A DNA stretch of 37,309 nucleotides, from positions 1 to 37,309 of the forward strand of contig DAHUYR010000028.1 of the NCBI GenBank assembly GCA_027315135.1, in the 5' to 3' direction. This document shows, piece by piece, positions 1 to 37,309 of this stretch. Position 1 is the first letter of the stretch; every line of letters begins with the position of its first letter. The notes beneath the pieces were generated by a model. The model made no database searches. It worked only from the letters and a program-made list of their open reading frames with translations, and was not told the DNA's origin. A program made the position numbers and the translations under genes. The stretch comes from Microcaldota archaeon (lineage in GTDB: Archaea; Micrarchaeota; Micrarchaeia; Micrarchaeales; CABMGC01).

Positions 1-1
1 G

Positions 2-124
2 TTTGAAGAATTTGTTGCAGCTATGCTAGATCCAAAAAGTGCTGCTGGTGCTATGGCAAAGAGATTCTTAAATAGTCAGGAAAACATTGATAGAATCAGG
101 AGCCTGCTGAAGTTAGAACGATGA
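2..124 (+). CDS. C-terminal end of an unidentified protein (partial)
   Basis: An open frame enters at base 2 and ends at a TGA at 122-124, giving 40 residues (begins FEEFVAAMLDPKSAAG, ends RSLLKLER). No start codon lies inside the window, so the gene begins to the left. The composition, helical with charged residues and alanines, looks like a real C-terminus, but the fragment is too short to place in a family. A tRNA-Thr gene lies just downstream on the opposite strand. Confidence 0.5.
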   Translation, partial: FEEFVAAMLDPKSAAGAMAKRFLNSQENIDRIRSLLKLER

Positions 125-208
125 ATTGCGTTTATATGGCAAAGGCAATATGCATGGATAGGATACCAGCAGCAGGAAGGACAAGCGTTCTTGCCTTTTC
201 TGAACTAT

Positions 209-280
209 AGCCCTGAGAGGGAATTGAACCCCCGACTTCTTGTTTACAAGACAAGCGCTCTACCACTGAGCTACCAGGGC
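209..280 (-). tRNA. tRNA-Thr (anticodon UGU)
   Basis: Read on the minus strand this folds as an intronless 72-nt cloverleaf. The 7-bp acceptor stem is GCCCTGG with TCAGGGC (one G-U pair), the D arm contains AGTGGTAGA, and the anticodon stem CTTGT/ACAAG encloses the loop CTTGTAA with anticodon TGT. The T loop is TTCAATT. The discriminator base is U, as expected for archaeal tRNA-Thr. CCA is not encoded, so it must be added after transcription. Confidence 0.93.
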
Positions 281-323
281 GTGCTGGACGCACGACTTTT
301 TGTAAACTACCTCCTTGTTTAAA

Positions 324-352
324 ATATAAAAAGGTGCCGTCAATCGCTTAGC
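324..352 (+). repeat. Left copy of a 29-bp direct repeat flanking the HExxH gene
   Basis: This 29-mer (starts ATATAAAAAGGTG, ends AATCGCTTAGC) matches 1191-1219 at 26 of 29 positions in the same orientation. The two copies are 867 bp apart and enclose the gene at 442-1143. The left copy starts 43 bp beyond the tRNA-Thr gene. It could be a footprint of insertion, an att-like core, or a shared promoter/terminator element, because it contains an A/T-rich TATA-like half. Confidence 0.7.
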
Positions 353-441
353 TAGGGACTTGACATTTAAAAGAAAGTAGCTATTTAATTACAATCAGAT
401 ATTATTAAGAAATAAGGCTATACAAAGAGCAGGTGATCTCA

Positions 442-1143
442 ATGCATAAAACTGATGACAATATTGTGCTCGGAAAGCTTAAGAGGCTGGCAATAGAATT
501 CGATATGGATTATGATAAACACATGTTTAAAAAGAATTTCGTAAACAAACAGGACTGCGCATTACTTCAGTTAATAACCGGTTCGCCTATTCCTCTTGAA
601 TTCAATAAATTTGGAATAACGCTAAAACAGAGAGCTAAGAACATTGACGATTTCCTCTCTTCGGACATGTCTGCATACTATGGAGATGGTTTGGTTGTAG
701 ATATTGCAGAGACTTTTGGGACGATTAAGAACATCAAAAACCAAAAAACCAAAAAAAGACTTACGCTTCTCTTAAACAGCTTTGATGCATATTCCGGGGA
801 GGCAGTGGTGCTTGGCAGACCTGAAAAAGCAGTTGAAAAGAAGAACATTGCCGGGGTGCTGTACCATGAATGGATTCATGTTCTTGTTGAATATAACAAA
901 CTAACTTTTCGGGATTGGAAGTATAATGAGGCATTTACTGTATATTTAGAGCACCATCTGAAAACCATGGATAACAAGGATATTGAAGATCTAAAAGAGA
1001 TGGTAAAAAAAGTAAGCCATAAAAAAGAGTATGGCGCGGTAACTAGGCGCATGGACAAATTCATTAAGCTCTTTGCAGACAAAGGCACGCCTGAAGAAAG
1101 AATGATGGCATTGCATGCGTTTAAGCAAAAAAAAGATATGTAA
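442..1143 (+). CDS. Putative HExxH zinc metallopeptidase-like protein
   Basis: The product has 233 residues and no signal peptide or membrane segment. Its main clue is HEWIH (H142, E143, H146), the zinc-binding and catalytic HExxH motif. After 16 more residues comes NE (E163), in the place of the third zinc ligand in gluzincin-type peptidases. I do not recognise a family, so substrate and activity are unknown. An in-frame GTG lies at 433, but it overlaps the ribosome site AGGTGATC, a strong match to the archaeal anti-SD, which is well spaced for the ATG at 442; that start is chosen. The gene stands alone, is flanked by a 29-bp direct repeat (324-352, 1191-1219), and could be a single-gene insertion. 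Confidence 0.75.
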   Translation: MHKTDDNIVLGKLKRLAIEFDMDYDKHMFKKNFVNKQDCALLQLITGSPIPLEFNKFGITLKQRAKNIDDFLSSDMSAYYGDGLVVDIAETFGTIKNIKNQKTKKRLTLLLNSFDAYSGEAVVLGRPEKAVEKKNIAGVLYHEWIHVLVEYNKLTFRDWKYNEAFTVYLEHHLKTMDNKDIEDLKEMVKKVSHKKEYGAVTRRMDKFIKLFADKGTPEERMMALHAFKQKKDM

Positions 1144-1190
1144 AACAGCAAGAGCCTTGAAACCTAGTTTCATGGCGACAATACATTAAG

Positions 1191-1219
1191 ATATAAAAAT
1201 ATGCGGTCAATCGCTTAGC
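1191..1219 (+). repeat. Right copy of the 29-bp direct repeat
   Basis: It matches 324-352 at 26 of 29 positions. Its right half coincides with the last codons and stop of the minus-strand PadR gene; its left half would be the T-rich 3' end of that transcript. The left copy could therefore be a duplicated gene end rather than an independent element. Confidence 0.7.
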
Positions 1220-1524
1220 AGAATGTCCTTGAACGATCTTACAAAATACTCTTTTGCCCGTTTGACTTCCTGCTTGCCGTTTTTAGTAAGCGCATATGTT
1301 ATTATCTTGCCGGATTTTTTCCCATCTATGAAACCGCTCTTCTTGAGCTCCTTTAGCGCCGGGTAGATTGTCCCTGCCTTGGGCTTTGCTCCCCTTCTTT
1401 TCTCCAACTCCTCTGCCAGCTCTTCGCCGCACATGGTCTTCTTTGACAATAACCATAACATCTGGAAGGATAGCATTCCCCGCATATCGCAGGTTCTGCT
1501 TGATTTCTTCATTTTTATCGACAT
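1207..1524 (-). CDS. PadR-family winged-helix transcriptional regulator
   Basis: This 105-residue protein has the PadR layout: a winged helix with GEELAEELEKRRG followed by the family-typical GTIYPALKELKKSGFID, then a wing and YALTKNGKQEV, ending in a short dimerisation helix. PadR proteins are small dimeric DNA-binding regulators that often respond to stress or ligands; the effector here is unknown. A longer reading begins at a GTG (1578), but a TATA box (TTTAAATA, 1545-1552 on the complementary strand) sits about 25 bp before the ATG at 1524, as expected for a leaderless mRNA, so that ATG is preferred. It follows speD on the same strand with its own promoter. Its target may be itself or speD, but this is a guess. 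Confidence 0.85.
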   Translation of the reverse strand: MSIKMKKSSRTCDMRGMLSFQMLWLLSKKTMCGEELAEELEKRRGAKPKAGTIYPALKELKKSGFIDGKKSGKIITYALTKNGKQEVKRAKEYFVRSFKDILLSD

Positions 1525-1544
1525 ACTGTATAGGACAACAGATG

Positions 1545-1552
1545 TATTTAAA
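1545..1552 (-). promoter_or_regulatory. TATA box for the PadR gene
   Basis: TTTAAATA on the minus strand is centred about 25 bp before the ATG at 1524. This predicts a leaderless transcript and decides the start of the PadR gene. Confidence 0.5.
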
Positions 1553-1596
1553 GCTGCCTTCGGTTTGCCATTGCGCACTTTGCTTCCAGATACTGC

Positions 1597-2037
1597 TTAC
1601 ATGCTCCTGTCTGCAAAGAATTTCTTGCTGGACTTTGTCTTTAAGCCCTTCACTATGTGGTCGAAAGCCTTTTCAGGATCAGATTCCATGCCGCACGTGT
1701 ATAGATCAAGAGTGGCGTAGTTATATTCCTTCCATATGTGGAGTGCAACGTGGCTCTCCGTTATCAGTGCTATTACACTTATTCCGCCTTTCTTGCCGCC
1801 GAAGGTCCATGCCTTTACCTCTACCATGGTCATCCCGGCTATCTTTATTGCATCGCTGACCAGAGTCTTCAGATACTCCATGTCATCCATGCGCTTCATG
1901 TCGAGTTCGTAAAGGTTTCCGTAGAAGTGCTTGCCGATTATCTTGTCATCTACCTTAATTTCATCTTTCTCAGGAAGAGTTGAGCCGATGACCTTTGTTA
2001 TCGTCTTTGCCTTTGTTTTTGCCAAATCGCCATTCAT
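1597..2037 (-). CDS. speD: S-adenosylmethionine decarboxylase proenzyme
   Basis: SpeD decarboxylates S-adenosylmethionine to the aminopropyl donor used for spermidine synthesis. The 146-residue protein is of the short prokaryotic class. It contains [12 protein letters not shown] and the core [11 protein letters not shown], where self-cleavage between E94 and S95 creates the pyruvoyl group. H100 and C115 (DLYTCG) sit at the +5 and +20 spacing from the cleaved serine seen in characterised SpeD proteins, so the active site looks intact. The N-terminus carries about 30 extra residues. It is divergent from hel308, with paired TATA-like elements between them. No spermidine synthase lies in the window. 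Spermidine is also the donor for hypusine, and the aIF5A gene lies about 5 kb away. Confidence 0.93.
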
Positions 2038-2113
2038 CTTTATCGATTGCCTTGTTTTATTCTTGATTCCTTGATTAAATCTGATTGAATGAATGCAGAT
2101 AATAGATGCGTAA

Positions 2114-2151
2114 CATATTTAAATATAAGCTTGCGGTGCCTTTTATTTATA
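2114..2151. promoter_or_regulatory. Divergent promoter region, speD / hel308
   Basis: ATATTTAAATATAA at about 2115-2128 is a TATA-like element usable by the leftward speD gene, which would then have a leader of roughly 50 nt. TTTATTTATA at 2142-2151 lies about 27-30 bp before the hel308 ATG at 2176 and predicts a nearly leaderless mRNA. Confidence 0.4.
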
Positions 2152-2175
2152 CGCATTTTGTTGGAATGATTTTGC

Positions 2176-4293
2176 ATGGACGTTAAAGAATTGCATGGAA
2201 AGCTTCCCGAAGAGGTTATTGAATCGTTTGGGAAGAGAGGCATAAAGGAGCTTACGCCTCCGCAGGCGCTTTCCGTCGAATATGGACTTCTCGCAGGAAG
2301 GGATTTTGTTGTAGCCGCGCCGACTGCAAGCGGGAAGACGCTCATAGCCGAGATGGCAATGCTGAGGAGCGTGATGCAGAGGAGGAAGAAGGCGATTTAT
2401 GTGGCTCCGATGCGGGCGCTTGTGAGCGAGAAGTACCATGAATTCAAGGAGGCTTACCCTTATCTGAAGGTTGCAATGTCAATAGGAGATCTGGATTCGC
2501 TTGATAGCTGGCTGCATGAATATGACATAGTGCTTGCATCTACGGAAAAGCTTGACAGCCTGATAAGGCATGGCGCCGGCTGGCTGGATTCCGTAGGCTG
2601 CATAGTGTTTGACGAGGTACACATGCTTGATGACACATCACGCGGGCCGACCCTTGAGATCCTGATGACAAGGCTGAAGAGGGTTGCAAAGGATTCCCAG
2701 ATAATTGCTTTGAGCGCTACTGTCGGAAATGCGAAGGAGCTGGCAGAATGGCTGGGAAGCGAACTTATAGAGAGCGATTACAGGCCTGTTGAACTTAGGA
2801 AGGGAATAGAGCAGAATGGAGTAGTTTACTATGCCGACGGGGAGGAGCAGATGGAAAGCGCAGACAAGCTTGCCGAATTGAGGATAGCCGCAAACACCTT
2901 CGGAATAAAAAAGCAGATACTCTTCTTCTACAGTACGAAGAGGAATGCCGAGTCTGGAGCAGAGAGGCTTGCCATTCTTGCATCTTCAAGGCTGGAACAG
3001 AATGAGAAGATAAAACTGAAGGAGGTTGCAGCAGCTGTCCTCGGAGTTCTTGGCAGGCCTACTACACAATGTGAGAAGCTTGCGAGGCTTGTCGAGCATG
3101 GAGTGGCTTTCCACCACAGCGGACTTGTGAACGAGCAGAGGCATTTGATAGAAGAGACATTCAAAGCAGGATTGATAAAGGCAATATGCTCGACGACAAC
3201 ACTCGGCATGGGCGTTAACCTGCCTGCACATACTGTCGTGGTTAGAGACACTACCCGATATGATGCTGAATACGGAAGCGTAAGGATGAGTGTCAATGTC
3301 GTTACGCAGCTCTCCGGAAGAGCAGGCAGGCCCAAATACGACAAAATGGGAAGGGCGCTGCTCATAGCGAAATCGAAGGACGACCTGCGCGGCCTTTACG
3401 AAAGATACATTGACGGGGAACTGGAACCGGTAGAGTCAAAGCTTGGTGTGGAGAGCGTCCTTAGGACTCATCTGCTCTCTTTCATAGCGACGAAATTCCT
3501 AACAAGCAAGGAGGCGATATCGGATTTCATGTCCGGAACCTTCTATGGCTACCAGTATTCCGATATGCATGACCTGAACAGGATAATCGGAAGGGTGCTC
3601 AAGGAGCTGCAGGAGTGGAACTTCGTGGAGAATTACGGGAGCATGTACAGGGCAACGAAGATTGGAGAGAGGGTAAGCGAGCTCTACATAGACCCGATGT
3701 CTGCAAAGTGGATGATAGATTCGCTTCCGAAGGCAAGCGACGGAATTTCAGTCCTTTTCATGATCTCTAACACAGTAGAAATGCGCCCGTATGTGAAGAT
3801 AGTTGAAGAGGCTGAGGAGAGGTTCTTCAGTTACCAGCAGATGATAGAGAGCGAAGGCGGTTACATACTCTCGGAAGAGGTAGGCTACTACGATCCGCTC
3901 AAGCCTTTCTCGACGTCAATAATGCTCAATGACTGGGTAGGCGAGAAGCACGAACAGGAGATAACGGCAAAGTTCGGGACTACTCCAGGAGCACTTTATA
4001 CTAAGATAAACAATGCAGATTGGCTGCTCTATTCCGCAGCGGAACTCGGTAAGCTTCTCAAGATCAGCTCAAGGAAGCTGGTTGAAATGCGCGTAAGGAT
4101 GCGTTACGGAATAAAGGAGGAATTGATGGATCTCGTAAGATTGGAGGGGATAGGAAGGGTGAGAGCGCGCCTGCTCTTCATGAACGGGATTCCCGATGTT
4201 AAAAGCATGCGGAAAGACGGCTCCAGAGAGAAGGTTGAGAGGCTTCTTGGAAAGGAATTGGCAAAGCGCATCTATGAACAGCTTAACGAATAG
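2176..4293 (+). CDS. hel308: Hel308 superfamily 2 DNA helicase
   Basis: Hel308 is an ATP-dependent 3'-5' DNA helicase that acts at stalled replication forks and in recombination repair. The 705-residue protein is full length. Motifs in order: Q motif around LTPPQALSVEYG (27-38), Walker A APTASGKT (K54), DEVH (146-149), SAT (180-182), the motif IV region ILFFYSTKRNAE, motif V TTTLGMGVNLPAH and motif VI QLSGRAGRPKYD. The C-terminal part is the winged-helix/ratchet region, and the helix-hairpin-helix segment LEGIGRVRARLLF is near the end. DEVH replaces the usual DEIH, a conservative change. It stands alone on the plus strand, followed by sepF. Hjc, ligase and primase genes elsewhere in the window belong to the same DNA-maintenance toolkit. 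Confidence 0.96.
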   Translation: MDVKELHGKLPEEVIESFGKRGIKELTPPQALSVEYGLLAGRDFVVAAPTASGKTLIAEMAMLRSVMQRRKKAIYVAPMRALVSEKYHEFKEAYPYLKVAMSIGDLDSLDSWLHEYDIVLASTEKLDSLIRHGAGWLDSVGCIVFDEVHMLDDTSRGPTLEILMTRLKRVAKDSQIIALSATVGNAKELAEWLGSELIESDYRPVELRKGIEQNGVVYYADGEEQMESADKLAELRIAANTFGIKKQILFFYSTKRNAESGAERLAILASSRLEQNEKIKLKEVAAAVLGVLGRPTTQCEKLARLVEHGVAFHHSGLVNEQRHLIEETFKAGLIKAICSTTTLGMGVNLPAHTVVVRDTTRYDAEYGSVRMSVNVVTQLSGRAGRPKYDKMGRALLIAKSKDDLRGLYERYIDGELEPVESKLGVESVLRTHLLSFIATKFLTSKEAISDFMSGTFYGYQYSDMHDLNRIIGRVLKELQEWNFVENYGSMYRATKIGERVSELYIDPMSAKWMIDSLPKASDGISVLFMISNTVEMRPYVKIVEEAEERFFSYQQMIESEGGYILSEEVGYYDPLKPFSTSIMLNDWVGEKHEQEITAKFGTTPGALYTKINNADWLLYSAAELGKLLKISSRKLVEMRVRMRYGIKEELMDLVRLEGIGRVRARLLFMNGIPDVKSMRKDGSREKVERLLGKELAKRIYEQLNE

Positions 4294-4390
4294 TCATCTC
4301 CTCGTGTAATTCCGCTAATGGGATTTATAGAAAGCTTAATAAAAATGAGCAAGTACTATAAGGTTAGTTTTAAGGCGACTGGTGAAAAAA

Positions 4391-4759
4391 ATGGGAGTTT
4401 TTGATAAGCTTGGCCAAACATTTGGTCAACAGAGTAAGGACATGGATCTCGGAGACTACATGAGCGCTGTAGAAATGGAAGATGTAGACGTAATGCACGA
4501 ACCTGCAGACATGTACATCAAGCCTGTATCTATATCAAGCGAGAATGAAGTCAAGTCTGTTGAGGACGAAGTTTCCAAGAAGAATATAATACTTCTTGAC
4601 ATAACTGAACTTAACAAGCGACCTACAACAAGGAGCAACGTAATATCAGAGCTGAAGAGATTCACTGCAAAGATAAACGGGGACATAGGGCAGATAGACC
4701 AGACAAGGATACTGCTTACTCCGTCGAAGATAAAGATAATAAAGAGAAAGAAGCAGTAA
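4391..4759 (+). CDS. sepF: Archaeal SepF, FtsZ membrane anchor
   Basis: SepF tethers FtsZ filaments to the membrane at the division site. The 122-residue protein begins with a short amphipathic stretch (MGVFDKLGQTFG) typical of the membrane-targeting helix. An acidic linker follows, then the SepF core: YIKPVSIS, IILLDITELNKRP, NVISELKRFTAKINGDIG and RILLTPSKIKIIK. A GTG lies three codons upstream (4382), but GGTGA at 4381-4385 serves better as the ribosome site for the ATG at 4391. Two ftsZ genes lie 2.4-4.5 kb downstream on the other strand, so the division set is clustered but not co-transcribed. The gene abuts the convergent methylase gene with no gap. Confidence 0.9.
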   Translation: MGVFDKLGQTFGQQSKDMDLGDYMSAVEMEDVDVMHEPADMYIKPVSISSENEVKSVEDEVSKKNIILLDITELNKRPTTRSNVISELKRFTAKINGDIGQIDQTRILLTPSKIKIIKRKKQ

Positions 4760-5449
4760 TTATTTCTTTAGCGCTGTTATCAGCGCGTGCACTTCGGTGC
4801 CGCTTGGCTGTGACGCAGAGACCATTCTTTTGAAGACTGCGCCCACAGCTTTTTTGTTTCTTATCCTTTTATTTTCCAGAGACTTATTGAAGAGTTTGAA
4901 AAGGTATTCGAGCTCCTTCCTGTCCACCTTCCTGTTAGATATGTCTTTATATATAGGAGTCATCTTCTGTTTTGTAAGCTCGTACAGGATCAGCGCCAGC
5001 GCATGCGATATGTTCAGCACAGGATACTTTTTCGAGGTAGCTATGTACATCAGCATGTCGCACCTTTCCACCTCTTCGGCGCTTAATCCAGTATCATCCC
5101 TGCCTATGAGTATGCCTATGACTGCCTTATCGTTGAGCTTCTTCAGTTTCTGTGTAGAATTCTGAAGAAGGATGACCCTTTTGAAGGTGCGGTTAGCTTT
5201 TTCGTATATTCCAGTTGTGCCTATGACCATTGCGCAGTCCTTTGTGGCTTCAGCTATGCTTTTGTAGACCTTTGCATTTCTGAGAAGAGAGCTTGCATGC
5301 TTTGAGAACATTATGGCCCTGCTCCCAGTAAGCTTTGTCCTTGGCTTTACGAAGTAGAGCCTGCTGGCTCCGAAGTTCATTGACACTCTGGCTATGTAGC
5401 CGATGTTTATCTGGTACTTCGGCTCCACTATTATTATCTTGAAGCGCAA
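4760..5449 (-). CDS. TrmJ-like SPOUT RNA 2'-O-methyltransferase
   Basis: This 229-residue protein matches the TrmH/TrmJ SPOUT class. It has an N-terminal IIIVEPKYQINIGYIARVSMNF (NIG and R of motif 1), GILIGRDDTGLSAEE (motif 2) and YPVLNISHALALILYEL (motif 3), which together form the knotted SAM site. The group methylates the ribose at position 32 of tRNA; I infer the same here from closeness to TrmJ. The C-terminal extension past residue 165 is lysine-rich and probably helps bind RNA. Its stop abuts sepF, and the CPBP protease gene ends 4 bp upstream, so the two are likely co-transcribed. Confidence 0.87.
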   Translation of the reverse strand: MRFKIIIVEPKYQINIGYIARVSMNFGASRLYFVKPRTKLTGSRAIMFSKHASSLLRNAKVYKSIAEATKDCAMVIGTTGIYEKANRTFKRVILLQNSTQKLKKLNDKAVIGILIGRDDTGLSAEEVERCDMLMYIATSKKYPVLNISHALALILYELTKQKMTPIYKDISNRKVDRKELEYLFKLFNKSLENKRIRNKKAVGAVFKRMVSASQPSGTEVHALITALKK

Positions 5450-5453
5450 GGAA

Positions 5454-6152
5454 TCAGCCCAACGTACCTACTATTGCCAATACGCCCATCGAGTTAATCA
5501 GTATGTGCGTTATTAGGCTTGGATACAGCGAATCGGATTTCCTGAAGACGTATCCCGCAAGCAGACCGAAGACTGTAGCGCCTATGACCTCAACTGCAAA
5601 GGTTGAATTATAGCTTGCATGCAGCAGACCGAAGATAAGTGCGCTTGGTATTATGCCTATCCTGTTTACAAGGAAGCCCCTGAAGAATATCTCCTCGTTT
5701 ATCGGCTCTATCACTGCGACAAATATGTAGAACCATACTGGAGCGCCTGTGAAGAGAATAGAGGTGTTGGTGTTTATCACGGTGTTTGAGAAGCTTCCGA
5801 AAGCGCTTATCGCCATCTCGAAGAGCAGGATTATGATGAATAGAAGTGTGCCGATCCAGATTGCGTTTGCAGATAGCCTGTCAGCCGTAAGCCCGAGAGA
5901 TCTGAGAGTATCTACAAGATGATTTCCCTTATAGAACCTACCATGAAGGAATACCGCTACAGAGAGCGAGAGTAGTATTTCGGCTTCCAGCATGAAGTTG
6001 AATGAGTTTAGGGAGATAATGCCTGCAGAGTATATGCTGTATAGGATTGCGCCGAGCAACACAGCTGTGATTAGATATAATGCTATGAAAAGTATGCTGG
6101 AGACGATGCCCCGTGCAACCAGCTGCCTATAGTCTGCTTTCAAAAGGCGCAC
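5454..6152 (-). CDS. CPBP-family intramembrane metalloprotease
   Basis: The product is a polytopic membrane protein of 232 residues with about six to seven hydrophobic segments. The family signature is complete: EE with a following R in NEEIFFRG (E153, E154, R158), GLLHASYN (H178) and ITHILIN (H216). CPBP/CAAX-like enzymes include Rce1-type proteases that trim prenylated proteins, and bacterial self-immunity proteins. Which applies in archaea is generally not known, so no substrate is proposed. The GTG start at 6150-6152 follows directly on the TAG of the S27ae gene, suggesting translational coupling in one operon with S27ae, S24e and aIF5A. Confidence 0.9.
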   Translation of the reverse strand: MRLLKADYRQLVARGIVSSILFIALYLITAVLLGAILYSIYSAGIISLNSFNFMLEAEILLSLSVAVFLHGRFYKGNHLVDTLRSLGLTADRLSANAIWIGTLLFIIILLFEMAISAFGSFSNTVINTNTSILFTGAPVWFYIFVAVIEPINEEIFFRGFLVNRIGIIPSALIFGLLHASYNSTFAVEVIGATVFGLLAGYVFRKSDSLYPSLITHILINSMGVLAIVGTLG

Positions 6153-6290
6153 CTATTTGCCCTTGAATTCAGTGTATCTGCACTTGCCGCACGCGTATCT
6201 GTCCTTGTGATCTGCCATGCGCGCGCCGCACTTTGGGCAGTACTTTGCACCTGGTTTGTACACTGTTGCCTTTTTGCCTTCTTTTGCCAT
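6153..6290 (-). CDS. rps27ae: 30S ribosomal protein S27ae
   Basis: This 45-residue protein starts [14 protein letters not shown] and holds a four-cysteine zinc ribbon, CPKC (18-21) and CGKC (34-37), spaced as in archaeal S27ae. Archaea lack the ubiquitin fusion found in eukaryotes, and none is present. The ATG is at 6288-6290. It lies just downstream of S24e, the usual archaeal neighbour, on the same strand, with about 20 bp between them, and its stop touches the start of the CPBP gene. Confidence 0.93.
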
Positions 6291-6310
6291 ATTAATCATC
6301 TGAGAATTAT

Positions 6311-6661
6311 TCACTCTTCCTTCTTAGCTTCCTTTGCCGGTTCCTCTGCCTTCTCTTCCTTCTTTGCAGGCTCGGCCTTCTTTGCAAGCGCAGCCTTCTT
6401 CTTTGCACTTAGCTTGAATGCGCCCCTGCTCTTTGCATCAGCGGTCAGGTAAGCATATGCAGTAACCGTGCATCTCTTCTGCCCGTATCCCTGATCTATG
6501 CTAACTATCTCAACCATCTGCGGATCAAGATTCTTCTTCTTGCAAAGCTCCTCCTTCACCTCCTCTCTTGTAGGCGTCTTGTTCTTGTATGTCGCATTAG
6601 CACGTATCTCCTTTCTTTCAAATAGCTTATTCTCGTGTTCTCTCTCTATGTTAAGTTCCAT
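6311..6661 (-). CDS. rps24e: 30S ribosomal protein S24e
   Basis: The product is 116 residues. The first 80 match S24e: [22 protein letters not shown] at the start, [19 protein letters not shown] in the middle and [13 protein letters not shown] near residue 70. The last 30 residues are a low-complexity A/K/E tail ([14 protein letters not shown]), longer than in many archaea. The start codon follows the stop of aIF5A by one base, and S27ae follows, giving the order aIF5A, S24e, S27ae in one minus-strand operon. Confidence 0.93.
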
Positions 6662-6662
6662 T

Positions 6663-7067
6663 CTAGCCTCCCATTACTCTTGATATTGCCTTCCTTCCCT
6701 GCGCGTCCATTATCTCTATCTCCGAGCCTGCCTTGACGCTGCCCTTCATGTCATCAGGTATCGGAAGATCCGAGGTCTCGTAGGTCTCGAGGTCCATTAC
6801 CTGTGCAGTAGTATCTGTTACGGAAACGACCTGCGCCTTCCTCTTGGTTATCACAGGCACCTCTATGTCTCCGGAGCTTGGCTTCAGAAGGGTCTTCTTC
6901 TGCCCGTCGAATATACCTATGCCAGTTATTCGCATCTTTGCTGCTCCGTGCTTTCCCGGGGCAGAGGTCTCTATATCTACCACACGGCATGCGATTCCGT
7001 CTATCATCACAAAGCGACCTACCTTTAGGTCCTTCATAGTCCCATAAGTTATCTCATCTGTCAACAA
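6663..7067 (-). CDS. Translation initiation factor aIF5A (hypusine protein)
   Basis: aIF5A binds the ribosome and helps it through difficult peptide bonds such as polyproline. The 134-residue protein has the two-domain fold. An N-terminal SH3-like domain bears the loop SAPGKHGAAKMRI, where K39 is the lysine converted to hypusine or deoxyhypusine. The C-terminal OB-fold domain carries VMDLETYETSDLPIP. A TATA-like TTTTTAAAA lies about 25 bp before the ATG, so the mRNA is probably leaderless. It is the first gene of the operon with S24e and S27ae. The modification uses spermidine, and speD lies upstream in the window. Deoxyhypusine synthase is not in view. Confidence 0.95.
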   Translation of the reverse strand: MLTDEITYGTMKDLKVGRFVMIDGIACRVVDIETSAPGKHGAAKMRITGIGIFDGQKKTLLKPSSGDIEVPVITKRKAQVVSVTDTTAQVMDLETYETSDLPIPDDMKGSVKAGSEIEIMDAQGRKAISRVMGG

Positions 7068-7161
7068 ACCAGCTCAAGCTTTTTTAAAAATCTCACTGAC
7101 AAAACAAGTAAACCTGTTTTCCATAGGAGTATTAACTAAGAAAAATTTATAAATACAATTA

Positions 7162-7182
7162 ACAGGCCCGATAAGGGCCTGT
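7162..7182 (-). terminator. Hairpin downstream of the first ftsZ
   Basis: An 8-bp perfect inverted repeat (ACAGGCCC, 5-nt loop, GGGCCTGT) lies 20 bp beyond the stop of the ftsZ gene at 7202. On the minus strand an A/T-rich stretch ending in ATTTTTCTT follows. It could end the ftsZ transcript and separate it from the aIF5A operon. Confidence 0.5.
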
Positions 7183-7201
7183 ACCTTCAAATAAAACCTT
7201 T

Positions 7202-8233
7202 TCAGTAGATAGACTGCAGTGCTTCCAGGCGCATCGGCGCTACATGCTCATTGACTCTCTTGTCTCCGAACTTCGCCTTCACTCCTGTCACTATCGACAT
7301 TACCCTTATTTCTTCGCCAAGCTCAGGAAGCATCCTTGCACCGAATATGACGTTTGCATCTCCTGCAACGCCTTCAGTGACGCCGTTTGCTATCTGAGTA
7401 GCTTCGCTTATAGTAAGGTTGCTGCCTCCTGTGACCTGTATGAGCGCTCCTTTCGCACCTTCATTCTCCACAGACAGTAGAGGATGTGCAAGCGTTGACT
7501 TAATCACCTGCTCGACTCTTCCAGGGCCCTTTCCTGATCCAAGGCTTATCACTGCGGTTCCCGTGTTTCTTACCACTGTGTTAAGGTCTGCGAAATCTAG
7601 GTTTATCAGGCTTGGGAAGTATATCGTGTCAGATATGCCCTTTACGGCATTCCCGGTAATGTTATCAACGAACTCGAAGGCTTTGTCCATAGGAAGGTTT
7701 GGCACATATGAGAGTAGTTTGTCATTCTCTACCACTATGGTGCAATCTGCTTCCTTGTTCAGCCTTTCGATGCCCCATTCTGCCTTTACCTTTCTGCTTC
7801 TCTCAAGTGCAAATGGATACGTTACAGTAGCTATGACGGTTGCGCCGCACTCTCTTGCTATGTGCGCCACTATAGGAGCCGAACCTGTTCCTGTTCCTCC
7901 TCCCATACCTGCAGCTATGAAGACAAGGCTGTAGCCCTCTAGGGCCTGTCTTATCGCATCCTTGCTTACCTCTGCGCACTTCTCTGCGACTTCAGGGAAG
8001 CCACCTGCTCCAAGACCGTTTGTTATGCTCTTTCCTATAAGCAGCTTCTTGTCCGCCTTTATTATATTCAGATGCGCTATGTCTGTGTTTATTGCGATCT
8101 TGTCAGCGCTCTGCATGCCGTATCTTGCCAGTCTATTGACAAGGTTGGATCCCTGTCCTCCGCAACCTACCACCGCTATTCTCGGCTTGAAGGCTTCATA
8201 GTCAAACTGCTCGTTTCCCATTCTTGCACCCAT
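7202..8233 (-). CDS. ftsZ: Cell division GTPase FtsZ (copy A)
   Basis: FtsZ polymerises with GTP into the division ring. This 343-residue protein has the whole GTPase core: VVGCGGQGSN (21-30), the signature GGGTGTG (111-117) and the T7 catalytic loop NLDFAD (N211, D213, D216). The family's C-terminal domain follows, and the protein ends soon after with a short tail (EHVAPMRLEALQSIY) that could be the SepF contact. Sequence features such as SITNGLGAGG and PSLINLDFADL resemble archaeal FtsZ2 more than FtsZ1. A second ATG at 8221 fits a leaderless transcript from the TATA-like element near 8246-8253 and may be the true start. Copy B lies 28 bp upstream. Confidence 0.95.
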   Translation of the reverse strand: MGARMGNEQFDYEAFKPRIAVVGCGGQGSNLVNRLARYGMQSADKIAINTDIAHLNIIKADKKLLIGKSITNGLGAGGFPEVAEKCAEVSKDAIRQALEGYSLVFIAAGMGGGTGTGSAPIVAHIARECGATVIATVTYPFALERSRKVKAEWGIERLNKEADCTIVVENDKLLSYVPNLPMDKAFEFVDNITGNAVKGISDTIYFPSLINLDFADLNTVVRNTGTAVISLGSGKGPGRVEQVIKSTLAHPLLSVENEGAKGALIQVTGGSNLTISEATQIANGVTEGVAGDANVIFGARMLPELGEEIRVMSIVTGVKAKFGDKRVNEHVAPMRLEALQSIY

Positions 8234-8256
8234 TTATCCCTAAATAAATATAAAAG

Positions 8257-8274
8257 GGATCTCAAATGAGATCC
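8257..8274. promoter_or_regulatory. 18-bp inverted repeat between the two ftsZ genes
   Basis: GGATCTCA, two bases, TGAGATCC forms a perfect 8-bp dyad that includes the stop codon of ftsZ copy B and lies just upstream of the TATA-like element of copy A. It could be an operator, an RNA hairpin, or a chance product of the coding end (DLDLI). Confidence 0.35.
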
Positions 8275-9311
8275 AAGTCATACTTTGCAGGTCTTTCCTC
8301 GCTGTTGAACTTTCCAGCTATGCTTGAGCCCTTTACTCCAGTCACTATTGCGACTATTTCTATCTGCCCTTCGTAGCCAGGTATTATCCTTGCGCCCCAC
8401 TTTATGTTTGCCTTAGGGTCCATGCGCTCGGTTATTATCTCTCCTGCGTGTATTGCGTCTCCGAGGCTCAGGTCTGATGCTCCAGATATGTGTATCAGTG
8501 CACCCTTTGCATTTTCGAAGTCCACGTCAAGCAGCTTGTTCTTTATAACAGCTTCTGCTGCCGCAGTTACCTTCTCGTTGCCCTTTCCTACTCCTACGGA
8601 TATGAATCCAACATCTCCGCTGCCCATGATTGATCTCACGTCAGCAAAGTCTATGTTTATCAGGCTTGGTTGGGTTATCGTCCATACGAGTCCGCCTATG
8701 GCCTTTGCCAGTATGTCGTCTGCAACTGCGAACGCCTCGTTCATTGGCAGGTTAGGAACCAGCTTCACTAGCCTGTTGTTGTCCAGGATTATGACGCTGT
8801 CGCTGTACTTTCTCAGCTTCTGTATACCCTCTTCTGCCTTAACCTTTCTTACTCTTTCAAGATCAAATGGATAAGTTACCATTGCGACTACGATAGCTCC
8901 CTGTTCCTTTGCTATCTGAGCCACTACTGGCATTGCACCTGTTCCTGTTCCTCCTCCCATACCTGCGCACAGGAAGACGAGTTGTGCTCCATTTATTACC
9001 TCTTCTATTGCCTGCCTGTCTGCCTCAGCCGCCTTTGCTCCTACTTCAGGAGTTCCTCCGGCTCCGAGACCTCTTGTCAGGCTCTTTCCAATAAGGACCT
9101 TCTTTATTCGGTCATCGAGCATCTTGAAGTGCTGAACGTCAGTATTAATTGCCACAAGATCTGTGCCCTTAACACCACTTTTCAGCAGCCTCTGTGCTGT
9201 GTTGTTGCCACCCCCGCCCACTCCTATGGTTACTATCTTTATCTGGGGTGTAGAATTACTGTCTATCTCCTCACTTTTATTCGCAAGAAACTCACTAGAG
9301 AAATCTACCAT
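8262..9311 (-). CDS. ftsZ: Cell division GTPase FtsZ (copy B)
   Basis: This second FtsZ has 349 residues. It has a polar N-terminal extension of about 23 residues ([16 protein letters not shown]), the nucleotide motif [12 protein letters not shown] (29-40), GGGTGTG (119-125) and the catalytic loop NIDFAD (N219, D221, D224). [20 protein letters not shown] is very close to archaeal FtsZ2. The C-terminal tail [12 protein letters not shown] is short. Archaea commonly carry two FtsZ paralogs with separate tasks (assembly versus constriction), but here both look FtsZ2-like, so I do not assign 1 and 2. It is upstream of copy A on the same strand. TATA-like elements near 9330-9350 probably drive it. 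Confidence 0.95.
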
Positions 9312-9497
9312 GCGATCGCCTGTTTTATATAAACTAGCGGATATGTTTAAATAGCTTTTGTATCGCCTTTAGTAATGGAATTGCAGGTACTGTGATAAAA
9401 AACATTTATCTGAGTAAAATAATTTTACTTTGATATAGAGGTTTTGGCATGAATCTGCATGGAAAAAATGCATTGCATGCATGCTTTGCGGCAGATA

Positions 9498-11258
9498 TCA
9501 GCTGGATAATTTTGATTTCCTCTGTATCCCGAACATCTCTATCACTTCCTCAGTTGTCGTCGCATCTGATGCGCTTTTGTCTTCTCGTATCCCGTCGCTT
9601 ACAAGCCTTGGAAATCTCAGCGCGTACCCAAGTCCGTCCTGCACTCCACAGGTGTGCATGCTTGACCTTGTTATCTCATCTGCCCTTACAGTAACAACAA
9701 ATTTTGGCTCTACCCAGAAATCAGGCTCCACTGCAGCATTCACCCTGGCAGGCTTATGTTTTGCTTTTATCTTGTCCAGCTCCTTTTTGAGGGACTTCAT
9801 CTGCGCTTCGCTGAATCCTGTACCTATCCTAGTTATCGTCTCGAAGGTATCCTCCTTGCTGTTGTACACGCCTGCGAGAAGTCCTCCGAACTTGAACTCT
9901 GCGCGCAGTCCTTTTCCGAGGAAGTATCCGAGTATAACAAGATCCAGAGTGTCTGAGAGCTCGCCCTTGTAGCTCCTCTTAAGCTTTATCCATGAGAATT
10001 TCCTTGCCCCTGCAACATACCTGGAATTCAGATCCTTCGCCATTATACCCTCGAGCCCGTCCTCTATTACAGCGTTGAAATACTGGTCTATGCGCTTAGG
10101 ATCCTTTGTGATGATCCTGTCCGAGAGCCTCACCATCTTCCTTTTCTCCAGTATAGATTCGAGAAGCTCCCTTCTCTCGGAGTAGGGTTTTGACATCGTC
10201 TCTTTTCCGTTTAAGTACATTATGTCGAATGAGAATAGAGTGAGAGGCACGTCCCGGGACATCTTGTCTATCCCATGCTTCCTCTTACGCTGAATGGTTT
10301 CCTGGAAGGGAAGGAACTGGTCCGTGGATTCGTTATAGCCTATTGCCTCCCCTTCTATTATCGCGCTCTCCGCCGAGATTTCATCCAAGGCAGCGTGCAC
10401 CACCTCTGGGAACATTGGAGTGAGCACTTCCAGGTTTCTTGAGTATATCTCAACCTTCTTGCTCTTTCTGTCGATATGTATCTGCTGCCTTAATCCGTCG
10501 TATTTTGACTCTATTGCGCACTCCCCATGAGTCTTCTCCAGTATCTCCTCTGCAGTCGGCAGCCTTTCTGCGAGGGCAGGCCTTATCGGGCTGAAGAGCT
10601 TGACCTCGATATGCTCTATCCCCGTTATGCCTTTTTTCGATAGCGTCTCGCCGACAGTGCCAAGATCGCTGCATATGTTGTATGCGTTTTCCAATACGGG
10701 CTTTGCATCCCTGCTTCCTGTGAATGCCTTTGAGAGTGCCTCGAGAATCGTTGCGTCTCCGAGCCCCAGCCTTAGCCTTCCGAGAGCGAATCTTGTTATG
10801 TACCTCGCCTCCAACGGCGAAGATGCTGACAGCAGCTCCATAAGCATCTTTATCTTTGTATCCTGGCTTCCCTGACCCGAGGTTCTTGCAATCCTTCGCA
10901 TCGACTCGAATACATCGTTTACAGTGAATTGCTTTTGGCTTATCCTTTTCAATTTGCCCTTTGCGCAGAATTCCTCTGCAGTAATTCCCAGATCCCCTGC
11001 TTTCTTGTACGCAGTTATTACGGATTCCTTTGAATAACCGGTGGCTGCTGCAATCGCCTGTTCTGCAAAGCTCTCTGCCAGTCCGATGACTATGCCTTCG
11101 AATGATGGGCTTAGAACTCCCTGAGTCAGGTATATCAGCTGTTTTATCTCATCGGAAGATGACTTTGAGAGAAGTTCCGAGAGCGTATCTATCATTTCAA
11201 GCCTTGAGCTCGTGCCCTCTAGCTTCTCATAATAAATTGCAGCGTCCTTAAACAGCAT
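9498..11258 (-). CDS. lig: ATP-dependent DNA ligase
   Basis: This is the replicative and repair ligase that seals nicks through an enzyme-AMP intermediate. The 586-residue length is normal for archaeal LigI-like enzymes. An N-terminal helical DNA-binding domain (about 1-220) precedes the nucleotidyltransferase domain with motif I SKYDGLR (adenylated K252), IIEGEAIGY, DGLEGIMAKDL and SWIKLKRSY (motif V). A C-terminal OB domain ends near RFPRLVSDGIREDKS. The ATG at 11258 is preceded by a TATA-like AACATATATAAAC about 25-30 bp upstream. The gene stands alone between ftsZ and the Fic gene. Confidence 0.96.
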   Translation of the reverse strand: MLFKDAAIYYEKLEGTSSRLEMIDTLSELLSKSSSDEIKQLIYLTQGVLSPSFEGIVIGLAESFAEQAIAAATGYSKESVITAYKKAGDLGITAEEFCAKGKLKRISQKQFTVNDVFESMRRIARTSGQGSQDTKIKMLMELLSASSPLEARYITRFALGRLRLGLGDATILEALSKAFTGSRDAKPVLENAYNICSDLGTVGETLSKKGITGIEHIEVKLFSPIRPALAERLPTAEEILEKTHGECAIESKYDGLRQQIHIDRKSKKVEIYSRNLEVLTPMFPEVVHAALDEISAESAIIEGEAIGYNESTDQFLPFQETIQRKRKHGIDKMSRDVPLTLFSFDIMYLNGKETMSKPYSERRELLESILEKRKMVRLSDRIITKDPKRIDQYFNAVIEDGLEGIMAKDLNSRYVAGARKFSWIKLKRSYKGELSDTLDLVILGYFLGKGLRAEFKFGGLLAGVYNSKEDTFETITRIGTGFSEAQMKSLKKELDKIKAKHKPARVNAAVEPDFWVEPKFVVTVRADEITRSSMHTCGVQDGLGYALRFPRLVSDGIREDKSASDATTTEEVIEMFGIQRKSKLSS

Positions 11259-11309
11259 CGTATCAGTATTAGGTCTGTTTTTATGTTTATATATGTTCTC
11301 TGAAACGTG

Positions 11310-12443
11310 TCATTCCTCATTTATTATCAGGTATATCTTCTCTGCGAAGAAGCCCCTGTTCCTCTCCTTTTTCTCCTGAACAAGAATGCCCTCTTTCACA
11401 AGCCTGTCCACTGCGCGTTTTGCAGTAGGATAGGTTGCTTCGAGGGCATCCCTGGCATCGGCAATTGTTATGAACGGGTTCTTGAAGAGCTCGTTCAAGA
11501 CTATCCTTGATGACTCTGCTGACTTTGAGTTTCCGAGCTTCTTCATGCATGCCGTTCTGTATTCCGATAGCTTTGTTGCTGTGCGCACAGCCTTTTTGGA
11601 CTGGTATCGCATAGCCTTCAGGAAGAACTTTATCCAGGAGATGTAGTCGCCCGTTTTGCTCACATGGAGCATCGTGTCATAATAAGTAGCTCTGTCTTTG
11701 TCGAAGTATTCGCTTATGCAGAGGCTTGGGAGGGTTAGCAGCTTGCTCTTCTGCAAATATACAGATATGAGCAGCCTTCCGGTCCTGCCATTGGCATGTT
11801 CGAATGGTCGTATTGTCTCGAACTGGTAGTGCATCAGTGCAATCTGCACGACAGGATGTATCGAGTTATTTTCCTGCATGTAGTATAGCGCGTTCTCAAG
11901 CAGCGGCATTATCCTCTCTGGAGGCGGAGGTACGTAGCGCGCTATGGCTGCCGGAGTTTCCGGGGAGCCTAGCCAGTTCTGTTTGCTTCGTATCAACGAA
12001 CTTTTTTCATTATTGCTGCCTGCCAGGATCCTGTGCGCGTCGAGTATAGTATTTGCAGTTATGTCCCCTCTGCTTATCGATGGTATGCAGCTTCTCAGTG
12101 CCTCTATGTGGCTAAAGGCTTCCTTTGCAACCTTTTGGTCTTCCATTGATCGCTTTCCCTTTTCATATCTAAATAGATTATCAAGCGTCTCCCTGTTGCC
12201 ATGCAGCCTTGCGCTTTCCAACGCCTCCTTCCTTGACTGCAGCTCTGCAAATTCAGGAAATTCATTTGATATAGCTTCGAGCTTCCCCAACTCGAAGCTA
12301 GTCTCTGCCAGAAGAGTTATCGCCTCATCGTCAAATTTAACTTGTACAGGAAGTAATCTTGGGACGAATGCATAGTAGTTATTGTGTTGGTTCTGTACGA
12401 ATAGTAGTTCACCAGCCATGCCATTAAACTCACCGTGATTCAT
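11310..12443 (-). CDS. Fic-domain protein with altered catalytic motif and winged helix
   Basis: Fic proteins usually transfer AMP from ATP to a target protein. This 377-residue protein has an N-terminal helical domain, the Fic core (about 120-285) and a C-terminal winged helix (about 310-370, NPFITIADARDALEATYPTA). The hallmark HxFx(D/E)GNGRxxR is present but changed: it reads IRPFEHANGRTGR. R212 replaces the catalytic histidine, H216 stands at the metal-binding acidic position, and alanine replaces the first glycine. The phosphate-binding NGRTGR part is kept. No clear (S/T)xxxE(G/N) inhibitory helix is visible. It may be inactive as an AMPylase, use other chemistry, or act as a regulator. 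It is preceded by a long AT-rich gene-free stretch. Confidence 0.85.
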   Translation of the reverse strand: MNHGEFNGMAGELLFVQNQHNNYYAFVPRLLPVQVKFDDEAITLLAETSFELGKLEAISNEFPEFAELQSRKEALESARLHGNRETLDNLFRYEKGKRSMEDQKVAKEAFSHIEALRSCIPSISRGDITANTILDAHRILAGSNNEKSSLIRSKQNWLGSPETPAAIARYVPPPPERIMPLLENALYYMQENNSIHPVVQIALMHYQFETIRPFEHANGRTGRLLISVYLQKSKLLTLPSLCISEYFDKDRATYYDTMLHVSKTGDYISWIKFFLKAMRYQSKKAVRTATKLSEYRTACMKKLGNSKSAESSRIVLNELFKNPFITIADARDALEATYPTAKRAVDRLVKEGILVQEKKERNRGFFAEKIYLIINEE

Positions 12444-13173
12444 TTTACCATCAGATAATTTATTTATATTAAAGAAAACTATTTAAATATTAATTAATTT
12501 AACATTTATTAGAATAACTTGAGATCGAATAGGCATAGCGATAATTATAAGCATTATAAATATATTATGGATGACTTATCCTCTTTTTGTTCGGTCGAAT
12601 ATATTTTAAATAAATAAATTTGATATATAGTTATTATGCTACATTATAGTAGTCATTATAACTAAAAATATAAATCTGTATTAAAAATAACTTAATTATG
12701 AATAATATAGCTGAAATCCGTCCCAGTCCACATGATACGGTTTGATCCAAGAATAGTCAGATAATAATTAAAGAAAAGGCTAATTATAATTAATATAATT
12801 AACTTATAGGCTTACGATATGATATTCATTATTTTATATTAAATAATATTAAATTAAATTTATTATATATAAAAAGGAAAGGACATCTGCCTCTGGCGTG
12901 CTGTCTGATTTTTATGATAATAATAGAATCGGCATTTATATTAATATACAGATAATATGTATACGTATTCCTAGTTAATAGCAGTACATATTAAATGAAA
13001 ATCATAAATGTTTAATATAGAGTATGAAATTAGTATAGTACTAACATTGAAACTACTGATAACATGTCCTCTTTTTTAGCTCTGCCGATATGCTCCCATC
13101 TTCGCTTATCTATTTTTAGAGAAGTTTTTGCTAGTTGTTATGCCGCATAGTGCTATCTTTGTTATAAGCGCCT
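12444..13173. other. AT-rich gene-free stretch with a few GC-richer islands
   Basis: About 730 bp hold no convincing coding frame on either strand and are strikingly A/T-rich compared with the rest of the window. Short islands of mixed composition stand out at about 12710-12755, 12882-12918 and 13065-13170. The middle island follows TATTATATAT at 12861-12870 and is followed by ATTTTT, the layout expected of a small RNA gene. The stretch also holds the promoter of the Fic gene at its left edge. It may be the remains of decayed or imported DNA. Confidence 0.5.
12882..12925 (+). ncRNA. Candidate small RNA in AT-rich DNA
   Basis: An island around CATCTGCCTCTGGCGTGCTG lies about 25 bp after a TATA-like element (12861-12870) and ends in GATTTTT, a possible archaeal T-run terminator. 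No known RNA family fits, and no stable fold was established by eye. It is listed only as a candidate. Confidence 0.15.
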
Positions 13174-14172
13174 TTACAATAAATGTGCGATAATGGCATC
13201 CGAGTTATCGCTTACCCATACTGCAGATTTAAAGCAATCGTATAAATTATCTTTTTTTATTTTCTGGGGATTATTTTGCAATAGCCAATATGTGTAATTA
13301 AAGAAGTCTATGTAATGTGATATTATCAAGTTAGGTATGAATTTAATCTCTGAGGATTTAATTTCACGGTATTTTCGATAGGTATTGATGAAAGATTTTG
13401 CTTTTTGAAGATCTATCTTATATCCTGCCTTTTCTCTGCAAGAGAATTGTATGAAGTTTGCAATATCTTTAATTATAGTATCATTTAGACGGCCGACATT
13501 ATCAAAATCTATAATGCCAACAAGGTTCTTTCTATTCCAGATCAGGTTATCTCCTTTGATATCTGCATGTAGGGGATACGTTCTTAGGTCACTATAATTA
13601 TCCGCTTTGATGTTTTTTTGTATCTGCATTAAAACCTTTATCATCTTTAAGAAGGCATCGTCTTCTTTATTTTTTTCCTTCTTCCTAGCAGCTACTGTCT
13701 CCATCTCTAATGAAAAATTTAGTATTGCTTTCTTGAAAAATGGGTCTGTGGTTGATTTTCTTATCCCTCTGGACTTCTTCTTCACAGAAAGTTCGTGATA
13801 CTCTGACATCATCTTGGCTACTGCTTTTACGTCTTGAAGACTGAGCTCTTTTCTAATCTGGCCATTAATATAGCCATATAGCCAAAATAGCTTCTTGTTA
13901 TGTACTACGAATTCTGTTTTTTGTGTACTGAGTATCGGAACAGGAATTTTATATTTAAAACCTCTAGACTTGAGATAGTTTAGATAGTCAAATTCAAATT
14001 CCAGTGACTTTTTATCCTTAAATCGGCTGACTTCCCTAAGCACGAATCGCCCTTTGCCTGTTTCTATAATCCAGTTATTATTGACTACACCTGCCTTCAA
14101 TGCCCTATATTTGTAGTTTGTTATTGACCACTTATACAATATCGCATCAAATTCAGATTTATTTAATGGCAT
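13174..14172 (-). CDS. APH/homoserine-kinase-type phosphotransferase
   Basis: This small-molecule kinase of the aminoglycoside phosphotransferase-like fold has 332 residues from the ATG at 14172. A GTG three codons earlier is also possible. Visible motifs are VLRE in the N-lobe, the catalytic loop HADIKGDN (D204, N209) and the metal-binding IIDFD (D222), so the active site looks intact. The family phosphorylates substrates such as homoserine, choline, thiamine or antibiotics, and nothing here identifies which. A helical insertion rich in K and E (about 160-175) interrupts the middle. Base composition is clearly lower in GC than its neighbours, with many AAA, ATA and TTA codons, and it adjoins the AT-rich gene-free stretch, which hints at transfer. 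Confidence 0.8.
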   Translation of the reverse strand: MPLNKSEFDAILYKWSITNYKYRALKAGVVNNNWIIETGKGRFVLREVSRFKDKKSLEFEFDYLNYLKSRGFKYKIPVPILSTQKTEFVVHNKKLFWLYGYINGQIRKELSLQDVKAVAKMMSEYHELSVKKKSRGIRKSTTDPFFKKAILNFSLEMETVAARKKEKNKEDDAFLKMIKVLMQIQKNIKADNYSDLRTYPLHADIKGDNLIWNRKNLVGIIDFDNVGRLNDTIIKDIANFIQFSCREKAGYKIDLQKAKSFINTYRKYREIKSSEIKFIPNLIISHYIDFFNYTYWLLQNNPQKIKKDNLYDCFKSAVWVSDNSDAIIAHLL

Positions 14173-14233
14173 AACGACCACATAATATCATTTATTTGGA
14201 TTATTAGACGCTGCGCTCAGTAACATAGATATC

Positions 14234-14257
14234 CGTTGCACTGGATGAACCGCAACG
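14234..14257 (-). terminator. Hairpin downstream of dnaG
   Basis: A 6-bp perfect inverted repeat (CGTTGC / GCAACG, 12-nt loop) lies about 30 bp past the dnaG stop on the minus strand. It may shape the 3' end of that mRNA, though no strong T run follows. Confidence 0.25.
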
Positions 14258-14288
14258 TATATCGACAAAGGTGTTGTTCCAATGTGGA

Positions 14289-15686
14289 TCAGAGCTTTCC
14301 TGTTTCCTTTGCATACAGGACCATGTTGGTGTATCGCTTGTTCAGCTGGTTTGCCTTTACTCCGTATATTGCCTTTACATGCTTGGTCTGTGCAAGTTCA
14401 AGCAGCCTCTGCGTTATGACGCCGTCAAGCACTATGCCATAGACATTGTCTGTTTCCTGCACGGTTACAAGAAGCTCCCTTATGGGAATCTCTTTTATCA
14501 TGTTGCCCGTGTTATCATACAGCCTTGAGCGCAGGGTTCCTGCAAGCTCATCCAATCCGTTTGAAAGCTGGGAGAGCATCATTGACTCCAGGGCTGGCTT
14601 TGCCTCATCTGCCTGTGTCCTTGTATCCTCTATGCCAGAGTCGCGCTCTATTACAGGTATGTCGTCAGGACTGTCTTCCAATGAGCCTATTCCAGGTTCA
14701 TGCGAGTCTGGTTCCTGTACATGCTGCTGTGGGGAGGGCTGCTGGGATTGAGTAGGCTGGTGAAATGGCATTGGCGCAGGCCCGTGTTCCTGTTCCCTCC
14801 TTGGTGGTGGCTGCTGAGTGCGCGTATGAGGAACTGTAGTCTGCTGTGAAGGCCTTACGTTGAGATACTGGTCTACAGGTATGCGTGACCTCATCGCCTT
14901 TATTATCTCCTTCCTTGTAAGATCCTCCACCTCTTTGCCGTCAGGAGCCTTTGCGACGAAGTCGACCTCTGCTACATTAAGCAGTGACCTTATTATCAGA
15001 TCGCCACCGCGGTCGCCGTCTACAAAGATTGTCGTCTCCTTTTCCCTTGAGAGGTTTATTATCGATTTAGGAACGTTCGATGCGGCTCCGCCTACGGCTA
15101 TGGCATTTGCCATATCGTTTCTCAGCAGGGTCAACACATCCGCTCTTCCTTCTACTATTATCAGTTCGTCGCTCTTGCCCACTTCTGGACCTGCAGGCAG
15201 ATGCTCCGGACCATATGCAGATATCTCGCTAACGCGCAGCTCAGACTGCACAACCTCGGATATCTCCTTGCTGTCCGGTATCTCTGTATTCATCAGGATC
15301 TTAAGAAGTTCTTTTGCCCTTGTGAGCACCTTTCTTCTCTTCTCTGAACGCGTGTCCTCGATCTTGTCTATTATGAATTTTGCTTCGTATGGACCGACCC
15401 TGTCAACAGATTCTATTGCAGCAGCAAGTATGCAGGTCTCTATACGATCAAGGGATGCAGGAAGATGTAGCTTCCCGAAACTCTTGTTTGATGATTGCGA
15501 AACTTCTATCTCTATTCTGCCGATCTTGCCGTTCTTCTGCAGCTCCCTTAAGTCAAGTTCGCTGCCCAGAAGGCCTTCCGTCTGTCCGAAGACAGCGCCT
15601 ATTATGTCAGGTTTGTCAACCACTCCGTCTATGTTGAATTTTGATTCAACCATGTATTTTACTATCTCAAGATATGTTTTTGCCAT
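14289..15686 (-). CDS. dnaG: Archaeal DnaG primase-like protein
   Basis: Archaeal DnaG is a TOPRIM protein found with the RNA exosome, and it can also make short RNA primers. The 465-residue protein has the conserved N-terminal region (about 1-165) and a TOPRIM domain starting at DELIIVEGRADVL, with E179 and the DxD pair D223/D225 in FVDGDRGGD, so metal-binding residues are intact. Next come a P/Q-rich low-complexity linker (about 285-335) and a conserved C-terminal domain ending LNKRYTNMVLYAKETGKL. The linker makes the protein somewhat longer than typical. The start lies one base after the stop of the small TOPRIM gene, so the two form an operon. Confidence 0.95.
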   Translation of the reverse strand: MAKTYLEIVKYMVESKFNIDGVVDKPDIIGAVFGQTEGLLGSELDLRELQKNGKIGRIEIEVSQSSNKSFGKLHLPASLDRIETCILAAAIESVDRVGPYEAKFIIDKIEDTRSEKRRKVLTRAKELLKILMNTEIPDSKEISEVVQSELRVSEISAYGPEHLPAGPEVGKSDELIIVEGRADVLTLLRNDMANAIAVGGAASNVPKSIINLSREKETTIFVDGDRGGDLIIRSLLNVAEVDFVAKAPDGKEVEDLTRKEIIKAMRSRIPVDQYLNVRPSQQTTVPHTRTQQPPPRREQEHGPAPMPFHQPTQSQQPSPQQHVQEPDSHEPGIGSLEDSPDDIPVIERDSGIEDTRTQADEAKPALESMMLSQLSNGLDELAGTLRSRLYDNTGNMIKEIPIRELLVTVQETDNVYGIVLDGVITQRLLELAQTKHVKAIYGVKANQLNKRYTNMVLYAKETGKL

Positions 15687-15687
15687 T

Positions 15688-16038
15688 CTAACACCACATC
15701 GCCTCCTGGACAGGTCTGCACAACTGCTCTATCGAAGTGATATTCAGCAGCTTCTGCAGCCTCTCTCCCAAGGCCGTGTCTATGCTTATGCTTTTGTCCA
15801 TCTCCAGGAGCCTGTTGTAGAGCCTTTCCCTCCTTTCAAAGCCCCTTCTATCATTGTCCATGAGCAGGTACACCTTGCCATCTGTTATAGCACTCCTCAC
15901 GAGGCTGCCCTCTGTCACTGCAGCTATGCCAAGCTTTGCAAGCGCCTTTACATCATGCCTGCCCTCGACTATCACTGTTGAACAGGCAAGCTCCGCCATC
16001 ATGCTTGAAACTGTCCTGGACCTTTGCTCCCTTTTCAC
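15688..16038 (-). CDS. Small stand-alone TOPRIM-domain protein
   Basis: This 116-residue protein is little more than a TOPRIM fold: TVIVEGRHDVKALAKLG (E25) and VYLLMDNDRRG (D61, D63), with a helical C-terminus. TOPRIM folds make the metal site of primases, topoisomerases and nucleases such as RNase M5; which reaction occurs here cannot be told. The reading starts at a GTG (16036-16038), and a Met pair at residues 13-14 is an alternative. It sits immediately upstream of dnaG with one base between the genes, which suggests a joint role or an accessory subunit. A Cys ends the chain (AMWC). Confidence 0.8.
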   Translation of the reverse strand: MKREQRSRTVSSMMAELACSTVIVEGRHDVKALAKLGIAAVTEGSLVRSAITDGKVYLLMDNDRRGFERRERLYNRLLEMDKSISIDTALGERLQKLLNITSIEQLCRPVQEAMWC

Positions 16039-16222
16039 TTAATCACAAAATTAGTTGCGGAGCGGTATTATTCGTCGTGTAACTGCAAGTAACCATGTAG
16101 CTCGTAAGGCTCTTTTGGCTTTTCCACAGACGAAATATTAAGTATCAAACTTACACCGCTTTAATGCAACTTTATTCTAAATGTTTATATAATAAAAAGG
16201 TTATAAATGCTTTGGTGGCCAT

Positions 16223-16669
16223 GTGCACAGGTATGTGAAAGGGGCTAGAAGCGAGCGGGAACTGCTCAACAAGCTCTATGATATAGGTTATTCGGTTATG
16301 AGAAGCGCAGGCTCTGGAGTTAATGCCCTTGGACCTGACATAATTGCAATAAAGGACAAGGTCTGCCTATCGTTTGAGTGCAAGGCATGGGATCGTGGCA
16401 GCTTGTCACTGGACGAAGACCAGTTCGTCAAATTACTCGAATGGGAGAGCAATACAGCCTTTCCCACATATGTCGCGTGGCGCATGAACAACAAGGGCTG
16501 GTACTTCGTTAAGCTCTCGGAATTCACAAAAGGAAAGGTAAACTACAACGTGACCATGAGAAAGGTGCTTGAGATAAACAGAGTAATAGACGATATCCTA
16601 AAGGAGCATCTGCCTGCCACAGCTGCAATCGAGATTCCGCAACAGTTTACGCAAAATCTGCAGCTATAG
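16223..16669 (+). CDS. hjc: Holliday junction resolvase Hjc
   Basis: Hjc cuts four-way DNA junctions formed in recombination. The 148-residue protein shows the archaeal resolvase fold: KGARSERELLNKLYDIGYSVMRSAGSG at the N-terminus, with an acidic ligand near E11/E13, GPDII (D39) and FECKAW (E52, K54), a PD-(D/E)xK-type site. The start is a GTG preceded by GGTGG, with TATA-like TTTATATA about 30 bp upstream. An ATG two bases earlier is out of frame. The C-terminal tail (ATAAIEIPQQFTQNLQL) is long, and its last 23 bp overlap the 3' end of the convergent membrane-protein gene. It is divergent from the TOPRIM-dnaG pair. Confidence 0.95.
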   Translation: MHRYVKGARSERELLNKLYDIGYSVMRSAGSGVNALGPDIIAIKDKVCLSFECKAWDRGSLSLDEDQFVKLLEWESNTAFPTYVAWRMNNKGWYFVKLSEFTKGKVNYNVTMRKVLEINRVIDDILKEHLPATAAIEIPQQFTQNLQL

Positions 16670-17225
16670 GGCATGCCTTCATGTATGAAGAATCGCCGTA
16701 TATGTACATGTGCTGTGGCTGTATCATAGTAGTATTGCCAAGGCTGTAATTTAGGAATATGCTTGTCTCGTTAAGCGCCTTTCCTATGCAGTATGAAGCA
16801 TTTGTCGTTATCGGAGTTACCTGGTTTCCAAGGCCGGTAGATGAATAAGTGCACGAGGTCTGGTTTATAAGATAGAAGTCTATTGTGCTTGGAAGTCTTG
16901 TATGTGACACTATCTGTATGATAGAGGAGAAGCACTGGCTCTCATTGATGAACTGTCCCTCTGTCAGATACGTCGCTGCTATGCTTACCCTATTTGCATT
17001 GTTGAAGTTCTGCTTGAAGGTTGAGAATGGGACGTTGGCATTTGACTGCGTAGAGCTTGAGTATAGTATTATTGCTATCACTACAAGGATGCCGATTACC
17101 GCAGCTGCGTAAAGCATTTTGCTGCTCTGCTTCTTTGATTCCTGTTTGCGTGGTGGCACTTGGCTAACTGTTTTCTTCACGGTTGCTTTTTCCTTCTTAG
17201 CGTTCTGCTCTTTCTTTGTTGCCAT
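16647..17225 (-). CDS. Single-pass membrane protein with exterior cysteine-bearing domain
   Basis: This 192-residue protein has a Lys-rich cytoplasmic head (1-36), one membrane helix (about 37-55, MLYAAAVIGILVVIAIILY) and an exterior domain of about 135 residues with four cysteines and several N-x-S/T sites. I do not know the family. The exterior domain resembles the C-terminal domain of the next gene upstream: both begin with F-x-x-x-N(A)-x-x-V soon after a membrane helix and end in similar segments (YMKACPIA against FLNQCIPA). The two are 4 bp apart and are probably co-transcribed. A surface or envelope role beside the S-layer is inferred. Confidence 0.65.
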   Translation of the reverse strand: MATKKEQNAKKEKATVKKTVSQVPPRKQESKKQSSKMLYAAAVIGILVVIAIILYSSSTQSNANVPFSTFKQNFNNANRVSIAATYLTEGQFINESQCFSSIIQIVSHTRLPSTIDFYLINQTSCTYSSTGLGNQVTPITTNASYCIGKALNETSIFLNYSLGNTTMIQPQHMYIYGDSSYMKACPIAADFA

Positions 17226-17229
17226 TGTA

Positions 17230-19287
17230 TCAGCCTATTAGTTGTGCAGGTATGCACTGATTCAGGAACTGGCTGCCTCCTGATACGTATAGTACGGAAC
17301 CGTAGAATGAATAGGTCTTTACCGATGCTGAGTTGCTGTTTGATAGCACTATTACTGGGTCAGAATTTGCAGCCGCGTGATCCAAACATGACGACTCGTT
17401 TCCAACGAAGCCGTTTACAGTGCATAATCCCGTTGATGAGATGTTTATTATCGATATCTGCATTGTGTTAGAAGCGAGTTTTGCTGATATCTCCTTTGAG
17501 CAGTTGGCTATTCCTGCTGATGCGCCGTTGTTTATTAGATATACCGTCTTTGCATTCTGCAATGAGGCTGCAAAGGAGCTTACAGGAGCGAAGGAGCTTG
17601 CCTGGACTGCAGAGTAGTAAGTTACAGCTATGTAGAGTATCAGAAGCAGAACGGCAGCTATGAATACGTTGCGCCAGTTCTTCCTTGCTTCTGGCTTCGA
17701 GCGTATGTGATGCTTATTTTCCATGCGCTTGTAGAATATGAATAATATTGCAAAGAGCACTATGCCCATTATAAGTGAGATTAGGGCTGCGTATGCAGGT
17801 GCCATTGCAACCTTTGCAGCATATGGAGCAGATGTTCCTGCTGCTATCGACGTCACTATCCCGGAATCAAACGCTCTTGTAATCCCTGGGAGAATAGGGG
17901 CTGCAGGAGCCATTGCCTGAAGGCTCTGGTTTATCGACTGCAACTGAGCATATGTCGCCTTTGTGTTGCTTATCTTTGAATTTACCTGATTATTTATATT
18001 GTATTCTGAGAACGCCAATGCAGAGAGCTGGGAAGGCGGTGATTGGGAATCGAGCTGGTATTCTAGTATGAGCTGTGTATTGGAACCGGAGAGCTCTTTT
18101 ATCGATGAATAAGTGGCATTTATCGTCTTATACTGGCTTGACAGAGTAGCCATCTGCAATGCCATGCTCCTGTTGTAAGATGTCAGATTTAGGTTTACAT
18201 AATTTGATGAGAGGTTTGCATAGCTTCTTTGCATAGCTGACAACGCATTTGTGAAGGTCGTATTTGAGATGTGCGATGAGAGGGTTACGGAATTGTTGAC
18301 AAGCTTGCCATAGCCGAACAGAGTGGTGTTTAGCATTCGCGCATATACCATAGACTTCTGCTTGTACAGTATAGGCTTGTAGAATGAATAGTCGTTTGCG
18401 CTAAGGTTCGCTGATATAGTCATTACAGCTGTTCTTGATATCGGAAGTGATGCTACTTTAGATAGGGTGGCACTTATACTGTTAAGTGCAGAGTAATTAT
18501 AGGTAGTAGCTTCGCAGAATCCTACTGCATTGCAGTACCAAGGACCGCTTGATGAAAGATTTGTACTTATCCCGACATGCGGAGTGTTGCACAGTGTAAA
18601 TGATGATGCAGTAAGGTTCTTTGTAGGAGGGAAGATTGGATTCTGCCATATCTTATGCGTTATGCTGCTTATGTAGTTGAAGACGTTGTTCATGTTGGTT
18701 ACGCTGGACTGCGCGTTGCTTGCGTTCATGTACTCTGTAGACGAATAAAAAGCGGCATAATCAGATGTTAGGTTAGTATATTGCGCCTCGAATTGCATTA
18801 TACCCTGACCGAATGGGCCTAGTGGACCTCCTGTACCTGAAAGCACCTTCTTACACACAGGTATTGTTGAGCATGATGCGCAGTAGTTGGCAGCTGTGCA
18901 GGTGTCTGATCCTGTTGCGCCTGAAAGACCGGTTTCGGCTGCACAGTCGGTTATTGAACTGGCAGAAGATGCCTCATAATTCTTCATCTGCGCATATGCC
19001 TGCTGCAGATATGGAGATTGCAATGCATTAGTGGTGATGTAATTGCCTGCGATAGCATATGCATCTGAGCTGCTGAAGACAAGCGTGCCGTTCGTGTTGT
19101 TTGTCAGCAGATACGGATTCCCATGAAGGTAAAGCAACGTGTAGTTGTTCCCGTTTAGCTGCAGCTGCACAGGCGTCAGAGCGCCTGTTATTGATGATGA
19201 GATATTGTATTTTGCAAGCACTGAAGAGTAAGAGGCAGCGCTTACAGATGCTGCTAACAGAGCTAGAACCAACACATATTTGAGCAT
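17230..19287 (-). CDS. Large surface protein with signal peptide, two membrane helices and a C-terminal exterior domain
   Basis: A reading from 19356 is possible, but the ATG at 19287 follows an AGGGGAC ribosome site and begins a clean signal peptide (MLKYVLVLALLAASVSA), giving 685 residues. The exterior N-terminal part (about 20-500) is Ser/Thr/Asn-rich with helical stretches and a cysteine cluster (CTAANYCASCSTIPVCKK). Two membrane helices follow (about 515-540 and 560-580, ALISLIMGIVLFAILFIFY and NVFIAAVLLLILYIAV) with a basic loop between them. A second exterior domain comes after, related to the 192-residue protein downstream. No known family is recognised. A TATA-like TTTAAATA lies near 19323-19330. 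Its position next to the S-layer gene suggests an envelope function. Confidence 0.65.
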   Translation of the reverse strand: MLKYVLVLALLAASVSAASYSSVLAKYNISSSITGALTPVQLQLNGNNYTLLYLHGNPYLLTNNTNGTLVFSSSDAYAIAGNYITTNALQSPYLQQAYAQMKNYEASSASSITDCAAETGLSGATGSDTCTAANYCASCSTIPVCKKVLSGTGGPLGPFGQGIMQFEAQYTNLTSDYAAFYSSTEYMNASNAQSSVTNMNNVFNYISSITHKIWQNPIFPPTKNLTASSFTLCNTPHVGISTNLSSSGPWYCNAVGFCEATTYNYSALNSISATLSKVASLPISRTAVMTISANLSANDYSFYKPILYKQKSMVYARMLNTTLFGYGKLVNNSVTLSSHISNTTFTNALSAMQRSYANLSSNYVNLNLTSYNRSMALQMATLSSQYKTINATYSSIKELSGSNTQLILEYQLDSQSPPSQLSALAFSEYNINNQVNSKISNTKATYAQLQSINQSLQAMAPAAPILPGITRAFDSGIVTSIAAGTSAPYAAKVAMAPAYAALISLIMGIVLFAILFIFYKRMENKHHIRSKPEARKNWRNVFIAAVLLLILYIAVTYYSAVQASSFAPVSSFAASLQNAKTVYLINNGASAGIANCSKEISAKLASNTMQISIINISSTGLCTVNGFVGNESSCLDHAAANSDPVIVLSNSNSASVKTYSFYGSVLYVSGGSQFLNQCIPAQLIG

Positions 19288-19365
19288 AATGTCCCCTTGA
19301 AATGCTTTTAATAAGCAATGAATATTTAAATACCTATTCCCGAAGTTAGGCGACATATGCTACCC

Positions 19366-19499
19366 GTCCTGATAAGAGATATGTTGGAGAATATGCTTTT
19401 GCAGAATTAAAGAGGACGTTTTTAGAAGACTAGTCCTGATAAGAAACATATTGGAAGGTATGCTTTTGAAGAATTTCAGAAGATATTTCCAGAAAAGGT
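19366..19499. repeat. Imperfect 67-bp tandem duplication
   Basis: The two units start at 19366 and 19433 with the same GTCCTGATAAGA and stay alike for most of their length (both contain TATGCTTTTG). On the plus strand each encodes a similar short peptide: DKRYVGEYAFAELKRTFLED then stop, and DKKHIGRYAFEEFQKIFPEK then V and stop. The period is not a multiple of three, so the peptides are in different frames. This may be the relic of a duplicated gene end. No start codon leads into either unit. Confidence 0.55.
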
Positions 19500-19546
19500 T
19501 TAGAAAAAGAATCCTTGAGTTCCGATGCTTTAGAAATAGAAGTTTA

Positions 19547-19587
19547 ATATAAAAACAAAAAGAGCATGGGGCCAAATGGCCCCATGC
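19547..19587 (-). terminator. Strong terminator of the S-layer gene
   Basis: A 10-bp perfect stem, GCATGGGGCC / GGCCCCATGC with a 4-nt loop, lies 14 bp beyond the S-layer stop. On the minus strand it is followed by CTCTTTTTGTTTTTATA. This is the classic hairpin plus T-run layout and suits a very highly expressed gene. Confidence 0.75.
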
Positions 19588-19601
19588 TTACATTAAACGC
19601 T

Positions 19602-22568
19602 TTACGCGCTGCTTGCAGACAGAAGCTGCTGTATGAACTGGTTTCCTGCCTGTACCGTCTCGTTTGCAGTGTATCCAGCTACCAGTATTCTGCTACCACC
19701 GAAGGCCTGTACTACTACAGATCCTGGACCGAACGATGTGTTCAGTGATGGGTTCTGTGCGAATACCTGTGCAGCCACTGAGTTGACGTACTTTGATCCT
19801 ACGACTATCAGTGTGGATGCGCTGTTTGCGTTGCTGTCTACTACTGCCAGAGGCGTTGTTGCAGTGTTCAGCTTCACAGGAGTTACTGCCTGTGTTACTG
19901 AAGGCGTTGCAGTCAGGTTAGATACACCTGATACTGTGCAGTTGCCCGCTGAGGCTCCTACTGCGCAGCTTGCTGTAACGTTTTCCACTGTTACGTTTGC
20001 CAATCCTGGTACAGACTGCCCTATCTTTATTGGGCCTACCACATGAGTTGTGGCGTTAGCTACAGTAGCGTTTGATGCTGAGGCTATAAACTCCAGCATT
20101 CCAACTGCCTTTGCAAAGTTGACTGTTACGCTTGTAGGCGATATTGTCTGCACTACGCTTCCACGCTCTGTTACGAAGCCCTGGTTCACGTTCATTGCGT
20201 CTGTTTGTGTTGAGACGTATGTCATGTTGTTCTTCGCTCCACCAGTAAAGGATGGAGAGGTTAGCGTTGCTGAGTCGTTCAGCTGGAAGAGTGGGTTTGC
20301 ATTGACTCCTCCTGTGCTGTTGTAGATACCAAAGTTCAGCTGGTCCTGTGCAGCAGTGTTTGTTGGTACAGCTACCTCATTCATTGAGAAGTAACCATAC
20401 TGCGAAACGGCTGAGCTGACTGCCGGGTTCGACATTGTCAACTGGAAGGTTGACGTTGGCTGGCCATTCTGCTGGTTGTAGATCACAGAGTTTCCTGATG
20501 CGCCTGCTACACTATAGTAGACCTTTCCTGACTGTGGACCATAGAGTATGTCTCCATTGCCCCCGTTTGTCAGAGAGCCCAATTCCACTGTGTTTGCAGC
20601 GTTGGCAGTCATATAGGTATTCACATTTGCTGTTATTGCTCCAGGAAGTGCTCTGCTTAGCTTTACTGCAGTTACGTTGTATAGTGCAGTTGTCAGAGCT
20701 ACAGACGTTGGAGTCGAACCTGATGATGTGAACTGTGCCTGCTCAGTTATTGGCGATGCTCCTACTGTGCTTACCCCTGTTATAGGATAACCAGATACTG
20801 TCAGTATCAGAGGGTTTGCTGATGACACAAAGTTGCCGTTAGGGTATGTCAATACAACATTTCCGCTGTCTGCCTGACCATATTCGGTTACTGCGTTTGC
20901 AGTTATGCCTGCTCCGCTTGTTGCAAGCTGGTATGGCGTTAGGTCATACATCACTGAGGAACTTGTCTGGCCTGCGTAGCTGAATGCGCCAGGTATTGAG
21001 CTCGTTACTGTGAGCACCTGTGCAGGTTCAGTTACATTTGTTGGGCCAAAGGTTGCCTGTGCGCCAAGGTTCTGGTACTGTACTGAGCCTTGGTATGAGC
21101 TTGCTGCAGTTACAGGGTCGTAGTTCGATGTGCCCAGCGTGCTGCCGACGAATGTCAGCTTATACTCTGATGGGTTCTGTATGTACGAGAACGACTGGCC
21201 TGCATTTAGGTTCGTTGGCGTAGTGTTGTATATCACTATGCTCTTAAGAGCCACAGCTGCATTTGAGTTTCCTCCTGATGCTGTTGTGTTTGTCCAGAGC
21301 AGTTCTGTGTACCATCCTGGGTCATTTGTCTGGTTGAATACATGGCCGCTTGTTACATTCATTATGTTTGAATAAGCCTGTATCTTTGCCCACTTCTGGT
21401 ATGCATACAATCCTGCAAAGGTCTGGTTAACCTCAAGGTACAGCGTCTGGCCTGAAACGTTGAACTTAGTTATGTTCGCGTTTCCTGGAGAGATTGCTGT
21501 CTCGTTTGTCAGCTTACCATTTGTGTATACTGCTACTGAAGCAGGAGATACTCCATTGGTGTTAGGCTGACCGAGGTCCTGAAGAACCACTGTGAATGGA
21601 CCTGAAGTCATGTTCTGACCCACGTATAGTGTAGTCAGTGGCGTTATTGAGGCTGCAAGCTTCAGCTTTCCTCCTGCAAGTTCTGTTGAAGAGGTTACTG
21701 ATGTTGTCTTTCCTGCGCCTGTTGCCTGCAATATTGTCCAGCTCTTACCCAAAAGCTTTATTGGGGTGTTTATTTGTATGCTGTTTGAGCTTGTTCTGTT
21801 CTGTATAGGTGTGTTGAACACTACCTGATATGCCCCACCTGCGCTGAGCAATTGGACCTGGTGTACAGAGTTCTGCTGGTCGTATACAGGGAATCCTGTT
21901 ACCCAGAGTGACTCTGATTCGCCATTTCCTCCCCAGTTGTTTAGGAGCGAAGGCAGATTTGCGTTCGTTACCTGAAGTATGTTATCATATGTGCTGGAAG
22001 TGAATCCTGAGAATGATACTCCTCCGCCATTGTTGGTTGCTGTTACTGTTGAGAATGGCACATATCCTGCAGCAAAATATGGGCTTGCTGCTGGAGACGC
22101 TGTTATTGAGCTAGTCTCCTGGAATGCATACTGGTTGCCAGTCTGCAGTGTCTTTGTGTTTGACAAAGTGTTGAGTGAGACTCCTCTGTTCAGTACAGAA
22201 CCTATGAGTGCTGAGAATACATAGGAGCTGCTTGAAGAAGCTAGTCCTGATTCACCCAGATACACCTGCTGGTTTGTCAGCGTGCAAGTTGGGGTTGATA
22301 TTACGCACTTCAGATTTGAGGTGCCACCAACTGTAGCTGTAACGTTCGTTGACGTGAACGCAAGGTTGCCGATTACGGCTGCTATGTTTGCTGCTACCAC
22401 TCCGTCGCTTGGGGCTGCAGATGATCCCACAACTATCTGAACAACAGGTTGACCCTGGCTGTTTATGATAGGTATGTTACCAAATGTTACTCCCTGCCCT
22501 GCAAATGCAAGACCGACGAGTACGCTTGCCGCAACAGCGGCTATTCTCTTAGCTTTTAGAGATTTCAT
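19602..22568 (-). CDS. S-layer protein
   Basis: The surface-lattice protein has 988 residues. A signal peptide (about 1-23, KSLKAKRIAAVAASVLVGLA) is followed by VVQIVVGSSAAPSDGVVAANIAAVIG, the typical N-terminal S-layer segment of archaeal lattice proteins. A long Ser/Thr/Asn/Gly-rich beta-type body with many N-x-S/T sites comes next. The C-terminal domain (LIVVGSKYVNSVAAQVF, SRILVAGYTANETVQAGNQF) is also like archaeal S-layer C-terminal modules, and there is no membrane anchor. The signals fit high expression: TATA box near 22614-22621, a GTGGT ribosome site and a strong terminator. The codon choice is more uniform than in neighbours. Confidence 0.9.
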   Translation of the reverse strand: MKSLKAKRIAAVAASVLVGLAFAGQGVTFGNIPIINSQGQPVVQIVVGSSAAPSDGVVAANIAAVIGNLAFTSTNVTATVGGTSNLKCVISTPTCTLTNQQVYLGESGLASSSSSYVFSALIGSVLNRGVSLNTLSNTKTLQTGNQYAFQETSSITASPAASPYFAAGYVPFSTVTATNNGGGVSFSGFTSSTYDNILQVTNANLPSLLNNWGGNGESESLWVTGFPVYDQQNSVHQVQLLSAGGAYQVVFNTPIQNRTSSNSIQINTPIKLLGKSWTILQATGAGKTTSVTSSTELAGGKLKLAASITPLTTLYVGQNMTSGPFTVVLQDLGQPNTNGVSPASVAVYTNGKLTNETAISPGNANITKFNVSGQTLYLEVNQTFAGLYAYQKWAKIQAYSNIMNVTSGHVFNQTNDPGWYTELLWTNTTASGGNSNAAVALKSIVIYNTTPTNLNAGQSFSYIQNPSEYKLTFVGSTLGTSNYDPVTAASSYQGSVQYQNLGAQATFGPTNVTEPAQVLTVTSSIPGAFSYAGQTSSSVMYDLTPYQLATSGAGITANAVTEYGQADSGNVVLTYPNGNFVSSANPLILTVSGYPITGVSTVGASPITEQAQFTSSGSTPTSVALTTALYNVTAVKLSRALPGAITANVNTYMTANAANTVELGSLTNGGNGDILYGPQSGKVYYSVAGASGNSVIYNQQNGQPTSTFQLTMSNPAVSSAVSQYGYFSMNEVAVPTNTAAQDQLNFGIYNSTGGVNANPLFQLNDSATLTSPSFTGGAKNNMTYVSTQTDAMNVNQGFVTERGSVVQTISPTSVTVNFAKAVGMLEFIASASNATVANATTHVVGPIKIGQSVPGLANVTVENVTASCAVGASAGNCTVSGVSNLTATPSVTQAVTPVKLNTATTPLAVVDSNANSASTLIVVGSKYVNSVAAQVFAQNPSLNTSFGPGSVVVQAFGGSRILVAGYTANETVQAGNQFIQQLLSASSA

Positions 22569-22613
22569 TCTACCACACTTTTAATATTTTCGAGATGTAT
22601 GTCATGTGCAAGG

Positions 22614-22621
22614 TATTTAAA
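22614..22621 (-). promoter_or_regulatory. TATA box of the S-layer gene
   Basis: TTTAAATA on the minus strand, preceded by CCC, lies about 46 bp before the ATG at 22568. This predicts a leader of about 20 nt containing the GTGGT ribosome site. Confidence 0.5.
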
Positions 22622-22836
22622 GGGTATAGCTTTTCTTAAAGTTTAATTTGCATATTCCTCATTATACTTCGTCATATGTGATACCCCGTTTCTTTTATAG
22701 GCGAATTTTTGGTTGTTTTTAGGCAGTTTGACGTCGACATATAGGAGTGCTGCAATCATGCGTTTTATGCTATAGTCATAAGGTCTGCCTTGCCTTTTGA
22801 GTTGCTTATACGTCTCATGACGGACATTTAAAGCTT

Positions 22837-22990
22837 ATGTGTGCAGAATTAGGAGGCCCAACGCATACGGAATATGCTCATGCATGCAGAATTAGGCACA
22901 TCAGTACAGGATTAGGTCATGTGCGCAGAATTAGGTCCATGCATGCAGATTCAGGCCCGTGTATGCAGAATCAGGCCGGTACATGCAGGG
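22837..22990 (+). repeat. Array of about eight 20-bp imperfect tandem repeats
   Basis: The unit is about ATGCATGCAGAATTAGGCCC. Units starting at 22919, 22939, 22959 and 22979 keep an exact 20-bp period; others start at 22837, about 22857 (decayed), 22880 and about 22900. There are no spacers, so it is not CRISPR. It lies between the divergent S-layer and NAC genes, just upstream of the NAC promoter. A TATA-like ATTTAAAG at 22826-22833 could even place the array in a transcribed leader. Confidence 0.75.
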
Positions 22991-23000
22991 AACGCGTGTT

Positions 23001-23037
23001 AATTATATAGTATATAGTATATACTGTTTGGAGGTTA
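23001..23037 (+). promoter_or_regulatory. Promoter region and ribosome site of the NAC gene
   Basis: AATTATATAGTATATAG at 23001-23017 is TATA-like. GGAGGTTA at 23030-23037 is a near-perfect Shine-Dalgarno sequence just before the ATG at 23040; it fixes that start over longer in-frame readings that would run through the repeat array. Confidence 0.55.
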
Positions 23038-23039
23038 GC

Positions 23040-23387
23040 ATGATTCCAAATATAGATCCTAGGCAGCTGAAGAAGGTAATGGACCGGATGGGAATAAAGA
23101 GCGAAAGCATAGAGGCTTCAAGAGTAGTGATAGAGACAAGAGACAAGGATATTGTGATAGAGAATCCTGAAGTAGTATCAATTAATGCGCAGGGCAATAC
23201 AAGCTTCCAGATCAGCGGCGAGGTAACCGAGGTGGATAAAGCAAAGGTAGAGATAGACGATGAGGATGTGAAGCTAGTAATGGAGAAATCGGGAACTGCA
23301 GACAGTGCGGCTGCAAGGGAGGCACTTGAAGAGTCGAATGGCAATATAGCAGAAGCGATACTTAAACTCAAGGAAGAAGCAGTTTAG
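23040..23387 (+). CDS. nac: Archaeal nascent polypeptide-associated complex protein (aNAC)
   Basis: aNAC binds ribosomes and meets new chains as they emerge. The 115-residue protein begins MIPNIDPRQLKKVMDRMGI and then has the NAC beta-barrel domain (about 20-70) with VVIETRDKDIVIENPEVVSI and SFQISGEV. The C-terminal UBA domain (about 78-115) carries AAREALEESNGNIAEAILKL. These are the normal archaeal length and domain order; the protein forms homodimers in archaea. It is a single gene, convergent with the DUF424 gene. The ribosome site GGAGGTTA is unusually strong for this window. Confidence 0.95.
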   Translation: MIPNIDPRQLKKVMDRMGIKSESIEASRVVIETRDKDIVIENPEVVSINAQGNTSFQISGEVTEVDKAKVEIDDEDVKLVMEKSGTADSAAAREALEESNGNIAEAILKLKEEAV

Positions 23388-23427
23388 TAATGAGAGTAGC
23401 TTAGTAACGTTCGGCAGCAGGAGTCCA

Positions 23428-23459
23428 AACCTGTCCAAACATGTTCAAGCAAACAGGTT
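23428..23459. terminator. Inverted repeat between convergent NAC and DUF424 genes
   Basis: A 7-bp inverted repeat (AACCTGT / ACAGGTT) spans the gap between the two convergent genes, reaching the DUF424 stop. It may serve as a shared 3' end signal, but no long T run is attached. Confidence 0.25.
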
Positions 23460-23764
23460 CAGGCTATTGAGAATATTTGCAGCATCTCCACGTCTTTGAC
23501 TTTCATTACCTGCTCCTTTAGCGCGATGCCCTTGTCTATGGCTATTTTTACAGACCTCTTTCCCACTATGTTTGCAGAGTATATGTCTGAATCAAGATCT
23601 TCTGCAGCCTCTTCCTCTGTAACAAGGGAGCCTTTGTAGAAATTTGCATGCGTCTTCAGATCTATGACACGCTTGCCTTCCTCTATGACCTTGCCGAGCA
23701 GCTCCTCATCGCACATCGCTATTACCTCTCCATGATCGCTGCTATGTTTTTTTAAGTATATCAT
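23459..23764 (-). CDS. DUF424 family protein
   Basis: This 101-residue protein matches the archaeal DUF424 family: MIYLKKHSS, the signature CDEELLGKVIEEG (18-30), FYKGSLVTEEEA and SANIVGKRSVKIAIDKG. The family is widespread in archaea and has no settled function. The protein is soluble and mixed alpha/beta. It lies 9 bp after the stop of the membrane glycosyltransferase gene and is probably co-transcribed with it, though the link may be only positional. Confidence 0.88.
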   Translation of the reverse strand: MIYLKKHSSDHGEVIAMCDEELLGKVIEEGKRVIDLKTHANFYKGSLVTEEEAAEDLDSDIYSANIVGKRSVKIAIDKGIALKEQVMKVKDVEMLQIFSIA

Positions 23765-23773
23765 GCGATGGCC

Positions 23774-25345
23774 TCAGCCGTATTTGTAGAAGAATGCAAA
23801 GGTGGAGAAGTATAATATTGAGTACCAGAACAGCCAGACAGCTCCGGAGAAGTTGTTTACGACCATTGCAAAGATCGAAAGCACGAATAATGCTGATGCA
23901 AATGCGACCTCTGAGAAGGAGCTCTTAAGCGCGGTTGTCATGCGCGTACTGTTTTTCGCCAGGCCCCTTATCCATAGCGACGATGGCGCATTCGGGAGCA
24001 TTGCCGCGATTGCTGCCTTTGTCCTTATTATTGCAAGCGCAAAGTTAAGGAATAGAACCATCACTCCCTTCCTTATGGACTTGAACTGAAGCTTTATCAG
24101 AAGAATCGGCGCAAGCAGCGATACCGCGAACGCCATTATGCCGAGCGCCTCTATCGTGGCAGGCAGCGAACTTGATTTGAATAGGGCAGTTACATTTATC
24201 GAGGTTAGAGGCGCGGTGGAGGTTACAAAGACTATGAGCACTGAGACGAGAGTGAACATTACAAGTACCAATGAAATGTAGTTCATTCCGGATCCGTGAG
24301 TTATATAGTCTATATTCTGCAATGCTGAGAGCTTGACTGATTTGTCAGAAGAGGCCCTCTTGAAGAAGTAGTTTAGGAACTGTGTATCGCCGTAGTTGTA
24401 GCGCCACTGCTGCCTTGCCAGCTCGGTGAAGGTCTTTATCGGCTTGCCAAGCGCATATATTTTTGGGACGTATAGGCTCTTGTAATTGTGTATGTCTGAT
24501 TCGAAGCTGAAGAAGGTATCTTCTATAACATACTCTGGGAATCCGCCTATCTCCCGCAATGCGCTTGTCCTTATGACACCGCAGGAGCCTGCGAATATTG
24601 CAGTGTTATTTAGCGCTCGTGACGGCTGCACAAAATTGTAGAAGAATGCATCGAACAGGTTTATCGTCTCGGAGAAGAAGGTGCCCTTTGAATAGCTCTT
24701 CTCTGTCTGCACGTAAGAGAGATCCTTTATGCTGAAATAAGGCAGGAGATCCTTCAGGAACGCAGTATCTGTCAGATACTCGTCGTAATCGAAGATAGCA
24801 AGGTACTCCTCGCTGGCGGTTTTGATAAAATTGTTCAGTGCGCCTGCCTTGTATCCGCCTCTTGTCTTCCTGTGAACGTATAGTATGCCGTTTGCTTTTG
24901 CAAAGCCTTTGAGATCGGCGACAACGCTGCTCTTTGTTGAATCGTCGAGCAGATAGAAGTTGATCCTGTCTTTCTGGTAATCCAGCTCCCTGAGCCTCAG
25001 CATGTTCTTCTTTACAACAGCAGGATCCTCATTGTATACTGGCATGACCACAGCTACTGTGGGATACCTTGACAGAGGCTTCAGCTTCTGCTGTATCTTT
25101 TTTAGATATTTAGAGTATAGCTGCGATCTGTAGTACGAATAGGCTGTGAAGATGTTGAAGAATCCTGATGTTAATGAGAGCATCAGGAAGACCACTGCAA
25201 GCGCTGTTATCGTAATTGAATTGGCGTATCCTGCAAGATAGAGCAAATATATGGAGAACACAGCACTGCTTATAGTAAGTATAAGGAAGAGTGCTACCGG
25301 GATAAGCATCAATATATTGTTCTTTGTTAGAAGCATTTCGACCAT
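23774..25345 (-). CDS. Membrane-bound family 2 glycosyltransferase (processive type)
   Basis: This 523-residue enzyme resembles cellulose or hyaluronan synthases. Two N-terminal membrane helices (about 12-35 and 45-68) precede the GT-A domain with VVMPVYNED (99-107), LLDDS (D134, D135), the DxD region FDYDEY (185-190), IED (catalytic-base region, D276) and RQQWRY (Q312, R315), which approximates the Q(Q/R)xRW motif. Four to five more helices follow (from about 335). It should use a nucleotide sugar at the inner face of the membrane to build a polysaccharide or lipid-linked glycan. The product is unknown. Surface glycans for the S-layer are an attractive but unproven destination. Confidence 0.88.
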   Translation of the reverse strand: MVEMLLTKNNILMLIPVALFLILTISSAVFSIYLLYLAGYANSITITALAVVFLMLSLTSGFFNIFTAYSYYRSQLYSKYLKKIQQKLKPLSRYPTVAVVMPVYNEDPAVVKKNMLRLRELDYQKDRINFYLLDDSTKSSVVADLKGFAKANGILYVHRKTRGGYKAGALNNFIKTASEEYLAIFDYDEYLTDTAFLKDLLPYFSIKDLSYVQTEKSYSKGTFFSETINLFDAFFYNFVQPSRALNNTAIFAGSCGVIRTSALREIGGFPEYVIEDTFFSFESDIHNYKSLYVPKIYALGKPIKTFTELARQQWRYNYGDTQFLNYFFKRASSDKSVKLSALQNIDYITHGSGMNYISLVLVMFTLVSVLIVFVTSTAPLTSINVTALFKSSSLPATIEALGIMAFAVSLLAPILLIKLQFKSIRKGVMVLFLNFALAIIRTKAAIAAMLPNAPSSLWIRGLAKNSTRMTTALKSSFSEVAFASALFVLSIFAMVVNNFSGAVWLFWYSILYFSTFAFFYKYG

Positions 25346-25473
25346 TCTTTAAAAGCGATAATGATTACATTCGGCTATTATTTATTAATCTGTAATGCCT
25401 GTTAAGGTTTTATTAGTTTAGCGTATTTAAATAAATTTGTGTGCCGGGATGGCAGAATCCGGTATCGCGCCAG

Positions 25474-25486
25474 AAATTTTGGCGAA
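25474..25486 (+). other. tRNA-Ser intron 1 (position 30/31)
   Basis: AAATTTTGGCGAA is predicted to be cut after the second base of each 3-nt bulge, 25473/25474 and 25486/25487. The central helix is exon CGCC (25468-25471) with intron GGCG (25481-25484). The position inside the anticodon stem differs from the canonical 37/38 site. Confidence 0.85.
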
Positions 25487-25525
25487 ACTCGAGATCTGGT
25501 GGCCTTCGGGCCTTTTGGGTTCAAA

Positions 25526-25539
25526 AGATTTTCTGAAAA
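25526..25539 (+). other. tRNA-Ser intron 2 (T loop, position 59/60)
   Basis: AGATTTTCTGAAAA is predicted to be cut at 25525/25526 and 25539/25540. The central helix is exon TTCA (25520-25523) with intron TGAA (25534-25537). Removal restores a 7-nt T loop closed by TTGGG/CCCAA. Confidence 0.85.
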
Positions 25540-25578
25540 TCCCAATCCCGGCGCTTATGCGTAACACACGATGGTCTG

Positions 25579-25890
25579 ATGGACAGGAGATTCACACGTA
25601 AGAAGGAGAACTTCAAGTGCGTTCAGTGCGGCATGTTAGTCATGGGCAATGGCTATACGAACCACTGCCCCAGATGCCTGTGGTCCTTGCATGTCGATAT
25701 AAATCCAGGAGACAGGAAGAATAAGTGCAGAGGCATGATGGAGCCTGTAAGCACAGTTTACGGCAGAGTAGGATTCATTATAATGCATAGATGTCTGGAG
25801 TGCGGCGAGGAGAAGAGCATATCCGGATCGGCCGGCGATAATGCTGAGCTTATGGCAGACATCTCTTCTGCAGAGTCAATGATGTCCTGA
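25579..25890 (+). CDS. RNHCP-domain zinc-binding protein
   Basis: This small protein of 103 residues has the features of the RNHCP family: ENFKCVQCG (C14, C17), TNHCPRCLWSLHVD (C30, C33; the family's RNHCP reads TNHCP here), PGDRKNKCRGMMEP and MHRCLECG (C72, C75). The paired cysteines should bind zinc. The family is found in bacteria and archaea and its function is not established; RNA or nucleic-acid binding is a reasonable guess. The gene starts 25 bp after the tRNA-Ser gene and ends directly against the truD stop, with no base between the two convergent genes. Confidence 0.85.
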   Translation: MDRRFTRKKENFKCVQCGMLVMGNGYTNHCPRCLWSLHVDINPGDRKNKCRGMMEPVSTVYGRVGFIIMHRCLECGEEKSISGSAGDNAELMADISSAESMMS

Positions 25891-27123
25891 TCATCTTGTT
25901 TTTACAGAGAGTAAGTCAAGAGTGCTGCTTTTTGTTATCTCATTCACGAATATAGTAGCATAGGATCCTGGCGGAAGTGAGAAGTTAAGGTTGATGCTGC
26001 TCCCGCCCTGCTCCTCTGCAAAGGAGAAGTCCTTGAATGGGGCAAGAAGCGCGCGCATATCGCCTTTCATGGACAACTCAGGCATGCTCTTTATCATGAA
26101 GCTCTCCTTCGTTATCCCAAGCTTTTCCATCGCCTCTTCTGCGTAGCTGCTGATTGCAGACGGATCTGTCTTGTACCCTATGAGAGGCGCTGCGGGGAAG
26201 CCGTTGTCTGAAAGGGTTTTTGCGTCGGGGAAGCCGATCATGTTGCTGCCCAGGTTTATCTTTGATGTAAGGTCGCCTGCTGTTAACCTCGATTCAAGCT
26301 CTGCATTGAATATGTAGGATTCTACGGCGTGTATGAACAGAAGGCTTATCCCTCTCGGGATGGAGCGTATTGCATTTGCATAGTTTTTCTCCCTGGCAAG
26401 CGCACTTATTACATTGCGCTCGGCTTTGAGATATCTTGGGAAGTAGTCAAGCGCATTCTTGAAGTCCAGCTCCTGTCTGAGACGGTTCTTCGCAGCCACT
26501 GCATCGTTGTTGTTCTCGTTTTCAGTACCCACAAGAAACTCCATCACTGCATCCTCGAACCTACCCTCCATCAGGCAGAGCCCTATCGCAGCGTTGTTCA
26601 GTCTTGATCCGAACCTCTGCGCATCGAAGTAGTTTGGCATCCTTCCTCCCAGTTCACCTATCGTCTGTTCCACATCGTTATTCTCTATCCCGGTTATCCT
26701 TATGGAAAACGCGTTTCCTAGGTTGCTGCCCATCTGTATGCCGTTGCTCCTCCAAGCTCCGTTGATTGTAATGTCCTTTATTCTTGTATGCATAAGCGCC
26801 TCCGGATCCGCGCCGAAAATGCTTGCCAGCTGCACAGTCAGCGCATTTCTGTCCTTTATCCCGGAATAGCTTATGGACTTCCTGCCATGGCCAAGGCGCT
26901 TGGCTATCGTAAGCAGCGCGTTTATGGTGTTCCAGTTTCGCTTCTCAAGAACAAAGGTGCAGAACCTTCCGTCTGTGACCTCCTCTTCGTTGAGATCCTT
27001 TCCGGAATAGCTTTTTTGCAGCTCAAGCGCAATGCCGTTGCCTGTTATCTCCCTGACTATGAAGTCTTCAGGCACAGCCTTTGTTGTCCCACCGGTGCCT
27101 TTTGATTTTGATAGACAGAGCAT
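25891..27123 (-). CDS. truD: tRNA pseudouridine synthase TruD
   Basis: TruD converts uridine 13 of certain tRNAs to pseudouridine. The 410-residue protein is a complete archaeal TruD with PEDFIVREI near the N-terminus, KRNWNTINALLTIAKRLG, the catalytic segment SGIKDRNALTVQ (D91) and FDAQRFGSR, followed by the TRUD insertion domain and the conserved end NFSLPPGSYATIFVNEI. The ATG at 27123 is supported by the family-like N-terminus. It is divergent from the ProDH-like gene. Confidence 0.95.
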   Translation of the reverse strand: MLCLSKSKGTGGTTKAVPEDFIVREITGNGIALELQKSYSGKDLNEEEVTDGRFCTFVLEKRNWNTINALLTIAKRLGHGRKSISYSGIKDRNALTVQLASIFGADPEALMHTRIKDITINGAWRSNGIQMGSNLGNAFSIRITGIENNDVEQTIGELGGRMPNYFDAQRFGSRLNNAAIGLCLMEGRFEDAVMEFLVGTENENNNDAVAAKNRLRQELDFKNALDYFPRYLKAERNVISALAREKNYANAIRSIPRGISLLFIHAVESYIFNAELESRLTAGDLTSKINLGSNMIGFPDAKTLSDNGFPAAPLIGYKTDPSAISSYAEEAMEKLGITKESFMIKSMPELSMKGDMRALLAPFKDFSFAEEQGGSSINLNFSLPPGSYATIFVNEITKSSTLDLLSVKTR

Positions 27124-27247
27124 AAAATTACCTTATAAACCTTATTAGAAACTAATATATAGCTACAATCCAACATTAAATCCTATATATTAAATCTGTT
27201 TAGCATGTGCGACGTGCTTCCAATGAATTGTATTATTAAGTGGTATT

Positions 27248-28057
27248 TTGGTTGATTCTGAAACTAAGAACAGCGAACCCATAATGGAGAAGGTGCTCCA
27301 CAAGCTTGTTTCCAAGCATATTGCAGGGACTACTATGAGCTCTGCGCTTGACACAGCTAGGGGCATAAGCGACAGCGGGGTAAGCACCTCCATAATGTTC
27401 CTCAGTGGAACAGCGATGGAGAAACCAAAGGCAGCTTACGTGACTACCACTTATATCGAGCTGATACGGAGGATAGCGAGGCTTGGGATAGATGCGAGCG
27501 TGCATGTGAGGCTTGATCAGATAGGCTTAGGCATAGAGGATGCAGTAGCTATTGCAAACATGGAAAAGATAGCGACAATGGCGGAGAAGAGCAAGGTCTT
27601 CATTTGGGCGGAGGCAGGTTCCGCAAGCAAGCCTGTAATCAAGGAATTGGCAGCGATGAAGATAGGCATGGCATGCGGTTTAGACGAGGCTGAGGAGTAT
27701 CTGAACAATAGGAAGAGCATGAAGCATGTTAAGATACTGCTTGGAGAGGAGAGTAAGAAGGATAAGGAGGTAGCAAAGCGCATTGGAGGCATAGCAAAAA
27801 GGGTTGAAATGCCCGTACTGTCATCCGCTTCTGAGGAGCTGCTCTACAGGCTTGTCAAATCAGGAAGAAACGAAAGGAATTTAATCTTTGAATTCAGACT
27901 AGGATATAGCAAGAGACACCTCAGGAAAGCGCAAAAGAGGAAGGCCAAGGTGAGCGTCCTTGTACCTTTCGGAAAGGATTGGATGAATTATGCGATGGGA
28001 AACGCTCCTGAAGGTTATATGAAGTTCTTTGCAAAGAGGCTGTTTCACGAAGACTAA
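27248..28057 (+). CDS. Proline-dehydrogenase-like TIM-barrel protein
   Basis: The 269-residue protein resembles the flavin-dependent proline dehydrogenase fold: YIELIRRIARLGIDASVHVRLDQIGLG, then FIWAEAGSASKP, LIFEFRLGYS and a C-terminal VSVLVPFGKDWMNYAMG, where the family has YVPYGxxWxxY. The match is distant and some substrate-site residues differ, so proline as substrate is only a hypothesis. The start at 27248 is a TTG preceded by GTGGTA; an ATG at 27284 is an alternative. It is the first gene of a close-packed plus-strand run with an epimerase, GGGP synthase, an NFACT protein and RNase Z. Its 3' end overlaps the next reading frame by up to 29 bp. Confidence 0.7.
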   Translation: MVDSETKNSEPIMEKVLHKLVSKHIAGTTMSSALDTARGISDSGVSTSIMFLSGTAMEKPKAAYVTTTYIELIRRIARLGIDASVHVRLDQIGLGIEDAVAIANMEKIATMAEKSKVFIWAEAGSASKPVIKELAAMKIGMACGLDEAEEYLNNRKSMKHVKILLGEESKKDKEVAKRIGGIAKRVEMPVLSSASEELLYRLVKSGRNERNLIFEFRLGYSKRHLRKAQKRKAKVSVLVPFGKDWMNYAMGNAPEGYMKFFAKRLFHED

Positions 28058-29045
28058 AAGCAACGGAAAAGCGGTTAAGAAGGCTGCTGGAGGAGCTGAC
28101 AGCGGAGGAAAGACAGTTCTTGTGACAGGGAGCACGGGTCGCTTGGGAAGGGCGCTGATAAAGGAGCTTCTTGCCAAAGGTTACAAAGTAAGGGCATATG
28201 CCGAAAAGCTTGAGATGCTACAGAGCCTTGATTCCGGAGTCATACCTTTTGTAGGAGATATTAACAATATAGAGAAGCTTGAAAAGGCGGTTGAAGGAGT
28301 GTCATACGTCTTCCATCTTGCTGCGATCGTAAGCGAGTACAAAGCATACACTGACGAGCTTGTGCGGGTGAATGTAGAGGGCACGGCAAATGTGGTGGAC
28401 GCGTGCATACGCAACAAGGTAAAGAAGCTTGTATATACAAGCACTGTAGACGTGTATGGAAAAAAGAGAGACGAGATACTTACTGAAGAATCGGAGCCAA
28501 AGCCCTCAGACAGATACGGGCACACGAAGATGCTTGCAGAGAAGGAGATAATTGCAAACGGCCATCTGCTCGATTATACAATATTCAGGATAGGCACCAT
28601 ATACGGCCATGGTTTTGAGCAATCATTCTTCAAAGTGTTCAAGGCGATAAAGGAGCACAAGGCATACATAATAGGCAGCGGAAACAACCACTTTGCGCTT
28701 GTGCACATAGATGATGTAGTCAAGGGATTGATGCTCGGCATGGATGCTGAAAGCGGCATATACAATCTCAGCGACGGCATAGAGTATACGCAAAAGAGTC
28801 TGTTCGACTTTGCATCGCATGCTCTGGGAGCAAGCAAGATAGAGAAGCATATAAGCCCGGTCATAGTGTCCATTGTTGCCAAACGCAGAGGGCTGGACAG
28901 CGATGAACTGCGCTTCATAACTAGCGACAGGCGCATGTCGATAGAGAAGGCTAGGAAGAAGCTTGGCTTTGTGCCCAAGGCAAGGATTGAAAAGGAGGGC
29001 CTTGAAATGATAAATGACTTTGTAGAAAGGTACAAAAGGGGATAA
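28029..29045 (+). CDS. NAD(P)-dependent epimerase/dehydratase (extended SDR)
   Basis: The protein has up to 338 residues. The Rossmann motif VTGSTGRLGRALI (near 33-45), NVEGTANVVDAC and the catalytic YGHTK (Tyr/Lys pair) place it among the sugar nucleotide epimerases and related extended SDRs. HIDDVVKGLMLGM and IYNLSDG are family-typical. The substrate cannot be told. The start is uncertain: the first possible codon is a TTG at 28029, inside the previous gene, which adds a basic N-terminal extension (TKTKSNGKAVKK). The next GTG (28122) would remove the first strand of the nucleotide fold. A nonstandard start or a sequence error is possible. The next gene begins 8 bp downstream. Confidence 0.85.
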   Translation: MQRGCFTKTKSNGKAVKKAAGGADSGGKTVLVTGSTGRLGRALIKELLAKGYKVRAYAEKLEMLQSLDSGVIPFVGDINNIEKLEKAVEGVSYVFHLAAIVSEYKAYTDELVRVNVEGTANVVDACIRNKVKKLVYTSTVDVYGKKRDEILTEESEPKPSDRYGHTKMLAEKEIIANGHLLDYTIFRIGTIYGHGFEQSFFKVFKAIKEHKAYIIGSGNNHFALVHIDDVVKGLMLGMDAESGIYNLSDGIEYTQKSLFDFASHALGASKIEKHISPVIVSIVAKRRGLDSDELRFITSDRRMSIEKARKKLGFVPKARIEKEGLEMINDFVERYKRG

Positions 29046-29053
29046 TCCCCATA

Positions 29054-29872
29054 GTGCATCTTAGAGATGATTTATTGGATTATATGAATAAGAGCTGTGG
29101 AAAGATAGAGAAGTACATTTACGAAAGGCTTGCGGACAAAGGGGCGCTGATGTTCATGGTCGTCGACCCCGTAGATTACAAAAGCCCTGCAGATGCGATA
29201 AAGACGGCGAAGGCAGCTGCAGACGGCGGCGCAGATGTGATACTCATGGGAGGGAGCATAGGAGCGCAGGGAGAGCTGCTGGATATTGTGACGAAGCAGG
29301 TAAAGGAGCAGGTTGATGTCCCAGTAGTCCTCTTCCCTGGAAATATAGCTACATTGACGAAATATGCAGATGCAGTATACTTCATGTCTCTGCTCAATGC
29401 AAGGAACACGTATTGGATAACGCATGCGCAGATGCTCTCGGCTCCGATAGTGAGAGGGCTGGGCATAGAGCCTCTTTCAATAGGTTACATAGTCGTCTCG
29501 CCTGGAGGGACCGTAGGATGGGTTGGAGATGCGAACATGGTTCCAAGAGAGAAAGAAAAGATTGCGGCGGCGCTTGCGCTTGCAGGGCAGTATCTTGGCA
29601 ACAAGTTCATCCTTACTGATGTAGGATCCAACCCGCAGATGATGGGCTCCGGACCAGTCCCGCCAAAGATGATACGCATGGTGAAGAGCACTATAGATGT
29701 GCCGTACATAGTGGCAGGAGGAATAATGAATGAGGACAATCTGCGCGATACGCTGAAGGCTGGAGCTGACATAGTGCAGATAGGCACTGCGATAGAGCAA
29801 TCGGATAAGGCGAAGAAAGCTGCAGAGCTCTTTGCGCGGATAGTCAAGGAAGAGGGGAAGAAGAAACTTTAG
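29054..29872 (+). CDS. Geranylgeranylglyceryl phosphate synthase
   Basis: GGGP synthase joins geranylgeranyl diphosphate to sn-glycerol 1-phosphate, the first committed ether-bond step of archaeal lipid synthesis. The 272-residue TIM-barrel protein shows family sequences VVLFPGNIATLTKYADAVYF, SLLNARNTYWI, GYIVVSPGGTVGWVGDA and PYIVAGGIMNEDN. It matches the archaeal group rather than PcrB. The start is a GTG at 29054, 8 bp after the epimerase stop; an ATG at 29084 would cut ten residues. Co-transcription with RNase Z and the NFACT gene appears to be a housekeeping grouping. Confidence 0.95.
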   Translation: MHLRDDLLDYMNKSCGKIEKYIYERLADKGALMFMVVDPVDYKSPADAIKTAKAAADGGADVILMGGSIGAQGELLDIVTKQVKEQVDVPVVLFPGNIATLTKYADAVYFMSLLNARNTYWITHAQMLSAPIVRGLGIEPLSIGYIVVSPGGTVGWVGDANMVPREKEKIAAALALAGQYLGNKFILTDVGSNPQMMGSGPVPPKMIRMVKSTIDVPYIVAGGIMNEDNLRDTLKAGADIVQIGTAIEQSDKAKKAAELFARIVKEEGKKKL

Positions 29873-29881
29873 CTGATATTT

Positions 29882-30976
29882 ATGCGAGAAATAGCCTCGC
29901 TTGAACTGCATCTTGCGATTAAGGAATTGAAGGAGAGCATAGAGGGCGCTTTCCTTAAGAAGTTCTATGAGGATTCAAGGGATTCCTTCAGGTTCGTCTT
30001 CCATAAAGGAGAGAGGAACACCGCTGTCCATTGCCTGCTACTCAAGGCCTTCAATTCCACAAAGTACTCCCCTGAGCCTAGAGCAGCCACCTCTTTTGCG
30101 ATGGCAGTTAGGAAGAGGGTGGAGAATTCCAAGGTAAAACGCATCTACCAGTACGGCACAGACAGGATAGTGGTGATTGAATTCTATACGAAGGATGGAG
30201 ATTGCAGCTTGGTGCTGGAGATGTTTGGAAGAGGCAATGCCATGCTTGTCAAGAATGGCATCATAGACCTTTGCTACAAGCGCATAACATACAGGGACAG
30301 GGAGGTACGGTCAAAGGCAGCTTATGAGATTGTAGAAGGAAAGATGGGCATGGAGGAGACTGAGAACAGCCTTGTGGAGTTGGTGGAGCATGCCTGCTCT
30401 GAAGACGACATTCTGATAAGGTCCGTCTCTAAATACATAAACGTAGGTCCCGTCTATCTTGACGATGCGCTCAGGATGCACAAGATAGACCCGAAGGCAA
30501 GGGCGGATTCTGTTGACAAAGATCAGGTTGCTCTTGCAATAGGTTATATCTTTTCGAGGATAGCGGCGCCTGAGCCTGTTGCCTACGTGGAGAACGGCGC
30601 TTATGTCGACTATTCCGCATATCCTCTGGAAAAATACAGCAACCTACAGAAGGAGAGGTTTGCAGGCATGAACGAGCTTCTCGACGAATTCAACAAAAAG
30701 GGAAGAGTAGAAGAAGATGTGGAACATGGAAGGAAGGTATTGGAGATAGAGGCAAGCGTGAGCAAGCAGAGACAGCTTGCGCAGAGGTTTGCAAATGAAG
30801 AAATAGAGTATGCCGAGGTCGGGAGAAAGATCCTTGAGAACATGAATACACTTAATGCGTTGATAGAGGAGATAAGAGAGAAAAAGAAGCCGACAGTCGA
30901 AGAGCTGAACGCCATTTCAGAGGTGAAGGTCATTGCCATAGATCTTAAGAAGAAGACAGTGACAATAGAACTGTAA
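29882..30976 (+). CDS. Short NFACT protein (RqcH/NEMF relative without the C-terminal domain)
   Basis: RqcH/NEMF proteins bind stalled 60S/50S subunits and recruit tRNA for C-terminal tailing. This 364-residue protein has an NFACT-N-like region: IASLELHLAIKELKESIEG, AAATSFAMAVRKRV-type segments and QYGTDRIVVIEF with the conserved DR pair. A helix-hairpin-helix-like part and a coiled-coil segment (about 285-335) follow. It stops with VKVIAIDLKKKTVTIEL, the place where full-length proteins (550-700 residues) continue into NFACT-R. The stop is clean and the downstream gene starts at once, so this is a natural short form or a split protein. It lies 9 bp after GGGP synthase and just before RNase Z. 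Confidence 0.78.
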   Translation: MREIASLELHLAIKELKESIEGAFLKKFYEDSRDSFRFVFHKGERNTAVHCLLLKAFNSTKYSPEPRAATSFAMAVRKRVENSKVKRIYQYGTDRIVVIEFYTKDGDCSLVLEMFGRGNAMLVKNGIIDLCYKRITYRDREVRSKAAYEIVEGKMGMEETENSLVELVEHACSEDDILIRSVSKYINVGPVYLDDALRMHKIDPKARADSVDKDQVALAIGYIFSRIAAPEPVAYVENGAYVDYSAYPLEKYSNLQKERFAGMNELLDEFNKKGRVEEDVEHGRKVLEIEASVSKQRQLAQRFANEEIEYAEVGRKILENMNTLNALIEEIREKKKPTVEELNAISEVKVIAIDLKKKTVTIEL

Positions 30977-30985
30977 GTGAGGATT

Positions 30986-31879
30986 ATGCAGATCAAGATA
31001 ATTGCACTCGGAACAGCAGGTTCTGCACCCTCAAAGGACAGGAGCCTCCCTGGCTTCGCACTTATCTACAATGGAGAGGTCATACTCTTTGACTGCGGCG
31101 AAGGGACGCAGCTGCAGATGCTTAAGTATGGCGTAAATACATACAAGACAAAAGCAGTCTTCATAACCCATGTGCACGGAGACCATGTTATAGGAATAGC
31201 AGGCCTGCTGAGGACTCTTGCCATAAACAACAGGCAGGACCCGATAAACATATGTGTTCCTAAAGGCTATGAGAGCGTCATAGACAAGCTCAAGACCTTT
31301 GACAATGCGAAGATAGATTATAAGATAAATATCAACGGAGTCGGCAATGGGATAGTGTACAAGGGCCGCGGCTTTTCCATAAAATCATTCCCGCTCAGCC
31401 ATTCGATAGCGACAAAGGGCTATGTGTTTGAAGAGGATAGTAAGCTTAAGTTTGACAAGGAGCTTTGTAGGAAGCTTGGAATAAAAGGGATTATGTTCAA
31501 GGAGCTTAATGAAAACGGCAGCGTAGTTGTAAACGGCAAAAGGATAAGCTTGTCGAAGGTTGCCAAGAGAGTCAGTGGAAAGAAGATTGTTTATGCATCT
31601 GATACCCGACCAGTAAGCGCTACGGTAAAAGCCGCAATGAATGCAGAGCTGCTCATACACGAGTCCTCTTATGCAGAGGAGGAGAAGAAGCTTGCTCTGG
31701 AGAGAAAGCATTCGACTGCGCCTGAAGCTGCAACGGTAGCTAAAAAGGCGCACGTAAAAAGATTATTGCTTACCCACATAAGCGCAAGGTATAAAGATGT
31801 TAAAACACTTCAGACAGAATCCAGGAAGATATTCAAGAATACAGATATAGCAAGCGACGGCATGATAATATTAATCTGA
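30986..31879 (+). CDS. rnz: Ribonuclease Z
   Basis: RNase Z cuts the 3' trailer from tRNA precursors that lack an encoded CCA, as all tRNA genes in this window do. The 297-residue protein has the metallo-beta-lactamase site: THVHGDH (61-67), SHS with H139, YASDTRP (D206), HESSY and LTHISARY (H264), plus an insertion in the exosite region (about 145-200). An in-frame GTG at 30977 exists, but GTGAGG there makes a better ribosome site for the ATG at 30986. A tRNA-Val gene begins 24 bp past the stop on the same strand and could be transcribed with it. Confidence 0.95.
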   Translation: MQIKIIALGTAGSAPSKDRSLPGFALIYNGEVILFDCGEGTQLQMLKYGVNTYKTKAVFITHVHGDHVIGIAGLLRTLAINNRQDPINICVPKGYESVIDKLKTFDNAKIDYKININGVGNGIVYKGRGFSIKSFPLSHSIATKGYVFEEDSKLKFDKELCRKLGIKGIMFKELNENGSVVVNGKRISLSKVAKRVSGKKIVYASDTRPVSATVKAAMNAELLIHESSYAEEEKKLALERKHSTAPEAATVAKKAHVKRLLLTHISARYKDVKTLQTESRKIFKNTDIASDGMIILI

Positions 31880-31903
31880 GCTTCTAATCAGATTTCTTAT
31901 AAC

Positions 31904-31974
31904 GGAGGCATCGTCTAGTGGTAGGACGGCAGATTGACATTCTGCAAGCAGGAGTCCGATTCTCCTTGCCTCCA
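31904..31974 (+). tRNA. tRNA-Val (anticodon GAC)
   Basis: This 71-nt cloverleaf has acceptor GGAGGCA/TGCCTCC with discriminator A and anticodon stem GCAGA/TCTGC with loop TTGACAT, giving GAC. The T stem is AGGAG/CTCCT. The T loop reads TCCGATT, with C where nearly all tRNAs have U55. There is no intron and no encoded CCA. Confidence 0.93.
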
Positions 31975-32072
31975 TCCAACCATCTGCAGGCGAATCATCC
32001 CTGCGGCTTCTTTACAGACATAAACTGAGTAGGCTTCCCCTGCGTTCACACAGTCTATGCAGAATATGGTGT

Positions 32073-32738
32073 TCATTTTCTGCAGGTAAGCATGTAGGAA
32101 ATTCCGAATATATATTCCTTAACGATTATGTCTTTGAATGCGGATCTGTTTACCTCATTTATGAACTTCTTTCTGTTGAATCCGGCAGTGCTTCCAGGCA
32201 GCCATTTGTAGAGTCTCTTTCCGGTGATCACGCCGAATAGCTGCATGTACCTCATGTAAATCCAAAAGGCAAGCCTTCCGAAGCTGCTGTCCGGTTTTGA
32301 TATGTCGATTAGAAGAAACATGCCATTGTTTTTCAGCACTCTGTGAACCTCCTTGAGGAACTTCTCCTGAGAGTCAAAATTCTTCAACGCAAAGGAGCAG
32401 ACTACCGCATCAAATGATCCTGTTCTGTACTTCAAGCCCAGAGCATTTCCCTTCTCGAATAATATGTTATTTATCCTCTGCTGCTTTGCCTTTTCTTTTG
32501 CAACGCTGAGCATGTTTGCATTCATGTCTATCGCAGTTACCTTTGTCTTTGATCCCTTTTCATTTGCAAGTCTTGCAGTCAGTATTGCAAGGTCGCCGGT
32601 GCCAGTGGCTATGTCGAGCACATTTGATGGAGTTGTTGAGATAATGGCCTCTGCAGCTTTTTTCCTTATTATCGAATCGGTATTGAAGCTGAGGAACCTG
32701 TTCGTAAGGTCGTATGATCTGTGTGCTTCAGAATACAT
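32073..32738 (-). CDS. UbiE/MenG-type methyltransferase (second of two)
   Basis: This 221-residue class I SAM methyltransferase of the UbiE/MenG family has SYDLTNRFLSF near the start, motif I NVLDIATGTGDLA (about 39-51), the acidic loop end VTAIDMNANML, DAVVCSFALKNF and a C-terminal IYMRYMQLFGVITG region with a final ISYMLTCRK. The family methylates the quinone ring after prenylation. The frame stays open upstream of the ATG into the previous gene's end, but no better start is seen. The twin gene lies 29 bp upstream and the prenyltransferase before that, so all three probably form one operon. Two UbiE copies could act on different ring positions. Confidence 0.9.
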   Translation of the reverse strand: MYSEAHRSYDLTNRFLSFNTDSIIRKKAAEAIISTTPSNVLDIATGTGDLAILTARLANEKGSKTKVTAIDMNANMLSVAKEKAKQQRINNILFEKGNALGLKYRTGSFDAVVCSFALKNFDSQEKFLKEVHRVLKNNGMFLLIDISKPDSSFGRLAFWIYMRYMQLFGVITGKRLYKWLPGSTAGFNRKKFINEVNRSAFKDIIVKEYIFGISYMLTCRK

Positions 32739-32767
32739 TACAGAGTTCTTGTTCTCCAGTAAAGCAC

Positions 32768-33454
32768 CTATTTGTGCCCCGTCACCATGAATGCAGCTCC
32801 GGAGACAAGTTCCCTTCTTTTGATGTTTTTGAATCCATTCTTTTTCAGTATCTTGACGAAATTCTCTTTGTCAAACCTGTCCACGCTCACCATGAGCCAC
32901 TCAAATGCTTCCTTGTATTCTGCGAACCCTATTATGCCCGATACTCCCCAGAAGAATTTGAGGAAGGCACGTTGCCATGCCTTGTCAGGCTTGGCCATGT
33001 CCATGAATATGAATCTGCCTCCTGGCTTCAGGACGCGCTTTGCCTCTGAAGCGAACTTGTTCAGATCGTCCACATTCCTTAATGCAAATGATGATGTAAC
33101 TACATCAAAGGATTGATCATGATACTTGAGATGCATCGCATCTCCCTGCTCAAATTTTATCGGCAGGCCTCTCTCCTTCGCCTTGCGCTTTGCAACGCTG
33201 AGCATGTTCTCGGAAAAATCCATCCCGGTTATGTCTATCTTTTTGCCCCGCCTTAATGCTTCCTTGTTAAGCTCTATCGCGAACTCGCCGGTGCCTGTAG
33301 CTATGTCAAGCAGCTTGTAGCTGTCCTTGTCTATCATCGCTTCCTTTGCGCCGTCCTTCCTCCATTTCACTATCGTACCTAAGCTGCACACTGTGTTCAC
33401 AGCATCGTAGTGGCCGTGCACTTCCGAAAATATTTTTGTTACTCTTTGGCTCAT
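32768..33454 (-). CDS. UbiE/MenG-type methyltransferase (first of two)
   Basis: This 228-residue protein has the whole UbiE pattern: VTKIFSEVHGHYDAVNTVCSLG, KLLDIATGTGEFA (motif I, 47-59), GMDFSENML, FDVVTSSFALRNV, GGRFIFMDMAKPD and a final SGAAFMVTGHK. In menaquinone synthesis MenG/UbiE methylates the demethyl precursor made by MenA. It starts 4 bp after the UbiA-type prenyltransferase stop, indicating co-transcription. The C-terminal ends of this and its neighbour are similar, consistent with an old duplication, but the two proteins have diverged clearly. Confidence 0.92.
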   Translation of the reverse strand: MSQRVTKIFSEVHGHYDAVNTVCSLGTIVKWRKDGAKEAMIDKDSYKLLDIATGTGEFAIELNKEALRRGKKIDITGMDFSENMLSVAKRKAKERGLPIKFEQGDAMHLKYHDQSFDVVTSSFALRNVDDLNKFASEAKRVLKPGGRFIFMDMAKPDKAWQRAFLKFFWGVSGIIGFAEYKEAFEWLMVSVDRFDKENFVKILKKNGFKNIKRRELVSGAAFMVTGHK

Positions 33455-33458
33455 GATA

Positions 33459-34358
33459 TCACAAAACGGAAATTATGAATGTTGCTGATAAAAGCAGTGC
33501 AAAGGCAAAGGATGCTATCGTATGTATGCCCAGATAGCTACCGTACTTCTTGGAATAGGCATTGTATATGCCATTGAAGATATACGGTGTTGCAGGCAGG
33601 ACTGCAAGAGCCGCAACTGCAAATATTGGCAGTTCGCCGGAAAGCAGACCAATCACAAGTATAAGATATGCTGCTGCCTGGAAGAGCAGATAGTATATTG
33701 CTATCTTCCTGCTTGTGCCAAGCATGACTGCACTGTGCTTCACCCCGTATTTCTTGTCGGTCTTCCTGTCAGGAATCTCATTTACGAACAGTGCGTTGCC
33801 ACCGAGCATTATCCCTGCAGGTATAAATGCAAATGCTACTGAGTAGTTTACCGAGGATATTCCTGCCATGGCTATGAAGCTACCGAATGCTATTAAGGTA
33901 TAATTAAGCGTGCATAAAGGCTCCGATAGATACGGCACCTTTTTGACGAATCTCGCATATAGCAGTATTGACAATCCTGCAAGCATAAGTATAGGGAGCA
34001 GAGATATCTGCAATATGATAAAGTATATGCCAATCACTGCAGCTGCTGAGAATGCGATTATGCCAGTAAGCAGGGCTTTTAGCGGGTTAATCTTCCCTTC
34101 AGCCATCAAGGAGCTTCCTCCAGCAAGGTTTCCAGCTTTGTTCTTTGCGAGCTCCTTGTCAAGGCCGCTGCTGTAGTCAAAGTAGTCGCTGATAACATTC
34201 ACTGAGATCTGCGCAAGTATGCTGCCCGTTATTACAAGCATTGCGTTGATGATGGAGAAATGGCCATAGTAATAGGCTGCAGATATTCCAAGAACAGCGA
34301 GAGCCATGCTGTAAAGCAGCGTCGGCTCGAACAACTCAGCTACATAATATTTAAGCAT
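33459..34358 (-). CDS. UbiA-family prenyltransferase, MenA-like
   Basis: The enzyme attaches an isoprenoid chain to an aromatic quinone precursor in the membrane. The 299-residue protein has about eight to nine membrane helices and both aspartate motifs: NVISDYFDY (N54, D58, D61, with D67 following) and NEIPDRKTD (N193, D197, D201). The first motif, with SGLDKE after it, looks like MenA (dihydroxynaphthoate polyprenyltransferase) more than GGGP-modifying UbiA enzymes such as DGGGP synthase. With two UbiE genes directly downstream, quinone synthesis is the likely pathway. The other ring-forming steps are not in the window. A TATA-like TTTTAAACA about 25 bp upstream fits a leaderless mRNA. Confidence 0.88.
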   Translation of the reverse strand: MLKYYVAELFEPTLLYSMALAVLGISAAYYYGHFSIINAMLVITGSILAQISVNVISDYFDYSSGLDKELAKNKAGNLAGGSSLMAEGKINPLKALLTGIIAFSAAAVIGIYFIILQISLLPILMLAGLSILLYARFVKKVPYLSEPLCTLNYTLIAFGSFIAMAGISSVNYSVAFAFIPAGIMLGGNALFVNEIPDRKTDKKYGVKHSAVMLGTSRKIAIYYLLFQAAAYLILVIGLLSGELPIFAVAALAVLPATPYIFNGIYNAYSKKYGSYLGIHTIASFAFALLLSATFIISVL

Positions 34359-34412
34359 GAATAGCTTGCACAGCTCATGTTTAAAACCTTTTTTGAATGC
34401 GCGGTTTAGGAC

Positions 34413-34964
34413 TCATGCCGGCTGTATCTTTACAACCTTTATCTCAAATACCAATACCTTTCCTGCAAGTGGGGAATTGAAATTTACAGTTACGTTTGTG
34501 GCATTTATCGCATCTATTCTGCCTGTTGCGCCGCTTGTCGAGGTTACAAGACCGCCGACAGCCAGGTTGGCGGATTGGTTTCCAAATACGGATCTTGGCA
34601 CGCTGACTATTAAAGCAGGGTTTACAGGCCCGTACGCCTCATTCACAGGAAGAGTGATGTTCTTAACCTGGTTTAACTTCATTCCGATTACAGCGCTTGA
34701 AAATCCAGGTATCAGCTGGTTTGATCCTGCAATGAATACAAGAGGCTGGGAGGTGTTGAAATCGTTATTGAAGACTGTGCCGTTTGTGAAGCTTCCTTTG
34801 TAGTATGCGCTGACGTTGTCTCCAGCAATCACTGTAGGAGATGAAGAGGTCAGGGCATAAACTGCACCTGCAATTATCAGTACGGCTATTATCACTGCAA
34901 TTAAGTATATTGGTTTGACTGTAAAGCCTTTCTTTTCCTTTGTTTGGTCTTTTTCAACTGCCAT
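34413..34964 (-). CDS. Membrane-anchored FKBP-type peptidyl-prolyl isomerase
   Basis: This 183-residue protein has a short basic head, a membrane helix (about 18-38, VKPIYLIAVIIAVLIIAGA) and an exterior FKBP domain: VSAYYKGSFTNGTVF, IPGFSSAVIGMKLNQ, ITLPVNEAYGPVN. An SlyD-like insert flap (about 115-160) closes with NVTVNFNSPLAGKVLVFEIKVV. It should help folding of exported proteins at the outer face of the membrane, a useful role next to abundant surface proteins. The start at 34964 (ATG) is preferred; a GTG three codons earlier is in frame. Several N-x-S/T sites suit an exterior location. It has its own promoter region, 54 bp before UbiA. Confidence 0.9.
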   Translation of the reverse strand: MAVEKDQTKEKKGFTVKPIYLIAVIIAVLIIAGAVYALTSSSPTVIAGDNVSAYYKGSFTNGTVFNNDFNTSQPLVFIAGSNQLIPGFSSAVIGMKLNQVKNITLPVNEAYGPVNPALIVSVPRSVFGNQSANLAVGGLVTSTSGATGRIDAINATNVTVNFNSPLAGKVLVFEIKVVKIQPA

Positions 34965-35056
34965 ATTCAACACTCTTGTGGTTCTGTTATCCTAATATAA
35001 TATTAATAAGCGTTTGCTGATAATGTGAATAGTACTCAACTGTACACTCTTTTTGT

Positions 35057-35129
35057 GCGAGTGTAGTCTAGTCTGGTAGGACATAGCCTTGCCAAGGCTA
35101 AAACCCGGGTCCGAATCCCGGCGCTCGCA
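35057..35129 (+). tRNA. tRNA-Gly (anticodon GCC)
   Basis: This 73-nt tRNA has acceptor GCGAGTG/CGCTCGC (one G-U pair) with discriminator A. The anticodon stem TAGCC/GGCTA encloses TTGCCAA with anticodon GCC. The T stem is CCGGG/CCCGG and the T loop TCCGAAT has C at position 55. There is no intron and no encoded CCA. Confidence 0.94.
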
Positions 35130-35132
35130 TTC

Positions 35133-35145
35133 ATTTATATATATG
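35133..35145 (+). promoter_or_regulatory. TATA box of the second tRNA-Gly gene
   Basis: ATTTATATATATG lies in the 39-bp spacer between the two tRNA-Gly genes, centred about 30 bp before the second. Each tRNA therefore probably has its own promoter. Confidence 0.5.
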
Positions 35146-35168
35146 AATACTGATGGTATGGAAAGAGT

Positions 35169-35241
35169 GCGAGTGTAGTCTAGCCTGGTAGGACTCTGGC
35201 CTTCCAAGCCAAAAACCCGGGTTCAAATCCCGGCGCTCGCA
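35169..35241 (+). tRNA. tRNA-Gly (anticodon UCC)
   Basis: This 73-nt tRNA shares the acceptor stem, D arm and T stem with the preceding tRNA-Gly but differs in the anticodon arm (CTGGC, loop CTTCCAA, GCCAA), giving anticodon TCC. The 27-43 pair is a C-A mismatch. The T loop TTCAAAT is normal. The pair arose by tandem duplication. Confidence 0.93.
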
Positions 35242-35329
35242 TCCTGTCTTTTTGCATAATTTACAATCTGATATGCTGAGATAAAACAGGGCTTTTAGTG
35301 CAGGCGCCTTGCCAGCTGGCCTTGATGTC

Positions 35330-35572
35330 TCAGAGTTCTTCGCAGAGTATTTCCAGCATTTCTATAGCCCTGATCTCCTCAGCGGTGCTGATAGCCTTGT
35401 ACTTATCGCTTTCTGTGCTTGCTCTCTCAGCATAGGTTTCCAGAGTGTCTGCAAGCTCAGTTCTTGATTCTGGGTATCCATATGCGTATTCGGAGAGCTT
35501 AGCTAGCGCCTCTTCGTTGCTTATCTCACCAAGGTTCTGCTCGCTGTAGAGCATTTCCTCTCTCCTTCCCAT
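35330..35572 (-). CDS. Small acidic protein of unknown function
   Basis: The product has 80 residues, is rich in Glu and predicted all-helical (EEALAKLSEYAYGYPESRTELADTL continues into long helices), with one cysteine near the end. No family is recognised. It is likely real: TTTAAATA lies about 40 bp upstream on the minus strand, GTGGGG provides a ribosome site just before the ATG, and the codon pattern is like that of neighbours. A second Met at residue 7 could also be the start. It stands alone between the tRNA-Gly pair and the glycine-rich surface protein. Confidence 0.6.
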   Translation of the reverse strand: MGRREEMLYSEQNLGEISNEEALAKLSEYAYGYPESRTELADTLETYAERASTESDKYKAISTAEEIRAIEMLEILCEEL

Positions 35573-35674
35573 TCATATACCCCACATATACTAAGAGGTT
35601 TACTTGGTATTTAAAGGTTTTGTGGAAGTGTCAGGTCGTTGCATTTACTGTATAAAAATGTCATAGAAATGCAA

Positions 35675-35935
35675 TCATGACCACGTTATCTCAACTATGC
35701 CATTATTTGCAGTTGGAGCTGTACTAGAGGTTACGTATGCGGTGCCGCCGCTGCCACCTGAATTGCTTGCAGGATTGTAGCTAGTTTCAGTGAATGCGCT
35801 AGACCACCAGGTTGATCCGCCTCCGGCACCGGCATTGGCAGATCCTCCTCCGCCACCGCCGTAGTATCCTGCGCCGCCACCGCCACCGCCGCCTGCCGTT
35901 ATTATGCTTGAAGAGCTTCCTGAGACGCATCCGCC
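35675..35935 (-). other. In-frame continuation of the surface protein beyond an amber codon
   Basis: Directly after the TAG at 35936-35938 the same frame stays open for 86 codons to a TGA at 35675-35677. The residues continue the same glycine-rich domain (ITAGGGGGGGAGYYGGGGGG, later GGSGGTAYVTS) and finish with NGIVEITWS, the usual last strand of such domains. The original gene almost certainly ended here; one base change could restore it. Confidence 0.8.
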
Positions 35936-37309
35936 CTATGCTCCTTGTCCTCCTTCGTAAGCCGATCCCGAATAGGCTGCAGAACCTGGGCTTCCTCCTG
36001 ATGAAGTTGTTGCGCCGCCACCACCAGATCCACTGCAGGTACTATAGCTAAAGCCATTAGCTCCGCTTTGTTCACCTGATCCTCCGACGACTCCGTTTCC
36101 AGCGATGCTTGCCCCGCCGCCTCCTCCGCCACCTGATGCAATTGCTATGAAGCCTGATTGTGTAGATGAGGTGCCTATAGCCGAATATCCTCCGCCACCG
36201 CCGCCACCGCCGCCAGAGCAGTAGACATTAGGATTGGGAGGCGATCCGATTATTTCATACTCGTATGGATCTCCGCCATATGCGCCTCCGTTTATGCCAT
36301 TTGCTCCTGGAGAGACATAAGGTAGTGTGCCTGTAGGATTCAGAATAGCGCTGTCACCGCCACCGCCGCCTACCCAGATATAGAGTGTTTCTCCTGAAGT
36401 AACTGATATGCTTCCTGCCAGACTTGATCCGCTGCCTCCTGCTCCGCCTTCACCACCGCCCAATCCTAAGCCACCGTTTGAACCACATTTGCCTTTGTTA
36501 GGGAGGGGATAGGAAAGAATCCCGGATCCTCCGCCACCTGCTCCGCCAGTAAGTGTTACCGTAGCTGCAGAACACCCGATAGGCACTGAGACTGCATATG
36601 GGCCTCCGGGAGTGGAGTATGATAATGATCCCAGGCTGCATGCGATTGTGCTTGTTGAAGTGGAAGATGTTGAGGTGGAAGACGTAGAAGATGTAGAAGT
36701 GGAAGATGTTGAGGTGGAAGAGGTTGAGGTGGATGAAGTTGAAGTAGAAGATGTTGAAGATGTTGAAGTAGAGGTGGATGAAGTTGATGTGGATGTGGAT
36801 GAGGTTGAAGTAAGATGTATGTTTGAGGTTTGGGTGGTTACCCTTGTTATTATGCTGCCCTTATAGGTCTGCAACTGCTTTGGCTGGCAGTTGTTAATGT
36901 TGCCGCTTGGGCAGGTAGTTATGTTTAGGTACATTGTACCTGTTAATGTTGTTCCTGGAGAGACATAGGTTGGAATCGTCATATTGCATATGATCTCGCT
37001 TCCTGGCTGAATAAGGGAGTTGTTAGGCAGACATGCTGCAGATACATTGCCGTATGAATCTGTTGCAAGTTTGATCATTGGATAAAGAATAGGATAGGTC
37101 TGTGAGTTTGTTATTACCATTGTCAATTTGGTTGTTCCACCTGTAGCTGTTGCTATGACTCCCTGACAGTTTGTACCATATAAGAATTTGCACTGGCTTG
37201 GCGCAGCTGTTGATGGAATGCCGACAAAGTAATAAAGCATTGCAAGCACTACTGCAAGAATCAGTATCGCCCAGCCATATGTGGTTATGAATTCAAAGGC
37301 AGACTGCTG
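35936..37309 (-). CDS. Pilin-like surface protein with Ser/Thr linker and glycine-rich domain (5' partial, amber-interrupted)
   Basis: The frame runs off the right edge, so the true start lies outside. Its first visible residues, QSAFEFITTYGWAILIL, match the archaeal class III signal sequence (QxSxExx followed by a YGWA-type hydrophobic helix) used by type IV pilin-like proteins. Next come an exterior domain with four to six cysteines (about 30-150), a pure Ser/Thr linker of about 60 residues (coded at 36640-36812), and a glycine-rich domain with GGGGG runs. The chain meets a TAG at 35936-35938 in the middle of this domain, and the frame then continues to 35675. TAG ends several other genes here, so it is probably a nonsense mutation, phase-variable site or sequencing error. 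Confidence 0.75.
   Translation of the reverse strand, partial: QQSAFEFITTYGWAILILAVVLAMLYYFVGIPSTAAPSQCKFLYGTNCQGVIATATGGTTKLTMVITNSQTYPILYPMIKLATDSYGNVSAACLPNNSLIQPGSEIICNMTIPTYVSPGTTLTGTMYLNITTCPSGNINNCQPKQLQTYKGSIITRVTTQTSNIHLTSTSSTSTSTSSTSTSTSSTSSTSTSSTSTSSTSTSSTSTSSTSSTSTSSTSTSTIACSLGSLSYSTPGGPYAVSVPIGCSAATVTLTGGAGGGGSGILSYPLPNKGKCGSNGGLGLGGGEGGAGGSGSSLAGSISVTSGETLYIWVGGGGGDSAILNPTGTLPYVSPGANGINGGAYGGDPYEYEIIGSPPNPNVYCSGGGGGGGGGYSAIGTSSTQSGFIAIASGGGGGGGASIAGNGVVGGSGEQSGANGFSYSTCSGSGGGGATTSSGGSPGSAAYSGSAYEGGQGA
36640..36812 (-). repeat. Simple-sequence repeat encoding a Ser/Thr linker
   Basis: A run of near-repeated ACTTC, TCAAC and TCCAC triplet blocks encodes alternating Ser and Thr. 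Units of 6, 9 and 15 bp recur with small changes, so the length could vary through slippage. In the protein it forms an extended, probably O-glycosylated stalk between the cysteine domain and the glycine-rich domain. Confidence 0.7.

Follow-up and report, generated by a model that had tools for sequence, protein, structure and literature searches.

The only tRNA-Ser(CGA) gene detected in this micrarchaeal genome is, with a probability of approximately 95%, interrupted by two protein-spliced mini-introns that would be cut out by an epsilon2 splicing endonuclease, the exons then being rejoined most likely by the ligase RtcB. The gene is located at positions 25443-25553 (+) of the window, which is the whole analysed stretch of 37,309 nucleotides, and is a type II tRNA-Ser gene with the anticodon CGA, interrupted twice. 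The anatomy of the gene, the conservation of both introns, the intronless orthologues and the presence of both the enzyme and the ligase were directly observed.

Gene anatomy and splice motifs

Exon 1 (25443..25473, +) comprises tRNA positions 1-30, with the acceptor 5' strand, the D arm and the anticodon stem 5' strand CCAG, and is followed by intron 1 (25474..25486, +), 13 nt inserted at 30/31 with the sequence AAATTTTGGCGAA. Exon 2 (25487..25525, +) comprises positions 31-59, including the rest of the anticodon arm with CGA, the long variable arm, the T stem 5' strand and the T loop to A59. Intron 2 (25526..25539, +), 14 nt at 59/60 with the sequence AGATTTTCTGAAAA, separates it from exon 3 (25540..25553, +), which carries position 60, the T stem 3' strand and the acceptor 3' strand. 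The discriminator G73 is at 25553, and CCA is not encoded in the gene.

The gene as it stands was missed by ARAGORN and Rfam; four other tRNAs were detected in the window. ARAGORN called tRNA-Ser(cga) after both inserts were removed, and removal of either one alone was insufficient. The ARAGORN comparison of spliced and unspliced sequences and the intronless orthologues described below both indicated that precise removal of the two inserts restores a standard tRNA. The sequence-only reading of this DNA had proposed the split gene with these coordinates, intron positions, lengths and cut points, and had held that the tRNA does not fold without splicing; both proposals were confirmed by ARAGORN, and the former also by orthologues with the predicted junctions.

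In the D stem (window 25452-25467) an A12-C23 mismatch was present here and in many members of the family, with G12-C23 or A12-U23 in others. This mismatch could be taken as a sign that the gene is a decaying pseudogene and that tRNA-Ser(UGA) serves the UCG codons instead, the more so as a tRNA-Ser(TGA) gene is present (L038), whose product might in principle decode UCG through wobble. Such decay is, however, highly improbable, because the acceptor, anticodon and T-stem pairs are all intact once the inserts are spliced out, and many species preserve the exons and splice motifs although their intron interiors differ. In addition, when the genome, whose assembly is 88% complete, was searched both by family and by pattern for another intact tRNA-Ser(CGA) gene, no second copy was found.

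Both introns have a 4-bp central helix formed between exon and intron near the intron 3' end, with cuts 2 nt past each side. For intron 2, TGAA (25534-25537) pairs with the T-loop TTCA (25520-25523), the outer helix is the T stem, and there are a 3' bulge AAU, a 5' bulge AAA and a 2-bp inner helix; the 59/60 site as modelled is thus a proper bulge-helix-bulge. For intron 1, GGCG (25481-25484) pairs with the exon CGCC (25468-25471), but this core lacks an inner helix, for which 13 nt are too short, and is backed by no more than a single good outer pair (G24-C32), which makes the site a relaxed bulge-helix-loop rather than a full bulge-helix-bulge. Therefore, the earlier description of a 4-bp helix flanked by 3-nt bulges at both sites holds for intron 2 and had to be revised for intron 1. 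RNAfold indicated that the intron 1 core may be extended here by AGA:UUU, which would pair its 5' bulge; this extension was not conserved in relatives. The fold with both core helices enforced was 2 kcal/mol above the minimum.

Conservation of the inserts among relatives

The spliced sequence alone, which carries no information on the inserts, was used as the query against 98 relatives. Among the 61 orthologous genes parsed, 28 had both inserts, 23 had only the one at 30/31, six had a canonical 37/38 intron instead and four had none. All 28 genomes with both inserts belong to the window's own family. Exons joined exactly as predicted whether an orthologue carried two inserts, one or none, and the junctions in the four intronless genomes (L062, L067/L068 and L070) are those predicted for the spliced form.

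The exact match of the intronless orthologues to the spliced junctions argues against the alternative that the mature molecule is an atypical tRNA in which the inserts persist as odd loops. This alternative, considered as improbable as the pseudogene, also conflicts with the variable lengths of the inserts (11 to 45 nt), with the destruction of the anticodon stem that a retained intron 1 would cause, and with the presence of an epsilon2 endonuclease in the genome. The source assembly is fragmented (50 contigs), which might raise the suspicion that the inserts arose through errors in sequencing or assembly; this explanation was refuted by the same inserts in independent assemblies of the same genus (L047 and L048) and of many other genera, and its probability is negligible. 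In these two same-genus sister genomes the introns were near-identical to those of the window.

The splice motifs were conserved at the cut positions. In the loci found by the spliced-sequence search, for which the motif was not asked, all 51 of 51 inserts at 30/31 ended in GGCG plus two nucleotides, which fits the exon CGCC, as compared to 1.0% of shuffled inserts. Statistics for intron 1 from a pattern scan were discarded as circular, since the pattern itself requires GGCG, and covariation could not serve as a test for this intron, since the exon bases of the helix are constant; the exon 1 end GCGCCAG is invariant among relatives. The intron 1 interiors were of 66 kinds in 75 distinct sequences, a set that includes pattern-selected loci. 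For intron 2, all four core pairs were present at the 59/60 cut in 33 of 39 distinct relatives versus 4.6% of shuffled introns. The T-loop introns were 14 to 45 nt long, most of them retaining TGAA or TGGA, and the long ones had an inner hairpin, such as GCTCC...GGAGC in L050. The conservation of these motifs, set against their rarity in shuffled sequences, indicates that neither intron is due to chance.

A canonical 37/38 intron was found in place of the 30/31 intron in seven genomes (L167, L170, L172, L179, L184, L185 and L186), which means that the position of the intron changed within the order. One of these genes, L179 from the window's own family, was missed in the parse of 61 genes and was read separately. 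The labels 'Marsarchaeota' and 'bacterium' on six loci (L077, L104, L116, L123, L144 and L146) appear to reflect wrongly named Micrarchaeota bins, because three of these loci (L104, L116 and L146) have tRNA genes identical to those of relatives of the window.

Splicing endonuclease, ligase and the case of Hadarchaeota

The genome (G000; 0.81 Mb) encodes one splicing endonuclease gene, located on another contig (L001:1204-2358(-)), and an RtcB ligase. Residues 6-384 of the 384-aa endonuclease aligned over the full length to the ARMAN-2 EndA 4FZ2 (E 4e-147, 56% identity). The protein contains the domains PF02778 and PF01974 in a single chain, the size of which fits the alphaN-alpha-betaC type (~390 aa). 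The structure of an epsilon2 endonuclease with RNA has been described, and the residues named there are the catalytic Tyr-His-Lys, the Arg/Trp sandwich and the Tyr-Lys of the ARMAN-specific loop (PMC12397907). In the alignment these correspond to Y233/H248/K279 (ARMAN-2 Y236/H251/K282), R272/W381 (R275/W384) and Y157/K158 (Y160/K161), respectively. By these sequence features the enzyme is a three-unit epsilon2 endonuclease of the ARMAN type, which is the type that the sequence-only reading had suggested looking for in the genome. An endonuclease match was obtained in 93 of the 98 relatives, with most open frames near 380-430 aa.

From these components we infer the cleavage and ligation reactions and the order of splicing. 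The gene would be transcribed as a single precursor, and the epsilon2 endonuclease would cut both ends of each intron by recognising the CGCC:GGCG and TTCA:TGAA helices, after which the exon ends would be joined, most likely by RtcB. Left unspliced, the precursor would have the anticodon stem 5' strand occupied by intron 1 and the T loop by intron 2, and would not reach the mature fold.

A pattern scan for the 30/31 motif in 84,980 genomes returned 75 stretches, nearly all from Micrarchaeota, and two from Hadarchaeota, where the intron also lies in tRNA-Ser(CGA) (L098:2935-2966 (+) and L143:1886-1918 (-)). The flanks of these two loci are syntenic. In each of the two genomes a single 179-aa EndA of the alpha type was detected, whose sequence is related to those of the M. 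kandleri and M. jannaschii alpha subunits and which shows a gap at the ARMAN loop when aligned to the enzyme of the window's genome. The tRNA-Ser(CGA) gene is intronless in the related genomes L246 and L247, which suggests an independent gain at 30/31 in Hadarchaeota. A partner subunit may be too diverged for PF01974 or PF02778 to detect, or may be absent from the assembly. An independent gain of the 30/31 mini-intron in Hadarchaeota, where only a loop-less alpha-type EndA was detected, is proposed tentatively and is rather doubtful. If the alpha-type EndA alone removes this intron, the rule that relaxed noncanonical introns require a loop-bearing enzyme would not be general, and the 30/31 exon site would be a hot spot of intron gain. 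The Hadarchaeal case also weakens the earlier statement that two noncanonical introns demand an endonuclease of relaxed specificity such as this type: the epsilon2 enzyme is indeed present in the window's genome, but "demand" was too strong a word.

Other tRNA introns and comparison with known systems

Reading of the tRNA loci of the genome identified T-loop introns also in tRNA-Ser(GGA), Arg(TCT), Arg(CCT), Leu(CAA) and Ala(GGC), and canonical introns in Tyr, Ile(TAT), Met, Ala(CGC), Leu(GAG), Phe, Trp, Ser(TGA) and Ser(GGA). The tRNA-Ser(GGA) gene (L229; G000:C24:26531-26658, - strand) thus has two introns as well, one canonical and one in the T loop. Almost all tRNAs share the T loop TTCAA, and an intron end TGAAAA fits almost any T loop, which may account for the frequent use of this site here. 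The tRNA-Leu(TAA) gene (L042; G000:C19, about 592-700) seems to contain a D-loop insert, which would be another noncanonical intron. A 3' part of tRNA-Glu(TTC) (L043; G000:C43:1534-1603) lies about 600 bp from an intact tRNA-Glu gene and is possibly the trace of an integrated element.

The Arg(TCT) T-loop intron (AGACCTTCTGAAAA) and the one in Ser(CGA) of the same genome are identical at 12 of 14 positions; the regions compared were G000:C40:46365-46389 (L039, L240) and window 25518-25542. Without the constrained half, six to seven of eight free positions matched, as compared to roughly 0.005 and 0.0005 by chance, from a crude draw on a small hand-picked base pool. In other genera the Ser(CGA) and Arg(TCT) introns were unlike each other. 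The likeness is only weakly beyond chance and at most suggests transposition or conversion.

ARMAN-1 and ARMAN-2 are among the archaea with multiple-intron tRNAs, and their epsilon2 enzyme is known to cut introns of the BHL and hBH forms at a range of positions in tRNAs (PMC4033280). The window's genome resembles them in phylum, in the type of endonuclease, with conserved catalytic and ARMAN-specific-loop residues, and in relaxed-motif mini-introns at noncanonical tRNA positions. Both the multi-intron tRNAs and the endonuclease of ARMAN have already been published (Fujishima et al. 2011 and Hirata et al. 2012, summarised in PMC4033280), and the Ser(CGA) gene is a further well-supported example. 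This gene with its 30/31 and 59/60 pair is not named in the ARMAN literature covered, which included summaries of the original 2011 and 2012 papers.

In the Thermoproteales, multi-intron tRNA genes have been reported (Sugahara et al. 2008; Fujishima et al. 2010; summarised in PMC3218864 and PMC4033280), with two or three introns in tRNAs of Pyrobaculum and Thermofilum (PMC3218864), and intron transposition has been described (PMC4033280). The likeness lies in several noncanonical introns in one tRNA and in similar introns in different tRNAs, whereas the endonuclease there is of the (alpha-beta)2 type with a Crenarchaea-specific loop, and here of the epsilon2 type. Permuted tRNAs of Thermofilum pendens are joined at 59/60 (PMC3218864), the same T-loop junction as in this study, but the gene described here has the normal order with an intron and is not permuted.

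The known picture of ARMAN-type splicing is unchanged by these results, which also show that standard scans overlook tRNA genes in such genomes. One tRNA gene, with two introns, one, a canonical intron instead, or none, provides a comparative set that spans two families, nearly all members of which keep the same endonuclease type, and this set makes intron gain and loss, as well as the real substrate limits of the endonuclease, testable.
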